Positions 1-64,000 of a stretch of 64,000 nt of DNA are shown in pieces (within the stretch, counting starts at the first letter, position 1; each line of letters begins with the position of its first letter). The stretch is from assembly GCA_021731365.1 (NCBI GenBank), contig JAKFXL010000004.1, positions 1-64,000 on the forward strand, read 5' to 3'. The position numbers were made by a program, and so were the translations under genes. The notes below the pieces were generated by a model that saw nothing but the letters and a program-made list of their open reading frames with translations, was not told the DNA's origin and searched no databases. The DNA comes from Gammaproteobacteria bacterium. GTDB taxonomy: Bacteria > Pseudomonadota > Gammaproteobacteria > Tenderiales > Tenderiaceae.

Positions 1-125
1 GTTGGATCCTCTGTTGGCGCAACCGTCAACGATTCAATATTGTAACCCCTGGCAGAGAAAAGCCCCGCAACACGAGAGAGGGCACCCGATTCATTTTCCA
101 TCAAAATTGAGATTATATGACGCAT
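1..125 (-). CDS. ilvN: Acetolactate synthase small subunit, 5' part only
   Basis: This is the regulatory subunit of acetohydroxyacid synthase, which binds valine and activates the catalytic subunit. The first 41 codons are visible and open with [20 protein letters not shown], the start of an ACT domain. The gene runs off the left edge, so its length and stop are unknown. Its ATG lies only 4 nt after the ilvI stop, so the two are an operon and probably translationally coupled. The family assignment is firm because the N-terminus and the neighbour agree. Confidence 0.93.
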
Positions 126-129
126 CAAA

Positions 130-1833
130 TTACACCAGAATCATTTCGTTCAAACCCGCACCATTTGGAATCATCGGGTAGACATTTTCGGACTGATCAG
201 TGACAAAATCGATGAAGACCAGACGATCCTTATACTTACCCACCGCATCCTGCAGCGCTGGTATCACATCCTCTTTTTTCTCAACACGGATGCCGATGTG
301 GCCATAGGCCTCTGTCAATTTAACAAAGTCAGGCAGCGCCTCCATATATGACATGGCGTAACGCCCCTGGTAGAAAAACTCCTGCCACTGGCGAACCATG
401 CCGAGAAAGCGATTGTTAAGGCAGATGATCTTAATTGGCAAACCGTACTGAAGACAGGTGGATAGCTCCTGAATGCACATCTGAATACTACCCTCCCCCG
501 TCACACAGGCAACCGTAGCACCGGGATTGGCAAACTGGGCCCCCATCGCTGCTGGCAGACCAAAACCCATCGTGCCCAAACCACCTGAGTTAATCCAACG
601 ATATGGTTTATCAAACTTATAGAACTGTGCCGCCCACATCTGATGTTGGCCCACATCCGAGGTGACAAAGGCATCACCTTTAGTCATCTTATACAGGCTC
701 TCAACCACATACTGAGGTTTAATCACATCGCCAGTCTGGTCGTACTTCAAACAGTCAACTGCGCGCCACTCGTCAATCTGCCTCCACCATTCGGCAAGAG
801 CCTTTTTATCAGGCTTCACGTCGGTCCCATCCAAAATGGCCAGCATCTCCTTAACAACACTGCTGACACCGCCCACAATAGGCACATCAACCTTGACATT
901 TTTGGAGATAGAGGCCGGATCGATATCAACATGAATGATCTGCGCCGTCGGGCAGAATTTTTCAATATTGCCCGTCACACGGTCATCAAAACGGGCACCG
1001 ATCGCAATTAAGACATCGCAATGGTGCATCGCCATGTTGGCTTCATAGTTACCATGCATACCCAACATGCCCAGAAACTGCTTATCAGTCGCCGGATAGC
1101 CGCCCAACCCCATCAGGGTGTTGGTGATCGGATAGCCCAACTTACGAACCATCTCCGTCAGGGGCTTGGCACCACGATCAAGGATAACGCCACCGCCAGT
1201 GTAAACCATGGGCCGTTTAGCCGACAGCATCAACTCCACTGCCTTCTGAATCTGACGTTTATTGCCTTTTTCTACCGGACTATAAGAACGTATTTTGACC
1301 CGTTTCGGATAGTGGTACTCACACCTGTCCGCAGTAACGTCTTTGGGTATATCAATCACAACAGGGCCGGGACGACCAGTAGTGGCGATATAAAACGCCT
1401 TCTTGATGGTCTCAGCCAGCAGCGTGACATCTTTAACCAAAAAATTATGTTTAACACAGGGCCGGGTAATACCAATAGAGTCAACTTCCTGAAAGGCGTC
1501 ATTGCCAATCATGTCAGTGGGCACCTGGCCAGTAAAAACCACCATTGGAATGGAGTCCATATAAGCAGTAGCGATACCCGTTACCGCGTTGGTGGCTCCG
1601 GGACCAGAGGTCACCAGCACCACACCTGGCTTGCCAGACGAACGGGCATAACCATCCGCAGCATGGGTTGCCGCCTGCTCATGACGCACTAAAATATGCT
1701 TCACCGCATCCTGCTGATACAGCGCATCGTATATATGCAGCACAGCCCCACCGGGGTAGCCAAAGATATATTCGACACCTTCATCCCTCAGACAGTGGGC
1801 GATGATTTCGGCACCAGTCAGTTCCACGTACAT
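130..1833 (-). CDS. ilvI: Acetolactate synthase large (catalytic) subunit
   Basis: Thiamine-diphosphate enzyme making acetolactate and acetohydroxybutyrate, the first common step of valine, leucine and isoleucine synthesis. The N-terminal ThDP half has the catalytic Glu in [18 protein letters not shown], and the C-terminal half has the cofactor motif starting at VTGEGSIQM and closing at ICLNN. The frame is open to 1893, but I choose the ATG at 1833 because the protein then begins [11 protein letters not shown] as in homologues and AGGAGAG stands directly before it. 567 residues is the usual size. The gene could equally be named ilvB. Confidence 0.95.
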
Positions 1834-1921
1834 CTCTCCTAAAAATCCCGTTCTCAACAAAAAAGGCTCCGATATACGGCACCTATGACACACGACACTT
1901 TGTCCTCAACACCAAGACAAT

Positions 1922-1942
1922 CCCGGCAAAGCATATGCCGGG
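1922..1942. other. Hairpin-forming inverted repeat upstream of ilvI
   Basis: CCCGGCA (1922-1928) and TGCCGGG (1936-1942) can pair as a 7-bp stem with a 7-nt loop. It sits about 90 nt before the ilvI start, in the 1834-2057 gap between the divergent ilvI and MIF-like genes. There is no following T-run on either strand. It could be an operator or a leader structure. Function is not shown. Confidence 0.3.
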
Positions 1943-2057
1943 TGCAAACACAGAAAATAAGGGGTCAAGTATAGCAGAACTTCCAAAAAAACGGCCACCT
2001 CAGAAATTTTGCACGACTATAATACAGGCTGTGCTTCTAACCGCAAACGGAACCTGT

Positions 2058-2405
2058 ATGCCCTATTTACTGCTGCAAACCAATGTTGAGATCCCCTCCG
2101 ATGGCGCAGAAACCCTATTAAAAAACCTATCCACTACCGTCGCCAAGGCCCTGGGCAAACCCGAAAGTTATGTCATGGTTGCGCTGGAAGGCAGTCGGCC
2201 CATGTTGTTTGCCGGCAATACTGAGCCAGCCGCCTACATTGAGTTAAAAAACATCGGCCTGGCGGAAACCACAACGTCTTCACTCTCCCGGACGCTTTGT
2301 GGCCTGATCGAACAGCAGCTGGAGATCAGCCAAGAGCGCATATATATAGAGTTCTCAAGCCCCGCCTCCCACCTTTGGGGCTGGAATGGTGAGACGTTCC
2401 AATAG
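2058..2405 (+). CDS. MIF-like tautomerase superfamily protein
   Basis: This small protein (115 residues) resembles macrophage migration inhibitory factor, a trimeric tautomerase whose N-terminal proline, exposed after Met removal, is the catalytic base. The frame is open from 1935, but the ATG at 2058 gives MPYLLLQTNVEI, placing Pro2 where the family needs it, and the usual MIF length of about 115. Conserved-looking segments are the central SYVMVAL strand and the C-terminal RIYIEFSS strand. The natural substrate of bacterial MIF homologues is unknown. It is divergent from ilvI and convergent with the gene at 2407, with 1 nt between stops. Confidence 0.85.
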   Translation: MPYLLLQTNVEIPSDGAETLLKNLSTTVAKALGKPESYVMVALEGSRPMLFAGNTEPAAYIELKNIGLAETTTSSLSRTLCGLIEQQLEISQERIYIEFSSPASHLWGWNGETFQ

Positions 2406-2406
2406 A

Positions 2407-3147
2407 CTATAGATCCCCAATGTTGGCCGACAAAAACTGCTCCACCTGTTCCCACGCCTCCTGCGCCCGGGCCTGGTTGTAACCTGGATAACGCGGATCC
2501 AAGAACCCATGCCCCGCACCCACGGTAATAAACCGGTTGATTGCGGACGATTTTCTCAGCGCCAGTTGGTATCCCTTTACGGTGGCGGCACTGATTTCAG
2601 CGTCATGCTCAGCAAAAACACCCAAAATCGGCGCACGCAGTTTATCCACATTTTTGCCATCTAAATCCATTTTTCCATACAACACCACGGTCGCGGCCAC
2701 CTGTTCCGGTGCTAACAGCGCCGCTTGAAATGATTGCCACCCCCCCAACCCAGCGCCAACCGTGGCGATAGCGCGCCGCGGTGCTGCCAGATACTTCAAC
2801 CCTGCCAGGACATCCTGTTTAATCCACTCGGGATCAACACTGCTCATAATCTCAGTGGCCAGTTTCATCTTGTCTGATGCACGGCCATCAAAGACATCTA
2901 TCGCCAACACCCGGTATCCCTTCGCTGCCCACCGATCGGCCCACTGTCGCATCGTGCCATCAAACCCCCAGCGATCATGGAGCAGCAGGATCGCCCGGCC
3001 AGAATCCTCAGGCCCCGCCACATACCCTTGCAAAGTGGTGCCAATGGCTGTATTCAGCGTCACCGGCTGACCACCCTCTGCTGCCTGCACCAGTTGCAAA
3101 GGCAGAAAAAGAGACAGCAGACCCCATATAAACACCGTTCGCAACAT
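2407..3147 (-). CDS. Exported dienelactone hydrolase-like protein lacking the nucleophile
   Basis: Alpha/beta-hydrolase fold protein of 246 residues with a cleavable signal peptide (hydrophobic 5-20, ending VQAA). It matches the dienelactone hydrolase family around LLLHDRWGF (about 55-62), the elbow ATVGAGLGGW (128-137), VFAEHDAEI (Asp182) and GAGHGFLDPRYPGY (His213). The usual elbow is GxCxGG; here residue 133 is Gly, so the catalytic Cys (or a Ser) is absent while Asp and His remain. It may be a pseudoenzyme or use other chemistry. The substrate is unknown. Confidence 0.8.
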   Translation of the reverse strand: MLRTVFIWGLLSLFLPLQLVQAAEGGQPVTLNTAIGTTLQGYVAGPEDSGRAILLLHDRWGFDGTMRQWADRWAAKGYRVLAIDVFDGRASDKMKLATEIMSSVDPEWIKQDVLAGLKYLAAPRRAIATVGAGLGGWQSFQAALLAPEQVAATVVLYGKMDLDGKNVDKLRAPILGVFAEHDAEISAATVKGYQLALRKSSAINRFITVGAGHGFLDPRYPGYNQARAQEAWEQVEQFLSANIGDL

Positions 3148-3344
3148 TTAAGAATCTCCCACAATAGAGGCTGACCCCATCAAAAAACAGATAACTATTC
3201 CCCAGGATTGCAACTTACCATATGCCTGCAGATTTCCCATCTATTAGCTAGATTATTTAAACCTTAATCGTGCTACAGTCTGCCAGCAGTGCCATACACA
3301 CCATCAGCTCAGACCGGACAACCACGGGAAAGGGATGCCTCTAC

Positions 3345-4661
3345 ATGAACAAATTTGCAGCAGTTTTCACCCTTATTACTCTCTCCACCACCCTTTTTAC
3401 ACCCACCATCTCAGCCCACGAGACAATCGATGGTTGGCAGCGTATCAACGCACCACAGCATGCCACCGTCAAACTCAACGGTGTTGATCGAGAGATCCAC
3501 CCTGGCTGTGCCTTTGCCGGTGATGATTACTCCTTTTACTTTAAAAAGGGCAAAAGTGACAAGCTCGCCATCCTCTTCAACGGTGGTGGCGCTTGCTGGA
3601 ACAGCACAACATGTCTGGCCTCACTTAACTCACCCGCACCCAGTTACGTACCCTCTGATGAGTTTGCAAACAGCAATCCCCTACTTCAGGATGGTATGTT
3701 AAATCTAAGCAATCCTGACAATCCCTATAAAGATTGGAACATCGCCTTTCTCCCCTACTGCACTGGCGACATCCATTTTGGCTCCAAGGATACGCTCTAC
3801 CCAACAGGTCCCAGTAGCGGTCAGACCATCCGCCACCGCGGTTTTGATAACTTTTTGTACGCCAGAGAGTGGCTTAAAAGCCGACTGGAGGATAAACACG
3901 CTTCTAAAAAACGTCACCACGAGAAAAAACGACGTCATGGTGCCAAATCCAACGAAAAAGCAGATAAAGAGCAGGGTATAGAGCAGGTTTTAGTGGTGGG
4001 ATCCAGTGCCGGGGCCTACGGCGCGATCCTTAACTATCCCTACATTAAAGATGCCTTCCCTGACGCCCAGGGTTATGTGCTCGCCGATGGCGGAAGCGGT
4101 GTATTTGTTGACAGCATGTTACAGGCGGCCATCCGTGGCCCTAACTCCTCCTGGAACTTTGATGCCAATCTCTCCCCATCGGTGCCCGGCCTGAGCAGTG
4201 TCACTTCACTCGGTGCCAACGGCTTCACACCAGCAGTCTACTCACTCATCACCAACCACTATCCTGACGACAGATTTGCCCAGTACACCACGGTGCATGA
4301 TGTGATCCAGACCCTCTTCCACAATGTCATGACCAATAGCAGTGACATCACACAATGGAATAATCTGACACCTGCTACCTTTGCCACCTGGACCACCGGC
4401 ATGTTGACCAACAGCTATACCCAGGCCGCCTCACCCAACTATCGCTTTTTTATCGCCCCTGGCTGCCAACACACTATCCTGCGCTCACCCACCATGTACT
4501 CAAGCCAAACGGTGGGCGGTACCACGTTTTTGGAGTGGATGAAGGGGCTGTCCAGCGATAAAAACAAATACGGTTGGGACAATCTGAGCTGTACCGATAC
4601 TGGCTGCCAGTTCCAACCCCTGTCACCGGCACAGATCAACGCCTGTCTGACAGCCCCGTAA
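3345..4661 (+). CDS. Secreted pectinacetylesterase/Notum-family hydrolase
   Basis: A 438-residue alpha/beta hydrolase resembling pectin acetylesterases and Notum, which remove acyl groups from polysaccharides or proteins. The frame opens at 3270; the ATG at 3345 is chosen because it yields a signal peptide (MNKFAAVFTLITL to ISA) and GGGAAAGGG-type purine-rich sequence precedes it. Visible motifs are the oxyanion-hole segment FNGGGACW (about 78-85), the nucleophile elbow VVGSSAGAYG and a late His in APGCQHTIL. A very basic Lys/His/Arg-rich insert (about 183-212) interrupts the domain before the elbow. Substrate unknown. Confidence 0.8.
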   Translation: MNKFAAVFTLITLSTTLFTPTISAHETIDGWQRINAPQHATVKLNGVDREIHPGCAFAGDDYSFYFKKGKSDKLAILFNGGGACWNSTTCLASLNSPAPSYVPSDEFANSNPLLQDGMLNLSNPDNPYKDWNIAFLPYCTGDIHFGSKDTLYPTGPSSGQTIRHRGFDNFLYAREWLKSRLEDKHASKKRHHEKKRRHGAKSNEKADKEQGIEQVLVVGSSAGAYGAILNYPYIKDAFPDAQGYVLADGGSGVFVDSMLQAAIRGPNSSWNFDANLSPSVPGLSSVTSLGANGFTPAVYSLITNHYPDDRFAQYTTVHDVIQTLFHNVMTNSSDITQWNNLTPATFATWTTGMLTNSYTQAASPNYRFFIAPGCQHTILRSPTMYSSQTVGGTTFLEWMKGLSSDKNKYGWDNLSCTDTGCQFQPLSPAQINACLTAP

Positions 4662-4673
4662 AACAGACCGGCC

Positions 4674-4697
4674 GGGCGGGTGTTTATGCACCCGCCC
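4674..4697. terminator. Strong hairpin between convergent genes
   Basis: GGGCGGGTG (4674-4682) pairs perfectly with CACCCGCCC (4689-4697) around a 6-nt loop. It lies just after the stop of the secreted hydrolase (+) and just after the metE stop (-), so it can end transcription from both sides. No T-run follows on either strand, so termination strength is uncertain. Confidence 0.6.
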
Positions 4698-4706
4698 GCT
4701 TCCCAA

Positions 4707-7004
4707 TCAACCCACCTTTTGATAACCATACTCCTGGCGCAAACTATGGGCCGCCGCCACCATGCGTTGCAGCGCGGCATCAACCTCGGGCCACTGCCGC
4801 GTTTTCAGACCACAATCGGGATTCACCCAGAGCCGCTCCACCGCGATGTGTGCGGTCGCTTTTTGCATTAACAAAACCATCTCAGCGATTGTAGGCACAT
4901 TGGGCGTATGGATGTCATACACCCCCGGACCGATGCCATTGGGATAATGAAACCGCTCAAACACCTCCAGCAACTCCATGTCAGAGCGTGATGTCTCGAT
5001 GGTGATCACATCCGCATCCATCGCCGCAATCGCCGCCATGATGTCGTTGAACTCCGAGTAACACATGTGGGTATGGATCTGCGTCTCATCGGCCACCACC
5101 GCCGCCGTGACCTTAAAGGCCCGCACCGCCCAATCGAGATAGTGCTGCCAGTCCGCCTGACGTAGCGGCAACCCCTCGCGCAGGGCCGCCTCATCGATCT
5201 GAATCACCTTGATGCCCGCCCGTTCAAGATCGGCCACCTCATCACGCAGGGCAAAGGCAATCTGCAGACAGCTCGTGGCGCGGGGCTGGTCATCACGCAC
5301 AAAGGACCAGTTGAGGATCGTCACCGGCCCCGTCAACATCCCTTTCATTGGCTTTTTGGTCAGCGACTGGGCATAACGCGCCCACTCTACGGTCATGGCA
5401 GCGGGACGACTCACATCACCATAGATGATGGGGGGTTTAACACAGCGTGAACCGTAGGATTGCACCCAGCCGTTCTGGGTGAAGGCAAACCCCTCCAGCT
5501 GCTCGCCAAAATACTCCACCATGTCATTACGTTCCGCTTCGCCATGGACCAGCACATCCAGCCCCAGTTGTTCCTGTGCACCCACAGCAAAGGCGATCTC
5601 CTCACGCATGCTCGCCTGATAAACAGCGGGTGTGATACCCCCCTGTTTGTACTGCTGGCGAATCTGGCGTATCGCCGCCGTCTGCGGAAAGGAGCCAATA
5701 GTAGTGGTCGGAAACAGCGGCAGCTTGAGCCACGCCTGTTGCACAACGCTCCTGACAGAATAGGGTGAATCACGCTCGGTCAACGCCTCATCAAACGCCT
5801 CCAGCCGCGCCTTGACCTCAGTTTTATGGATCCGCCTCGACGCTTTGCGTGCCTGGCAGAGGCGGGCTGAATGGTCCAGCGCCTCGGCCACCGCTGTCAC
5901 ACCCTCGCACAAGGCCCGTTTGATCACCGCCAGCTCATCCAGCTTCTGCAGTGCAAAGGCGAGCCATGACTTGATCTCCGGCTCCAGCTTAACCTCATGG
6001 GCAAGATCCACCGGCACATGCAGCAGCGAACAAGAGGGGGCGATCCAGAGCCGCTCCCCGAGCTGCGCCTTAAGCGGGGCCAGCCACTGCACCAGCTGCG
6101 CCAGATCACTGCGCCAGATGTTGCGACCATCCACCACCCCCAGCGAGAGCACCTTGTAGTTGGGCAACCAACTCAATACCGCCGCCACCTCCTCCGGCGC
6201 CCTTACTGCATCGATATGAATACCAGCCACCGGCAGACGACAGAGGGTGGTGAGGTTGTCACGCAGTGGTCCAAAATAGGTGGTCAGCAGCTGTTTTATC
6301 CCGCGTGACTGCAACCGTGTATAGACTGCTTCGAAGGCCGTGCGCCACGCCTGCGGCAGATCCAGCGCCAGGATAGGTTCATCCATCTGTACCCACTCAA
6401 CACCGCTGCGCTCCAGCCGTTGCAGGATCTCGCCATAGACCGGCAGCAACGCCTCCAGCAGTTGCAACTTGTCAAAATCCGCCCCCTTGCCCTTTGCCAG
6501 CCAGAGATAACTCAAAGGCCCCAGCAAGACCGGCTTGACCCGAAACCCCAACGCCTGCGCCTCCGCCACCTCATTAAACAGCTTGTTGGATGAGAGTTTA
6601 AATTTCTGCTCAGCCACCAGCTCCGGCACAATGTAGTGGTAGTTGGTATCAAACCATTTGGTCATCTCGCAGGCGTTGACCGGCTCCCCACCCGGGGCGC
6701 GACCCCGCGCCATGCGGAAATAGGTGGTGATGTCGACCTCCGCGCCAAACCAGTGAAAACGCTGCGGCACAACCCCCAGGGTGGCCGACATATCCAGCAC
6801 CTGGTCATACCAGGAGAAGTCGCCCACCGGCAGCAGCTCCACCCCCGCCGCCGCCTGCTGCTGCCAGTGCTGCGCCCGCAACCGCTGCCCCAGCTGCTCG
6901 AGCTCGGCAAACTCACTATCGCCACGCCAATACTGCTCCAGCGCCCGCTTCAACTCACGCTGTGCACCAATACGCGGAAAGCCCAAATTGTGTTGAATCG
7001 TCAT
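4707..7004 (-). CDS. metE: Cobalamin-independent methionine synthase
   Basis: Transfers a methyl group from 5-methyltetrahydropteroyl-triglutamate to homocysteine without vitamin B12. The protein has the normal 765-residue length. The N-terminal half starts [20 protein letters not shown], and the C-terminal half carries the zinc/homocysteine site residues in HTHMCYSEF and the late Cys in NPDCGLKTR. It is divergent from metR, its usual activator, with a MetR-type site between them. The B12 riboswitch in this locus sits after metR and does not control this gene. Confidence 0.97.
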
Positions 7005-7059
7005 CCCCTGCTCCTATGGCTATGATTAAGTTGCAGTGAGTATGGAGCGCCGTTAGAAT

Positions 7060-7072
7060 TGAATCAATTTCA
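7060..7072. promoter_or_regulatory. Predicted MetR binding site
   Basis: TGAATCAATTTCA is an exact match to the published MetR consensus TGAA-N5-TTCA and lies in the 101-bp gap between the divergent metE and metR genes. By family knowledge it would serve homocysteine-responsive activation of metE and autoregulation of metR. Confidence 0.7.
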
Positions 7073-7105
7073 CAATACTTGTAATTATCATTAGAGAATC
7101 TAATA

Positions 7106-7996
7106 ATGTTTATCGAAATTCGCCACCTGCGTAGCCTCCAGGCGATCGAGCAGAGCGGCAGTCTGGCACGGGCTGCCGAGACCCTGCACCTCACCCAGTC
7201 GGCCCTCTCGCACCAGATCAAAGCGCTTGAAAACTACTTTGATACCGCGCTGTTTCTTCGCAGCACCAAGCCGCTCAAGCTCACCCATGCCGGGCAAAAG
7301 CTGGTGGATGTGGCCCATCAGGTGCTGCCCGATATCACCACACTGGAGGCCGATCTGCACCGCATGGCCAAAGGAGAAGCGGGACGGCTCCACATCGCCA
7401 TCGAGTGTCACGCCTGCTTTGAATGGCTGCTACCGGTGCTCGACAGCTACCGCCAGCAGTGGCCCGAGGTCGAGGTGGATATCCGCATCGATGTCAGCTT
7501 TAACCCGATCCCCGCGATTCAGAAGGGCGAGATCGACCTGCTCATCAGCTCCGACCCGGTCGCTAACCCCGATATCGTCTTCAAACCACTCTTCACCTAC
7601 GCCCCGCTGCTGGTGGCCGCCGCTGGCCACCCGCTGGCCGGCAAAAAATTCATCGAACCGGCGGACCTGGCCGACCAGACCCTGATCACCTACCCGGTAA
7701 AACGGGAGCGTCTGGATATCTTTACCCGTTTTCTCCAACCCGCTGGCATCGAACCCGCCACCATCCGCCAGAGCGAACTCACCGCCGTGATCCTGCTGCT
7801 GGTGGCCAGCCAGCGCGGCGTCGCCGTTCTGCCCGACTGGGTGCTGCGCGAGTCACTACAAAAAAACAGCCTGATCACCCGACCCCTGGGCAAAAACGGC
7901 ATGTCAGGGCAGCTCTACGCGGCCGTTCGCAGCAGTGACCAGCACGCCAGATTTATCACCGACTTCATCGCTTTGGCGCAACAAGGCAACCCATAA
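7106..7996 (+). CDS. metR: LysR-type regulator of methionine genes
   Basis: A 296-residue LysR-family regulator. The winged helix-turn-helix spans about residues 1-62 (IRHLRSLQAIEQSGSLARAA, then LTQSALSHQIKALE), followed by a periplasmic-binding-like effector domain from about 90 to 290. The N-terminus MFIEIRHLRSL and the divergent arrangement with metE are characteristic of MetR, which uses homocysteine as co-activator. A consensus MetR site lies immediately upstream. Confidence 0.93.
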   Translation: MFIEIRHLRSLQAIEQSGSLARAAETLHLTQSALSHQIKALENYFDTALFLRSTKPLKLTHAGQKLVDVAHQVLPDITTLEADLHRMAKGEAGRLHIAIECHACFEWLLPVLDSYRQQWPEVEVDIRIDVSFNPIPAIQKGEIDLLISSDPVANPDIVFKPLFTYAPLLVAAAGHPLAGKKFIEPADLADQTLITYPVKRERLDIFTRFLQPAGIEPATIRQSELTAVILLLVASQRGVAVLPDWVLRESLQKNSLITRPLGKNGMSGQLYAAVRSSDQHARFITDFIALAQQGNP

Positions 7997-8050
7997 ACAG
8001 CCCTGAAATAGCACTTGCCCCCCGCTTTTTTATCGTATATCTTGTGCCAA

Positions 8051-8248
8051 GGCTTCGGTTGAGACACAAGATGTTGTGCTCATATCCATAGGGAACCCGG
8101 TGTAAATCCGGGACTGTCGCGCAGCGGTAAAGGGGAACAGAGACCACCGGCATTATGCCAGGCACCGTCCAAATAGACGGCAAGCTGTGGTCCGAGGTGA
8201 ATCACTATCAGTGGTTCGTGCCCCTAAGTCCGAATACCTGCCGAGGCC
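8051..8248 (+). promoter_or_regulatory. Cobalamin (AdoCbl) riboswitch
   Basis: The element holds the conserved cobalamin core: GGAACCCGGTGTAAATCCGG, then ACTGTCGCGCAGCGGTAA at about 8110-8130, and the 3' B12-box-like AAGTCCGAATACCTGCC at 8226-8242. The outer helix P1 is visible as GGCTTCGG (8051-8058) pairing with CCGAGGCC (8241-8248) with one G-U. It lies between metR and nrdA on the nrdA strand. B12 would be expected to turn down the downstream class I ribonucleotide reductase. Confidence 0.93.
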
Positions 8249-8299
8249 GTCATCACAACCGTGATGTAACACCCGGATCTCGCGTCAAGGTCACAGGGT

Positions 8300-8347
8300 G
8301 GAGAGCAGCCACACCTTCTGATCGGGGCCCTCCCCTTTTTGCTCTCC
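8300..8347 (+). terminator. Candidate expression platform of the riboswitch
   Basis: A short hairpin GGGG (8324-8327)/CCCC (8332-8335) is followed by TTTTT (8336-8340), resembling an intrinsic terminator. It is nested inside a second possible stem, GGAGAGCA (8300-8307) with TGCTCTCC (8340-8347), whose right arm takes the last T of the run. Further on, GGTCCC (8363-8368) could pair with the ribosome binding region GGGAACC (8384-8390) with one bulge. Which switch is used is not decided by sequence. Confidence 0.45.
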
Positions 8348-8390
8348 CCTCTCACTTTGCGCGGTCCCCTAACTTACTGACGAGGGAACC

Positions 8391-11195
8391 ATGCAGACAG
8401 AACAGACAACCCGCCACACCCCCCAACCACGCCCGGACAACAGCGCACAGCTCTGCCATTGCGAGGTGATTCGCCGCAACGGCACACTCACCCACTTTAA
8501 TGCCAACAAGATCAGCGTCGCCCTCAGCCGCGCCTTTCTTGCCGTTGAAGGCACGCAGGGCGAAGGGTCACGGCGCATCCATGAGATTGTCGAACAGCTC
8601 AGCGACGAGATTGTCGCCGCACTGTTTCGCCGCCTGCCGCAGGGCGGCACCCTGCACATCGAGGCGATTCAAGACCAGGTCGAACTGGCGCTGATGCGTA
8701 ACGGCCACCACAAGATCGCCCGCGCCTACGTGCTCTACCGCGAGGAGCACGCCCGCCAGCGCGCCACGCAACAGCCCCCGGCGCAAGCGGCCACCCTACC
8801 CAACATCACAAACGCCGACGGCAGCCGCGCCCCTCTCAACCTGGCACGACTCACCACACTGATCGATGAGGCGTGCAGCGGCCTGGCCGATATCTCCAGC
8901 GACCCGATTCTGCAAGCGACCCTGCACAACCTCTTTGATGGCATCACGGAAAAAGAGCTGGCTCAAGTGCTGGTGATGAGTGGCCGCAGCCTGATCGAAC
9001 AGGAGCCCAACTACACCTTTGCCGCCGCCCGGCTACTGCTTGACAGCCTGCGCCAGGAGGCGTTGAGCTTTCTTGCCGGCCACGCCGAGCGCGCCACCCA
9101 GGCTGAGATGACAAACCGCTACGCCGACTACTTCAGCAGCTACATCCACCGTGCCGCCGAACTGGAGCTGCTCGACAAGAGCCTGACCCGTTACGACTTG
9201 AAGCGGTTAGGTGCGGCGCTACAGCCGGAGCGTGACCAGCAGTTCACCTATCTGGGACTGCAAACCCTTTATGACCGCTACTTTATTCACGCCGGCATCC
9301 ACGGCAACAATAGCCGTTTTGAACTGCCACAAGCCTTTTTCATGCGGGTTGCCATGGGGCTGGCGATCAACGAAATCGACCGCGAGGCGCGGGCCATTGA
9401 GTTCTATGAGCTGCTCTCCTCGTTTGATTTCATCTGCTCAACCCCCACGCTGTTCAACTCAGGCACCCTGCGTCCCCAACTCTCCTCCTGCTATCTCACC
9501 CACATACCCGACGACCTGGATGGCATCTACAGCGCCATCAAAGATAACGCCCTACTGTCAAAATTTGCCGGCGGTCTGGGCAACGACTGGAGCGCCGTGC
9601 GCGGTCTGGGCGCCGCCATCAAGGGGACCAACGGCACCTCGCAAGGGGTGGTGCCGTTTCTCAAAGTGGCCAACGACACCGCCGTGGCCGTCAACCAGGG
9701 TGGCAAACGTAAAGGGGCGGTCTGTGCCTACCTGGAGACGTGGCACATCGACATTGAGGAGTTTCTGGATCTGCGTAAAAACACCGGGGATGAGCGGCGG
9801 CGCACCCACGACATGAATACCGCCAACTGGCTGCCCGACCTGTTTATGGAGCGGGTCGACAGCGAAGCGCACTGGACCCTCTTCTCCCCCGATGAGACCC
9901 CCGACCTGCATGATCTCTATGGCCAGCCATTCAAAAAACGCTACGAAGAGTACGAGGCCAAGGCCGACCGCGGCGAGATGAAGATCTGGAAACGGCTGCC
10001 CGCCCTGACGCTGTGGCGCAAGCTGCTCGGCCAACTGTTTGAGACCGGCCACCCCTGGATCACCTTCAAAGATAGCTGCAACCTGCGCTATACCAATCAA
10101 CACGTCGGGGTGGTGCACTCATCCAACCTCTGTACCGAGATCACGCTGCATACCAATAACAACGAGATTGCGGTCTGCAACCTCGGCTCCATCAACCTTG
10201 CCGCCCATACCGGTGAGCATGGCATCGACCGCAAAAAGCTCGAACAGACCATCAACATCGCCATGCGCATGCTCGACAACGTCATCGACTACAACTACTA
10301 CTCCGTACCCCAGGCGCGCAACTCCAACCTGCGCCACCGCCCGGTGGGTCTGGGGTTGATGGGGTTTCAGGATGCCCTTTATATACAGAACATCCCCTAC
10401 GCCTCAGAGGCGGCCATCGAGTTTGCCGACCACTCTATGGAGCTGATCGCCTACGCCGCCATCCAGGCCTCGACCGATCTGGCGCAGGAGCGTGGCTGTT
10501 ACTCCAGCTTTGCAGGTTCGCTCTGGAGCCGTGGCATCCTGCCGCTCGACTCGATTGAACTACAGGCCGCCGCCCGTGGCGACTCGCTGGAGATGGACCG
10601 CAGCAGCCAGCTCGACTGGCACTCACTGCGGCAGCGGGTGCAGACCGTTGGCATGCGTAACAGCAACTGTCTCGCCATCGCCCCCACGGCCACCATCGCC
10701 AACATCTGCGGCGTCTCGCAGTCGATTGAACCGGCCTTCCAGAACCTGTTTGTAAAATCCAACCTCTCCGGTGAGTTCACCGTGGTCAACCCCTATCTGG
10801 TCAAGGAGCTGAAGGCGCTGGGGCTGTGGGACGAGGTAATGGTCAATGATCTCAAATATTTCGACGGCTCCCTACAGGCCATAGACCGTATTCCCGCCAC
10901 ATTAAAAGAGCGCTACGCCACCGCCTTCGAGATCGACCAGCGCTGGCTGATCGAGGCCGCCTCACGACGTCAGAAGTGGATCGACCAGTCCCAGTCACTC
11001 AACCTCTACCTGGCGGAAGCCAGCGGCCCCACACTCGACAAGCTCTACAAACTGGCGTGGCGGCGTGGTCTGAAGACCACCTACTACCTGCGCACACTGG
11101 GGGCCACCAAGATGGAGGGCAATAACCGTCAGACGGTGGCCGAACCAGCAGCGGCCTGTTCGATCCTGGATCCCTCCTGCGAGGCGTGCCAGTAA
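8391..11195 (+). CDS. nrdA: Class I ribonucleotide reductase, alpha subunit
   Basis: Reduces ribonucleoside diphosphates to deoxy forms. The 934-residue protein starts with an ATP-cone (about 24-125, VIRRNGTLTHFNANKI), then a second, more diverged cone-like segment (about 133-223), then the catalytic barrel. Active-site pieces are SSCYLTH, NLCTEIT with the radical Cys and Glu, and VCNLGSINLA. The C-terminus ends CEACQ, the mobile redox Cys pair. GAGGGAACC precedes the ATG. It follows a B12 riboswitch and is 96 nt before nrdB. Confidence 0.96.
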   Translation: MQTEQTTRHTPQPRPDNSAQLCHCEVIRRNGTLTHFNANKISVALSRAFLAVEGTQGEGSRRIHEIVEQLSDEIVAALFRRLPQGGTLHIEAIQDQVELALMRNGHHKIARAYVLYREEHARQRATQQPPAQAATLPNITNADGSRAPLNLARLTTLIDEACSGLADISSDPILQATLHNLFDGITEKELAQVLVMSGRSLIEQEPNYTFAAARLLLDSLRQEALSFLAGHAERATQAEMTNRYADYFSSYIHRAAELELLDKSLTRYDLKRLGAALQPERDQQFTYLGLQTLYDRYFIHAGIHGNNSRFELPQAFFMRVAMGLAINEIDREARAIEFYELLSSFDFICSTPTLFNSGTLRPQLSSCYLTHIPDDLDGIYSAIKDNALLSKFAGGLGNDWSAVRGLGAAIKGTNGTSQGVVPFLKVANDTAVAVNQGGKRKGAVCAYLETWHIDIEEFLDLRKNTGDERRRTHDMNTANWLPDLFMERVDSEAHWTLFSPDETPDLHDLYGQPFKKRYEEYEAKADRGEMKIWKRLPALTLWRKLLGQLFETGHPWITFKDSCNLRYTNQHVGVVHSSNLCTEITLHTNNNEIAVCNLGSINLAAHTGEHGIDRKKLEQTINIAMRMLDNVIDYNYYSVPQARNSNLRHRPVGLGLMGFQDALYIQNIPYASEAAIEFADHSMELIAYAAIQASTDLAQERGCYSSFAGSLWSRGILPLDSIELQAAARGDSLEMDRSSQLDWHSLRQRVQTVGMRNSNCLAIAPTATIANICGVSQSIEPAFQNLFVKSNLSGEFTVVNPYLVKELKALGLWDEVMVNDLKYFDGSLQAIDRIPATLKERYATAFEIDQRWLIEAASRRQKWIDQSQSLNLYLAEASGPTLDKLYKLAWRRGLKTTYYLRTLGATKMEGNNRQTVAEPAAACSILDPSCEACQ

Positions 11196-11226
11196 GACAT
11201 ATCAGTAGCATTTTATTAACCACCAC

Positions 11227-11256
11227 ACGCTGGTCTCTGCCCGGCAGGGCCAGCGT
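11227..11256 (+). other. Hairpin in the nrdA-nrdB gap
   Basis: ACGCTGG (11227-11233) pairs with CCAGCGT (11250-11256), and the enclosed TGCC/GGCA can extend the structure. There is no T-run, so it is more likely an mRNA processing or stability element setting the alpha:beta ratio than a full terminator. That role is inference. Confidence 0.35.
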
Positions 11257-11291
11257 CATCAGCCACCCATATTCATATTAAGGAAAGCACC

Positions 11292-12407
<1,116 letters not shown>

Positions 12408-12519
12408 CGGGGGAATACCCAGCCAGAGTATCGCCAGGCTATTCTCGCCATCGACATCCGCTCAAACACAGCAAGATCCGGGTCGCGGATGCGTGTTTAA
12501 CTTTTTATATTTAATCGGT

Positions 12520-12537
12520 ACAACACATTTTTGTTGT
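12520..12537. promoter_or_regulatory. Inverted repeat upstream of the SDR gene
   Basis: ACAACA (12520-12525) and TGTTGT (12532-12537) form a 6-bp inverted repeat with a 6-nt T-rich spacer, about 30 nt before the start of the dehydrogenase gene. Its position suits an operator. No regulator is identified. Confidence 0.3.
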
Positions 12538-12568
12538 GCGGAAAATAAATTATGAGAGGTTTCGTACA

Positions 12569-13333
12569 ATGTCTGCACTATCAAACAAGGTTGCCATTAT
12601 CACTGGGGCAAGTTCAGGGATCGGTTATGCAACAGCCCAGCTGTTCGCCCGAGAGGGCGCCAAGGTGGTCGTCGCCGCACGCCGCCAACCGCAACTTGAC
12701 GCACTCGTTGAAGAGATCACCCAGGCGGGTGGTCATGCCGTCGCGCTTGCCGGTGACATCAAGGATGAGGCATTCGCAAAAGCCTTGGTCGACTTGGCTA
12801 TAGCGCGTTTTGGCGGCCTCGATGTGGCATTCAACAATGCCGGCACAATGGGTGAAATGGGGGCCACACCAGAGGTGGCGCTTTCAGAGTGGGAGGAGAC
12901 CATCAGGACAAATCTGACAAGTGCTTTCCTCGGAGCGAAGTATCAACTTCCCGCGATGCTTGAGCGCAACGGCGGGTCCCTGATCTTCACGTCGACATTT
13001 GTCGGTTACACCATCGGCCTGCCAGGCATGGCAGCCTATGCCGCGAGCAAGGCCGGGCTAATCGGCCTCACCCAGGCGCTCGCCGCTGAGTTTGGCCCCA
13101 AGGGTATCCGGGTGAACGCCCTCTTGCCGGGCGGCACGAATACCCCGATGGGACGGGCCTTCGCCAACACCCCGGACACCCTGGCCTTTGTCGAGGGTCT
13201 TCACGCCCTGAAGCGTATGGCTTTACCGGAAGAGATCGCAAAATCGGCCCTCTACCTCGCATCCGATGCATCGAGCTTCACCACCGGTTCGGCGCTTCTT
13301 GCTGACGGCGGGGTCTCCATCAATCGAATCTGA
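12569..13333 (+). CDS. Short-chain dehydrogenase/reductase, unknown substrate
   Basis: A classical SDR of 254 residues with a Rossmann fold. Motifs seen are the cofactor loop TGASSGIG, NNAG, the catalytic Ser in FTSTF and YAASK. Arg residues after the second strand (AARRQPQ) suggest NADP preference. The frame is open from 12536; the ATG at 12569 is used because GAGAGGT sits 8 nt upstream and the protein then starts MSALSNKVAIITG. It is followed 46 nt later by the AraC/MGMT gene, possibly co-transcribed. Substrate not predictable. Confidence 0.88.
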   Translation: MSALSNKVAIITGASSGIGYATAQLFAREGAKVVVAARRQPQLDALVEEITQAGGHAVALAGDIKDEAFAKALVDLAIARFGGLDVAFNNAGTMGEMGATPEVALSEWEETIRTNLTSAFLGAKYQLPAMLERNGGSLIFTSTFVGYTIGLPGMAAYAASKAGLIGLTQALAAEFGPKGIRVNALLPGGTNTPMGRAFANTPDTLAFVEGLHALKRMALPEEIAKSALYLASDASSFTTGSALLADGGVSINRI

Positions 13334-13379
13334 ACAGGTACAGTCAATAGGTCCATGGAGAATATAATGGTGAATATAG

Positions 13380-14207
13380 ATGTCTGATTATGACCGCATA
13401 GCTGAAGCAATTGGTTTTATCTCCAGCCGGCTAAAGAGCCAACCGACTCTGAATGAAATTGCGGCTCACTTACATCTGAGTCCCTTTCACTTCCAACGTC
13501 TGTTCTGCCGCTGGGCCGGTGTGACCCCCAAAAGATTCCTGCAAGTACTCACGCTGGAGCGTGCCAAGCAACTGCTGAGCGAAGCGAAACCGCTGCTTGA
13601 GGTATCAGACTCCCTGGGGTTGAGCAGCGGCTCGCGTTTGTATGATCACTTCATTCATCTGGAAGCTGTCACCCCTGGGGAGTACAAAATGGGCGGCGCG
13701 GGGTTAACGATTGAATATGCTGTACATGACACCCCCTTTGGAAAGGCGTTTATTGCCACCACTCCCAGGGGGATCTGTAGTTTTACATTTTTGGAGCATG
13801 CGGAGATCGACAGGGAGCTAACTGGTTTACACAAAAAGTGGCCCCATGCGCTGGTGCATGAAAACCATCAACAAACACTGGTGGTTATCAAGGCCATGTT
13901 CGGCGCAGAAAAGCGCTTGAAGCTACCTCTCTCTTTGCATGTTTCCGGAACCAACTTTCAGATCAGTGTCTGGAAAGCGCTGTTACAGATCCCCCCGGCA
14001 ACGGTGACAAGCTATTCCCAAGTAGCAGCCGCAATCGGCCATGCAAACGCTGCAAGAGCAGTGGGAACGGCTATAGGTGCAAACCCCGTCGCGCTGCTGA
14101 TCCCCTGCCACCGCGTTATTCAACAGAGCGGAAAACTGGGCGGCTACCATTGGGGTGAAACCCGCAAACAGGCGATCCATACATGGGAGTCGGCAAGGTA
14201 TGAGTAA
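13380..14207 (+). CDS. AraC-MGMT fusion, Ada-like without the metal-binding domain
   Basis: A 275-residue fusion. Residues about 5-105 form an AraC-type DNA-binding domain (LNEIAAHLHLSPFHFQRLF). Residues about 108-272 form an O6-alkylguanine-DNA alkyltransferase with the methyl-acceptor Cys243 in IPCHRV and the helix segment AARAVGTAIGANP. Compared with E. coli Ada, the N-terminal zinc-Cys phosphotriester sensor is missing. It can repair O6-methylguanine, but Ada-type methylation-triggered activation would need another signal. No strong ribosome binding site is visible before the ATG. Confidence 0.88.
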   Translation: MSDYDRIAEAIGFISSRLKSQPTLNEIAAHLHLSPFHFQRLFCRWAGVTPKRFLQVLTLERAKQLLSEAKPLLEVSDSLGLSSGSRLYDHFIHLEAVTPGEYKMGGAGLTIEYAVHDTPFGKAFIATTPRGICSFTFLEHAEIDRELTGLHKKWPHALVHENHQQTLVVIKAMFGAEKRLKLPLSLHVSGTNFQISVWKALLQIPPATVTSYSQVAAAIGHANAARAVGTAIGANPVALLIPCHRVIQQSGKLGGYHWGETRKQAIHTWESARYE

Positions 14208-14252
14208 CCGCAGCGTTAACCGCACTCAAACATCTGTTGAAGCCATGCTTGA

Positions 14253-14933
14253 TTAACCCGCTAACTCGCATACAAATAACATGGATGCTGGGTTTTCTTT
14301 TCCAGGACATCTGGGTTCACGGCACTCAATGTTCACAAACCCACTTTCGCCAAGCAGCCGTTCCCATGATGCTTTAGTACGATAATACCAAGGCGCTGGG
14401 TCACTAAACTCCGCGCCAAAACCATCCCAGGATCCCTCCCTCCAGCCATCTTTGGAGTGCTCTTTTTCACAATACATTAAAGGGTGTAAGGTTTGAATGT
14501 ACAAAACACCCTTATTCTTTAACAGCCTTGGTATTGTGCCTATCAAACTATCTACATCTTTCTTCCCAATAAGCGAGAAATTGCAAACCACTGCATCGAA
14601 TGTTGAATCTCTGATCTGACTCTCTGCTATCTCATCATAGGAACAGAGATAATAGGTCCCGGAAGAGGTTTTTCTTGCCTGTTCAATCAGCGCTGGAACT
14701 ACATCAATACCCACTACATTCACATTACAATCAATGAGTGCCCGTGATAACCACCCTTCACCACACCCCACATCCAGTACCGTAGAGGGGGCACGTTCCA
14801 TCACGGCATCTATTATTGCTTTATTGGTAGCCAAGTTCCTGCTTTCTATCGCCTGATTCTGAATGGCGCTAATCCATGCTGCTGCATTTTTATGCCACGA
14901 CTGAATGATTTTCTTATCATCGTCTCCTGCCAT
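14253..14933 (-). CDS. Class I SAM-dependent methyltransferase, unknown substrate
   Basis: A 226-residue methyltransferase with motif I VLDVGCGEGWLSRAL, an acidic ribose-binding VVGIDVV, and FDAVVCNFSLIG as the post-motif region. The frame is open to 14969; the ATG at 14933 is chosen since GAGGAAAA lies 8 nt upstream and the protein then begins MAGDDDKKI. It stands alone between the alkyltransferase gene and ybbP. It resembles small-molecule methyltransferases of the UbiE/Tam type, but no specific substrate can be read. Confidence 0.8.
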   Translation of the reverse strand: MAGDDDKKIIQSWHKNAAAWISAIQNQAIESRNLATNKAIIDAVMERAPSTVLDVGCGEGWLSRALIDCNVNVVGIDVVPALIEQARKTSSGTYYLCSYDEIAESQIRDSTFDAVVCNFSLIGKKDVDSLIGTIPRLLKNKGVLYIQTLHPLMYCEKEHSKDGWREGSWDGFGAEFSDPAPWYYRTKASWERLLGESGFVNIECREPRCPGKENPASMLFVCELAG

Positions 14934-15043
14934 ACAGTTTTCCTCGCTTGTAAAAATGGCCGAACTCATAGGCCAGGTACGACACCTTATTTAAAAATTG
15001 AAACCGACTGAGGTAAGTGTCTATGCCAAACGTTACACTTAAA

Positions 15044-17524
15044 CTACCCCCTTAACGTCAACAGCGGTGGCCGGTTAATCACAAAGCGCAGCCCCAGTGT
15101 ACCCACTACTCCAATACCTACTGCCCCCAGTGCCATGCCCGTTAACCAGAGTGTTGGCCCGGGCAGATAGGCAAGATCAAAAAAGCGCCGCGCCACCACC
15201 ATGCCAACCGCGCCTGCACTTAGCGCCGCCACCAATCCTGCCAGCAGCCCAAGCCCGGCGTATTCAACCATGATGGTGCCTAGCAGCTGGCCACGGCGTG
15301 CGCCCAGTGTTCGCATCACCGCCGCCTCCTGGGTCCGTTCATCCAGGGTCGCCTGAATGGCGGCGTACATCACCATCAATCCGGCAAACAGCGTGAAGAT
15401 AAAAACATACTCCACCGCCTGGGTAACACGGGTAATAATGGTACGCACCTGATCAAGCACCGCGGCCACATCAATCACCGTGATATTGGGAAACTGTTGT
15501 ACCAACTGGTTCAGCAACTCTGGCTGAGAGGGTGGCAGATAAAACGCCGTGATGTGGCTGACAGGATAGTCCGCCAGCAACCCCGGCGGCGTCACTACAA
15601 AAAAATTGGGTTGAAAGCTGTCCCACTCCACACTTCTCAGGCTACTGATCTGCGCCGTCAACAACATCCCGGCAACGTTGTAGGTCAGGGTATCGCCCAC
15701 GGTTAAACCCAGCTCCTTGGCGATCCCCTCTTCCAGCGAAAGCAGATTGCCCGCGCTGTTATCCGTTGGCCACCACTCCCCAGCCACGATCTTATTGTCT
15801 GACTGCAGCTGCGCGGCTGATGAGAGGTTGAACTCACGGCTCACCAGATGTTTGGCCCGATCACTCTCAAAGCCATCTTCTGATACCGGCTGACCATTAA
15901 TCTCAGTGAGCCGCGCCCGTACCATGGGATAAAACTCCGGCGCGGCCACGCCTTGTCTGGCAAAAAAATCCTGCAGCGGCAGCAGCTGTTCCGACTGAAT
16001 ATTGATTAAAAAACGGTTCGGCGCATCCTCCGGCAGCCGCTCCTGCCAACCATCCAGCAGATCGGTCCGCACCACCGCCAATAGCAGCAACGCCATCAGT
16101 CCGATACTAAAACCGACCATCTGCACCAGTGTATGGTTGCCGCGCCGTGCCAGATTGACCAATCCGAGTCTCCAGGCCGAGCCACCCTTGCTACGCACCA
16201 GACGCAATAGCCGCAGCAGCCCCCAGGTCAACAGTGTCAACACCAATAACAGTGCTGCAATCCCCGCCACCACGGCCAGCGCCAGCACCACACTCTTGGC
16301 CTGAACAATCGCCAACAGCAGAAAGGCTGCACCACCCACCCCGTAGGCCAACACCGTACCCCCTTGCAGTCCGCCCAGATCACGCCGCAATACCCGCAGT
16401 GTTGAGACATTTTTCAGCTGCAGGATCGGCGGGATCGCAAACCCCAGCAGGGTCACCAGACCGGTAAACAGTCCATAGAGGATAGGCAGCGCCGTCGGGG
16501 ATGGTAGCTCCACCCCCACCAACGGCCCGAGCAGCGCGGCCAACCCCCACTGCGCGCCGTAACCCACTGCGACGCCCACGCTGCTGGCCAGCAACCCTAA
16601 TACCACCATCTGCTGCAGATAGAGCCGACTGATAAAACGTTGCTCCGCCCCCAGACAGCGCATCACCGCACAACTATCGAGATGGCGACTGACAAATCGG
16701 CGCGCCGCCATCGCCACCGCCGTGGCTGCCAGCAGTACACTCACCAGTGCCGCCAGCCCCAAAAAGCGCTCCCCCCGCTCCAGTGCGGTACGCACCTCAG
16801 CGCGGCTATCACGCACATCACGCAGTGACTCACCGGGCAGCAGTGACCCCTGCCAGGCGCTGCGAATGGCCGCAATCTGCGATGGCGTTCCCGCCAGCAG
16901 TAATGCACAACGGATACGGCTGGCGGGCTGCACCAGCGCCGTGGAGGGCAGATCGGCCAGATTCATCAACAGCCGTGGGGCCATGCTGAAGCGCATCTCG
17001 CCAGAGGCATCTGGCTCCGTCACCAGCAGGGCTGCCACGGTCAACTGAGTGCTACCCACTGTAATCGCATCACCTACACCGATGGACAATGCCGTCAACA
17101 GCGGTGCAGCAACCCAGACTGTGCCCTCTGCCGGGCCACCCGCCACCGCCTGCCCCACCACAAATGGCTGACTGGCGATACTATATTGTCCCCGCAGTGG
17201 GTAGTGGCCACTGACCGCCTTGAGCGCCACCAGCTGACTCTTCTCACCTGCCACCACCATGGAGGGGAACTCCACCGTCTCAGCCAGCTGCAACCCTAAG
17301 GCGGTGGCCTGCGCCTGCCGTTCAGCACTGACGGGGGCACTGCCCAGCAGCGCCAGATCCCCACCCAGCAGGTCACTGGCCTGGTTTGATAGAGCCTGAT
17401 CAATGCGGCTGGTAAAAAAGTTAACTGAGCTGACACTGGCCACCGCCACAATCAACGCCAGCAGCAGCACTCGCAGCTCACCTGCGCGCCAGTCACGCCG
17501 TAACATGCGTAGCGCCTGTCTCAT
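15044..17524 (-). CDS. ybbP: FtsX-like ABC transporter permease (YbbP type)
   Basis: An 826-residue inner-membrane protein with an N-terminal TM helix followed by a large periplasmic region, then two FtsX/MacB-like blocks of membrane helices (around GLAALVSVLLAATAVAMAARRF and the C-terminal FTLFAGLMVMYAAIQATLDERTQEAAVMRTLGARRGQ segment, given here only by its landmarks). The ATG at 17524 is chosen because it overlaps the ybbA stop as ATGA. The pair belongs to the MacB-like mechanotransmission exporters. The cargo is unknown; tesA lies divergently next to it as in E. coli. Confidence 0.87.
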   Translation of the reverse strand: MRQALRMLRRDWRAGELRVLLLALIVAVASVSSVNFFTSRIDQALSNQASDLLGGDLALLGSAPVSAERQAQATALGLQLAETVEFPSMVVAGEKSQLVALKAVSGHYPLRGQYSIASQPFVVGQAVAGGPAEGTVWVAAPLLTALSIGVGDAITVGSTQLTVAALLVTEPDASGEMRFSMAPRLLMNLADLPSTALVQPASRIRCALLLAGTPSQIAAIRSAWQGSLLPGESLRDVRDSRAEVRTALERGERFLGLAALVSVLLAATAVAMAARRFVSRHLDSCAVMRCLGAEQRFISRLYLQQMVVLGLLASSVGVAVGYGAQWGLAALLGPLVGVELPSPTALPILYGLFTGLVTLLGFAIPPILQLKNVSTLRVLRRDLGGLQGGTVLAYGVGGAAFLLLAIVQAKSVVLALAVVAGIAALLLVLTLLTWGLLRLLRLVRSKGGSAWRLGLVNLARRGNHTLVQMVGFSIGLMALLLLAVVRTDLLDGWQERLPEDAPNRFLINIQSEQLLPLQDFFARQGVAAPEFYPMVRARLTEINGQPVSEDGFESDRAKHLVSREFNLSSAAQLQSDNKIVAGEWWPTDNSAGNLLSLEEGIAKELGLTVGDTLTYNVAGMLLTAQISSLRSVEWDSFQPNFFVVTPPGLLADYPVSHITAFYLPPSQPELLNQLVQQFPNITVIDVAAVLDQVRTIITRVTQAVEYVFIFTLFAGLMVMYAAIQATLDERTQEAAVMRTLGARRGQLLGTIMVEYAGLGLLAGLVAALSAGAVGMVVARRFFDLAYLPGPTLWLTGMALGAVGIGVVGTLGLRFVINRPPLLTLRG

Positions 17525-18201
17525 GACGCGCCCTTCAGACGCCCCTCTTCCAGCTCCAAAGTACGCTGGCAACGGCTGGCCAGCTGGGCATCATGGGTAA
17601 CCAGAATCAGGGTTGTGCCCTGCTCGGCATTCAACTGAAACAGCAGCTCTATGATGCGCTCCCCCGTTTTGCTATCAAGATTGCCCGTTGGCTCATCGGC
17701 AAACAGCACGGCGGGGCGGCTGGCAAAGGCGCGGGCGATAGCCACACGCTGCTGCTCTCCGCCAGAAAGCTGTTTAGGGTAGTGCCGTGCCCGCGCCGCC
17801 AACCCGACACGCTCCAACACCTGTTGCGCGATTGGCAACGCATCGTCGCGCCCCGCCAGCTCCAGTGGCAACATCACATTCTCCAGCGCCGTCAGGTTGG
17901 GCAACAGCTGGAACGCCTGAAAGATAAATCCTACTTTGGCGGCACGCAGCCGGGCGCGGCCATCCTCATCCAGGGCAGAGAGCGACTCCCCCGCCAGCGA
18001 TATCTCACCCGAACTGGCGCTGTCCAACCCCGCCAGCAACCCCAGCAGGGTCGACTTGCCGGCACCGGAGCTACCCACAATCGCCACGGTCTCACCCGCC
18101 ATAATCTCCAGGTTAATATCCTGCAACAGCGTTAGCACCCCTTCGGGGCTAACAACCTGTTTACTAAGCTTGTGCACCATCAGGACGGCATTTCTATTCA
18201 T
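17521..18201 (-). CDS. ybbA: ABC transporter ATPase (YbbA type)
   Basis: A 226-residue ATPase of the LolD/MacB class. Walker A is GSSGAGKST, the signature is [14 protein letters not shown], Walker B is [12 protein letters not shown], and the switch His is in LVTHD. It overlaps ybbP by 4 nt and is divergent from tesA, sharing the 18202-18261 promoter gap. Confidence 0.92.
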
Positions 18202-18261
18202 ATTGATTGTCTCAGGTAAGATGGAATCTGATCAGCGACCACCGAGGCAAAAGTACCCGTA

Positions 18262-18870
18262 ATGAAAACAGCATACCAGCTCCTGCTCACCTTCTCCCTA
18301 CTACTGGCCGCACCCGGCACCTCCTTTGCCACCACCATTCTGGTAATGGGCGACAGCCTCAGCGCCGCCTACGGCATTGCTCAACAGTCAGGCTGGGTCA
18401 ATCTGTTACAACAGCAGTTACCCCAGCAGCGGGTGATCAACGCCAGCATCAGCGGCGAAACCACGGCTGGAGGCGCAGCGCGGCTCCCCACGCTGCTGCA
18501 ACAGCATCAGCCGGATATTGTGATTATTGAACTGGGGGCCAACGACGGTCTACGCGGTCTGCCGATCAAAGAGATGCAAAAAAATCTGGCGCAGATGATC
18601 CAGCAGAGTCAGGCCATCAAGGCCCAGGTACTATTGGTCGGATTACGCCTGCCGCCCAACTACGGCCCCGCCTATACCCGCGCCTTTGCAGAGAGTTACC
18701 ACGAACTCTCCAGACGTTACCAGACCGGACTGCTGCCGTTTCTGTTTGTCGGACTGGAGGACTCATCACGCCACTTTCAGGCCGACAATCTCCACCCAAC
18801 TGCGGCGGCACAACCGATTTTGCTGAACAACGTCTGGCAGCAGCTGAAACCACTGCTGGATAAGCCATAA
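18262..18870 (+). CDS. tesA: Periplasmic GDSL esterase/thioesterase I
   Basis: A 202-residue SGNH hydrolase with a signal peptide (MKTAYQLLLTFSLLLAAPG to SFA). Block I MGDSLSAAYG supplies the nucleophile Ser, GANDGLRGLP is block III, and DNLHPTAAAQ carries the Asp-His pair. TesA in E. coli acts as thioesterase, lysophospholipase and arylesterase. It is divergent from ybbAP, the usual arrangement, and convergent with def. Confidence 0.93.
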   Translation: MKTAYQLLLTFSLLLAAPGTSFATTILVMGDSLSAAYGIAQQSGWVNLLQQQLPQQRVINASISGETTAGGAARLPTLLQQHQPDIVIIELGANDGLRGLPIKEMQKNLAQMIQQSQAIKAQVLLVGLRLPPNYGPAYTRAFAESYHELSRRYQTGLLPFLFVGLEDSSRHFQADNLHPTAAAQPILLNNVWQQLKPLLDKP

Positions 18871-18882
18871 CACCGCACCGGA

Positions 18883-19392
18883 TTACTCTTTGCTCTGATA
18901 GACCTTGCGCCGAAACAGGTCGTTACGGCGGCTGACCAGCCGGTCGAGAAACAGCAGGCCGTCGAGATGGTCCATCTCATGCTGGATCGCCCGCGCCTCA
19001 AAACCGCCGGTTTTGATGGTCTGTTTTTCGCCCTGGGCATCTCGGTACTCCAGGGTGATGGTCTCGGCACGCATCACATTGCCGGTAAAGTCGGGCACCG
19101 ACATACACCCTTCACGCCCTTTTACAAAACCGTTGTACTCGACGATCTCGGGGTTGATCAGTGCTAAAAAGCCATGCTGCTCAATCTTAGGTTTGCTTGA
19201 AACATCCACCAACGCAATGCGCTGAAAACGCCCCACCTGGGGGGCCGCAATGCCTACTCCGCCGGGACCGGCGCGCATGGTCTCTTCAAGGTCGGCAAGA
19301 AACTGCTGCAGCTCGGCATCAAACAGGGTGACCTCTGCACTGAGCTGTTTCAGCCGTTCATCGGGGTAGGTCAAAATCTCCAACATTGCCAT
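18883..19392 (-). CDS. def: Peptide deformylase
   Basis: Removes the formyl group from nascent proteins. The three family motifs are intact: GVGIAAPQVG, EGCMSVP (metal-ligand Cys) and QHEMDHLDG (two metal-ligand His and the catalytic Glu). At 169 residues the length is normal. A second ATG two codons in (MLEILTYPD) is an equally good start. It follows the gcvR-like gene by 5 nt and is not next to fmt here. Confidence 0.95.
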   Translation of the reverse strand: MAMLEILTYPDERLKQLSAEVTLFDAELQQFLADLEETMRAGPGGVGIAAPQVGRFQRIALVDVSSKPKIEQHGFLALINPEIVEYNGFVKGREGCMSVPDFTGNVMRAETITLEYRDAQGEKQTIKTGGFEARAIQHEMDHLDGLLFLDRLVSRRNDLFRRKVYQSKE

Positions 19393-19397
19393 CCGAG

Positions 19398-19925
19398 CTA
19401 CCCGACCATCGCTTCAATGGGGGTGAGTTTGGCCTCAATGCCCTCTTTGATGACAATCTGCAAGGCCGATTCCAGTGCGGCAATGCCCTCACCCGCCACA
19501 CCATCAATATGCATGATGTAGATCGGCTTGGCTGCCGTCCCCCCTACATCAGACTCAAGATTGACGATGTTCAGCCCCGCCTCTGCCAGCGCCCCCGTGA
19601 CGTGGGCGACAATGCCAGGACGGTCGGCACCGTACACCGTGATCTGCACGTCGGGTTCAACATGATGGTGTAGATCACCCGCCATCTTATCGATATGGAT
19701 CTGCAGCCCCATGGAGTCCGCCACCGTGCTTAAGAGATTTTGCAGTGACTTCACAGTGCCGTCGTGGCCGACCATCAACATAATGGTGAAACTACCACCC
19801 ATGCGGATCATGGAGGCTTCACCCAGATTGCAACCACCGTCGTAAAGGGCCTGGGTAACGTGGGCAACAATGCCGGGGCGGTCTTTACCAACCAGGGATA
19901 GGATGTACCAGTGAGACATAACCAC
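19398..19925 (-). CDS. gcvR: GcvR-like double ACT-domain protein
   Basis: A 175-residue protein made of two ACT domains: one from about 5 to 80 (LVGKDRPGIVAHVTQAL) and one from about 95 to 170 (GADRPGIVAHVTGAL). This is the layout of GcvR, which binds GcvA and represses the glycine cleavage operon when glycine is low. No gcv genes are in the window, so the role rests on architecture. It reads into def. Confidence 0.75.
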   Translation of the reverse strand: MVMSHWYILSLVGKDRPGIVAHVTQALYDGGCNLGEASMIRMGGSFTIMLMVGHDGTVKSLQNLLSTVADSMGLQIHIDKMAGDLHHHVEPDVQITVYGADRPGIVAHVTGALAEAGLNIVNLESDVGGTAAKPIYIMHIDGVAGEGIAALESALQIVIKEGIEAKLTPIEAMVG

Positions 19926-19939
19926 TCCTCAAATATTAA

Positions 19940-20692
19940 TCAGTTTTTTGCAATCCAGATCAGCGACGCCATCCGGCCTGTCACCGCGTCACGCCGGTAT
20001 GAGTAGAACCGTTCCGCGTCACTGTAGGTACACTCGCCACCACCATAGATAGCCACCACCCCCAGTGCCGCCAGCCGCTGCCGCGCCAGCTGGTAGATAT
20101 CTGCCAGCCAATGGCCATCGGCCACTGGCTTAAATGCCAGGCGGGCATCCGCATGGTGGGCAATAAAGGCGTCGCGCACCTCATCCCCCACCTCAAAGGC
20201 GGTGGGGCCGATGGCCGGGCCGAGCCAGACCAGCAGCTCAGCGGCGGCCACCCCCATGCTCAAAACAGTTGCTTCGATCACCCCATCCAGCAGCCCACGC
20301 CAACCGGCATGGGTTGCCGCCACTACGCTACCCTGACGATCACACAACAACAGTGGCAGACAGTCCGCCGTCATCACCGCACACACGGTATTGGGTAACC
20401 GGGTAAAACTGGCGTCGGCAACGGGAAGCGCAGCCGTTGACGCCGCATCCACCACCACCGTGCCATGCACCTGTTGCAACCAGAGTGGCTCACCGGGCAG
20501 CTGTTGCTGTTGAGAGAGACGGCGGCGATTCTCAGCCACCGCCTCTGGCAGATCACCCACATAGCCCGCCAGATTGAGGCTGGCATAGGGCGGCTGGCTA
20601 ACACCCCCTTGTCGGGTAGTGACCCCGGCACGCACAGCGGCGGGGGCTGGCCAGTCGGGTACCATCCACCCCACAACGGTTTGATCACTCAT
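19940..20692 (-). CDS. pgeF: Peptidoglycan editing factor / multicopper polyphenol oxidase family (YfiH)
   Basis: About 250 residues of the YfiH/DUF152 family, which in E. coli edits wrongly built peptidoglycan precursors. The metal-site segments are MTADCLPLLLCD, ATHAGWRGLL and the late VYGGGECTYSD-like stretch (IYGGGECTYSD). The ATG at 20692 (MSDQTVVG) overlaps the rluD stop; an in-frame ATG at 20704 is possible. rluD-pgeF next to a divergent bamD is the standard gammaproteobacterial arrangement. Confidence 0.9.
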   Translation of the reverse strand: MSDQTVVGWMVPDWPAPAAVRAGVTTRQGGVSQPPYASLNLAGYVGDLPEAVAENRRRLSQQQQLPGEPLWLQQVHGTVVVDAASTAALPVADASFTRLPNTVCAVMTADCLPLLLCDRQGSVVAATHAGWRGLLDGVIEATVLSMGVAAAELLVWLGPAIGPTAFEVGDEVRDAFIAHHADARLAFKPVADGHWLADIYQLARQRLAALGVVAIYGGGECTYSDAERFYSYRRDAVTGRMASLIWIAKN

Positions 20693-21644
20693 TATCGGTT
20701 CCATCCTCTTGTAACAGGGCGACCAGCTGCTGCATATCCTCCGGCAGCGCCGCCTCCCACTCCATCATCTCACCACTGCTGGGGTGTTCCAGCCCCAGGC
20801 GGGCGGCATGCAGCGCCTGGCGTTTAAAGTTACACAGCATATCCGCCAGCGCATCGCTGCAGTCGGGCGGCAACCGCAACCGCTGGCCATACACCTGATC
20901 GCCCACCAGCGGATAGCGGATCTGGGCCATGTGCACACGTATCTGATGGGTACGGCCCGTCTCCAGATCGACCCGGATATGGGTATGCAGACGAAACCGC
21001 TGCATCACCCGGTAGTGGGTCACCGCGTGTTTGCCACTCTCCACCACCGCCATCCGTTTGCGGTCCACCGGGTGGCGTGCAATCGGGGCATCAACTGTGC
21101 CCCCTGCGGTCATCACCCCACAGGCAACCGCCTGATACTGCCGCTTCATCACCCGTGCCTGTAGAAGATCCACCAGATGTTTCTGTGATTTAAGATTACG
21201 TGCCACCGCCAGCAGGCCGCTGGTCTCTTTATCCAACCTATGTACAATACCCGCACGTGGCACCTCGTTGAGTTCCGGGGCATGGTGCAACAGGGCGTTG
21301 ACCAGGGTACCGTCATAGTTACCCGCCGCCGGATGCACTACCATGCCGGCAGGTTTGTTGACGATGATGATATGCTCATCCTCATAAACGATGGAGAGTG
21401 GGATATCCTCCCCCTGCCAGCTCACCTCCTCTTCAGAGGTCGCCTCCAGCTCAATCTGCTCGCCCCCCTCCATTTTATCTTTGGCGCGCCGTTGTTTACC
21501 ATTGACCAATACTTGGCCCGCCTTGATCCACTGCTGCAGACGGGCGCGTGAATAGTCGGGGAACAGTTGGGCCAGTATCTGGTCCAACCGCTGCCCTGAA
21601 TGGTCAACGGGAACTTTAATTGTTAATAATTCTGAAGATGGCAT
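20685..21644 (-). CDS. rluD: 23S rRNA pseudouridine synthase D
   Basis: Makes pseudouridines in helix 69 of 23S rRNA. It has an N-terminal S4 domain (about 10-70, SGQRLDQILAQLFPDYSRAR) and an RsuA/RluA catalytic domain with the active-site Asp in VHRLDKETSGLL and GRTHQIRVHM. The frame extends to 21668, but MPSSELLTIKVPV at 21644 fits homologues better. It is divergent from the BamD-like genes. Confidence 0.93.
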   Translation of the reverse strand: MPSSELLTIKVPVDHSGQRLDQILAQLFPDYSRARLQQWIKAGQVLVNGKQRRAKDKMEGGEQIELEATSEEEVSWQGEDIPLSIVYEDEHIIIVNKPAGMVVHPAAGNYDGTLVNALLHHAPELNEVPRAGIVHRLDKETSGLLAVARNLKSQKHLVDLLQARVMKRQYQAVACGVMTAGGTVDAPIARHPVDRKRMAVVESGKHAVTHYRVMQRFRLHTHIRVDLETGRTHQIRVHMAQIRYPLVGDQVYGQRLRLPPDCSDALADMLCNFKRQALHAARLGLEHPSSGEMMEWEAALPEDMQQLVALLQEDGTDNE

Positions 21645-21765
21645 CGGTTTCTTTACAAAACAGGGCAATATGCCGCACGAAAAGGGGTAAACATGCTAAC
21701 AGATTTCAATCCGCTACCCCCTCACAAATATAGTGGCATACTAGCGTGATGCTGATTCACCATTG

Positions 21766-23061
21766 ATGGTTATGTTAAATATGCAGATACGCAGACAGCT
21801 ACTCGCCTTACTCCTTGCAGCAGGCTTAAGTTTGACCAGCCATGCCGCCGATGAAGGGATTCTGGCCGAGTACAACTATTACGAAACGGGCAAGATTGAG
21901 CTCAATGCCGGAAACTATCAGCAGGCGATCACCCATTTTACCAACCTGCAGAAGCGTTACCCCGACAGCCCCTACATCCCTCAGGCACTTTTAGAGTGTG
22001 CCTACGCCCACTACAAACTGGAACAGGCGGATGATGCCATTGAGCTACTCCAGGGATTTTTAACTGCCGAGAACAGACATCCACATAAACCTTATGCTTT
22101 TTACCTTGCCGGTCTGGCCAAGTATCAGGAGGCCCTTGGGCGCATAGAGAACGCCAAGACCAACGAAGATGAAAACAGCGCCCGTGCCAGTACCCAGCAG
22201 GCTATCGACTACTTTGGCCAGCTGGTGGATAAGTTTCCTGGCAGCCAATACAGCGATGATAGCCGCAAAAAGACCACCTACCTGCTGGAAAAACTGGTCA
22301 CTCATCGCATCAAGCTGGAGGAGCTGAACGCCAGCCGCAGCCGTTTAAAACAGATTCAGGTTGAAAGCGATCAGGCCATTGTCTGGCTGCTCAAACAGCC
22401 CGCCGACCAATACACCCTACAGCTGGTCCGCAGCCCCGACTACGACACCGTCTTTATGATCTCCCTCCAGTACAAACTAGAAAAAGAGGCCATCATCATC
22501 GAAACCGTGGGCGAAGAGGGCAAATTTTTCACCCTCTTTTATGGTGTCTATCCCAGCAAGGGCGAGGCACTCCTGGCAGGCAGCAATCTGCCCGGTGCCA
22601 TTCTTGAGGCCCAGCCACTGGTACGTGAGCTGGCCTCCGTGCAGACAGAGATTACGGGGGATGTATCCCGCAAGATCGCAGACAACCCATCAGAAGAGTC
22701 CGTCACTGAATCAGTCCGTACCACAGAGTCGACACCTAAAAGCAGCATCCAGATCCCCACCGAACTCTGGCTGATGACCCAAAACCCCATGGCCTACACC
22801 GTACAGTTAATGGGTTCAGGCAGCGAACGCGCCGTACATGCCTTCATTAACGAGCACAATCTTGCAGACCAGACCACCTACTACCGCAGCCTGCGCAAAG
22901 ATGGCAGCAGCTGGTTCTCATTGCTGTACGGCAGTTATATCGATAAAACGGCGGCCATTGAAGCGGCACAGCAGATGGGCATCGCCCTTGGCATTGAGCA
23001 GCCCTGGATCAGGCGCTTTCAGGGTGTCCAGAACGAAATCGAAAGCAGCAACAAACCGTGA
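21766..23061 (+). CDS. BamD-like TPR protein with two SPOR domains
   Basis: About 431 residues. A signal peptide without a lipobox (RRQLLALLLAAG to SHA) is followed by BamD-like TPR repeats (about 30-205; YYETGKIELNAGNYQQAI, LQKRYPDSPY) and two SPOR domains, about 215-292 (YTLQLVRSP, FTLFYGVYPSK) and 343-425 (YTVQLMGSGSE, WFSLLYGSY). SPOR domains bind denuded septal glycan. ATG starts at 21766, 21772 and 21781 are all possible; the last gives the tightest signal peptide. It is the first of three BamD-type genes and its stop overlaps the next start. Confidence 0.8.
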   Translation: MVMLNMQIRRQLLALLLAAGLSLTSHAADEGILAEYNYYETGKIELNAGNYQQAITHFTNLQKRYPDSPYIPQALLECAYAHYKLEQADDAIELLQGFLTAENRHPHKPYAFYLAGLAKYQEALGRIENAKTNEDENSARASTQQAIDYFGQLVDKFPGSQYSDDSRKKTTYLLEKLVTHRIKLEELNASRSRLKQIQVESDQAIVWLLKQPADQYTLQLVRSPDYDTVFMISLQYKLEKEAIIIETVGEEGKFFTLFYGVYPSKGEALLAGSNLPGAILEAQPLVRELASVQTEITGDVSRKIADNPSEESVTESVRTTESTPKSSIQIPTELWLMTQNPMAYTVQLMGSGSERAVHAFINEHNLADQTTYYRSLRKDGSSWFSLLYGSYIDKTAAIEAAQQMGIALGIEQPWIRRFQGVQNEIESSNKP

Positions 23062-24026
23062 ATAGCCACCTGTATAGATTGGCCCCACTCTTTCTCAGTG
23101 CCGTTCTGCTCAGCGGATGTATTACCGTTCCCTCCACACCATTGCCAGAGCCATGGTCGGCAGAACATTATTACGATGCGGCCCGTCAGGCACAGGCCAG
23201 CGGCGACTACAGTGATGCATTAAAGCAGCTGGCCGATCTTAAACAGCGCCACCCAGAGAGCCCATACGCCAGACTGGTGGCCATTGAGAGCAGCTATGCC
23301 CACTACCAGAGCGGAAACTATCTGGCGGCCATCCACTCAGCAGATCAACAGATCGCCGAGCAACCCGATGCCGGTAGCCTTGACTACGCCTGGTACCTGA
23401 AGGGGATCGCCCACCTCAAACTCACCCACCAGAACGGCCAGTTTGATGCCAACAACAGCCGTGCTGCCTACCAGAGCTTTGCAACGCTGGCACAAACGTT
23501 TCCGGCAAGCCAGTACCGGAACGAAGCACTGCAACAGCTCCAGCCACTCCGTCTCCAGCTGGCTGACCACGAACTCGAGACCATTCATGCCCTGTTGCAA
23601 CAGGGCAACCAGTCAGGGGCCCGCGAACGTGCCGCCTATCTGGCCAAGAACTATCCCGATACCACTGCCGCCAACGCTGCCCTGGTCATCCTGCATAGTG
23701 ACAACCATAACAAGACAGTCAGTCAGCAGCACACAACGTGGCTGCTACAACAGGCACCTGACCACTACACCCTCCAGATGGCCGGCACCAGCGACCAAGA
23801 ACGGCTTGAGGCACTGATCGCCCGTGCGCCTGAACAGCTGATCTGGTATCAGCGCCCGGCACAGGGGCGGCTCTGGTATACCCTGCTCTACGGTCATTAC
23901 GGCAGTGCTGCCGAGGCAGAGGCGGCCATCCCCGCACTCAAAGCGCTCTTTGCCATTGATGAAGCGTGGGTACAACCATTTGCAACCTTGCAAAAAAGCC
24001 TTCTTAATGCTGATGATGGCCACTGA
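23058..24026 (+). CDS. BamD-like lipoprotein with one SPOR domain
   Basis: A 322-residue lipoprotein with lipobox LLSGC (Cys21). TPR repeats cover about 33-190 (YYDAARQAQASGDYSDAL, LKQRHPESPYARL), and a C-terminal SPOR domain runs 237-315 (YTLQMAGTSDQE, WYTLLYGHYGS). It starts with GTG overlapping the previous stop (GTGA), so it is translationally coupled. It looks like a paralogue of both its neighbours. Inferred role: an outer-membrane-anchored partner at division sites, perhaps in BAM or peptidoglycan coordination. Confidence 0.8.
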   Translation: MNSHLYRLAPLFLSAVLLSGCITVPSTPLPEPWSAEHYYDAARQAQASGDYSDALKQLADLKQRHPESPYARLVAIESSYAHYQSGNYLAAIHSADQQIAEQPDAGSLDYAWYLKGIAHLKLTHQNGQFDANNSRAAYQSFATLAQTFPASQYRNEALQQLQPLRLQLADHELETIHALLQQGNQSGARERAAYLAKNYPDTTAANAALVILHSDNHNKTVSQQHTTWLLQQAPDHYTLQMAGTSDQERLEALIARAPEQLIWYQRPAQGRLWYTLLYGHYGSAAEAEAAIPALKALFAIDEAWVQPFATLQKSLLNADDGH

Positions 24027-24103
24027 TGCTGCGACAACCCCAACCCAGCTATGCTAGGCTACGGCACCTTTAACCTACACCATTCACAACACCGAAACAG
24101 ACA

Positions 24104-24859
24104 ATGTCACTGATAAAATCACTTACACCACTGCTGCTCATCACCCTTATGTTAGGTGGTTGCGCCACTGCCGATCTCGACCCCACCAAATGGGCCGCTG
24201 AACGCTTTTACAACGAAGCCAAACATGCCCTTGACAACAACGACTACGAAATCGCCATCAAACGCTACGAGGATCTGGAGATCCACCACCCCTTCAGCCC
24301 CTATACCCAGCAGGCACAGCTTGAGATCGGCTACGCCTATTACAAATACGATGAACCGGACTCCGCCATCGCCGCTGCCGACCGCTACATCAAACTCTAC
24401 CCCCGCGCTGACAACGTTGACTACGCCTACTACCTGCGGGGTCTGGCCAGTTTTGAACGGGGCCTCAGCACGCTCGATCTGGCCCTTGGGCTGGATATCA
24501 CCAAACGTGAACCCAAGGCCGCCAAAAATGCCTTTATCTACTTTGAAGAGCTGATTAAACGTTATCCTGACAGCCACTATGGTGATGATGCCAAGCGGCG
24601 GATGGTTGACCTGCGTAACCGTCTGGCAGCCTATGAGCTGCATGTTGCCCACTATTATATGCGCCGTGGTGCCCACCTCTCCGCCGTCAACCGCTGCAAA
24701 AACATACTGGAAAACTACCCACAAACCCCCTCCATCCCCGATGCACTGGTGACAATGGCAGAGGCCTACCAGCAGCTAGGCATTCACGATCTGGCTAACG
24801 ATACACGCCAGGTAATACAGCTCAATTACCCTGACAAAATCAGTGCAATTCACCCCTAA
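24104..24859 (+). CDS. bamD: Outer membrane assembly lipoprotein BamD
   Basis: Essential lipoprotein of the beta-barrel assembly machine. The 251-residue protein has lipobox LGGCA (Cys20) and five TPR-like repeats, beginning with WAAERFYNEAKHALDNNDYE and IHHPFSPYTQQAQ. Length and motifs match true BamD, unlike the two SPOR-bearing paralogues just upstream. It sits 77 nt after the second one, so it may have its own promoter in that gap. Confidence 0.95.
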   Translation: MSLIKSLTPLLLITLMLGGCATADLDPTKWAAERFYNEAKHALDNNDYEIAIKRYEDLEIHHPFSPYTQQAQLEIGYAYYKYDEPDSAIAAADRYIKLYPRADNVDYAYYLRGLASFERGLSTLDLALGLDITKREPKAAKNAFIYFEELIKRYPDSHYGDDAKRRMVDLRNRLAAYELHVAHYYMRRGAHLSAVNRCKNILENYPQTPSIPDALVTMAEAYQQLGIHDLANDTRQVIQLNYPDKISAIHP

Positions 24860-24870
24860 GGAGAATCGTT

Positions 24871-25395
24871 ATGTGGGACTTTTTTGAAACCGTACGCCAC
24901 CGCCACTCCGTGCGTTGTTACCAGAGTGATATGCCGGTAGAAAAAGAGAAGTTGCACGCCATCCTGGAGACGGCCTGTAGCGCCCCCTCCGCTGGCGACC
25001 TGCAAGCGTATAAAATCATCGTTGTCAGCAATCAAGAGAAACGTCTGGCACTTGCCGATGCCGCTGAAGGACAGACATTTATCTCCGCAGCGCCCATTGC
25101 ACTCATCTTCTGTGCCGAACCACAACGCTCAGCCACACAATATGGTGAACGGGGCCAAAAACTCTACGCCATCCAGGACACCACCATTGCAGCCGCCTAC
25201 GCCCAGCTCGCCGTTGTGGCTGCGGGCATGGGTTCCACCTGGGTCGGTTATTTTGATGAGGAGAAGGTCCGCGACATTCTCCAGATTGAAAGCACACTCA
25301 CACCCATCGCCATGCTCAGCCTCGGCTATCCGGCTGAGCTGCCAGAGCCAACCACACGCCGCCGGCTTGATGAGATTGTCAGCCAGATAGAGTAA
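24871..25395 (+). CDS. Nitroreductase family flavoprotein
   Basis: A 174-residue FMN-dependent nitroreductase-fold protein. FMN-contacting segments are RHSVRCYQ near the N-terminus, APSAGDLQAYK (about 37-47) and the C-terminal GYPAELPEP with Arg residues following. It starts 11 nt after the bamD stop with AGGAGAATCGTT in front, so it is probably in the same transcript. The physiological substrate cannot be told. Confidence 0.85.
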   Translation: MWDFFETVRHRHSVRCYQSDMPVEKEKLHAILETACSAPSAGDLQAYKIIVVSNQEKRLALADAAEGQTFISAAPIALIFCAEPQRSATQYGERGQKLYAIQDTTIAAAYAQLAVVAAGMGSTWVGYFDEEKVRDILQIESTLTPIAMLSLGYPAELPEPTTRRRLDEIVSQIE

Positions 25396-25472
25396 CCAAC
25401 AGGCAGAACGGCAGGACCGTCCGCCCACGCACTACTGACAACCGACTGGGAATCCCCCACTGTAAACAGCCT

Positions 25473-25501
25473 GCCACCCTGCAACATTGATACAGGGTGG
25501 C
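25473..25501. terminator. Hairpin between convergent nitroreductase and receptor genes
   Basis: GCCACCCTG (25473-25481) pairs perfectly with CAGGGTGGC (25493-25501) around an 11-nt loop, ending 11 nt before the receptor stop codon. It could terminate both converging transcripts. T-runs are absent. Confidence 0.5.
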
Positions 25502-25512
25502 ACTGCCGGTAG

Positions 25513-27561
25513 TTACTTCAGCGAGAGTATAAGACCTACCATCACATTAGCTGGAGGACGAGGATTGAAGCTGGTGGGCTGACCCTGGGCATTGGCACCA
25601 GAGACGTTATCTGCATACACCTTGTCAGTCAGGTTGTTAAGATCCATGTACCAGCGCACATTACGACCCTGCTCACCACGGACATTGTAGAAGAGTGAGG
25701 CATTCACCACATCATGACCATCATACCGGCCACTATTCTGATTGTTGGTGTAATACCCCCCCAATGACCGCCATTTCAAACTGCCACCCAGGCCCATTGG
25801 TGGTGCATATTTGATACTCATGTTAGCGACATGGCGAGGGACCCGTTGCAACTCCTTGCCAATAATGGTGGCATCAGTGCCTGCTTTTATCTCGGTATCA
25901 TAAATACCAAAACCGGTGGATAGCTCCAGATGGCTGATCTGCTCCGGGGAGTAACGCACCTCACCTTCAAGACCAGTGCGCTGCGACCGACCGGCATTGA
26001 TAAATACCGCAGGAACGCTGCCCGAAACCTGCTGGATCTCATCCGAGCTGTTAAGAACAAAAGCGGCAAAATCAACATACCATTGTGGTGAAGGGGCACC
26101 ATTAATGCCAACTTCATACTGCCAGAAATCGATAGCATCGACATTGATCGCCGGATCATACTTCTGCACACTGTTGGGCAGGGCAAAACCATTAACAGCA
26201 CTGGCACGCAGCTCCCAATTGGCATCTATCTCTGAGCGCAGCCCCAGTTTCGGACTGGCACGGCTAAAATCATTCATATCTGTTTTAGTGCTTGTCAGAC
26301 GGTTATCAAGATACCCCTGAATATCGTCATAGCGGAACCCCACCGTTGGCCGGAAACGGCGGTGCAGATCAAAATCCATCTCCCCATAAAACGATGTGGT
26401 TGCGATACTGAAATCACGATCACGGGACTTGGCACCGCGGGTCCGGGTAGTGGTCGACCACTGATCTTCGTGGGTTGCCTCATCATAATACTCAGTACCG
26501 GCAACCCAGTGGCTCTTCACCCCGGCAATCTGATGGATGCCATTAAGACTGGCACCCACCGCAACAACATCGCGATTATGGGTACGTTCAATCTGATTGG
26601 CCGGTGGATTGGGAGTGCTTGACTCAAAACGGGTCAGCGTCATCGTAGTTGTATAGGCAAACGTCAGCAGCTTAAGCCGCTCGCTGATCAAGTGGTTAAA
26701 GTCGACACGCTGTGATGAGTAGCTCTTCTCGCCGCCATCATGGGTACCGTCCACGCTGGGGGCCTGTCGATGTCTGATGTTGTCGTTTTGAAACTGTGTT
26801 AAACCGATATTCCCCGGCCCCTCAAAACTGGTGCCGTGGCTACGCAACGAGAGTGCCACCTCGGAACGCTCATCAATCTCATAAGCCGCACGAAAAGCAG
26901 TGTTGGTTTTGGTGAAACGCGAGTTATCGCGCCACCCCTCACTGTCGTAGCTCTGGAGTGCAGCATTGATCTGTAGTGGACCAACGCGGTTACCAAACGC
27001 CGCCTGGGCATCGGTGGTGGCGTAGGAGCCCTTGGCCAGATGCAGGTCAGCGTACTCTCCCCCTTTGCGTGTTGTAAAAGCCATCACACCACCACGGGCA
27101 AAATTCCCATACAGCGGCGAGACGGGGCCTTTATAGAGTGACAACCCCTCCAGCTCCAGTGGTATCACCACTTGTGTATCGGCATATCCATCCGCATGAC
27201 CTTCGGCCTCATTCAGGGTAATACCATCCAGCGATAACCCCACATCCCCGCCATGGCCACCACTGGTCATGCCACGAATAGTGATGGGGTCCGCAACACT
27301 GCCCGACTGCAGCGAACGTGCCTCCACCCCCGGTATCTCTTCAACGATTGCCAACGGATTCTCCCAGTGCTGCGACTTGATCTCCTCCGCCGAAATGGTA
27401 TTGACGGTAAACGATCGTTCCGACCCCTTCATCGCCTCACCCTTGACCGTAATCTCATCCAGCTTCACCGGTTCCGCACCACGCTCCTGCGCCTGGCTAC
27501 CCACGCTGCAACCAAACAGCGCCACAACCATAGCCCCGCGCTTAAAACTCACGTTATTCAT
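25513..27561 (-). CDS. TonB-dependent outer membrane receptor
   Basis: A 682-residue receptor with a signal peptide ending at SQA, a likely TonB box in LDEITVKGE, a plug domain (about 50-165; PITIRGMTSGGHGGDVGLSL, LYKGPVSPLYGNFARGG) and a 22-strand-type barrel. The plug has a His-rich loop (GHGG, EGHADGYAD). The last residues are GLILSLK, so the usual terminal aromatic residue of the barrel sorting signal is absent. It is the last gene of an apparent transcript with two ABC permeases and an ATPase; tonB-exbBD lie just upstream. Ligand unknown. Confidence 0.88.
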   Translation of the reverse strand: MNNVSFKRGAMVVALFGCSVGSQAQERGAEPVKLDEITVKGEAMKGSERSFTVNTISAEEIKSQHWENPLAIVEEIPGVEARSLQSGSVADPITIRGMTSGGHGGDVGLSLDGITLNEAEGHADGYADTQVVIPLELEGLSLYKGPVSPLYGNFARGGVMAFTTRKGGEYADLHLAKGSYATTDAQAAFGNRVGPLQINAALQSYDSEGWRDNSRFTKTNTAFRAAYEIDERSEVALSLRSHGTSFEGPGNIGLTQFQNDNIRHRQAPSVDGTHDGGEKSYSSQRVDFNHLISERLKLLTFAYTTTMTLTRFESSTPNPPANQIERTHNRDVVAVGASLNGIHQIAGVKSHWVAGTEYYDEATHEDQWSTTTRTRGAKSRDRDFSIATTSFYGEMDFDLHRRFRPTVGFRYDDIQGYLDNRLTSTKTDMNDFSRASPKLGLRSEIDANWELRASAVNGFALPNSVQKYDPAINVDAIDFWQYEVGINGAPSPQWYVDFAAFVLNSSDEIQQVSGSVPAVFINAGRSQRTGLEGEVRYSPEQISHLELSTGFGIYDTEIKAGTDATIIGKELQRVPRHVANMSIKYAPPMGLGGSLKWRSLGGYYTNNQNSGRYDGHDVVNASLFYNVRGEQGRNVRWYMDLNNLTDKVYADNVSGANAQGQPTSFNPRPPANVMVGLILSLK

Positions 27562-27666
27562 CTCTTAAATTCCCTTTCCATATTATTAATTACCGATATA
27601 AAACCCCACCCATCCCGACTCCTGTCGAGGCGGCCACACACATTCAGCCAACCCTTTTAACCGCTG

Positions 27667-29130
27667 CTAACCCACCACCCGGCAACGACGTAACCCCCGT
27701 ACAGCCGCCACTACAACCAAAGCCAGGGCGAGGCCAATCCCCAGCAGTGATGGCAAGATCCGCATCCAAAAAGGACCATTACCCTGCTCACTAAAACTGA
27801 ACCGTGGAAACTGCTCATACTGCGCTGCTGTCAGCCACTGCTCCGCCCGTGCCCGTGAGATAAAAAAGTCACGCCAGCGCAAATGAAAATCTTCTACCTG
27901 ATCAAAAAAGAGTTGGTAGCGCCCCGGCCCGGTACCCGCTATCTCAGCCAGCGCGCCATACATCAGCAGTGCAGGTGACAGATAGGCCAGACGGTTAGCC
28001 AGGGTGTGCTGCTGCTGTAACCGCTCATCATGGGCGTTCATAATCGCCTCAACCCGCTCTGTTGCCGCCTGCTGCACAGCCAGACGACGTAAGGTGCGTT
28101 CACGATAATCACCACGCCGCAACCCATCTCCGCCATGCTGATGGCCATGTTCATCCTGATAACGGGCCAAGGCCGCATCGTGTTCACGATCGGCATCAAT
28201 GGCAGCAGCACGCACCGCCAGCACCATCTCGGCACGCGAAGGGGATGGGTAACGGAACTCTGACCAGCCATTGATCAGCGCGGGGGCGATCAGCAACAGC
28301 CCAATCCAGGCGGCCACCAGCAACAGGGCGTTGTAGGCAGAGTCACGCCCCAGACCGTTGATAACCGTCGCCAGCGCTGCCCAAAAGAGACCATAAACAA
28401 CCACCACAATCCCCAACAGCAGCAGCGCCGGCAATGTACCCAGCAGCGCTCCACCCACCACCAGTGCCACCCCCCCCATTACCAACATCAACATCAACAG
28501 AATGGGCAGCCCGGCACGTACCAGTAACTTACCCGCCATCACCCGACGTAACGACACCGGGCAGGCCGCCGTCAGCGCCAGCGTGCCCTGTTCGCGCTCA
28601 CCAGAGATCAGGTTGTAGGTGAAGACAAAGATAAAGAGTGGATAGAGGAATACCAGCACAAAGGCGAGATCAAACGAACCGCTAAGCAGGTGGGCAGGAT
28701 TGGCAATCTCATCACTAAAAAAGAAGCTATCCCGACTGCCCGCCGAGACCATCAGCGCCGGGGGGTAGAGATCACTCTGCCCCACCGCCGTCAGTGCTAA
28801 CGGTTGCAGTGGCAACGTGGCCACTGTGGCCACCGCACCACTCCCCATAAACAGTGCGTTACGCGGATCACGAAACGGTCTGTCCGGCGCTGGCACCGTG
28901 CCCGCCTCAATTGCAACCAGATTAAGGCGTAGCGACTCCACACGCCCCGACTCTTCAGCCATCGCCGCCACAACACTATTCTGATGGCGCACCACGCCCG
29001 TCCAGCCGTTATAAAAGGCATAGGCAACTGTCGCCACCATCAACCCCATTACCAGCCACGCCGCCGGATCAAGACGCAGGATGCGCCACTCACACCGTGC
29101 TGCGGCCATCAATACCGTATTTTTTGACAT
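27667..29130 (-). CDS. ABC-2 type permease, DUF3526/NosY-like (second of pair)
   Basis: A 487-residue membrane protein. One helix near residues 25-45 is followed by a large extracytoplasmic part and a C-terminal set of helices. The cytoplasmic signature LISGEREQGTLAL is the NosY/ABC-2 type. A soluble loop contains the His-rich stretch DEHGHQHGGDG, suggestive of metal contact. It starts 11 nt after the first permease and precedes the receptor gene by 105 nt. The DUF3526 assignment is from recalled family features. Confidence 0.75.
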   Translation of the reverse strand: MSKNTVLMAAARCEWRILRLDPAAWLVMGLMVATVAYAFYNGWTGVVRHQNSVVAAMAEESGRVESLRLNLVAIEAGTVPAPDRPFRDPRNALFMGSGAVATVATLPLQPLALTAVGQSDLYPPALMVSAGSRDSFFFSDEIANPAHLLSGSFDLAFVLVFLYPLFIFVFTYNLISGEREQGTLALTAACPVSLRRVMAGKLLVRAGLPILLMLMLVMGGVALVVGGALLGTLPALLLLGIVVVVYGLFWAALATVINGLGRDSAYNALLLVAAWIGLLLIAPALINGWSEFRYPSPSRAEMVLAVRAAAIDADREHDAALARYQDEHGHQHGGDGLRRGDYRERTLRRLAVQQAATERVEAIMNAHDERLQQQHTLANRLAYLSPALLMYGALAEIAGTGPGRYQLFFDQVEDFHLRWRDFFISRARAEQWLTAAQYEQFPRFSFSEQGNGPFWMRILPSLLGIGLALALVVVAAVRGLRRCRVVG

Positions 29131-29141
29131 CAGAGTGACTC

Positions 29142-30617
29142 CTAAACGGGGCGTAAACGCCGCACTGCTAACAGCGCTAACAGCGCCACGCCACCACTCC
29201 AGATAACCAGGGAGATAAGGTTGCCAATCTGCGCCGATAGCGCCCAGCCACTCTGCGGCAGTGAGTAGATAAAACCAGACATACGCCCCCAGAGCTCCGG
29301 ACCCGCAACATAACCCACATCGCCATACCGGCTGTTTTCAGTCAGATCGCTGCTGATTACTGTCTGCAAATGGCGGCGGTACTGCTCCGCAGCATGGGAG
29401 AAGTGGGCATGGCTACGGCTGTCTGTCCCCGCCATCCCCATTGAAAATGGCTGAATAGCCAGAAACGGAAAAACCATCCCCGGCACTGCGCGCCATTGAT
29501 CCTGATGCTCATAACGCGTCTGCAAGGCACCAAAATGGCGATCGTAGATGGCATAACCGATCTCGTCGCTTTTGCGTAACGCCAGGCCACGGAAGTTGAC
29601 CGGTAAATCCTCAACCCGTGTCACACCATACTGACGCAACACACCATCACGAAAGGCAGCAAACGCAGGATGGCCCTCGTCATGGCCAAAATCCTTTTTT
29701 TTGTCAGCGGCAACCGCCTCCTGAAAGGCCAGGGCGGTTGGCAGGGGCTGGCTTATACGGACCCAGTCGGTCATCAGCCGTGGTACCAGAAACGAGTTGC
29801 ACAACCAAAATCCCAGCAGCACCACCAACGCCGCACGGGATGTGGAAAAAAAGGCCGACACCGCCAGTGCCAGCAGCACAAAGCCACCCAAATAGAGCAT
29901 GTAGGCCAGCGCCAGCCAGAGCAGTCTGGCCCACTGATCAGCACCTGCCCCATCAACGGACAACAGCGTACCAACCACAATCCCCACCAACGTCGGCAAC
30001 ATAAAGACCAACAGCACCCCTGCCATAGCCAGCCCCTTGCCCAGCAACAGATCAAGCGGAGCTACCCCCAGGCTCAGCAGCTGACGCAAAGTGCCACGCT
30101 CACGCTCCCCGGTAAAGGTGGCAAAACCGAGTAAAATCACCAGCAGCGGCACCACTGTCTGCAATATAACCGCCAGCGACACATTACCCAGCCGTGCCGC
30201 AATGCCACTATCGCGGGCGGGACGAAACTGCACCTCATTCTGTTTGTGTGCCTCGAGCCAGACAGCCGTGCCGAGATACGCATCAACCCCAGGATCGGCC
30301 AGCGCCAGCGGGCTCTGTGGTTTAAAAGCATACTGGCCAAAATGGGCCGCAGCGTGTGGATCCTTATTCCCCTGCCCAACCCAGAGCTGACGATCACCCT
30401 GAGCCGCCGCCGCCTGGTCACGGGCACTGCTCTGCACCTGATCAATACCAAACAGCAGTCCACACACCATCAGCAATAGCGCCAGCACTGCCAACCAGCG
30501 CACCCGGCTATCACGATAGATATCCAGACACTCCTTGGCCGCAATGGTACGCACCACACACCAGCGTCCCGCCGCCACAACACTGCCCGTGCCAATCTCC
30601 ACGACTGAGCTGTTCAT
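29142..30617 (-). CDS. ABC-2 type permease, DUF3526/NosY-like (first of pair)
   Basis: A 491-residue permease with one N-terminal helix (WLAVLALLLMVCGLLFGI), a periplasmic region, a multi-helix block containing FTGERERGTLRQLLSLGV, and a large second soluble domain with VEDLPVNFRGLALRKSDE, the segment I associate with DUF3526 permeases. Its start overlaps the ATPase stop by 4 nt (ATGA). Together with the second permease it would form a heterodimeric exporter. Confidence 0.78.
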   Translation of the reverse strand: MNSSVVEIGTGSVVAAGRWCVVRTIAAKECLDIYRDSRVRWLAVLALLLMVCGLLFGIDQVQSSARDQAAAAQGDRQLWVGQGNKDPHAAAHFGQYAFKPQSPLALADPGVDAYLGTAVWLEAHKQNEVQFRPARDSGIAARLGNVSLAVILQTVVPLLVILLGFATFTGERERGTLRQLLSLGVAPLDLLLGKGLAMAGVLLVFMLPTLVGIVVGTLLSVDGAGADQWARLLWLALAYMLYLGGFVLLALAVSAFFSTSRAALVVLLGFWLCNSFLVPRLMTDWVRISQPLPTALAFQEAVAADKKKDFGHDEGHPAFAAFRDGVLRQYGVTRVEDLPVNFRGLALRKSDEIGYAIYDRHFGALQTRYEHQDQWRAVPGMVFPFLAIQPFSMGMAGTDSRSHAHFSHAAEQYRRHLQTVISSDLTENSRYGDVGYVAGPELWGRMSGFIYSLPQSGWALSAQIGNLISLVIWSGGVALLALLAVRRLRPV

Positions 30618-31330
30618 GCCGCCACCGTCTGCCGGGATATCTCAAGATATGCACGTTCAAGCCCCACGTGGTCGGTATCACAGGTATCAAACAGCGCCAC
30701 TAACCGCCCCTGCTGCATAATGCCCACACGATTACCACACTGTTTGGCAAGAAACAGATCGTGGGTCACCATCAATACCGCCATGCCCCGCTGGCGCAAT
30801 GATTCAACCAACCGCGCAAACTCATTGGCAGCAAGGGGGTCGAGGCCAGAGGTCGGCTCATCCAGCAGCAACGCCTTGGCACTCTTGGCCAGGGCGATAG
30901 CGACACCCACCTTCTGGCGCATCCCTTTTGAATAACCAGAGACACGGCGCAACGGTGCCTCTTCCTGTAACCCCGCCTCACGCAGCAGCGCCAGTAGTGC
31001 CTGACGGGGATGACGGCGGCCTGTGGAGAGCGTACTGAAATAGTCCAGATTCTCCAGCCCGGTAAGATTGCCGTAGAGCATCACCGTTTCGGGGATATAG
31101 GCCAGCTGCTGCCGGGCCAGCAGCGGCGATGCGGCACTGTCGATACCACAGACCCGCGCCACCCCTGACGTGGGCTGCACAAAGTTGAGGAACAGATTCA
31201 CAGTGGTTGTTTTACCCGCGCCATTAGGGCCAAGCAGGCAGAAAACCTCCCCTCCCGGAATCAGCAGATTCAAATTATCGAGCGCGGGAACCCCTTGATA
31301 AATTTTGGTAAGTGATTGAGCTTCAAGCAT
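30614..31330 (-). CDS. ABC transporter ATPase, NosF-like
   Basis: A 238-residue ABC ATPase. Walker A is GPNGAGKTTT, the signature is SGYSKGMRQKVGVA, Walker B is ALLLDEPTSGLD and the switch His is in VTHDLF. The frame is open to 31420; the ATG at 31330 is used because GGAGAT lies upstream and MLEAQSLTKIYQG is the standard beginning. It closely resembles ATPases paired with ABC-2/NosY permeases, in line with the next two genes. Confidence 0.9.
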   Translation of the reverse strand: MLEAQSLTKIYQGVPALDNLNLLIPGGEVFCLLGPNGAGKTTTVNLFLNFVQPTSGVARVCGIDSAASPLLARQQLAYIPETVMLYGNLTGLENLDYFSTLSTGRRHPRQALLALLREAGLQEEAPLRRVSGYSKGMRQKVGVAIALAKSAKALLLDEPTSGLDPLAANEFARLVESLRQRGMAVLMVTHDLFLAKQCGNRVGIMQQGRLVALFDTCDTDHVGLERAYLEISRQTVAA

Positions 31331-31455
31331 GATAAATATCTCCAAAACCGGATAATCCCTGCCTTCCAGTGGCAGAACGGAATGCGGGCCCACCAAGCCA
31401 CCCGCAGCGGGGCCAAACACAACTATCCCTACCTATAGGGTATTACGAAATTTAT

Positions 31456-31470
31456 TTTAGTAGCACTAAA
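31456..31470. promoter_or_regulatory. Perfect palindrome upstream of the ABC/receptor operon
   Basis: TTTAGT-AGC-ACTAAA is a perfect 6-3-6 inverted repeat about 126 nt before the ATPase start, in the 209-nt gap after exbD. On the minus strand it overlaps TAAAAT, a possible -10 element. A near copy lies before tonB, so it is a candidate operator. A second small inverted repeat, CCCTA/TAGGG, is at about 31426-31442. Confidence 0.45.
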
Positions 31471-31539
31471 CGGACGCAAAAATCCCAAATCATCAAGCCA
31501 AAATGGGAATGGGATACCACAACAACAGAGCAGGGGGAC

Positions 31540-31959
31540 TCAGAACGTCCCGGGGGCACCCCCCGTCGCAAAGGCCAGGCGCTGCACGCCCCCCTCACGC
31601 ACCACCCCCATCAACGTCGCCACCTCGCCATAACTCACCCGTGCATCGGCATGCAGCCGAACTACCAGCTGCGGGGATTCGGCCAATCGCAACATCAATA
31701 CCTGTCGCAGTGCCACAGCAGTGATCACCTCACCATCCAGTAACAGCCGCCCCTCACGTTCCAACACCAACTCCGCCACCCTTGGCTCCTGACTCTGTGG
31801 TGCCGCCACCTTGGGCAGATCCACATTCAAGGCCTGTACAAACAGAGGTGCCAGCAGAATAAAAATCACCAGCAATACCAGCATCACATCCACCAACGGC
31901 GTAACGTTGATATCAGACAGTGGCTGCCCGGAGTCCGGAGAATAGTTGCCACCCGCCAT
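31540..31959 (-). CDS. exbD: ExbD-type biopolymer transport protein (cluster copy)
   Basis: A 139-residue protein with one N-terminal membrane helix carrying the proton-path Asp (INVTPLVDVMLVLLVIFI) and a periplasmic domain. It follows exbB by 1 nt. It is distinct from the second ExbD at 42318. With ExbB and TonB it forms the proton-driven motor that energises outer-membrane receptors, probably the receptor in this cluster. Confidence 0.92.
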   Translation of the reverse strand: MAGGNYSPDSGQPLSDINVTPLVDVMLVLLVIFILLAPLFVQALNVDLPKVAAPQSQEPRVAELVLEREGRLLLDGEVITAVALRQVLMLRLAESPQLVVRLHADARVSYGEVATLMGVVREGGVQRLAFATGGAPGTF

Positions 31960-31960
31960 G

Positions 31961-32611
31961 TCAGCCCCTGCCCGCCGCCGTCAGCTGAATTAATCGATAC
32001 AGATTACTGTCCGTCAACACACTCAACTGGCGTAACCGCCGCAAGAGCAGGTTGTAAGCAACCACCGCCGGAATCGCAACAAACAGCCCCAGGGCAGTGG
32101 CAACCAGCGCCTCACCTATAGGCCCGGTCACCACATCCATGCTCAGCTGCTCCCCCTCGCCCAGCCCCTGAAGTGCATTCATGATGCCCCAGACCGTCCC
32201 CAGCAGGCCGATAAATGGGGCTGAATTACCAATCGTGGCCAACCCCGTGAGATAGCTCTCCAACTCCACACGCTGTTCGTGGATCAACCGCTGGGCGTGG
32301 TGTTCCAGATGGCGAATCCGGGCCAGCTGACCACCCTCACGACACTCTGGTGACAGCCCCAACGCCTCCTTCAACGCCAGGCATGAGAGGGTATCCCGCG
32401 CCAGCCACTGCGCCATCTCATCACTATCCCCGCGCCCACGCAGCGCCGTCACCACCTGCCGTTCCAGCCGCTCCAGCCGCCAGAACTGCCACGCCTTATA
32501 GATCATCACCGTCCAGCTCAACAGCGACAGCACCACCAGCAGAATAAATACAGTGCTGACTACAAAATCACTCTCCCGCCACCACAACGCCAATCCCTGC
32601 AAATTTTCCAT
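31961..32611 (-). CDS. exbB: ExbB/TolQ-type proton channel protein (cluster copy)
   Basis: A 216-residue MotA/TolQ/ExbB family protein. There is a first helix near 18-40 (FVVSTVFILLVVLSLLSW), and a C-terminal helix pair carries the family landmarks ATIGNSAPFIGLLGTVWGIM and GEALVATALGLFVAIPAV. It sits between tonB (3 nt) and exbD (1 nt), so it is a tight three-gene operon. Confidence 0.92.
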   Translation of the reverse strand: MENLQGLALWWRESDFVVSTVFILLVVLSLLSWTVMIYKAWQFWRLERLERQVVTALRGRGDSDEMAQWLARDTLSCLALKEALGLSPECREGGQLARIRHLEHHAQRLIHEQRVELESYLTGLATIGNSAPFIGLLGTVWGIMNALQGLGEGEQLSMDVVTGPIGEALVATALGLFVAIPAVVAYNLLLRRLRQLSVLTDSNLYRLIQLTAAGRG

Positions 32612-32614
32612 AAC

Positions 32615-33280
32615 TCACCTCAACGCAAAACGTAACGGCACCTCAACCTCTGCCATCACAGGCTGTCCACCGCGCTGTGCAGGCACAAACTGCCATTTCC
32701 GCACCGACTGTAGCGCTGCCTGATCAAGAATGCCGTGCCCAGAACTCACCTTCACAGCCACCTGCTGCGGGCGACCCTTCACGTCAAGTGAAACCGCCAC
32801 CACCACAACCCCTTCCAACCCCCGCCGCTGCGCCACCAACGGGTAAGGGGGCGCTGGATTATCACGATAGGCCGCCGCCAAATCCGGCGCTGTATACTCC
32901 GGCACATCAGGTGCTGCCGGAACAGCGGTCACAACAACCGGCAGCGGCTCTACAGCCATACTCTCCTCTTCAACCACCTGCCGTGACACCTCTGCCGATA
33001 GCGCCACAGGCACAGGCATCTGCTCTAACGGTGCCAAGGCAGAGGGATCGGGGGCAACAGGCAATGAAGATACGGGGAGCGCCGGAACACTTTTCACCAG
33101 AGGGGTGGCACGAGGTTCGACCTCGGGTAACGCCACCAGCTCAAACAGAGGCTCAGGCTTAGCTTCTAACGGATGTGGTGACACGGGGGATACCAAAATA
33201 GCCACCAGCAGCAGATGCACTGCCAAGGCCACGGTCATAGCAGCCGCTGCACGCAGCCGCATCCCCCTTATCTGCTTCAC
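32615..33280 (-). CDS. tonB: TonB-type energy transducer
   Basis: A 221-residue protein with one N-terminal membrane helix (AAAMTVALAVHLLLVAILVS), a Pro/Val/Glu-rich spanning region (about 35-130) and a C-terminal TonB domain (about 135-221; YRDNPAPPYPLVAQRRGLEG, LDQAALQSVRKWQFVPA). A GTG at 33280 and an ATG at 33262 are both possible starts. It heads tonB-exbB-exbD, so the cluster has its own TonB motor. Confidence 0.9.
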   Translation of the reverse strand: MKQIRGMRLRAAAAMTVALAVHLLLVAILVSPVSPHPLEAKPEPLFELVALPEVEPRATPLVKSVPALPVSSLPVAPDPSALAPLEQMPVPVALSAEVSRQVVEEESMAVEPLPVVVTAVPAAPDVPEYTAPDLAAAYRDNPAPPYPLVAQRRGLEGVVVVAVSLDVKGRPQQVAVKVSSGHGILDQAALQSVRKWQFVPAQRGGQPVMAEVEVPLRFALR

Positions 33281-33644
33281 CTCACACCTATCCCTTGTTA
33301 CACAGAATCCCTCCTGTGCTATCTTTTTTTAAATAGTAACACCGCCCTCTCCGGAAGATCAATAGCACTAATTACAATTTTAGTAACACTATCGGTTTTT
33401 GGCAGGGCAAGGGGTTTGGCCAACTGTGAAAACTGCAAAGGGACAGGGACAATTAGCGCAGATGAGTCCACCTGAAGCAGACATTCATCAATATGGGAGG
33501 AGGACAGCGGGGAGTCCCCGCTGCATACAGCAACAATATATAAGGTATAGAAAACAACCAGGAGCAATGTTAGTGCAGCAACCCAACAGCCACCCGTTTT
33601 CCGGGGTCACTGTCAGGCCACGTTGCAACCACTACAACCCGGTT
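33281..33644. promoter_or_regulatory. Promoter region of tonB-exbBD (364-nt gap)
   Basis: The gap between tonB and sppA has no convincing gene; an 82-codon minus-strand frame at 33319-33567 looks random. It contains three sites related to the 31456 palindrome: TTTAGT-AAC-ACTATC (33379-33393), ATCAAT-AGC-ACTAAT (33358-33372) and AATAGT-AAC-ACCGCC (33332-33346). These suggest cooperative binding of a shared regulator. The remaining part to 33644 shows nothing I can name. Confidence 0.4.
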
Positions 33645-34652
33645 TTAACGAATAGTGCCACTCTGCATGCCCAGCACTTTCACAAAGGTCTCCGCCATCA
33701 CCACACCAAACCGCTCCACAAACTGCTGGAAAGGGTCTGGTTTAACGGTGTAGTCAACAATGTTCTCTTCACCAATCACATCACGTGCAACATGGCTGGC
33801 ACTGCCCAGACCATCGGCCAATCCCATCTCAATGGCCTGCTCACCGGTCCAGACAAGCCCTGTAAACAGATCATCGTTCTCTTTCAACCGATCACCACGC
33901 CCTGTTTTTACCGTCTCGATAAACTGTTGATGGATATTGTCGAGCATGCCGTGAATATGGGTCGCATCTTTCTCTTTCAGTGGTGAGAATGGGTCTAAGA
34001 AACCTTTATTCTCTCCCGCCGTTAACATCCGCCGTTCAATGCCCAATTTGCCCATGGCATCAACAAAACCAAAACTGCCCATCACCACGCCGATTGAACC
34101 AACAATACTGGCTTTATCAACATAGATCTCATCCGCAGCAGCGGCTATATAGTATCCACCAGAGGCACACAGATCAGTCACCACTGCATACAAAGGAATA
34201 TTGGGGTATTTTTCCCGCAACCGTTTGATCTCATCATTGATATAACCCGCCTGAACCGGGCTGCCACCAGGGCTATTGATGCGCAAAATAACCCCTGCGG
34301 TATGTTTATTCTCAAAGGCATGGCGCAAGCTACTGACTATATTATCTGCACTTGCTTCACTATCCGCCGCTATCACCCCTTGCACTTCAATCAAGGCGGT
34401 ATGTTCTTTACCCACGCCCATGCTGGCACCGTCCTGCCCCACAAACATAAATCCAACAATCACCAGCAGATAGATGATCATGATTGACTTGAAGAAAATT
34501 CCCCAGCGCCGCGCACGTCGCTGCTCCGTCAACGCCCCCAGCGCCAGTTTGCTGATCAGCTCCTTTTCCCAATTAGGGTCTTGCTGCTCTTTTACCTGCG
34601 GTGCCTGGGTCCAGGCATCTTTCACCTGACCACTGTTATCATGATCTGTCAT
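33645..34652 (-). CDS. sppA: Signal peptide peptidase SppA (short form)
   Basis: A 335-residue S49-family membrane serine protease that degrades cleaved signal peptides. One helix lies at about 49-70, and the nucleophile Ser is in DLCASGGYYIAAAAD. The probable general-base Lys is in AGENKGFLDPFSP, matching the Ser/Lys dyad of short SppA enzymes. It is half the size of the E. coli protein. Followed by HAD-rluC in the same order as in pseudomonads. Confidence 0.92.
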   Translation of the reverse strand: MTDHDNSGQVKDAWTQAPQVKEQQDPNWEKELISKLALGALTEQRRARRWGIFFKSIMIIYLLVIVGFMFVGQDGASMGVGKEHTALIEVQGVIAADSEASADNIVSSLRHAFENKHTAGVILRINSPGGSPVQAGYINDEIKRLREKYPNIPLYAVVTDLCASGGYYIAAAADEIYVDKASIVGSIGVVMGSFGFVDAMGKLGIERRMLTAGENKGFLDPFSPLKEKDATHIHGMLDNIHQQFIETVKTGRGDRLKENDDLFTGLVWTGEQAIEMGLADGLGSASHVARDVIGEENIVDYTVKPDPFQQFVERFGVVMAETFVKVLGMQSGTIR

Positions 34653-34683
34653 ATTATTTCCGTTAGTTGTAAACGCTGCTGGA

Positions 34684-35349
34684 TTATAACTTCAAATTAC
34701 GTTCAAACCATTCCCCTAACGCAGGAATGCTATCTAGGCTGGCCAAAGGCTGATATTGATGCAGACGGTGTGGCTCATGGGCACCATAGGTCACCGCCAA
34801 TGCGGCGGTTCCAGCCCGTTGTGCCATCTCCATATCGTACTCGGTATCACCAATCATCAGCGTCGTTTCAGGCTTGGCACCCAGCTCCTCAATCAACTCC
34901 AGCAACATCTGGGGGTGCGGTTTGGAGGTGGTCTCATCGGCACAACGGGTCGCCTGAAAAAAACGGCCACAATCAGTATGGCGCAAAACCCTGTCCAACC
35001 CTTTGCGACTCTTGCCCGTCGCCACCGCCAACATAACAGGCTGCTGGTGCAATCCCGCCAGCAGCGCTGGGACCCCCTCAAACAGCTGCTCGGGCATCGG
35101 GCAGTTTCCCAAAAAATGGTGCCGATACCGGTCGGTATACTGCCAAACATCCTGATCATTAATGGCAGGATAGAGGAAACGAATAGCCTCCTGCATACCC
35201 AGTCCTATGATGTTACGAAAGGCTGTGTCAGTCAGATCCTCAAAACCGAGATCCTGACCCGCCGCCCGTAACGAGGCAACAATCCGGGCGGCAGAGTCCA
35301 TCAACGTGCCATCCCAATCAAAAACAACCAATTCAAACACTCTGGACAT
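34684..35349 (-). CDS. HAD-superfamily phosphatase (Gph-like)
   Basis: A 221-residue HAD subfamily IA hydrolase. Motif I is FDWDGTLMDS, motif II is VATGKSRKGL, the Lys is in TSKPHPQ and motif IV is IGDTEYDM. The ATG at 35349 is preferred over GTG codons inside the rluC stop because a purine-rich GGAGTAGG precedes it. The substrate may be phosphoglycolate or another small phosphate ester; the sequence does not decide. Confidence 0.87.
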   Translation of the reverse strand: MSRVFELVVFDWDGTLMDSAARIVASLRAAGQDLGFEDLTDTAFRNIIGLGMQEAIRFLYPAINDQDVWQYTDRYRHHFLGNCPMPEQLFEGVPALLAGLHQQPVMLAVATGKSRKGLDRVLRHTDCGRFFQATRCADETTSKPHPQMLLELIEELGAKPETTLMIGDTEYDMEMAQRAGTAALAVTYGAHEPHRLHQYQPLASLDSIPALGEWFERNLKL

Positions 35350-35360
35350 GCCTACTCCAC

Positions 35361-36308
35361 TCACACCAATTGACCCAAAACAGCCTCTAGATCCTCACCC
35401 AGCGGTGCCTGAAACTCCAGACGCCGCCCATCCCACATGAAATAGATGCGCTGGGCATGGAGGAATAGTCGCTTCAGCCCTAACGCCTTCATCTGCTGAT
35501 TAAACTCCTTATCACCATACTTCTCATCCCCCGCCAGTGGGTGGCCAGAGTGGGTTGCATGGACACGGATCTGATGGGTACGCCCCGTCATCAACTCCAC
35601 CTCCATCAACGTGGCCGCCTTAAAACGCAGTTGGGGTGCAAACCGGCTCAGCGCCTCCTTGCCGGTCGGTGTCACCCGCACCATCCGCTCCCCCGAACTC
35701 AGAGTATTTTTCAGCAGCGGGGCATCAATATCCCGCGCACCCCCTTTCCACTTCCCCTGACAGAGCGCCAGATAGTGCTTTCCCACCTCACCGTTACGGA
35801 TCAACTCATGCAGTTGGCGCAATGCAGACCGTTTTTTAGCCAACAACAGGCACCCCGAGGTATCACGATCAAGCCGGTGAACCAACTCCAGCCCCTGCAG
35901 CTCAGGCCTCAGCTTTCGCATCGCCTCAATCACACCGTAACTCACTCCACTGCCACCATGCACAGCAATGCCAGAGGGTTTATTAAGCACAATCAATGCA
36001 TCATCCTCAAACATGATGCTCTCCTCAATCTGTCGCAACACCCCTTGGCTGGGTGATACCGTTTCGGCAACGGCAGCAGTTTTAAGCGGCGGAATACGCA
36101 CAACATCACCCGCCTGAAGCCGGTAGAGCGGTTTAATACGCCCTTTGTTCACACGTACCTGCCCAGTCCTTAATATTTTGTAAATCATGCTCTTAGGCAG
36201 ATTACGCAGCTGCGCCATCAAAAAATTATCGATACGTTGCCCCGCACGTTCAGCATCAATTTCAAGGAAACGCGCTTCCATTTTGTCATTTTCAGAATAA
36301 TCAGTCAT
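35361..36308 (-). CDS. rluC: 23S rRNA pseudouridine synthase C
   Basis: A 315-residue RluA-family enzyme that modifies 23S rRNA positions 955, 2504 and 2580 in E. coli. It has an S4 domain (about 18-75, GQRIDNFLMAQLRNLPKS) and a catalytic domain with the active Asp in VHRLDRDTSGCLL and GRTHQIRVHATHSGHPLAGD. It is divergent from rne, the usual arrangement in gammaproteobacteria, which is why I name it rluC rather than rluA. Confidence 0.93.
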   Translation of the reverse strand: MTDYSENDKMEARFLEIDAERAGQRIDNFLMAQLRNLPKSMIYKILRTGQVRVNKGRIKPLYRLQAGDVVRIPPLKTAAVAETVSPSQGVLRQIEESIMFEDDALIVLNKPSGIAVHGGSGVSYGVIEAMRKLRPELQGLELVHRLDRDTSGCLLLAKKRSALRQLHELIRNGEVGKHYLALCQGKWKGGARDIDAPLLKNTLSSGERMVRVTPTGKEALSRFAPQLRFKAATLMEVELMTGRTHQIRVHATHSGHPLAGDEKYGDKEFNQQMKALGLKRLFLHAQRIYFMWDGRRLEFQAPLGEDLEAVLGQLV

Positions 36309-36938
36309 TTGTCACCATTTTAGGGCGCTATAATAGCTTCTATGGCTCTAGAGAACATGCTATATTTGGGAATGGCGTCGAATCGGCCAGCCGTGCTAGC
36401 AAGCATGGATTAACGATTCTAACCGCAGATAGCAACAGCTTTTTTCGTTCCGGTTAGATGCGAACTTTAGTGGTCGCAGCCGAACCAAATTAAAAACACG
36501 CTGTCATCTGATGGAATAGTGCCGATACTGAGACCGTATCTGCCCTGAAGCAAATTTTACCACTCTATGGTGATTCGATGAAAGGCCATAGAGAAGCGGC
36601 TGAATAAGCGCACGGCCCTACAGGCCATTTTATTAGTGTTTAATTAACGAACATATGGCGTTCCCGCCCCTGTGTGGCGCGGAAGCTGAACAAGCCCAAT
36701 CTGTCTGGGGCATGTGGACCGAGAGTTGGTCAGCTCAATTAAATGGATTCAAACACCTTAGCTAGGTGATAACGCCCTGCTAAGAAATTAAGTTGAACGT
36801 TGCGACCAGTCTCATCCTGACTCTGCCCGAGTGTGTGGCGGTGTTTTAGATGCGCATTCAGCGCAATAAAACCCCATAGCTTCAGCCTCCCCGTGCTGCC
36901 GGTTAAAAGTGCAGTTACGCCTCGGAGAATAGTAAAAA
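36309..36938 (+). promoter_or_regulatory. Long structured leader of rne
   Basis: This 630-nt gene-free stretch runs between the rluC and rne starts. A TATAAT -10 is at 36329-36334. Predicted stems are CTCTATGG (36563-36570)/CCATAGAG (36586-36593), CACCT (36754-36758)/AGGTG (36764-36768), and GTTTTA plus GCGC (36843-36855) with GCGC plus TAAAAC (36861-36872). In E. coli the rne leader is 361 nt and senses RNase E level through such hairpins. A similar autoregulatory role is likely here but is inferred. Confidence 0.6.
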
Positions 36939-39467
36939 ATGAAAAGAATGCTTATTAACGCAACTCAAAAAGAGGAGTTGCGTGTTGCTCTTGTTGATGG
37001 TCAGAGACTCTACGACCTCGATATCGAACTGCCTGGCCGCGAACAGAAAAAGGCCAACATTTACAAGGGTAGAATTACCCGCATAGAACCCAGTCTGGAA
37101 GCTGCTTTTGTTGATTATGGTGCTGACCGTCACGGCTTTTTGCCGCTGAAAGAGGTCAACCCCATCATATTTGCCAATCAGCCTAGCGATGAAAACAGCC
37201 GCCTGAACATTAAGGAGGTGCTGAAAGAGGGGCAAGAGGTCGTTGTTCAGATCGATAAGGAAGAGCGTGGCAACAAAGGAGCCGCCCTCACCACCTTTAT
37301 CAGTTTGGCAGGCCGCTACATGGTTCTCATGCCCAACAATCCCCGTGCCGGTGGAGTTTCGCGCCGTATCGAAGGTGATGAGCGTAACGAACTGCGCGAG
37401 GCGATGGCTGCGCTCAGCATACCTGAAGGCATGGGGGTCATCGTCCGCACTGCGGGTGTTGGCAAAAGTGTAGAGGAGCTACAGTGGGACTTAGACTATC
37501 TGCTGCGTCTCTGGTCTGCTATCGACATCGCCAGCCAAGAGAAAGCCGCCCCGTTCCTGGTCTACCAGGAGAGCAACATCATCATCCGTGCCATTCGCGA
37601 CTACTTCCGTCAGGATATTGGCGAGATCCTGATCGACTGCAAAGAGGTCTACGATTACGCCCATGATTTCATGACTCAGGTGATGCCTCACAACCTGAAA
37701 CGGCTCAAACACTACGATGACCATGTGCCGCTCTTCTCCCGCTATCAGGTAGAGAGCCAGATCGAAACCGCCTTTCAGCACGAAGTACGTCTGCCATCGG
37801 GCGGCGCGATCGTTATTGACCGGACCGAAGCGCTGGTCTCCATCGACATCAACTCCTCACGCGCTACCCAGGGTGGCGACATTGAAGAGACCGCTCTTAA
37901 CACCAATCTTGAAGCCGCGGATGAGATTGCCCGCCAGCTACGGCTGCGCGACCTGGGCGGTCTGATTGTGATCGACTTTATTGACATGACACCGGCACGC
38001 AACCAGCGTGAAGTGGAAAACCGCATCCGCGACGCACTGAAGGTTGACCGTGCCCGTGTTCAGATTGGCCGTATCTCACGTTTTGGATTACTGGAGATGT
38101 CACGCCAGCGGCTACGTCCCTCACTGGGCGAGTCAATCCAGGTCGCCTGCCCACGCTGCAAGGGCGAAGGCTCGATCCGTAATGTGGAATCACTAGCACT
38201 CTCCATACTCCGCCTCATTGAAGAGGAGGCGATGAAAGAGAAGTCGGCCCGCATCGAGGCGCAATTGCCAATTTCGGTGGCCACCTTCCTGCTCAACGAG
38301 AAGCGCCAGGCGGTCAGCGCCATCGAGGCACGCCACAGCATTCACCTTGTTCTGATCCCCAACCCCTCGCTGGAGACCCCCAACTACGAGGTGAAACGGG
38401 TCAAGGCTGATGAGCTGAAAAACCTTGAAGGCACCAACAGCTATCAGATAGTTCAGGAGATTGAGCCTGAAGAGACCACTATGATCCCGCGTCCCACCAA
38501 GGTGGAACGCCCAGCGGTTCAAGGGATTCAACCCACCGCTCCCGCCCCGGCCCCCATTCAGGCGGCCAAGGCATCAACGGCACAGCGCGAAGCGGAAGTT
38601 GGATTTATCAAGCGTCTATGGACCTCTCTTTTTGCTGGAAAACCGGGTACCGCTGTAACCAGCGAAACAACAACCAATGACAGTGAAGCGGAACAGGAAA
38701 CATCTGCTTCAGCATCACCCCGCAGCAGCGGTCAGGGACAGGCCCGTGAGCGTGACGGCAGCCGTAACCGTAATTCATCCCGCAGAGGTGGTAACAATCA
38801 GCGTAACCGTCGTGGTGGTCGCACTGGCACAGTGGAAGGTCAGGACAAACCTGAGGCCGCCGTTGAAGCACCCATCACACCAGCCGTTGTCACCACCGTG
38901 GCAGCAGCACCCACAGCGGTGAGTGGCAGTGACGAGGCTACCGAAACAGCCGCTAACGCCCAGCGTCGCAATACCGAGGGGCGTCGTGGTCGACGTGGTG
39001 GAAATGGACGTCGTCGTCGGAAACCTTCTGAGCAGGGCGTAGCGACAGCTGAGCCACAAGAGGCCAACGGCAACGTTGCTGTCCAGACTGAGCCAACACC
39101 TAAGGCTGAACAGGCCCCCAAGGTCACAGAGAGCGTTCAGAGCAACAGCGCCCCCTTAGCTCAAGAGAACAGTACACCCCCTCCTCCGGCTGCCGTTGCG
39201 CCACAGGATATGCCACCACGGGTAGCACGGCCACCGCGCACGCCGCGTAAACCACGGCCGCCTCGTGAACCACGCAACAGTGAGGCCAGCGAAGGTACTG
39301 AGACAAAGGAGCCTCGTAACGAACCTGCCTCCGCGCCACAGGAAACAACCCGTGCGGAGCCTGAAGCAGCCAAACCTTCAGCGCCTGTGCAACGGACCAT
39401 GGATCTGCCTGCTCAGACCCCAACGCCTGTGCAACCAACCAAAACACCGGACTCTACTCCGGAGTAG
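36939..39467 (+). CDS. rne: Ribonuclease E
   Basis: An 842-residue endoribonuclease, the core of mRNA decay and rRNA/tRNA processing. The N-terminal catalytic half begins [21 protein letters not shown] and has the S1 domain (about 35-120), the Mg-binding Asp in VSIDINSS and VIDFIDM, and the zinc-link CPRCKGEG. From about residue 520 the protein is a disordered scaffold rich in Arg/Gly/Asn ([15 protein letters not shown]) and Pro. It is shorter than E. coli RNase E (1061). CGGAGAATAG precedes the ATG. Confidence 0.96.
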
Positions 39468-39478
39468 TTGAGTCGCAA

Positions 39479-39512
39479 CCCCAGGATCCGGTAACGGGTC
39501 CTGGGGTTTTTT
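39479..39512 (+). terminator. Intrinsic terminator after rne
   Basis: CCCCAGGA (39479-39486) pairs with TCCTGGGG (39499-39506), with CC/GG pairs further inside, and TTTTTT follows at 39507-39512. It begins 12 nt after the rne stop. This is the clearest rho-independent terminator in the window. Confidence 0.93.
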
Positions 39513-39517
39513 ATCCG

Positions 39518-39991
39518 TTAAAGATGGTTTTCCTTGATATCCTGCAACAGCCCTTCAGCGGCTGCCTCCACCAGATCCAATACCTGTTCAAACCCGCTAC
39601 CACCACCATAATAGGGGTCAGGCACTTCACGTTTTTTCATCTGCGGGGCAAACGTCATAAAGAGCTGTAATTTTTTACGTTGCTCTACCGGGCAGATCAT
39701 CTCCAGATGCTGAAGATTATCGTCATCCATCGCCAATACGTAGTCAAACTCATGAAAATCAGCCGGTTTAACCTGCCGTGCGCGCAATGCACTTAAATCT
39801 ATCCCACGACGAGAAGCCGCTAACTGAGAGCGCTCGTCAGCCCCTTTACCGATGTGATAAGCATGTGTGCCCGCAGAATCAACTTGCACAACAGATGTAA
39901 GCGATTGATCCTCCAGAATTTTAACAAACACGCCATGGGCCGTTGGTGAACGACAGATATTACCCATACAGACAAACAATACTTTAACCAT
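39518..39991 (-). CDS. Low-molecular-weight protein tyrosine phosphatase
   Basis: A 157-residue phosphatase. The P-loop is VCMGNICRSPTA (Cys8, Arg14), and the general-acid Asp is in VPDPYYGG near residue 125. Bacterial members dephosphorylate tyrosine kinases of capsule export or arginine phosphate. No kinase or capsule gene is nearby; a ptp gene beside kdsB and rne is an old syntenic position. Confidence 0.92.
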   Translation of the reverse strand: MVKVLFVCMGNICRSPTAHGVFVKILEDQSLTSVVQVDSAGTHAYHIGKGADERSQLAASRRGIDLSALRARQVKPADFHEFDYVLAMDDDNLQHLEMICPVEQRKKLQLFMTFAPQMKKREVPDPYYGGGSGFEQVLDLVEAAAEGLLQDIKENHL

Positions 39992-40098
39992 CTCACATTA
40001 CCCATGAAACCTTTGTTGGTTTCACGCCTCCATAGTTCTAAAATCGGAATTTACGCGTAAACTAAAAAACGTACCCAAGGGAAAAAGGATTAAACACC

Positions 40099-40374
40099 AT
40101 GCAGGAAACCGTAATCAATGTCTCCAAGCTGCGCGACCTGATTGGCCATGAGGTGGAGTTTGATGGCACCACATGCCAGATTATTGAGATCCTCGAGGAT
40201 GGTCCGGCGCTGATATTGCAGCACTGCCACCAGCATAGCACCATCCAGGCTGACCAACATGGAGAGGCCCACCGCCGGGTCCCCAGCACCATTACGGTGC
40301 CGGTCTACGATCCACAGGGGGCGGCGTTAAACGCTGACTTCAGCGCCTTGAATCTGCTTGAACGGTTACTCTAG
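40099..40374 (+). CDS. Small conserved-looking protein of unknown function
   Basis: A 91-residue protein I do not recognise. It begins [20 protein letters not shown], then has a strand-rich segment ([18 protein letters not shown]), a His-rich middle ([19 protein letters not shown]) and ends NLLERLL. The pattern suggests a small beta-barrel fold. GGGAAAAAGG precedes the ATG by about 10 nt. Its 3' end overlaps the convergent kdsB by 9 nt. It stands where murB lies in pseudomonads. Confidence 0.65.
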
Positions 40375-41121
40375 CAGTTGCCGCACACGCTCAAGATCCT
40401 GGGCCGTATCAACACCGGCAACACTGGCAACCTGGGCCACCGCAAGATGTATTTTATGACCATGCCACAGTACCCGCAGCTGCTCCAGGGATTCAATCGA
40501 CTCCAGGGGAGAAGTCGGCCAGCGGACATATTCATTGATAAACCCGGCGCGATAGGCGTAGAGGCCAATATGGCGCAGATAATGGGTATCTTCCGGCAGC
40601 TCCGTTGTAGTGAGCGCAAAGGCATCACGATTCCAGGGGATCGGGGCACGGCTAAAGTAGAGGGCGTACCCCTGCCCGTCACTGACCACCTTCACCACAT
40701 TGGGATCAAACAGCATAGCCGCATCATGAATTGACTCTGCCAGGGTAGCCACACTGGCTGGCGGATGATTATTCAGGTTTTGCGCCACCTGGCGTATCAG
40801 CTGTGGTGGCATCAGCGGCTCGTCACCTTGCAGATTGACAATAATCTCATCGGCCTCCAGCGCCAATGTCTGTACCACTTCTGACAGCCGTTCGGTACCG
40901 GAGCGATGGTGCGCCGCTGTCATGCAGACCCGTGCACCAAACCCTTGGGCAACCGCTTCAATCTTCGCCTCATCAGTGGCGATAATCACCCGCTCGGCAC
41001 CACTCTCCAGCGCCCGTTCATAAACGTGCTGGATCATCGGCTTGCCACCGATATCAAGTAGCGGTTTGCCCGGCAGGCGAGTCGACGCAAAACGCGCCGG
41101 AATCACAACACTAAATCTCAA
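40366..41121 (-). CDS. kdsB: CMP-KDO synthetase
   Basis: Activates KDO for lipopolysaccharide inner-core synthesis. The 251-residue protein begins [21 protein letters not shown], with the nucleotide-binding segment [11 protein letters not shown] and the [20 protein letters not shown] motif. The start is TTG at 41121, overlapping the upstream stop as TTGA. It is in an operon with ycaR and lpxK. Confidence 0.95.
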
Positions 41122-41300
41122 CGCCCCACCTCTTCCAGTGACAGGCGGCGTGCCTCATCTTCCAGCATGACGGGGATATCATCATGAATCGGATACGCCA
41201 GACGATCCGCCTTGCAGATCAACTCCTTGCGCTCTTTGTTATACAACAGCGTCCCCTTACACACCGGGCAGACCAGAATATCCAGCAGTTTTTTATCCAT
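41118..41300 (-). CDS. ycaR: Trm112/UPF0434 family small protein (YcaR)
   Basis: A 60-residue protein beginning [18 protein letters not shown], with a CPVC pair and a third Cys (ELICKA), then [11 protein letters not shown]. The fold resembles Trm112, an activator of methyltransferases in eukaryotes. The bacterial role is unsettled. It is fixed between lpxK and kdsB in many gammaproteobacteria, as here. Confidence 0.93.
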
Positions 41301-41302
41301 TG

Positions 41303-42289
41303 TTACGCACCCTCTCCTGTTAACTCTTTTATCTGTTGCATAAGACGGTCAGCAAACGAGCCGTCCAGTTGCGCCTGCACCGGTAAATACCAGATGCGGG
41401 CGGTGGCAAAGTGGCGACATTTTACCGCATCTTTCTCGGTCATCAGTATGGGGAGTTCATCGGCAAAGTTGAGATCACCCGCCTTAAACGGATAATGGTC
41501 TGGGTAGGCATGCTCAATCACCGTCAGGCCATTCTGTCGCAACAGCTCAAAAAAACGGGCCGGATTGCCGATACCCGCCACGGCATGGACCTGTTGTCCA
41601 TGAAGATCGGCAAGGGCGGTCTCACTGTTGCCGTCAAACAACGAGACCAATCTCTCTGGCAGCAGCGTCATCTCAATCTCACCATCACCGGCGCGACCAT
41701 TCACCACCCGATAATCAACCTGTTTCAACCGTGTCACCGGCTCACGTAACGGGCCAGCAGGCAGACAGTGGCCATTGCCAAAACGGCGCACACCATCGAT
41801 CACCACAATCTCAACATCACGCTGCAGACGGTAGTGCTGCAACCCATCATCACTGATCAGGATGGTGCAGTTGCCCTGCCCCAGCAACATCCTGGCCGCC
41901 AATACCCGATCTGGCGCTGCCACCACAGGGCAACCACAACGTTGCGCCAGCAGCACCGGCTCATCCCCCACCAGCACCGGGTCACTCTCAGCCGTTACCC
42001 ACTGTGGCCACTGCTGCGCCTGCCCACCGTAACCACGGGTGATGATGCCTGGGCGGTAGCCATGCTGTTGCAACAGTCTAACCAACCAGGCCACTAACGG
42101 TGTTTTACCGGTACCACCAACGCTGATGTTACCCACCACCACCACGGGCACCGGGAGTTTTGCACTTTTCAACAGACCGACTCTATACGCCAACCGCCGC
42201 AGCGTGACCAGTAACAGGAATAACCAGGAGAACGGCACCAGCCAGAGTGGCGCACGTGGCGAGTACCAATGCTGCACCAGCCGTTTCAT
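41303..42289 (-). CDS. lpxK: Tetraacyldisaccharide 4'-kinase (lipid A)
   Basis: Phosphorylates the lipid A disaccharide at the inner membrane. The 328-residue protein has an N-terminal membrane-associated helix ([16 protein letters not shown]), the P-loop [13 protein letters not shown], and the family segments [21 protein letters not shown] and [11 protein letters not shown]. It is followed by ycaR with 2 nt between them. Confidence 0.95.
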
Positions 42290-42317
42290 GCACGGGCATT
42301 AAACGTAGCAGACACCG

Positions 42318-42734
42318 TCACTCTTTTACATTACGGGTAGCAATGGAGAGGTGAATTAACCCCACCTGACGTGCCGCATCCATGGCAGTAACCACCGATT
42401 GGTGTGGTGACATGGCATCCGCACTCACAATCACAGGCGGCGCATCCCGCCCATCCATCGCCTTGCGGAGTGCCCGTTTAAGGGTATCAAGCTGGGTATT
42501 GACCACCAGAACGTTATCAATATAGTAACGCCCCTCTTTATCAATCAGTATCTCCAGCGGCTGTCCCACCGACTCGGTCGGTTCGTTGGAGGCCTGCGGC
42601 AGATTAATCTCAATCTGGGACTCTTCACGAAACGTGGTTGTCACCATAAAAAAGATCAGCAGCAGAAATACCACATCGATCAGTGGTGCCATGTCGATGG
42701 AGATCTGCTCACGGCGATGTTTGCGCCAGCTCAT
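42318..42734 (-). CDS. exbD: ExbD-type biopolymer transport protein (lipid A locus copy)
   Basis: A 138-residue protein with one helix carrying the proton-path Asp (IDMAPLIDVVFLLLIFFMV) and a periplasmic domain. It starts 2 nt after the exbB stop. This exbB-exbD pair sits between comEC and lpxK, with no tonB adjacent, and is separate from the pair at 31540-32611. Its partner TonB or cargo is not evident. Confidence 0.92.
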   Translation of the reverse strand: MSWRKHRREQISIDMAPLIDVVFLLLIFFMVTTTFREESQIEINLPQASNEPTESVGQPLEILIDKEGRYYIDNVLVVNTQLDTLKRALRKAMDGRDAPPVIVSADAMSPHQSVVTAMDAARQVGLIHLSIATRNVKE

Positions 42735-42736
42735 GG

Positions 42737-43366
42737 CTACACCCCTTCCCGCTGGCCCTGCTCACGCATGCCCAACAGAACCTCTACCAGCTTCACCGAC
42801 TCCTGCTCCATGGAGACCACCAGTTCATCAACCTTGCGCTCAAAGTAACGGTGCGCGATCAAGCTAGGAATCGCCACAAACAGACCTGCGGCAGTAGTAA
42901 TCAGCGCCACGGAGATACCACCCGCCAGAGGCGAGGCATTGCCCACCCCTTCAAGAGTGATGGCTGCAAAGACCTGGATCATCCCCACCACAGTGCCTAA
43001 CAGCCCTAACAGCGGGGCAATTTGCGCGATAATGCCCAGGGTATTGAGGAAACGTTCCATCTCCACCAACACCTGACGACCGGTCTCATCAATCACCTCT
43101 TTAATCACTGCACGTTCGTGGTGACGATTAATCAGCCCTGCTGCCAATACCCGTCCCAGCGGTGAACCTGACTGCAAGGTTTTAATGCGGCTATTATCCA
43201 GTTCATTATTTTTGATCCAGCCCCAAATCTCGGCCAACAGGTGCTGTGGGCAAATTTTGTTACGCTGCAAGGCCCAGAACCGTTCACCAACAATCGCCAG
43301 GGCGATCACGGAACAGAGGATGATGGGGTACATTAACCAGCCACCTGACTTTACAATCTCTAACAC
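42737..43366 (-). CDS. exbB: ExbB/TolQ-type proton channel protein (lipid A locus copy)
   Basis: A 209-residue MotA/TolQ/ExbB protein. The first helix is LMYPIILCSVIALAIVGERF, and the C-terminal helices carry IAQIAPLLGLLGTVVGMIQV and ISVALITTAAGLFVAIPSLI. It is paired with exbD and part of the comEC-exbB-exbD-lpxK gene order. Confidence 0.92.
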   Translation of the reverse strand: MLEIVKSGGWLMYPIILCSVIALAIVGERFWALQRNKICPQHLLAEIWGWIKNNELDNSRIKTLQSGSPLGRVLAAGLINRHHERAVIKEVIDETGRQVLVEMERFLNTLGIIAQIAPLLGLLGTVVGMIQVFAAITLEGVGNASPLAGGISVALITTAAGLFVAIPSLIAHRYFERKVDELVVSMEQESVKLVEVLLGMREQGQREGV

Positions 43367-43450
43367 TGTTCAAAGCTCCTATCAAAATGAATCGCTAATC
43401 ATACTGATTTTTTGCTGACTGCCAAACGTTGATTTACATAAATGGCTGAT

Positions 43451-45748
43451 TTACGGACGATGTGTCCAATAATGTTGCGCCGTTTCCCGGTATCCTTCCG
43501 GTATCGAAATACCCTTGCCCTCAAAGCGCACCGATATCGCCCCCATCTGCGCACTGTCCAGTAACTCAATGTTGTGCGCCTGATAACGCTCCACCACCTC
43601 AGGACGGGGGAAGTTGAAGCGGTTACGATACCCCACCGGAAACAGTGCCCAACGTGGCGACACCGCCGTGATAAACGCCTCAGTGGAAGAGGTTTTGCTG
43701 CCGTGGTGCGGCACCACCAGTAGATCGGCACGCAACCCTGAACCATGACGACTCAGCAGCGCACGCTCCGCCCCTTTTTCGATATCCCCTGTCAGCAGCA
43801 GTGACCCGGTCGCCGCGCTCACCTTCAATACACAGGAGTTGTTGTTCCCTTTGCGTTGCAACTCATTCGTTGGGTTCAACATTAAAAAATCGACACCATC
43901 CCAGCGCCACTGCTGGCCAGAGCGGCAAGGTTCAGATAATTGTTGGGGTAGCTTTTCAGCAGCGCTGGTCAATAGCTGCTTAACCGGGAATGAGGCCAGC
44001 AGACTCTCTGCACCACCAATGTGGTCGTTGTCACCATGGCTCACCACCAGCGTATCAACCTGCGCCACACCACGCTGTAACAGGTAGGGGAGCAGTACCA
44101 CCTCCCCCGTATCAAAGGTATCGCTAAACCGTGGGCCAGTATCAAAAATCAGCAGATGGTGCTCCGTCTCCACCACCGCAGCCAACCCCTGCCCCACATC
44201 CAGCAGGGTAAACCAGAACTCACCTGCCGCAGGACGGGTCTGTGGCAGTAGAAACGCCGTCGCTAACCACACCCCGCCAAGCCAGCGCGCTGGCCAACCC
44301 TTGGGGGCCAGCAGCCAGACCACGCCGATGGTGGCGGGGATCACCACCCAGCCACCCACAAAGGCGTGGTAGATCTGCGCCATTGGCAGCTCTGCAAAGC
44401 CATTCAGCAGCGGCCAGAGCAATGCCAGGCAGCCATTAGCCAAGACCAGCAGCCAGGCACCTACGGCGGGGATCAGTAGCAGTAACAGACTGCCCAGCAG
44501 TACCAGCGGCACCACTAACAGGCTGACCCACGGCACCGCCACAAAGTTGGCCAGCGGCGAGATCAGCGACGCCTTCTGAAACAGCAACAGCGTAGCCGGT
44601 GCCAGCGCCACGGCCATCAGCAGGTGTATACGTCCCCACTTCCACCAGACACCCCGCGAGGCAAGACGGCCACCCATACCAAAAAAGATAAATGCAACCG
44701 CACCAAACGAGAGCCAGAAGCCGGCATCCATCACCGCCAGGGGGTCAAATAGCAATACCAGCAACAGCGCCAATAACAGGCCATCACTGGGGCGGCGGTA
44801 GCGCTGCAAAATCAGCGCCACCATAAAGACCACCACCATAATCAATGTGCGCTGCGTGGGTATGGAGAACCCCGCCAGCGCGGCGTAGACCAGGGCCGCC
44901 ATAATCGCCGCCACCGCCCCGGCCTTCTGCGCCGGCCAGCGTAGCGTCAACCACGCCGAACAGCCCCAGAGCCAGCGCCAGAGAAAAAAGGCCAAGCCGG
45001 AGACCATACTCACATGCAGCCCCGAAATCGCCACCAGGTGGTTGGTCCCGGTCTTTAAAAAGGTGGTCCACTGCGGCTGGCTGATCTCATCCTGCTTACC
45101 AATGGCCAGCGCCTTGATAATGCCGCGAAACGGCGCATCAGGCAGCGCCTCGTCAATCTTCGCCGAGATCAGCGCCCGCCAGCGGTCCACCTGATACCCC
45201 AGCCCCGCCTCACCTGTTTTATGATTCTCGCCCTGATCACGCACATAGCCCGTGGCACGGATGCCGTGGCGATAGAGCCACCCTTCGTAATCAAAGCCCC
45301 CTGGATTCATAAAACCGTGCGGCTGCTTCAACCGCACCAGCAGCTGCCAGCGCTCACCAACGGCCAGTGGCGGGACACGGTTGTACCAATTCAGGCGAAT
45401 CCGCTGAGGGAGCTGAGAGCGCCCCACACCGGGCGTCAAAACCTGCTCCACCTCAAACTCAAAACGCCAGAGGCGGTCACGCTGTTCAGGGATCGTGGCG
45501 ATCACACCGCTCAACAGCAGATCCTCCCCCTCCAGCGCAGTGGCCAGTGGCGAACCCAGCAACAGATGGGCGTGCATCAACGCCCAGAGAAACCCGTTTA
45601 CAAACCAGAGCACAGCAACAAAACGAAAAGAAACCACCGAAAGTGGCAATAACAGCAGTAACAGCCACCCCCAGCGCCCATCCGGCAGGTGTGGGAACTG
45701 CTGCAGCAGTAAGATACCTAAGAGAAATGCGACAATCCTTGTACGCAT
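43451..45748 (-). CDS. comEC: DNA internalisation protein ComEC/Rec2
   Basis: A 765-residue inner-membrane channel for single-stranded DNA uptake in transformation. It has an N-terminal DUF4131 region with helices, a central competence domain (AISGLHVSMVSGLAFFLWR, TQRTLIMVVVFM) and a C-terminal metallo-beta-lactamase-like domain (VLLPYLLQRGVAQVDTLVVS, then HGDNDHIGG, and a later VPHHGSKTSS). The length is normal. Competence would also need pilus genes not in this window. Confidence 0.93.
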   Translation of the reverse strand: MRTRIVAFLLGILLLQQFPHLPDGRWGWLLLLLLPLSVVSFRFVAVLWFVNGFLWALMHAHLLLGSPLATALEGEDLLLSGVIATIPEQRDRLWRFEFEVEQVLTPGVGRSQLPQRIRLNWYNRVPPLAVGERWQLLVRLKQPHGFMNPGGFDYEGWLYRHGIRATGYVRDQGENHKTGEAGLGYQVDRWRALISAKIDEALPDAPFRGIIKALAIGKQDEISQPQWTTFLKTGTNHLVAISGLHVSMVSGLAFFLWRWLWGCSAWLTLRWPAQKAGAVAAIMAALVYAALAGFSIPTQRTLIMVVVFMVALILQRYRRPSDGLLLALLLVLLFDPLAVMDAGFWLSFGAVAFIFFGMGGRLASRGVWWKWGRIHLLMAVALAPATLLLFQKASLISPLANFVAVPWVSLLVVPLVLLGSLLLLLIPAVGAWLLVLANGCLALLWPLLNGFAELPMAQIYHAFVGGWVVIPATIGVVWLLAPKGWPARWLGGVWLATAFLLPQTRPAAGEFWFTLLDVGQGLAAVVETEHHLLIFDTGPRFSDTFDTGEVVLLPYLLQRGVAQVDTLVVSHGDNDHIGGAESLLASFPVKQLLTSAAEKLPQQLSEPCRSGQQWRWDGVDFLMLNPTNELQRKGNNNSCVLKVSAATGSLLLTGDIEKGAERALLSRHGSGLRADLLVVPHHGSKTSSTEAFITAVSPRWALFPVGYRNRFNFPRPEVVERYQAHNIELLDSAQMGAISVRFEGKGISIPEGYRETAQHYWTHRP

Positions 45749-45817
45749 ACTTTTGTTTTCCGGTAGTTTATGGGTACTATTCCCATCCCAAAGAATGTTG
45801 TTGAAGACTACTCAAGC

Positions 45818-46384
45818 ATGCCAAAAAAATTCATTCGCCGTTGCATGCCCGATCCCCGCAAGATTCGCGAACACAAATATCTGCAATTTTTTGGTACGCT
45901 GCTGCACGACCCCAACCTCTGGCACCTCAACCGCCGCTCCGTCTCCGGCGCGTTTGCCGTCGGCCTGTTTGTGTCACTGATCCCGGTCCCCTTTCAGATG
46001 GTGGTAGCCGCCGCCTTTGCCATCATCACCCGTGTCAACCTACCCATTGCCTCAGCACTGGTCTGGATCACCAACCCGTTCACCATAGGGCCAGTCTTCT
46101 ACTTCGCCTACAAGGTGGGTACCTGGATTCTGCACGTCGAACCTCGCGGTTTCAACTTCGAACTCTCATATGATTGGTTAATGGCAGAACTGGGGGCAAT
46201 CTGGGCGCCATTTCTGCTTGGCTGTCTGATTGTAGGGCTGGTACTGGCCGTGGCGGGGTACATCTCGATCCGTTTGGTATGGCGCATTTACATCGCCAAC
46301 CACATCAAGAAGCGGCGACAACACAGGGCCAGTAAACAGAGCGCCAACCACACGCCCCCGCCCAGTCAAAAAAGAGAAGACTAA
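45818..46384 (+). CDS. DUF2062 membrane protein
   Basis: A 188-residue membrane protein. The frame opens at 45770, but MPKKFIRRCMPDPRKIREH at 45818 is the typical DUF2062 beginning. Family landmarks are LLHDPNLWHLNRRSVSGAFA, VGLFVSLIPVPFQM and NPFTIGPVFYFAYKVG. Three or four helices are expected, then a Lys/Arg-rich cytoplasmic tail. Function unknown. It sits between comEC and lolDC, as in pseudomonads. Confidence 0.88.
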   Translation: MPKKFIRRCMPDPRKIREHKYLQFFGTLLHDPNLWHLNRRSVSGAFAVGLFVSLIPVPFQMVVAAAFAIITRVNLPIASALVWITNPFTIGPVFYFAYKVGTWILHVEPRGFNFELSYDWLMAELGAIWAPFLLGCLIVGLVLAVAGYISIRLVWRIYIANHIKKRRQHRASKQSANHTPPPSQKRED

Positions 46385-46391
46385 CGCAACC

Positions 46392-47072
46392 CTAAAACGG
46401 CAGCAGGTGGCCGCTCTCGATCCTTAATATACGGTCCATCTTGGCCGCCAGTGCCATGTCGTGGGTCACCACCACAAAGCTGGTGCCCAGCTCGCTGTTC
46501 AGCTCCAGCATCAACTCATAGACCTGCGCCGCTGTCTGCTGATCAAGGTTGCCGGTAGGTTCATCCGCCAAGACACACTGCGGTTTGGTCACCAGGGCGC
46601 GGGCCACGGCAGCACGCTGCCGCTCGCCACCCGATAGCTCACTCGGTTTATGTTTCAGGCGATGTGCCAGCCCTACCCGTGTGAGCAGTGTAACGGCGGC
46701 ACTGCTGGCAACCTCCGGCGAGTCGCCACGGATCAGCAGTGGCATCGCCACATTCTCCAGCGCGCTGAACTCAGGTAACAGGTGGTGAAACTGGTAGATA
46801 AAGCCAAGGGCGCGGTTACGCAGTTCACCACGCTGTTTTTCACCCATGCGGGGCAGGGAGTGGCCATTAACCTGCACCTCACCACTGCTGGGCAGATCCA
46901 GCCCACCCAACAGATGCAACAGCGTGCTCTTGCCAGAACCGGAGGCCCCGACAATCGCCACCCGTTCACCTCTGTTGATAGAGAGGTTGATACCGGTCAA
47001 TACATCTACCGCCAGACCCGCATCCATAAAACGTTTTGATAGATTGCTGCAAGACAACACTACGTTACTCAT
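46392..47072 (-). CDS. lolD: Lipoprotein release ATPase LolD
   Basis: ATPase of the Lol system, which extracts outer-membrane lipoproteins from the inner membrane. 226 residues with Walker [10 protein letters not shown], the LolD-typical [11 protein letters not shown], the signature [14 protein letters not shown] and Walker [13 protein letters not shown]. Its start overlaps the lolC stop by 8 nt. BamD and the other lipoproteins in this window are its expected cargo. Confidence 0.95.
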
Positions 47073-48312
47073 AACGCAACGCCTCCGCGGGTTGGGTTCG
47101 TGAGGCGCGCCAGGCGGGATAGAGTGTCGCCAGCAGACTCAGGAAAAATGAAATCAGGCTGATGGATACCACATCTGAGACCTTCATCTCCGATGGCAGG
47201 TTACTGATGTAGTAGACATCCGGTGCCAGAAACTTCAGCCCCAACATACGTTCAATGGCAGGCACAAGCACATCGATATTGTTGGCCAGTGTGATGCCCC
47301 CTGCCAACCCCAGCAGTGTGCCAAACAGACCGATCACCACCCCCTGGACAATAAAGATACGCATGATGCGCCCAGGGCTTGCCCCCAGCGTCCGCAAAAT
47401 GGCGATGTCGGCCTGTTTGTCTGTCACCACCATCACCAGGGTCGAGACAATATTAAACGCCGCCACCGCCACAATCAGCATCAGGATCACAAACATCACG
47501 ATCTTCTCCGTACGCACAGCGCGGAAGAAGTTGGCGTGTTGCAGTGTCCAGTCCGTCACCACGTAACCACGGGGCAACTCACCCACCATCGTCTGGGTCA
47601 ACATCGGTGCGGCAAACATATCGGTCAGTTTTAAACGCACCCCGGTCACCTCATCGGGCTGAAGAAACAGTCGCGCCGCATCCTCAAGGTGGATCAGTGC
47701 CAGCGCATTGTCATACTCATACATGCCCGCCTCAAATACACCGGTGACGGTAAACCGTTTCAGGCGCGGCACAATCCCCACCGGGGTAACACTCGCCTGC
47801 GGCGTAACCAGGGTGATCTTGTCACCCAAATAGACCCCCAGGCGATTGGCCAGATCTTTACCCAGAATAATGCCAAACTCACCCTGTTTGAGATCACTCA
47901 GTTCACCCAGCAACATCTTGTCCGCCAGGTTTGAGACCTTGGGCTCCTGGTCCGGCAAAACACCACGAATCATCGTACCGCTCACCACACCGTTGTAGCT
48001 CAACATCCCCTCCGCAGCTACATAAGGTGCCAGCGCCTCAATCTCCGGATAGCGTGTCAACAACGGGGGCAGCGACTGCCAGTCACGCATCCCGGCATCC
48101 ACCCCGGTGATAGTCGAGTGTGAGGCCACACCGAGGATACGGGTCCGCAACTCCTGCTCAAAACCGTTCATCACCGACAGCACCGTGATCAGTGCCGTCA
48201 CCCCCAGCGCCACCCCCGCAATGGAGATAAAGGAGATAAAAGAGATGAAGTGGTTACGCCGTTTGGCACGGGTATAACGCAGGCCGATGAAAATTGAGAG
48301 GGGTTTAAACAT
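47065..48312 (-). CDS. lolC: Lipoprotein release permease LolC/E (perhaps LolF type)
   Basis: A 415-residue FtsX-family permease with helix 1 at about 22-47 ([20 protein letters not shown]), a periplasmic domain and three C-terminal helices. A hook-like segment [15 protein letters not shown], characteristic of the LolA-recruiting LolC, is present. The ATG at 48312 gives [18 protein letters not shown], the standard start. Only one permease gene accompanies lolD, so it may work as a homodimer (LolF type); lolE could be elsewhere. Confidence 0.9.
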
Positions 48313-48366
48313 GGGGCAGCACATTACCACAATAGCGGTCGAGTTGTGCAGACGAGGGGAGCACTT

Positions 48367-49083
48367 TTAACCCACCCCCGGCGGCAAACCCAGCCATACA
48401 ATTATTGGAATATAGGGTCTGATACGGGTGATCTGATAATCGATTACCGTACCCTCCTCAGTATTCACCTTCACTTTTACTTTGGATCCCACCGCACCAG
48501 TGAGCTGCTGATAACACCACGCTAGGGACTTGCCCGCAGTGGGATGACCATCGATGGCAATAATGCCATCACCACGGTTCAGCCCAACCCGCTCCGCCGC
48601 CGAATCAATCACCACCGACGCAATCCGGATCCACTCACCATCATGGGCCAGGGTGATGCCGATCCCCACCTGTTCAGAAGACTCCAACACAACCTCAGGT
48701 TGCGGCACAGGCGCAACATGGACCACGGGGGGCGGATAGTGGTTCAGCAAATAACTGTACGTCAGTGAAAAGCGGAACAGCGGATCGGCGGGATCAAACA
48801 CCGGATCTACCACCCCCCCCTGCACCATCAGCTCGGCCTCAGAGAGTGGCGTCATGCCGGTAAAGCGATACATACCCTCAATCGCATCGTCCAGCAGCGC
48901 CTCCACCGAAACCGGCTCCACGTAGTGACTCTCAATCTTCGCCACAACCCGCTCAAAATCATACCGCGCCTGCCCCACACTCAACGGCGACGGACCATTG
49001 CTGGCACAGCCGCTCAACAGAACACTGCACAGCAGCATCCCACGCAGTAGACCAGAGAATAAATAAGCGGCGAGCCTCACCAC
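48367..49083 (-). CDS. Lipoprotein with PDZ domain, no protease domain
   Basis: A 238-residue lipoprotein with lipobox LLSGCA (Cys26). Residues about 38-75 (YDFERVVAKIESHYVEPVSV) resemble the N-terminal helical part of CtpA/S41 proteases. A PDZ domain covers about 136-205 (GIGITLAHDGEWIRIASV, LNRGDGIIAIDG). The chain ends soon after it, so no protease catalytic core exists. It may be an adaptor or a decayed protease. I cannot name it. Confidence 0.75.
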   Translation of the reverse strand: MVRLAAYLFSGLLRGMLLCSVLLSGCASNGPSPLSVGQARYDFERVVAKIESHYVEPVSVEALLDDAIEGMYRFTGMTPLSEAELMVQGGVVDPVFDPADPLFRFSLTYSYLLNHYPPPVVHVAPVPQPEVVLESSEQVGIGITLAHDGEWIRIASVVIDSAAERVGLNRGDGIIAIDGHPTAGKSLAWCYQQLTGAVGSKVKVKVNTEEGTVIDYQITRIRPYIPIIVWLGLPPGVG

Positions 49084-49183
49084 ACCGGTTCACCACCGAA
49101 TAAAGTTGGGCAATTTTGCAGCAGTCGCGCCAGACGGTATTGGGTATGGCTTTGCCAACACCACACCCAAACTCCACACAGAG

Positions 49184-49206
49184 TTATCCACAGCAAATGT
49201 GCATAA
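49184..49206. promoter_or_regulatory. Inverted pair of DnaA boxes
   Basis: TTATCCACA (49184-49192) is a perfect DnaA box. TGTGCATAA (49198-49206) is the reverse complement of TTATGCACA, which also matches TTATNCACA. They face each other across 5 nt in the 138-nt gap before the PDZ lipoprotein gene. DnaA binding is predicted, not shown. The pair could also fold as a hairpin. Confidence 0.55.
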
Positions 49207-49221
49207 CCCACTACAAGCGCA

Positions 49222-49884
49222 TTAACCCTGTGCCGTCGCACAATACCCTCTCAAACAGCACTCGCCACACAACGGTTTGGAACGGCACGACTGCTTGGCA
49301 TGGATCACAATCAAGGCGTGATATTCGTTAAACAGCTGCGTCTGCTCTGGCCGCTCGGTATGGTTTGCCTTTAACTGCCCTTCAAAGTGCTGACGCAACT
49401 CTTCATAACGCTCATCCCCCCGGATCAACCCCAACCGCATGAAGATACGACGGGTATAGGCATCAATAACAAAGATCGGGCGGACAAAGGCGTAGAGCAA
49501 CATATCATCCGCGGTCTCCGGCCCGATACCATTGACCGACAGCAGCCCATGACGCAGCGTGGCATCGTCCCACAACTGTAGGGCCGCCTCCCCCCCTTGT
49601 TGCAACAGCCAGCGACAGAAGTTTTGTAGCCGTCGCGCCTTAACGTTGAAGTAGCCCGCAGGACGAATCAACTCAGCCAGCTCTGCTGTCTCCAGTACAG
49701 CAATGGTTTGAGGATCAAGCACATTGGCCTGTTTGAGATTAGCAATCGCCTTTTCAACGTTCAGCCAAGCGGTGCTCTGGGTCAGCACCGCACCCACCAT
49801 CACCTCAAAAGGGGTATCCCCCGGCCACCACCCCTGTGGACCGTAGTGGTCAAACAGGGTGGTATAAACACCCCCTACGCTCAC
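49222..49884 (-). CDS. Endonuclease III-like DNA glycosylase (MagIII-type candidate)
   Basis: A 220-residue HhH-GPD protein. The helix-hairpin-helix is SVNGIGPETA; the position of the catalytic Lys of endonuclease III holds Glu123. The catalytic Asp141 remains (FVIDAYTRRIF). Four Cys near the C-terminus (C-x5-C-x2-C-x5-C) suggest an iron-sulfur cluster with spacing slightly different from E. coli. Loss of Lys points to a monofunctional glycosylase, as in Helicobacter MagIII (3-methyladenine). GTG start overlaps the rluB stop (GTGA). Confidence 0.82.
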   Translation of the reverse strand: MSVGGVYTTLFDHYGPQGWWPGDTPFEVMVGAVLTQSTAWLNVEKAIANLKQANVLDPQTIAVLETAELAELIRPAGYFNVKARRLQNFCRWLLQQGGEAALQLWDDATLRHGLLSVNGIGPETADDMLLYAFVRPIFVIDAYTRRIFMRLGLIRGDERYEELRQHFEGQLKANHTERPEQTQLFNEYHALIVIHAKQSCRSKPLCGECCLRGYCATAQG

Positions 49885-51224
49885 TTACGTGTCTGACGCC
49901 GCTTTGGTTGGCGCGCAGTGGGTGGCCGTGCTGACTTATCGCCGTCGGGACGGCGTGATGGTTTATCACCCTCGGCACGACGGGGTGGTTTGGCACTATC
50001 GGAACGCGGCGCGGCCCTGTCAGAACGCGGCACGGCCTTGTCACCATCACTACGGCGTGGCGACCGGTCACCTTCCGGACGACGGGCAGGTTTATCACCC
50101 TCGGCACGACGGGGTGGTCTGGCGTTATCAGAACGCGGCGCGGCTCTATCAGAACGTGGCGCGGCCCTGTCACCATCACTACGGCGTGGCGACCGGTCAC
50201 CTTCCGGACGGCGGGCAGGTTTATCACCCTCGGCACGACGGGGTGGTCTGGCACTATCGGAACGCGGCGCAGCTCTATCGCCATCACTACGGCGTGGCGA
50301 CCTGTCGCCTTCCGGACGACGGGCAGGTTTATCACCCTCAGCACGACGGGGTGGTCTGGCGTTATCAGAACGCGGCGCGGCCCTGTCACCATCACTACGG
50401 CGTGGCGATTTATCGGCAAAGGGACGCCTTGCCCCCTTGTTCTCCGGTGTGTCACGACTGCCTCTGGTACTGGCCACTTCGGCGATCTTGGGCATGCCCA
50501 CCAGCTGACGCAGCTCATTCATGGCATCGCGATTAAGCTCGTCCCAAGCCCCTGCCTTAAGACCACGGCGCAGGGTGATAAAACCAAACCGGACACGGAT
50601 CAGGCGACTCACCTTCACCCCTTGTGACTCCCAGAGACGGCGCACTTCACGGTTGCGCCCCTCATTCAGGGTGACGTGATACCAGTGGTTGGCCCCCTGC
50701 CCACCCGCATCAGTGATGGTATTAAAACGGGCCATGCCATCTTCCAGCTCCACCCCTTGGGTGAGTCGCTGCAACAGCTCGTTATCCACATCCCCCAATA
50801 CCCGGGTGGCATATTCACGTTCGATCTCGCTGGAGGGGTGCATCAGCAGATTGGCCAGATCACCATCGGTGGTCATCAGGATGACACCGCTGGTATTGAT
50901 GTCGAGCCGTCCCACGGCAATCCAGCGCCCAGCCCGTATCGGCGGCAACTTGGCAAAGATGGTGGGGCGACCTTCAGGGTCGGAGCGGGTGCAGACCTCC
51001 CCCTCCGGTTTGTGGTAGATCAATACCCGTTGCAGGGTTTCGCTGCGCTGTTCCAGACGTAACGCTTTACCATCCAGGGCAATGGCATCACCCCAGTGGG
51101 CCTTGCCACCCAGTGTCGCCACCTCACCATTAACGGTGATGCGCCCCGTTTCGATCATGCGTTCCACTTCGCGGCGCGAGCCGACCCCGGCAGTTGCCAG
51201 CAGTTTTTGTATACGTTCACTCAT
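49881..51224 (-). CDS. rluB: 23S rRNA pseudouridine synthase B with long basic repeat tail
   Basis: A 447-residue protein. Residues about 1-60 are an S4 domain (MSERIQKLLATAGVGSRREV), and about 60-245 form the RsuA-type catalytic domain with the active Asp in GRLDINTSGVIL. Typical RluB is about 290 residues in E. coli. Here about 190 residues of low-complexity Arg/Lys/Asp/Pro sequence follow, built from four repeats. It starts within the scpB stop (TAATG) and ends in the glycosylase start. The tail is probably a disordered RNA-binding arm. Confidence 0.93.
   Translation of the reverse strand: MSERIQKLLATAGVGSRREVERMIETGRITVNGEVATLGGKAHWGDAIALDGKALRLEQRSETLQRVLIYHKPEGEVCTRSDPEGRPTIFAKLPPIRAGRWIAVGRLDINTSGVILMTTDGDLANLLMHPSSEIEREYATRVLGDVDNELLQRLTQGVELEDGMARFNTITDAGGQGANHWYHVTLNEGRNREVRRLWESQGVKVSRLIRVRFGFITLRRGLKAGAWDELNRDAMNELRQLVGMPKIAEVASTRGSRDTPENKGARRPFADKSPRRSDGDRAAPRSDNARPPRRAEGDKPARRPEGDRSPRRSDGDRAAPRSDSARPPRRAEGDKPARRPEGDRSPRRSDGDRAAPRSDRAAPRSDNARPPRRAEGDKPARRPEGDRSPRRSDGDKAVPRSDRAAPRSDSAKPPRRAEGDKPSRRPDGDKSARPPTARQPKRRQTRK
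49935..50440 (-). repeat. Tandem repeats encoding the RluB tail
   Basis: Approximate extent. Four in-frame units of about 108 or 129 bp encode 36- or 43-residue repeats: SPRRSDGDRAAPRSD, then NARPPRRAEGDK, then PARRPEGDR. Units 3 and 4 carry an extra seven residues (RAAPRSD), an internal duplication. Units differ at only a few codons, so array length is probably unstable. All changes keep the reading frame. Confidence 0.85.
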
Positions 51225-52099
51225 TAGGGTATTGCCACTGTTTTATTATCACGCTCTTCGTCGGCGGGTTCAGCCAGTGACTCCACCTCCTCTGGTTCTA
51301 CTTGTTCTGGTTCTACTTGTTCTGAATCTGTTTGTGCTAAATCGATCTGTTCTGGAGCCAGCTCTTCTGGCAACCCACTATCTTCAGGCAATCCAGTCTC
51401 TTCATCTATGTCAGCCATGGCCACGGCGGCAGTTACAATCGTCTCGTCAGACTCATCCCCCTCTTCATCCTGCTGATCATCTTCATGATCAACGCGCAAC
51501 GGGGCGGCGACTGGGGGTTTGGTATCAAACAGGCCAAAATCGAGTTCCCGTTCGATGCTTTCAATATTGCGGATCTCCGCCAACGGCGGCAGGTCACTCA
51601 GGCTTTTAAGATTAAAGTAGTCGAGAAACTGGCGGGTAGTACCGTAGAGCGCAGGTTTGCCCGGCACATCACGATAGCCGATGATTCGCACCCACTCCCG
51701 TTCCAGCAAGCTTTTAACAATATTGGTGCTAACAGCCACACCACGGACATCTTCAATCTCACCACGGGTGATGGGCTGACGATAGGCGATCAACGCCAGC
51801 GTCTCCAATACGGCACGGGAGTAACGTGTTGGCCGCTCTTCCCAAAGGTTGGCAATCCAGCGCGCCAGATCGGACTTCACCTGAAAACGGTAACCACTGC
51901 TCACCTCCACCAGCTCCACACCGCGGCTGGCACAATCGCCCTGGAGTGACTCGATGGCGGCGCGAATATCATCACGGCTCGGCTGCTCCTCATCCAGAAA
52001 GAGCGCCAGGATCTGGTCAATCCCCAGCGGACGGCCTGCCGCCAGCAGCGCCCCCTCAATGATCTGTTTCAAACGGTCAGGGTTAGGATTCATGGACAT
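51224..52099 (-). CDS. scpB: Chromosome segregation and condensation protein B
   Basis: Winged-helix partner of the SMC-ScpA condensin. The folded part spans about 1-185 (LKQIIEGALLAAGRPLGIDQ, YSRAVLETLALIAYRQPITR, VKSLLEREWVRIIGYRDVPG). The last 90 or so residues are strongly acidic, with small repeats of EQVEP type. It overlaps scpA by 17 nt and rluB by 1 nt. The acidic tail contrasts with the basic tail on the neighbouring RluB. Confidence 0.95.
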   Translation of the reverse strand: MSMNPNPDRLKQIIEGALLAAGRPLGIDQILALFLDEEQPSRDDIRAAIESLQGDCASRGVELVEVSSGYRFQVKSDLARWIANLWEERPTRYSRAVLETLALIAYRQPITRGEIEDVRGVAVSTNIVKSLLEREWVRIIGYRDVPGKPALYGTTRQFLDYFNLKSLSDLPPLAEIRNIESIERELDFGLFDTKPPVAAPLRVDHEDDQQDEEGDESDETIVTAAVAMADIDEETGLPEDSGLPEELAPEQIDLAQTDSEQVEPEQVEPEEVESLAEPADEERDNKTVAIP

Positions 52100-52910
52100 G
52101 TTGACGTGTCTTTACATAAATTGGGCCAAAAGGTTCTGTTTGAATAATCTCGATAATGCTCTCTTTGATCAGTTCAAGGATGGCCAGCAGCGTTACCACC
52201 ACCCCCATACGCCCCTCTTTATATTCAAACAGCGTTGTAAACTCGGTAAAACTCTCGGCATTCAGCGCTGCCAGCACATTGGTCATACGTTCCCGCACCG
52301 ACAGCACTTCGCGCTGAATCTGATGGCTGGCAAACATATCCGTGCGGCGCAATACATCCTGAAAGGCCAGCAACAGCTCCTTCAGCTCCAGATCCGGCTG
52401 CGCCTTGACCACGGTAAGATCCGGCCCCTTGGCACTCGCCTCAAAGATATCGCGACCCACACGGGGCAGCTCCTCTATCTCTTCAGCCGCCTGTTTGTAA
52501 CGCTCATACTCCTGTAGCCGCCGGATCAGCTCAGCCCGTGGATCCTCCTCATCCTCCGAGATGCTCTCGGGGCGTGGCAACAACATCCGTGACTTAATCT
52601 CCGCCAGCATCGCCGCCATCAGCAGATACTCCGCCGCCAGCTCAAAGCGCATATCCTGCATCATATCGATGTAGGACATGTACTGGTTGGTAATCTCAGC
52701 GATGGGGATGTCGAGCACATCGAGATTCTGACGGCGAATCAGATAGAGCAGCAGGTCAAGCGGCCCCTCAAACGCCTCAAGGAACACCTCCAGCGCATCG
52801 GGCGGGATATAGAGATCCTGCGGCAGCTGGGTGAACGCCTCGCCATGCACCAAGGCGAAAGGTATCTCCTGCTGTAACGTTAGTTCTGGTGTGGTGTTGA
52901 TTTCGGTCAT
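52083..52910 (-). CDS. scpA: Chromosome segregation and condensation protein A
   Basis: The kleisin subunit bridging SMC heads. The 275-residue protein contains the kleisin landmarks FEGPLDLLLYLIRRQNLDVL and DIPIAEITNQYMSYIDMMQD, plus YLLMAAMLAEIKSRMLLP in the N-terminal half, and ends with a winged-helix region (VVTLLAILELIKESIIEIIQ). The SMC gene itself is not in the window. Confidence 0.95.
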   Translation of the reverse strand: MTEINTTPELTLQQEIPFALVHGEAFTQLPQDLYIPPDALEVFLEAFEGPLDLLLYLIRRQNLDVLDIPIAEITNQYMSYIDMMQDMRFELAAEYLLMAAMLAEIKSRMLLPRPESISEDEEDPRAELIRRLQEYERYKQAAEEIEELPRVGRDIFEASAKGPDLTVVKAQPDLELKELLLAFQDVLRRTDMFASHQIQREVLSVRERMTNVLAALNAESFTEFTTLFEYKEGRMGVVVTLLAILELIKESIIEIIQTEPFGPIYVKTRQHVHES

Positions 52911-53007
52911 TGGTTTACTGTCAATCCGAAGTTAAATTCCCACCCTCTTTGCAAGGGAAAAGTTAGGATGGGGATCACATGCCTAACCATCCGCACATAA
53001 GCGTGGC

Positions 53008-54225
53008 TCAACGATACTCCAACCCCATCGCCTGCCTTACCTCTTCCAGTGTCTTACGGGTCACTTCGCGGGCGGCATCACAGCCATCATTCACAATGCT
53101 GCGCACCAGATTGGGGTTGGCCGTCAGCTCGGCGGCCCGCTCCCGCATCGGTGCCAGTTCGGTAATCACCGCATCGATCACCGGCTGTTTGCACTCCAGA
53201 CAGCCGATACCGGCAGACCGGCACCCCTGCTGCACCCATGCCTTCACCTCCTCATCAGAGTAGACCTGATGCAGCTGCCAGACCGGGCATTTGTCCGGAT
53301 CACCCGGATCGGTACGACGCACCCGGGCAGGGTCCGTAGGCATGGTGCGCAGTTTTTTCTCCACATCCGCCGGCTCTTCACGCAGGCTGATGGTATTGCC
53401 GTAGGATTTGGACATCTTCTGACCATCCAGTCCTGGCATCTTTGACGCCGGTGTCAGCAGCGGTTGCGGCTCTGGCAGGATGATCTTGCCACCCCCTTCA
53501 AGATAACCAAACAACCGCTCACGATCACCCAAGGTGACGTTCTGCTGGCTCTCCAGCAGTGCACGGGCCGTGGCCAGCGCCTCAATATCACCTTTTTCCT
53601 GATAACGTTTACGCAACTCACTGTAGAGCTTGGCATTTTTTTTGCCCATCTTCCGCACCGCCGCACCGGCCTTCTCTTCAAAGTCCGGTTCACGACCATA
53701 CAGGTGGTTAAAACGGCGCGCCACTTCACGAGTCAGTTCAATATGGGAGACCTGATCTTCACCCACCGGTACCAGCCCCGCCTTATATATAAGAATGTCG
53801 GCACTCTGCAACAGCGGATAGCCAAGAAAACCGTAGGTGGCCAGATCCTTCTCTTTGAGTTTTTCCTGCTGATCTTTGTAGGTAGGCACCCGCTCCAGCC
53901 ACCCCAACGGTGTGATCATGCTCAGCAGCAGATGCAGTTCGGCATGTTCCGGCACCCGCGACTGGATAAAGATCTTGGCCGAGCCGGGATTCACCCCCGC
54001 GGCCAGCCAGTCGATGATCATCTCCCAGACGCTGTTGGCGATGCCGCCGACGTTGTCATACTCGGTTGTCAGTGCGTGCCAGTCGGCAGCAAAAAAGAAA
54101 CACTCATACTGATGTTGGAGCTTGACCCAATTTTTAAGCACACCGTGATAGTGGCCAAGATGGAGCCTGCCGGTGGCACGCATGCCTGAGAGGACGCGCT
54201 GATGTTGAGCTGGTACCGTATTCAA
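53008..54225 (-). CDS. trpS: Tryptophanyl-tRNA synthetase, long form with Cys cluster
   Basis: Charges tRNA-Trp. The 405 residues exceed the usual 330 or so. Class I signatures are GRLHLGHYHG (19-28) and QKMSKS (269-274). An insert of about 70 residues (about 184-250) precedes KMSKS. Cys 313, 335, 342 and 345 form C-x21-C-x6-C-x2-C, almost the C-x22-C-x6-C-x2-C site that binds a [4Fe-4S] cluster in Thermotoga TrpRS. The TTG start at 54225 has GGGAAGG 7 nt upstream. Confidence 0.94.
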   Translation of the reverse strand: MNTVPAQHQRVLSGMRATGRLHLGHYHGVLKNWVKLQHQYECFFFAADWHALTTEYDNVGGIANSVWEMIIDWLAAGVNPGSAKIFIQSRVPEHAELHLLLSMITPLGWLERVPTYKDQQEKLKEKDLATYGFLGYPLLQSADILIYKAGLVPVGEDQVSHIELTREVARRFNHLYGREPDFEEKAGAAVRKMGKKNAKLYSELRKRYQEKGDIEALATARALLESQQNVTLGDRERLFGYLEGGGKIILPEPQPLLTPASKMPGLDGQKMSKSYGNTISLREEPADVEKKLRTMPTDPARVRRTDPGDPDKCPVWQLHQVYSDEEVKAWVQQGCRSAGIGCLECKQPVIDAVITELAPMRERAAELTANPNLVRSIVNDGCDAAREVTRKTLEEVRQAMGLEYR

Positions 54226-54258
54226 GTCAAAACCTTCCCTAAACGTTCATCTTTCCCT

Positions 54259-54912
54259 TCAGATACTGAAGAGACTGTAGACCAAATCGATTAATGCCCC
54301 CATGGGCGGATTCATGATGTCAGACAAAAACCCTGTCGCCAGCAGCCCTAACAGTATAAAAAAGCCGTACGGCTCAATCTTGTCATATTTATAAGAGAGC
54401 GGGCCGGGCAACAGCCCTGAGACCACCCGACCGCCATCCAGCGGTGGCAGCGGCAGAAGATTCAGCACCATCAACGCGATGTTGATGAAAATCCCGGCTG
54501 CGCCCATGTAGATCAATGGCTGACCAATAAACGGGGCTGTGGCAATAGTCAACATGCCAATCTTAACCACCAGCGCCCAGATTAGCGCCATCAACAGATT
54601 GGCAATCGGCCCCGCCAGCGCCACAATGGCCATGTCCCGTTTTGGATTACGCAGATTACGCCAAGTAACCGGCACCGGCTTGGCCCAACCAAAGATAAAA
54701 CCACCCAGCATCAGCAGGATAATAGGTACCACCACTGTACCAACAGGGTCGATATGTTTCAGCGGGTTAAGTGTCAACCGCCCCATCATCATCGCCGTTG
54801 GATCGCCGAGCCGTTTGGCTACCCAGCCGTGGGCCACCTCATGCACCGTAATGGCAAATAAAACCGGCAGTGACCAGACCACTACCTTCTGTATCAAGCT
54901 CAACTCATTCAT
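54259..54912 (-). CDS. Site-2 protease family (M50) membrane peptidase
   Basis: A 217-residue intramembrane metalloprotease. The zinc motif HEVAHGW is in the first helix, and NLLPLPPLDGGRV provides the third ligand Asp. Five or six helices are expected. No PDZ or CBS domain is attached, so it is a minimal family member. It lies between trpS and yciO, a common neighbourhood. Substrate unknown. Confidence 0.88.
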   Translation of the reverse strand: MNELSLIQKVVVWSLPVLFAITVHEVAHGWVAKRLGDPTAMMMGRLTLNPLKHIDPVGTVVVPIILLMLGGFIFGWAKPVPVTWRNLRNPKRDMAIVALAGPIANLLMALIWALVVKIGMLTIATAPFIGQPLIYMGAAGIFINIALMVLNLLPLPPLDGGRVVSGLLPGPLSYKYDKIEPYGFFILLGLLATGFLSDIMNPPMGALIDLVYSLFSI

Positions 54913-55028
54913 CGGCGGAGTATAACCCTTTTCCCAAAACCAGCCATTACCTAATTGATTTAGCAGAAGTTATGGACGTTTATTAATCTTCTACATTAAC
55001 TTTAGAGAAAGTAGGCTTCAGTACAGAA

Positions 55029-55649
55029 TCAGCGTAACTGATCAGCACTGCCCTTCCCCTGACGCACCACCTCAGGCATATCGCCGGTCAGATCCACCAC
55101 GGTGGTAGCCTCCAGACCACAGAAACCACCATCGATAATCAACTGCACCTGATTACCGATGGCGTCGCGGATATCATAGGGATCGCTGATAGGGTCACCC
55201 TCCCCTGGCAGTAGCAGGGTTGTACTCAAAATCGGCTCACCCAGCTCCGCCAGCAGCGCCTGGGAGATGGCGTTATCCGGAACGCGCACCCCCACCGTCT
55301 TCCGTTTTGGGTGCAGCAGCCGCTTGGGCACCACCTTCATCGCCGGCATGATGAAGGTATAAGGGCCGGGGGTCAGGTTTTTGATCAACCGGTAGGCAAC
55401 GTTATCGATGTTGGCGTAGACCGACATCTCCGCCATGTCACGACACATCAAAGTGAAGTAGTGTTTATCATCCACCTGACGGATACGGCGCATCTGCTCC
55501 AGGGCATCTTTATCGCCAATCTGGCAACCCAGCGCATAACAGGAGTCCGTCGGATAGACGATCACCCCCCCTTGGCGCAACAGCTCAACAGCCCCACGAA
55601 TCAGCCGCTGCTGGGGGTTATCCGGGTGGATCTGGAACAGTGGGCTCAC
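55029..55649 (-). CDS. yciO: Sua5/YciO/YrdC family protein (YciO type)
   Basis: A 206-residue protein of the threonylcarbamoyl-AMP synthase fold. Landmarks are GGVIVYPTDSCYALGCQ, the nucleotide-binding KHYFTLMCRDM and PGPYTFIMPA, and VGVRVPDNAIS. The presence of rnm next to it and the sequence style suggest YciO rather than the essential TsaC. The GTG start overlaps the rnm stop (GTGA). Confidence 0.88.
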   Translation of the reverse strand: MSPLFQIHPDNPQQRLIRGAVELLRQGGVIVYPTDSCYALGCQIGDKDALEQMRRIRQVDDKHYFTLMCRDMAEMSVYANIDNVAYRLIKNLTPGPYTFIMPAMKVVPKRLLHPKRKTVGVRVPDNAISQALLAELGEPILSTTLLLPGEGDPISDPYDIRDAIGNQVQLIIDGGFCGLEATTVVDLTGDMPEVVRQGKGSADQLR

Positions 55650-56515
55650 GCTGGCATCTCTGCAGTGGCAATACCCCAGTCATGCCAAACCGGTACCAGC
55701 CCTTTTGGCAACGGCCCGATGCGCCCCATGCCCAGCCAGGTCTGGCTCGGACCGTGGAAATCAGACCCCACGGAGGCCTGTAGCTCATGGCGTCTGGCGT
55801 AGTCCGCCATGTTATGGTTCTCCTGCACCCCCTGGCTGCCGGATATCACCTCAAACCCCAATCCGCCCAGTGCCTTAAAATCACCTATCAACGCCCGCAG
55901 TTTGGTGGCCGAGAGTTTGTAACGGGCGGGATGGGCAATCACCGCCACCCCACCGGCCCCCTGGATCCAGCCCAGCGCCTCTTCCAGTGTGCACCACTCA
56001 CAGGCAGCGTAGGCCGGTTTGCCGGTAGCCAGATAACGGTCGAAGGCAGACTGAAAGGTTTTGACCCGCCCCGACTCAACAAGAAATTTGGCAAAGTGGG
56101 TACGGCTGAGAATCTCACCATTGGCATAGGCCTGTGCCCCAGCCAGGGCATCCTCAATGCCAAGCTTGGCCAGTTTTTGTGCAATCTCATCACCCCGCGT
56201 CTGGCGCTTCAGCCGCAACCCGGCCAGCCCCTGCTGCAGCGCCTCGTTGGCCGGATCAAAATTCAGCCCCACTATATGAATGAGATGTGTCTGCCAAGTG
56301 ACTGATATCTCCACGCCACTGATAAAGCCGATACCCAGCTTTTCTGCCTCTGCCGCCGCCTCCGCCAACCCATCGGTGACGTCATGGTCGGTCAGTGCCA
56401 TCACCTGTACCCCCTGACGGGCGGCGTGCTGCACCAGTGCCGTCGGCGACAGCTCTCCATCGGAGCTGGTGGAGTGGCAGTGGAGGTCGTAATTTCGCTC
56501 TGTTGCTGGATTCAT
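55646..56515 (-). CDS. rnm: PHP-family exoribonuclease RNase AM (YciV/TrpH)
   Basis: A 289-residue metal-dependent PHP protein. Motifs are YDLHCHSTSSDG at the start, ALTDHDVTDGL, SGVEISVTW, VIAHPARYK and VGSDFHGP. In E. coli this enzyme matures 5' ends of ribosomal RNAs and acts on 3'-phosphoadenosine phosphate. The frame is open to 56626, but MNPATERNYDLHCH at 56515 fits the family. It is divergent from yciB. Confidence 0.9.
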   Translation of the reverse strand: MNPATERNYDLHCHSTSSDGELSPTALVQHAARQGVQVMALTDHDVTDGLAEAAAEAEKLGIGFISGVEISVTWQTHLIHIVGLNFDPANEALQQGLAGLRLKRQTRGDEIAQKLAKLGIEDALAGAQAYANGEILSRTHFAKFLVESGRVKTFQSAFDRYLATGKPAYAACEWCTLEEALGWIQGAGGVAVIAHPARYKLSATKLRALIGDFKALGGLGFEVISGSQGVQENHNMADYARRHELQASVGSDFHGPSQTWLGMGRIGPLPKGLVPVWHDWGIATAEMPA

Positions 56516-56624
56516 TGAGTAATCATCTGTTAATGGCGCAATCGCTAAACCGCCTATGATAGAATTTTCAACCTTATAACGCGAGTCGCTGTTGTTAGAT
56601 ACTCGCCAAACCCGCAGGTGCTGC

Positions 56625-57206
56625 ATGAAATTTCTGTTTGACTTCTTCCCGATACTGCTCTTTTTTATCGCCTACAAGATCTTTGATATCTATGTCGCCA
56701 CCGCCGTCGCCATCGCCTCTTCCTTTATTCAAGTAGGCTGGTTCTGGCTTCAGCACCGCCGTTTCGAAAAGATGCATATCATCACCCTGCTGATGATCAC
56801 GGTACTGGGCGGTGCCACACTGATTTTTCATGACGACACCTTCATCAAATGGAAGGTGTCGGTTGTCAACTGGCTGTTTGGTATTGCCTTCCTGGGCAGC
56901 CAATTCATCGGCAAAAAGCCCATTATCCAGCGCATGATGGAGGCCTCCATAGAGCTGCCACAAAAGATCTGGGCACGCCTTAATAGTGTCTGGGCACTCT
57001 TTTTCATCTCCACTGGTTTCCTGAACCTTTATGTCGCTTACAACTACGACCTTGATACCTGGGTCAACTTCAAGATGTTTGGCATGCTCGGCCTGACCAT
57101 ACTCTTCATATTCATCCAAGCCCTGTTCATCGGTCGTTACATTAAAGACCCCGACCCAAGTACGCCAGAGACGCCTGAAATCAAAGATAAAAAAGAGGAC
57201 TTATAA
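56625..57206 (+). CDS. yciB: Inner membrane septation protein A (YciB)
   Basis: A 193-residue inner-membrane protein with about five helices, starting [20 protein letters not shown], with the family segments [26 protein letters not shown] and [20 protein letters not shown]. It affects cell envelope and division in E. coli and Shigella. AGGTG precedes the ATG at 56625. It overlaps yciI by 1 nt. Confidence 0.93.
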
Positions 57207-57505
57207 TGCTCTACGCCATCATGGCTGAAGATACCGAGAACAGCCTGGAAAAACGGCTGGCAGCCCGCCCTGCCCACGTTGAACGGCTCACTGCCCTGCG
57301 CGATCAGGGACGGCTGATACTGGCAGGCCCCTTCCCGGCCATCGATTCCCCTGATCCCGGTCCGGCTGGCTTCAGTGGCAGCCTGATTGTGGCGGAGTTT
57401 GAATCCTTGGCGGCGGCACAGCAGTGGGCCGATGCCGACCCCTATATCAGCGCCGGTGTTTACGCCAAGGTAACCGTCAAACCCTTCAAAAAGGTCCTCC
57501 CCTAA
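57206..57505 (+). CDS. yciI: YciI family protein
   Basis: A 99-residue dimeric alpha/beta barrel of the YCII family, ferredoxin-like, with the putative active-site His in RPAHVERL and Asp in [12 protein letters not shown]. The role is unknown. It is tightly packed between yciB and bolA by TAATG overlaps, so the three are co-translated. Confidence 0.92.
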
Positions 57506-57768
57506 TGAGCAACAACCGTATTGAGATGATTCGCCAGCAGCTTGAACAGACCCTGACCCCGCAGTCGCTGGAGATCATCGACGACAGCCACAAACATGTC
57601 GGCCACAGCGGGGCGGGGGGTATGGGGCACTTCACCGTCCACATCTGTGCCGCTGCCTTTGAGGGTAAAACACCCCTCCAGCGCCACCGGCTGGTCTATG
57701 AGGCACTGGCGGCACTGATGCAAACCGACATCCACGCCCTTAGCATCCAGGCCAGCGCGCCCAAGTAG
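57505..57768 (+). CDS. bolA: BolA family protein
   Basis: An 87-residue BolA protein. The core is LEIIDDSHKHVGH, then GHFTVHICAAAFEGKTPLQRH (landmarks only) and VYEALAALM ending in IHALSIQA. BolA proteins partner monothiol glutaredoxins in iron-sulfur handling. The frame is open from 57424, but MSNNRIEMI at 57505 overlaps the yciI stop and fits the family. Confidence 0.93.
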   Translation: MSNNRIEMIRQQLEQTLTPQSLEIIDDSHKHVGHSGAGGMGHFTVHICAAAFEGKTPLQRHRLVYEALAALMQTDIHALSIQASAPK

Positions 57769-57838
57769 TCAACACAGTAGCGATAATGTTAGATTGACGG
57801 ACCTATTAAAAAAATACTACATCCACACGGAGAGAGCG

Positions 57839-58654
57839 ATGCCCATAAAAAAATCAGGTATTCCAATTGCAGCCATCTGCCTTGGCATATCCAGCGTAGC
57901 CATCGGCACAGCCGCCATGGCACAAGAGAATGTTGTTGTTGGCACCATTAACGGCGCGCCAATGACCCAGGGGCAACTGATTGGTTATGCACGTGTTGCC
58001 GCCCCTCAGGTCAACCTGCAGGATCAGGCCGCACGGACCCAGCTTTTGCAGACCTTTATTGGCCGCGAGCTGCTCTATCAAGAGTCACTGAAACAGAAAG
58101 TCGATCAGCAGCCCGCCGTCCAGGCCGTGCTGGAAGAGACCCGCCATGCCGTACTTGCACAGGCCTATGTCTCACAGCTGCTACGTGACAAACCCGTCAC
58201 CGAAGCGATGGCCCGTGACATTTACGACAAACAGGTTGGCAACCAGACTGGGGCTGAGTACCACGCTCGTCACATTCTGGTGGCCACAGAAAATGACGCC
58301 ACTGCTGCCATCAGCCGCCTTAAAAAGGGTGAGGAGTTTACCAAGGTTGCACAAGCCACCTCCAAAGACAGCAGCGCTGCCCGTGGTGGTGATCTGGGGT
58401 GGATCAAACCGGAAAAGATGCCCCCGACCTTTGGTGCTGCCCTCTCCAGTCTCAAACCTGGCAAATATACAACCACCCCCGTCAAGACCGATTACGGCTG
58501 GCACGTGATCTATGTGGAGGCCAACCGCCCCGTTCAGCCGCCCACCTTTGAATCGGTACGTGACCAACTCATTAAAGCGATACAGGACCAGATCGTCAGC
58601 CAGCGCCTGGGTGAATTGCAAAAAGAGGCCAAAATCGTCTTTAACGAGAAATAA
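57839..58654 (+). CDS. Periplasmic parvulin-type peptidyl-prolyl isomerase
   Basis: A 271-residue protein with a signal peptide (MPIKKSGIPIAAICLG to AMAQ), an N-terminal chaperone-like helical part (about 25-130) and a parvulin domain (about 135-235; YHARHILVATENDATAAISR, SKDSSAARGGDLGWIKP, GWHVIYVE). It resembles PpiC/PrsA-type foldases acting on exported proteins. The ATG at 57839 has GGAGAGAG upstream. A role in outer-membrane biogenesis is likely but inferred. Confidence 0.9.
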   Translation: MPIKKSGIPIAAICLGISSVAIGTAAMAQENVVVGTINGAPMTQGQLIGYARVAAPQVNLQDQAARTQLLQTFIGRELLYQESLKQKVDQQPAVQAVLEETRHAVLAQAYVSQLLRDKPVTEAMARDIYDKQVGNQTGAEYHARHILVATENDATAAISRLKKGEEFTKVAQATSKDSSAARGGDLGWIKPEKMPPTFGAALSSLKPGKYTTTPVKTDYGWHVIYVEANRPVQPPTFESVRDQLIKAIQDQIVSQRLGELQKEAKIVFNEK

Positions 58655-58765
58655 TTCAACCGATTTTGCCCGGCCGCCGACTGGCATAAGCAGAACATTC
58701 AGACCAACCATACGGGTGGGGAGATCAGCCCCATCCGCTTTTTCAGATGTATAATCCAGCCCTGA

Positions 58766-59953
<1,188 letters not shown>

Positions 59954-59992
59954 ACATTAGGTGTAGCTGTAACCAACCTGTGGAGAAAGGAC

Positions 59993-60364
59993 GTGACTGA
60001 CCAACATCACGAAAAGAGACGCTTTAGCCGCATCCGTTTTGATGCCAATGTGCTAATCAGTCAGAATGGCCGGGAGTGGCGTTCAAAATTGCTCGATATC
60101 TCGCTCAAAGGGGTGATGATCGAAACGCCTCCCGGGTTGGATACTGTAATCGGCGAACGCTTTCATCTGGAGGTTATTTTTACCGACAGCGGCAGCCTGA
60201 TCAGTGGCAACGTCACCGTTGCCCATATTCGTGAAACACACATCGGTTTTGAGATCACACAGATCGATATTGAAGGTGCCGGCCATCTGCGCCGCCTGGT
60301 GGAGCTGAACATTGGTGATCCGGAGCTTCTGGAACGTGAACTGACGGCACTGCACTGGCGTTGA
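59993..60364 (+). CDS. PilZ domain protein (c-di-GMP receptor candidate)
   Basis: A 123-residue single-domain PilZ protein. The c-di-GMP motifs are both present: the RxxxR type (KRRFSRIRFDA) and the DxSxxG type (LLDISLKGVMIE). GTG start with GGAGAAAGG upstream. It overlaps the next gene by 4 nt. It may tune motility or surface attachment; the target is unknown. Confidence 0.9.
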   Translation: MTDQHHEKRRFSRIRFDANVLISQNGREWRSKLLDISLKGVMIETPPGLDTVIGERFHLEVIFTDSGSLISGNVTVAHIRETHIGFEITQIDIEGAGHLRRLVELNIGDPELLERELTALHWR

Positions 60365-60894
60365 TTGACCCTTTATCCAAAAAACAGCTGATACTGATAC
60401 GCCACGCCAAATCAGCCTGGGAGAGTAACGTTTCTGACGACTATAACCGCCCCCTGGCACCCCGTGGTATCAATGACCTTAACGCAATGGCCCATTGGCT
60501 AACCCACCAGATAACCAACATCGACCTTATCCTCAGCTCTAGCGCCACACGCGCCAAACAGACAACTGTACAACTCTGCCACGCCGCTAATCTCAACACT
60601 GCCAAGATTCGTTGGCAAAAATCACTCTACCATGCAAACGTCACCACACTGCTCAGCCATATTCACCAAGCACCTGCAACCGTCCGGCAGTTGATGCTCG
60701 TGGGCCACAATCCGGGGCTGGACGAGCTGTTAATGCAGCTCTGCAACAATCCCCCGCCACGCACCCAGAACGGCAAGCTGTTAACCACAGCAGCCATCGC
60801 GATTCTCACCTTGCCAGATGGCTGGCAGACCCTTCAACCACATACCTGCCACCTAGCCCAGCTGATGCGCCCCAAACAGCTCACTGCGCACTGA
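60361..60894 (+). CDS. sixA: SixA-like phosphohistidine phosphatase
   Basis: A 177-residue histidine-phosphatase fold protein. The catalytic motif is LILIRHAKSAWES, with SSSATRAKQT and the second His in LMLVGHNPGLDEL. SixA removes phosphate from His in PTS or phosphorelay proteins. The start is TTG overlapping the PilZ stop (TTGA), so the two are coupled. Substrate inferred. Confidence 0.85.
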   Translation: MIDPLSKKQLILIRHAKSAWESNVSDDYNRPLAPRGINDLNAMAHWLTHQITNIDLILSSSATRAKQTTVQLCHAANLNTAKIRWQKSLYHANVTTLLSHIHQAPATVRQLMLVGHNPGLDELLMQLCNNPPPRTQNGKLLTTAAIAILTLPDGWQTLQPHTCHLAQLMRPKQLTAH

Positions 60895-60960
60895 TCCACC
60901 CCTGCCAGCAAAAACCGTTATACTTTTCCCCTATCATCAATATGTTGCAGGATTAATCAC

Positions 60961-62463
60961 ATGCCCCATCAAAAGAAGCTTCCCGACTTTGTTGCAGCAC
61001 TTGATCTTGGCTCCAACAGCTTCCACATGATCGTGGCACGACTACAGGAGGGGCAGCTGCATATCGTTGACCGAATGCGCGAGATGGTCCGGCTGGCCGA
61101 TGGCCTGGATGAGAACCACTCAATCCGCCCGGAGGTGCAGCAGGTAGCACTCGACTGCCTGCAACGTTTTGGCCAAAGGATCAAAGAGCTGCCACACGGC
61201 GCGGTACGTGCCGTCGGTACCAATACTCTGCGTAACGCCAGCAACTCAATAGAGTTTCTGGCCCAGGCGGAGCAGGCATTGGGACACCCCATCGACATTA
61301 TTGCCGGCATCGAAGAAGCTCGCCTCATCTACCTCGGCGTCTCCCACAGCCTCGCCACCACCCCGCAAAAACGGCTGGTGATGGATATTGGCGGCAGCAG
61401 CACTGAGCTGATTGTTGGCGAGAGTTTCTCCCCCGACTATATGGAGAGCATGGAGATGGGGTGTGTCACCCTGACACAACGTTTTTTCGGTGATGGCAAA
61501 ATCAGCTCCGGCAACATCAAAAAAGCGCTGTTATATGCACGCCTGGAGCTGGAACCCCATCTCAACAACTACCGTAAATGGGGCTGGCAACAGGCCATCG
61601 GTGCCTCTGGCACTATTCGCGCTGTCCGCAGCGTGGTGGTTAAGGCGGACTGGTGCAAGGGGGGCATCACCCTCTCAGCACTCAAAAAGCTGGTGGAGGC
61701 ACTGGAGGAGAGCGGCAAAATAGAGAACATCAAACTCGATGGCCTAAGTACCGAACGTGCACCCGTCTTTGTTGGTGGCGTTATCATCCTGCTGGCCACC
61801 TTTGAAGCACTGGGTATTGAAGAGATGAGTGTCTCCGATGGCGCGCTGCGCGAAGGGCTGCTCTACGATCTACTGGGAAGATTACAACACGAAGATGTCC
61901 GCAGCCAGAGTGTCGAACATCTCACCCGCCGCTACCATCTCGACAGGGTCCACGCTGAACGGGTCAGATTCACAGCTCAATACTGTTTCCGGCAAGCGGC
62001 GCTACCCTGGGGGTTTGATGACGAGGATGAGAGCCAGTGGTTAAACTGGGCCGCCACCCTGCACGAAACCGGACTGGCCATTGCCCACAGCAGCCATCAC
62101 CAACACGCCGCCTACATACTTGCCCACTCCGATATCCCCGGCTTTACCCAGCAGGAACAGCGCATTTTAGCCACCCTGGTCCGCAGCCATCGCCGCAAGT
62201 TTCCCGCCAAGAGTTTTAAAGAGCTGCCCAAACAGTGGCAACGCCACGCCAAGGAGCTGGCCATACTGTTGCGGCTGGCCTGTATTCTTAATCGCAGCCG
62301 CAGCACTACACCACTGCCGGCCTTCACACTGATCGCCAGCGACCATCAGCTACATCTGCAATTTCCGGAAAACTGGCTCAGTGAGCGTCCACTTACCCAC
62401 GCCGACCTGGATGAAGAGAAAGATCATCTTGAGGCCATCGATTATCAACTCAGTTTTGAATAA
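60961..62463 (+). CDS. ppx: Exopolyphosphatase
   Basis: A 500-residue enzyme releasing phosphate from polyphosphate ends, related to GppA. The ASKHA nucleotide-binding motifs are VAALDLGSNSFHMIVARL and VMDIGGSSTELIVGES; the C-terminal half is the HD-like domain (LHETGLAIAHSSHHQHAAYI). It may also hydrolyse pppGpp. No ppk gene is adjacent. It is convergent with rpoS. Confidence 0.94.
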   Translation: MPHQKKLPDFVAALDLGSNSFHMIVARLQEGQLHIVDRMREMVRLADGLDENHSIRPEVQQVALDCLQRFGQRIKELPHGAVRAVGTNTLRNASNSIEFLAQAEQALGHPIDIIAGIEEARLIYLGVSHSLATTPQKRLVMDIGGSSTELIVGESFSPDYMESMEMGCVTLTQRFFGDGKISSGNIKKALLYARLELEPHLNNYRKWGWQQAIGASGTIRAVRSVVVKADWCKGGITLSALKKLVEALEESGKIENIKLDGLSTERAPVFVGGVIILLATFEALGIEEMSVSDGALREGLLYDLLGRLQHEDVRSQSVEHLTRRYHLDRVHAERVRFTAQYCFRQAALPWGFDDEDESQWLNWAATLHETGLAIAHSSHHQHAAYILAHSDIPGFTQQEQRILATLVRSHRRKFPAKSFKELPKQWQRHAKELAILLRLACILNRSRSTTPLPAFTLIASDHQLHLQFPENWLSERPLTHADLDEEKDHLEAIDYQLSFE

Positions 62464-62517
62464 TCTATCCGGCGCGTCCTGAACGGTATTTTTAAACAGC
62501 GGCCAGAGAGCTGCCTG

Positions 62518-63540
62518 TTAACCCAGCAGCTGCTCACCGGAGACCCCTTCCAGCTCCATGATCTTACGCAGCTTTCTTAGCGCATCGACCTGGATCTGAC
62601 GGACCCGCTCACGGGTAACACCAATACGCTCCCCCACCTCTTCAAGGGTCGCCGCATCGTCACCGTTCAGGCCAAAGCGCTGCTCCACCACCTGACGCTG
62701 TTTATCATTGAGCTGGGATAACCACTCCGCCAGACAGATCTGTATCTCTTCCGTCTGCAACAGTACTGATGGGTCTGTCTGGCGCTCATCCGCAATCACA
62801 TCCTGCAGTAACTTATCCTTGTCAAGAGTGGCTGAATCGAGCATCGAGAGCTGTTCGCTGAGTCCCATAATGTTCTGCACATCCATGACCGGCAGATCCA
62901 GCTTATTTGCCACCTCTTCCGGACTCGGCTCGTGATCCATGCTCTGGGCCAGACGGCGGGCTGTTTTCTGATAGCTGTTAATCTGTTTTACAACATGCAC
63001 CGGCAGCCGAATGGTGCGGGTCTGATTCATAATGGCCCGCTCGATGGTCTGACGAATCCACCAGGTGGCGTAGGTGGAGAAACGATACCCCAGCTCGGGG
63101 TTAAACTTCTCAACCGAATGGATCAAGCCAAGATTACCCTCTTCAATCAGATCAAGAAAAGCGAGGCCACGATTCATATAGTAGCGGGCAATTTTCACCA
63201 CCAGCCGAAGGTTGCTCTCAATCATGCGCTTGCGCGCCGCCCCATCGCCTGCCAGTGCCAGACGGGCAAAATGGACCTCTTCATCGGCAGTCAGTAAAGG
63301 AGAGAAACCTATTTCATTAAGGTAGATACGGGTAGCGTCAACATTTGTATCTAATGTATGCCAGACAGCCTTGTCTTCAGCCACTCCTTTTACGGGATCA
63401 TCAACGTCCGCTAACGCTGGGTCCTTTTTATCTTCAGAATCATCTTCAACCGGCCACTCAGCTTGAGAATCTATACCATCAATACTCTCACCTAACGTAT
63501 CACCACCCTCAGTACCCTGACTATTGTTGCCCACAACCAT
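62518..63540 (-). CDS. rpoS: Stationary-phase sigma factor
   Basis: A 340-residue sigma-70 family factor. Region 1.2 is around [20 protein letters not shown], region 2 is [20 protein letters not shown] (landmark) with [14 protein letters not shown], region 3 follows, and region 4 ends [20 protein letters not shown]. The acidic N-terminus (about 1-60) is variable. Its position directly after nlpD identifies it as RpoS rather than RpoD. It would control stationary-phase and stress genes. Confidence 0.96.
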
Positions 63541-63642
63541 GACCCCTCATATTGCTGATGCGACTTGCCAAATTTAAAAGATTATAAAACCACCTGAATA
63601 AAACCGTTCCTCAAAATATTGACAATCTGAATACAAACCAAT

Positions 63643-64000
63643 TTACGGAAGATAACGCAACGGGTCAACAGGCTTGCCATCAATGCGAATCTGAAAATGG
63701 AGCTGCACCCGCTCCGCCTCACTGTTGCCCACATGGGCAATCACATCCCCCTGACTGACAACACTCCCCTCTGCCACCAGAATTTCCTGATTATGACCAT
63801 AGGCACTCAGATATTTATCATTATGTTTAATAATGACAAGGTTGCCGTACCCCTTCAGACCATTACCGCTATACACCACCTTGCCCGCTGCTGCCGCGTA
63901 CACCGGTGCCCCCAATGGCGCAACAATATCCAGCCCCTGATTGGCCGGCGAGTTTAGGTTGAATCGTGCCACAACTCTGCCCTTGACCGGCCATATCCAC
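63643..64000 (-). CDS. nlpD: LytM-domain amidase activator NlpD, 3' part only
   Basis: The C-terminal 119 codons of a LytM/M23 protein are visible; the 5' part lies beyond the right edge, and the frame stays open to it (WIWPVKGRVVARFN). The zinc ligands of active LytM enzymes are replaced: HxxxD is NQGLD, and the HxH site is QLHF. This is the pattern of NlpD/EnvC, which activate amidases at the septum rather than cut peptidoglycan. nlpD-rpoS is the standard pair. Confidence 0.93.
   Translation of the reverse strand, partial: WIWPVKGRVVARFNLNSPANQGLDIVAPLGAPVYAAAAGKVVYSGNGLKGYGNLVIIKHNDKYLSAYGHNQEILVAEGSVVSQGDVIAHVGNSEAERVQLHFQIRIDGKPVDPLRYLP

Follow-up and report, generated by a model that had tools for sequence, protein, structure and literature searches.

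Two genes between rluD and bamD in the window (the whole 64,000-nucleotide stretch that was analysed) encode proteins, P1 and P2, in which a BamD-like TPR body is joined to SPOR domains of the DamX type. BamD is an essential outer-membrane assembly protein, and SPOR domains bind denuded septal glycan. We consider it probable, at roughly 0.6, that P1 and P2 are septum-targeted TPR adapters, derived from an old BamD duplicate that was fused to DamX-type SPOR domains. We infer that they bind glycan, locate to the septum and recruit partners there: the lipid anchor of P2 would keep it in the outer membrane while its SPOR domain grips denuded septal glycan, and P1 would be soluble in the periplasm and carry two such domains. 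Together they would bridge the outer membrane and the remodelled septal wall, their TPR surface would recruit partners in a DamX- or CpoB-like way rather than act as BamD, and the BamD job would fall to the product of the third gene, P3.

Organization of the locus and domain content

As the preliminary description had stated, three consecutive BamD-like TPR genes stand opposite rluD (Table 1); the Pfam YfiO/BamD family was found in all three products, with E-values of 1.4e-28 (P1), 1.2e-36 (P2) and 5.3e-66 (P3). The gene adjoining rluD we take to be pgeF/yfiH, from the established rluD-yfiH pairing. P2 and P3 are spaced by 77 bases, and no terminator-like site was found in this gap. A sigma-E-like promoter 157 bases 5′ of P1 was dropped, as it was unconserved in 19 other loci.

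Table 1. Features of the rluD-bamD region (positions in the window)
Feature	Position	Strand	Evidence
Presumed pgeF/yfiH, adjoins rluD	19940..20704	-	
rluD, divergent neighbour, marks standard bamD position	20685..21668	-	ORF and neighbourhood comparison
P1, secreted BamD-like TPR protein, two DamX-type SPOR domains, 431 aa	21766..23061	+	Profile and structure matches
P1 TPR part, ~3.5 repeats	21862..22344	+	Pfam YfiO residues 34-186; AlphaFold helices 26-193
P1 SPOR1, residues ~210-296	22393..22653	+	DamX 2lfv match, E 3.8e-7; missed by Pfam SPOR model
P1 SPOR2, residues ~342-425	22789..23040	+	Pfam SPOR 6.5e-9; DamX 2lfv 2.1e-4
GTGA, 4 bases shared by P1 stop and P2 start	23058..23061	+	Sequence
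P2, BamD-like TPR lipoprotein (predicted), one DamX-type SPOR domain, 322 aa	23058..24026	+	Profiles, AlphaFold, Foldseek
P2 signal sequence, lipobox LSGC, Cys21, +2 residue Ile	23058..23120	+	Read from sequence
P2 TPR part, residues 35-214, BamD fold	23160..23699	+	Pfam YfiO; Foldseek BamD
P2 SPOR, residues ~230-314; Q240/W304 = DamX Q351/W416	23745..23999	+	DamX match; alignment
P3, true BamD	24104..24859	+	TIGR03302 1.3e-81; BamD-specific residues kept
Nitroreductase-family gene, 3′ of bamD in many of the compared genomes	24871..25395	+	Family read from sequence

All three products scored above the 81.4-bit cut-off of the NCBIfam BamD model TIGR03302 (P1, 110.7 bits; P2, 149.4 bits; P3, 273.7 bits). 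P3 has a full-length model match, a lipobox and all the listed BamD contact residues, and its identification as the true BamD stands. The TPRs of P2 are those of BamD by sequence (149.4 bits) and by fold, since Foldseek aligned them with the BamD subunit in solved BAM complexes of E. coli (E 4e-10; TM-score of ~0.74-0.80 on the target). P2 is predicted to be an outer-membrane lipoprotein, and its lipobox Cys is present in 22 of 24 aligned homologues. P1 has no lipobox, and its TPR part matches BamD only to about residue 190; the AlphaFold model has seven TPR helices and no final TPRs, so that P1 has neither the five TPRs nor the lipid anchor of a BamD. In the two AlphaFold models (mean pLDDT 87.4 and 85.6), TPR helices are followed by SPOR folds in P1 and P2 alike.

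Pfam reported a single SPOR domain in P1, at the C-terminus, and one in P2 (1.2e-10). The NCBIfam DamX model matched P1 twice, in separate stretches, and P2 once, and a solved-structure search returned DamX (2lfv) for both SPOR domains of P1 and for that of P2 (4.2e-8), with no other solved SPOR domain matched. Judged by these matches, SPOR1 of P1 is real despite the Pfam miss. A secreted first protein with two SPOR domains, and a second that is a lipoprotein with one and overlaps the first at GTGA, had both been proposed from the sequence and were recovered here. The description had staked itself in advance on SPOR profiles finding their targets and on the TPR parts being BamD-like, and both were found.

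Residues and type of the SPOR domains

Residues Q351, S354 and W416 of DamX are needed for septal localisation, the side chain of S354 itself being dispensable, and in the RlpA complex a Gln and a basic patch contact denuded glycan (PMC6895207). The P2 equivalents of Q351 and W416, namely Q240 and W304, are the same in all 23 homologues. Two residues after W304 a basic residue, Arg, is present in 22 of the 23, the exception being the window's P2, which has Gln. Both the glycan-site Gln and Trp are present in the P2 SPOR domain and in P1 SPOR2; P1 SPOR1 of the window keeps the Gln and has Leu at the W416 position, and its orthologues at two other loci (L045 and L048) keep the Trp. The Gln of P2 and the missing Trp of P1 SPOR1 count against the adapter reading.

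A profile built on the SPOR domain of P2 recovered DamX of many genomes and did not recover FtsN, DedD or RlpA of the same genome. By sequence, the SPOR domains of P1 and P2 are of the DamX type; a SPOR tree was too short to place their source. Targeting of P1 and P2 to denuded septal glycan, which had been predicted from the domains, is well supported by the DamX-type match and the conserved key residues.

P1 and P2 could instead be general outer membrane-peptidoglycan tethers that read amidase-trimmed glycan anywhere and have no division role. P2 would suit such a task, since it combines a lipoprotein anchor with a wall-binding domain across a short linker only, and no partner surface stands out on the TPR part. 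We nevertheless regard this as quite improbable, as DamX-type SPOR domains are septal in E. coli (PMC6895207), a TPR array would be superfluous for tethering, and P1 has no lipid anchor.

Distribution among gammaproteobacterial genomes

The array of rluD, one or more divergent BamD-SPOR genes, bamD and a nitroreductase gene recurs across the window's family, that of Candidatus Tenderia, and is present in Candidatus Tenderia sp. BWSM_60. A double-SPOR P1 is also found in two genera of this family (G001 and G003). The genus holding most of the relatives has P2 only, with an additional unlinked copy in two of the genomes (L050 and L084); these copies follow genes that by eye are ubiH/visC-like oxidoreductases, and their neighbours gave no functional hint. 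In one genome, G008, the locus is rearranged and no BamD-SPOR gene stands beside bamD.

When 275 gammaproteobacterial genomes were drawn, full-length BamD-SPOR proteins were found in six families (f1, f22, f23, f69, f73 and f137), and in each of them the gene adjoins bamD, between rluD and bamD. A second draw of 369 genomes added two genomes and no new family. The total is 16 genomes, the window's own and G001 included, among about 370 sampled gammaproteobacterial genomes, in sampling searches from which copies may escape; in the 369-genome draw, the strict threshold excluded even the array of the window itself. Outside the window's family, the matches listed included three environmental Gammaproteobacteria (L088, L090 and L106), and a phylum-wide survey gave zero matches at a strict threshold and was uninformative. 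In some genomes the BamD-SPOR gene overlaps bamD or ends within tens of bases of it. Because the same array recurs in other genera and families, neither an assembly error nor chance can account for it.

Several related arrangements were seen at other loci. The BamD-SPOR gene of one family is preceded by a gene for a further BamD-like lipoprotein, the third in tandem, whose C-terminus was not recognised as SPOR (L199, 2554-3795; L106, 3606-4901). Tandem BamD-like genes without SPOR adjoin rluD in G045 (L060, 80-889 and 925-3225), and a short second BamD-like ORF, possibly a degraded copy, lies upstream of the BamD-SPOR gene in G146 (L197, 6569-7114). Genome G024, which has no BamD-SPOR gene, encodes a lipoprotein, Sel1/TPR-like by eye, with a DamX-type SPOR domain, convergent to the bamD operon (L061, 4453-5322), perhaps a parallel invention.

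Origin and selection

A tree of 62 TPR sequences separated 42 true BamDs from 20 SPOR-associated copies, two tandem copies without SPOR included, with a split support of 99/100. A recent duplication inside the window's family, modelled by grouping its BamD with its BamD-SPOR proteins, was rejected (p-AU 0.031). Because the SPOR-linked TPRs stand apart from all true BamDs, they form an old paralogous lineage; given the long branches in the tree, a single old origin is favoured by these sequences, not proven.

In close pairs, dN/dS was mostly 0.07-0.34 in both the TPR and SPOR parts, with one low-divergence pair at 0.44, as against 0.02-0.11 in BamD. By this measure the SPOR-linked copies are under purifying selection and less constrained than BamD. 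Long branches, and a stop codon within the matched stretch in G146, might suggest functionless, decaying tandem duplicates of bamD that happened to gain SPOR. With dN/dS well below 1 in TPR and SPOR alike, invariant SPOR residues and retention in six families, this very improbable account is largely refuted by selection and conservation.

BamA-contact residues and the relation to BAM

BamA binding by E. coli BamD has its hotspots at Y184 and in the salt bridges that R94 and R97 form (PMC11592675), and R197 forms a salt bridge with E373 of BamA (PMC6529637); the substitutions Y185A and V181A left the binding to BamA no weaker (PMC11592675). We compared these residues, in E. coli numbering, between 67 true BamDs and 24 single-SPOR homologues. 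Position 184 is aromatic in 66/67 BamDs and Tyr in 4/24 single-SPOR homologues, and position 97 is basic in 63/67 and 2/24, respectively. Y185 is present in all 67 BamDs and none of the 24, and together with R188, A190, N196, V181 and R135 belongs to a set found in 76-100 percent of BamDs and in zero of the 24. Since BamA binding was no weaker with Y185A or V181A, the absence of these two residues shows how far the copies have diverged from BamD, and does not amount to losing a contact that has been measured. TPR structural positions were retained in the SPOR-linked copies (median 67 percent over 67 conserved positions). P2 has A184, L185, Q188, Q94 and A97 and thus lacks the BamA hotspots; R197 is kept in 14/24 single-SPOR homologues, P2 among them. 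The AlphaFold model of P1 stops short of the hotspot helix. With the hotspots lost and the last TPRs of P1 missing, P1 and P2 are not expected to occupy the place of BamD on BamA, to judge from sequence and model. Because both exceed the TIGR03302 cut-off though the contact residues are lost, automatic pipelines are likely to call both BamD.

The preliminary description had suggested that outer-membrane assembly, or a BamD-like scaffold, is brought to the division site. The scaffold part fits better with the present results, and the assembly part is weakened by the lost BamA-contact residues and the missing C-terminal TPRs of P1. In its stronger form, the assembly part would make the locus a dedicated module coupling outer-membrane assembly to septal wall remodelling: P2, and P1, would use SPOR as an address and deliver BAM, or its unfolded substrates, to the septum, with BAM subunits or outer-membrane protein (OMP) signals bound by the TPR part. 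Such a module would encode in dedicated proteins the coupling of wall to BAM that E. coli obtains through direct binding of BAM to the wall. The BamD origin and fold, the constant position directly 5′ of bamD, which hints at a BAM-linked role, and the R197 kept in 14/24 homologues argue for it. The position and R197 also count against the adapter reading, as does the lack of any new strongly conserved TPR surface pointing to a partner among the SPOR-linked homologues. It is also consistent with reports that E. coli BAM binds peptidoglycan, that OMP insertion peaks at division sites (PMC9242858) and that BAM is enriched at midcell (PMC8620860). We consider delivery of BAM or its substrates unlikely, however, because both BamA hotspots are lost, P1 has no C-terminal TPRs, a true BamD stands beside P1 and P2, and a correlation with BamC loss failed its control. 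In sum, loss of the hotspots shifts the balance towards the wall/Tol-Pal side of constriction, and the constant bamD neighbourhood shifts it towards serving BAM.

The BamC correlation concerned an apparent replacement of BamC. BamC was detected in 6/13 BamD-SPOR genomes versus 173/262 others, and several BamD-SPOR genomes, the window's included, have an N-terminal BamC remnant of 90-101 aa after dapA. In the control, many genomes negative for both BamC and BamD-SPOR had the same short lipoprotein at the dapA locus, so the link was dropped. At the dapA-bamC-purC locus of many Gammaproteobacteria, a lipoprotein of 57-130 aa resembles the BamC N-terminus and misses both globular domains; examples are L241 (this genome, G000:C21, reverse complement 2361-2636), L231, L235, L236, L243, L244 and L245. 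One BamC globular domain is kept at L238 and L242.

Discussion

An open question is how the growth of the outer membrane is coordinated with that of the septal wall in Gram-negative bacteria. Our results suggest that P1 and P2 are an undescribed adapter between wall and outer membrane during division. What is new is the joining of SPOR domains to a body derived from BamD; BamD and SPOR proteins as such are known, and no description of BamD-SPOR proteins was found in the open-access literature, to which the search was confined. An assembly-subunit fold and a septal-wall address in one chain, kept in six families, offer a direct handle on the question whichever partner is bound. The same genome also encodes DamX, FtsN, DedD, RlpA and a CpoB-like protein (names by sequence reading), so P1 and P2 are additions and not replacements.

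Two further SPOR proteins were noted in this genome: one with an N-terminal SPOR domain followed by a beta-barrel-like region, possibly a wall-anchored outer-membrane protein (L009, G000:C13, 1408-3066), and one in which, by reading, a C-terminal SPOR domain lies behind an L,D-transpeptidase-like (YkuD-like) domain (L007, G000:C44, 1447-2325).

Among known systems, P1 and P2 resemble BamD (YfiO, ComL), a BAM subunit, in TPR fold and sequence, in the lipoprotein signal of P2 and in the gene position adjoining rluD. They differ from it in the SPOR fusion, the loss of BamA-contact residues and the additional presence of a true BamD, and P1 also in the absence of C-terminal TPRs and a lipid anchor. 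With the E. coli division protein DamX they share the SPOR type, the WLxxQ lead-in, the YTLQ motif and the PW-x-R/K end; DamX in this genome and its relatives, however, is a separate ATPase-like protein, whereas P1 and P2 carry BamD-type TPRs and are placed in the periplasm or outer membrane. CpoB (YbgF), the TPR adapter of Tol-Pal and PBP1B, is likewise a periplasmic TPR adapter, and by analogy P1 and P2 likely have a role resembling that of CpoB at the wall-outer-membrane interface. CpoB has no SPOR domain, the genome has its own CpoB-like gene (L043), and the sequence match is weak (tol_pal_ybgF model, 48.9 bits for P1 and 19.9 bits for P2, below the cut-off of 90.1). Finally, outer-membrane assembly is linked with the cell wall in E. 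coli, where BAM subunits bind the wall (PMC9242858), and in Caulobacter, where Pal sits in the BAM complex (PMC3359395). E. coli OMPs are inserted mainly at young wall, as binding to mature wall inhibits BAM (PMC9242858), and this, with the enrichment of BAM at midcell (PMC8620860), gives a reason for a device like P1 and P2. There, BAM subunits or Pal touch the wall themselves; P1 and P2, as proteins derived from BamD, would do so through a SPOR domain dedicated to the task.
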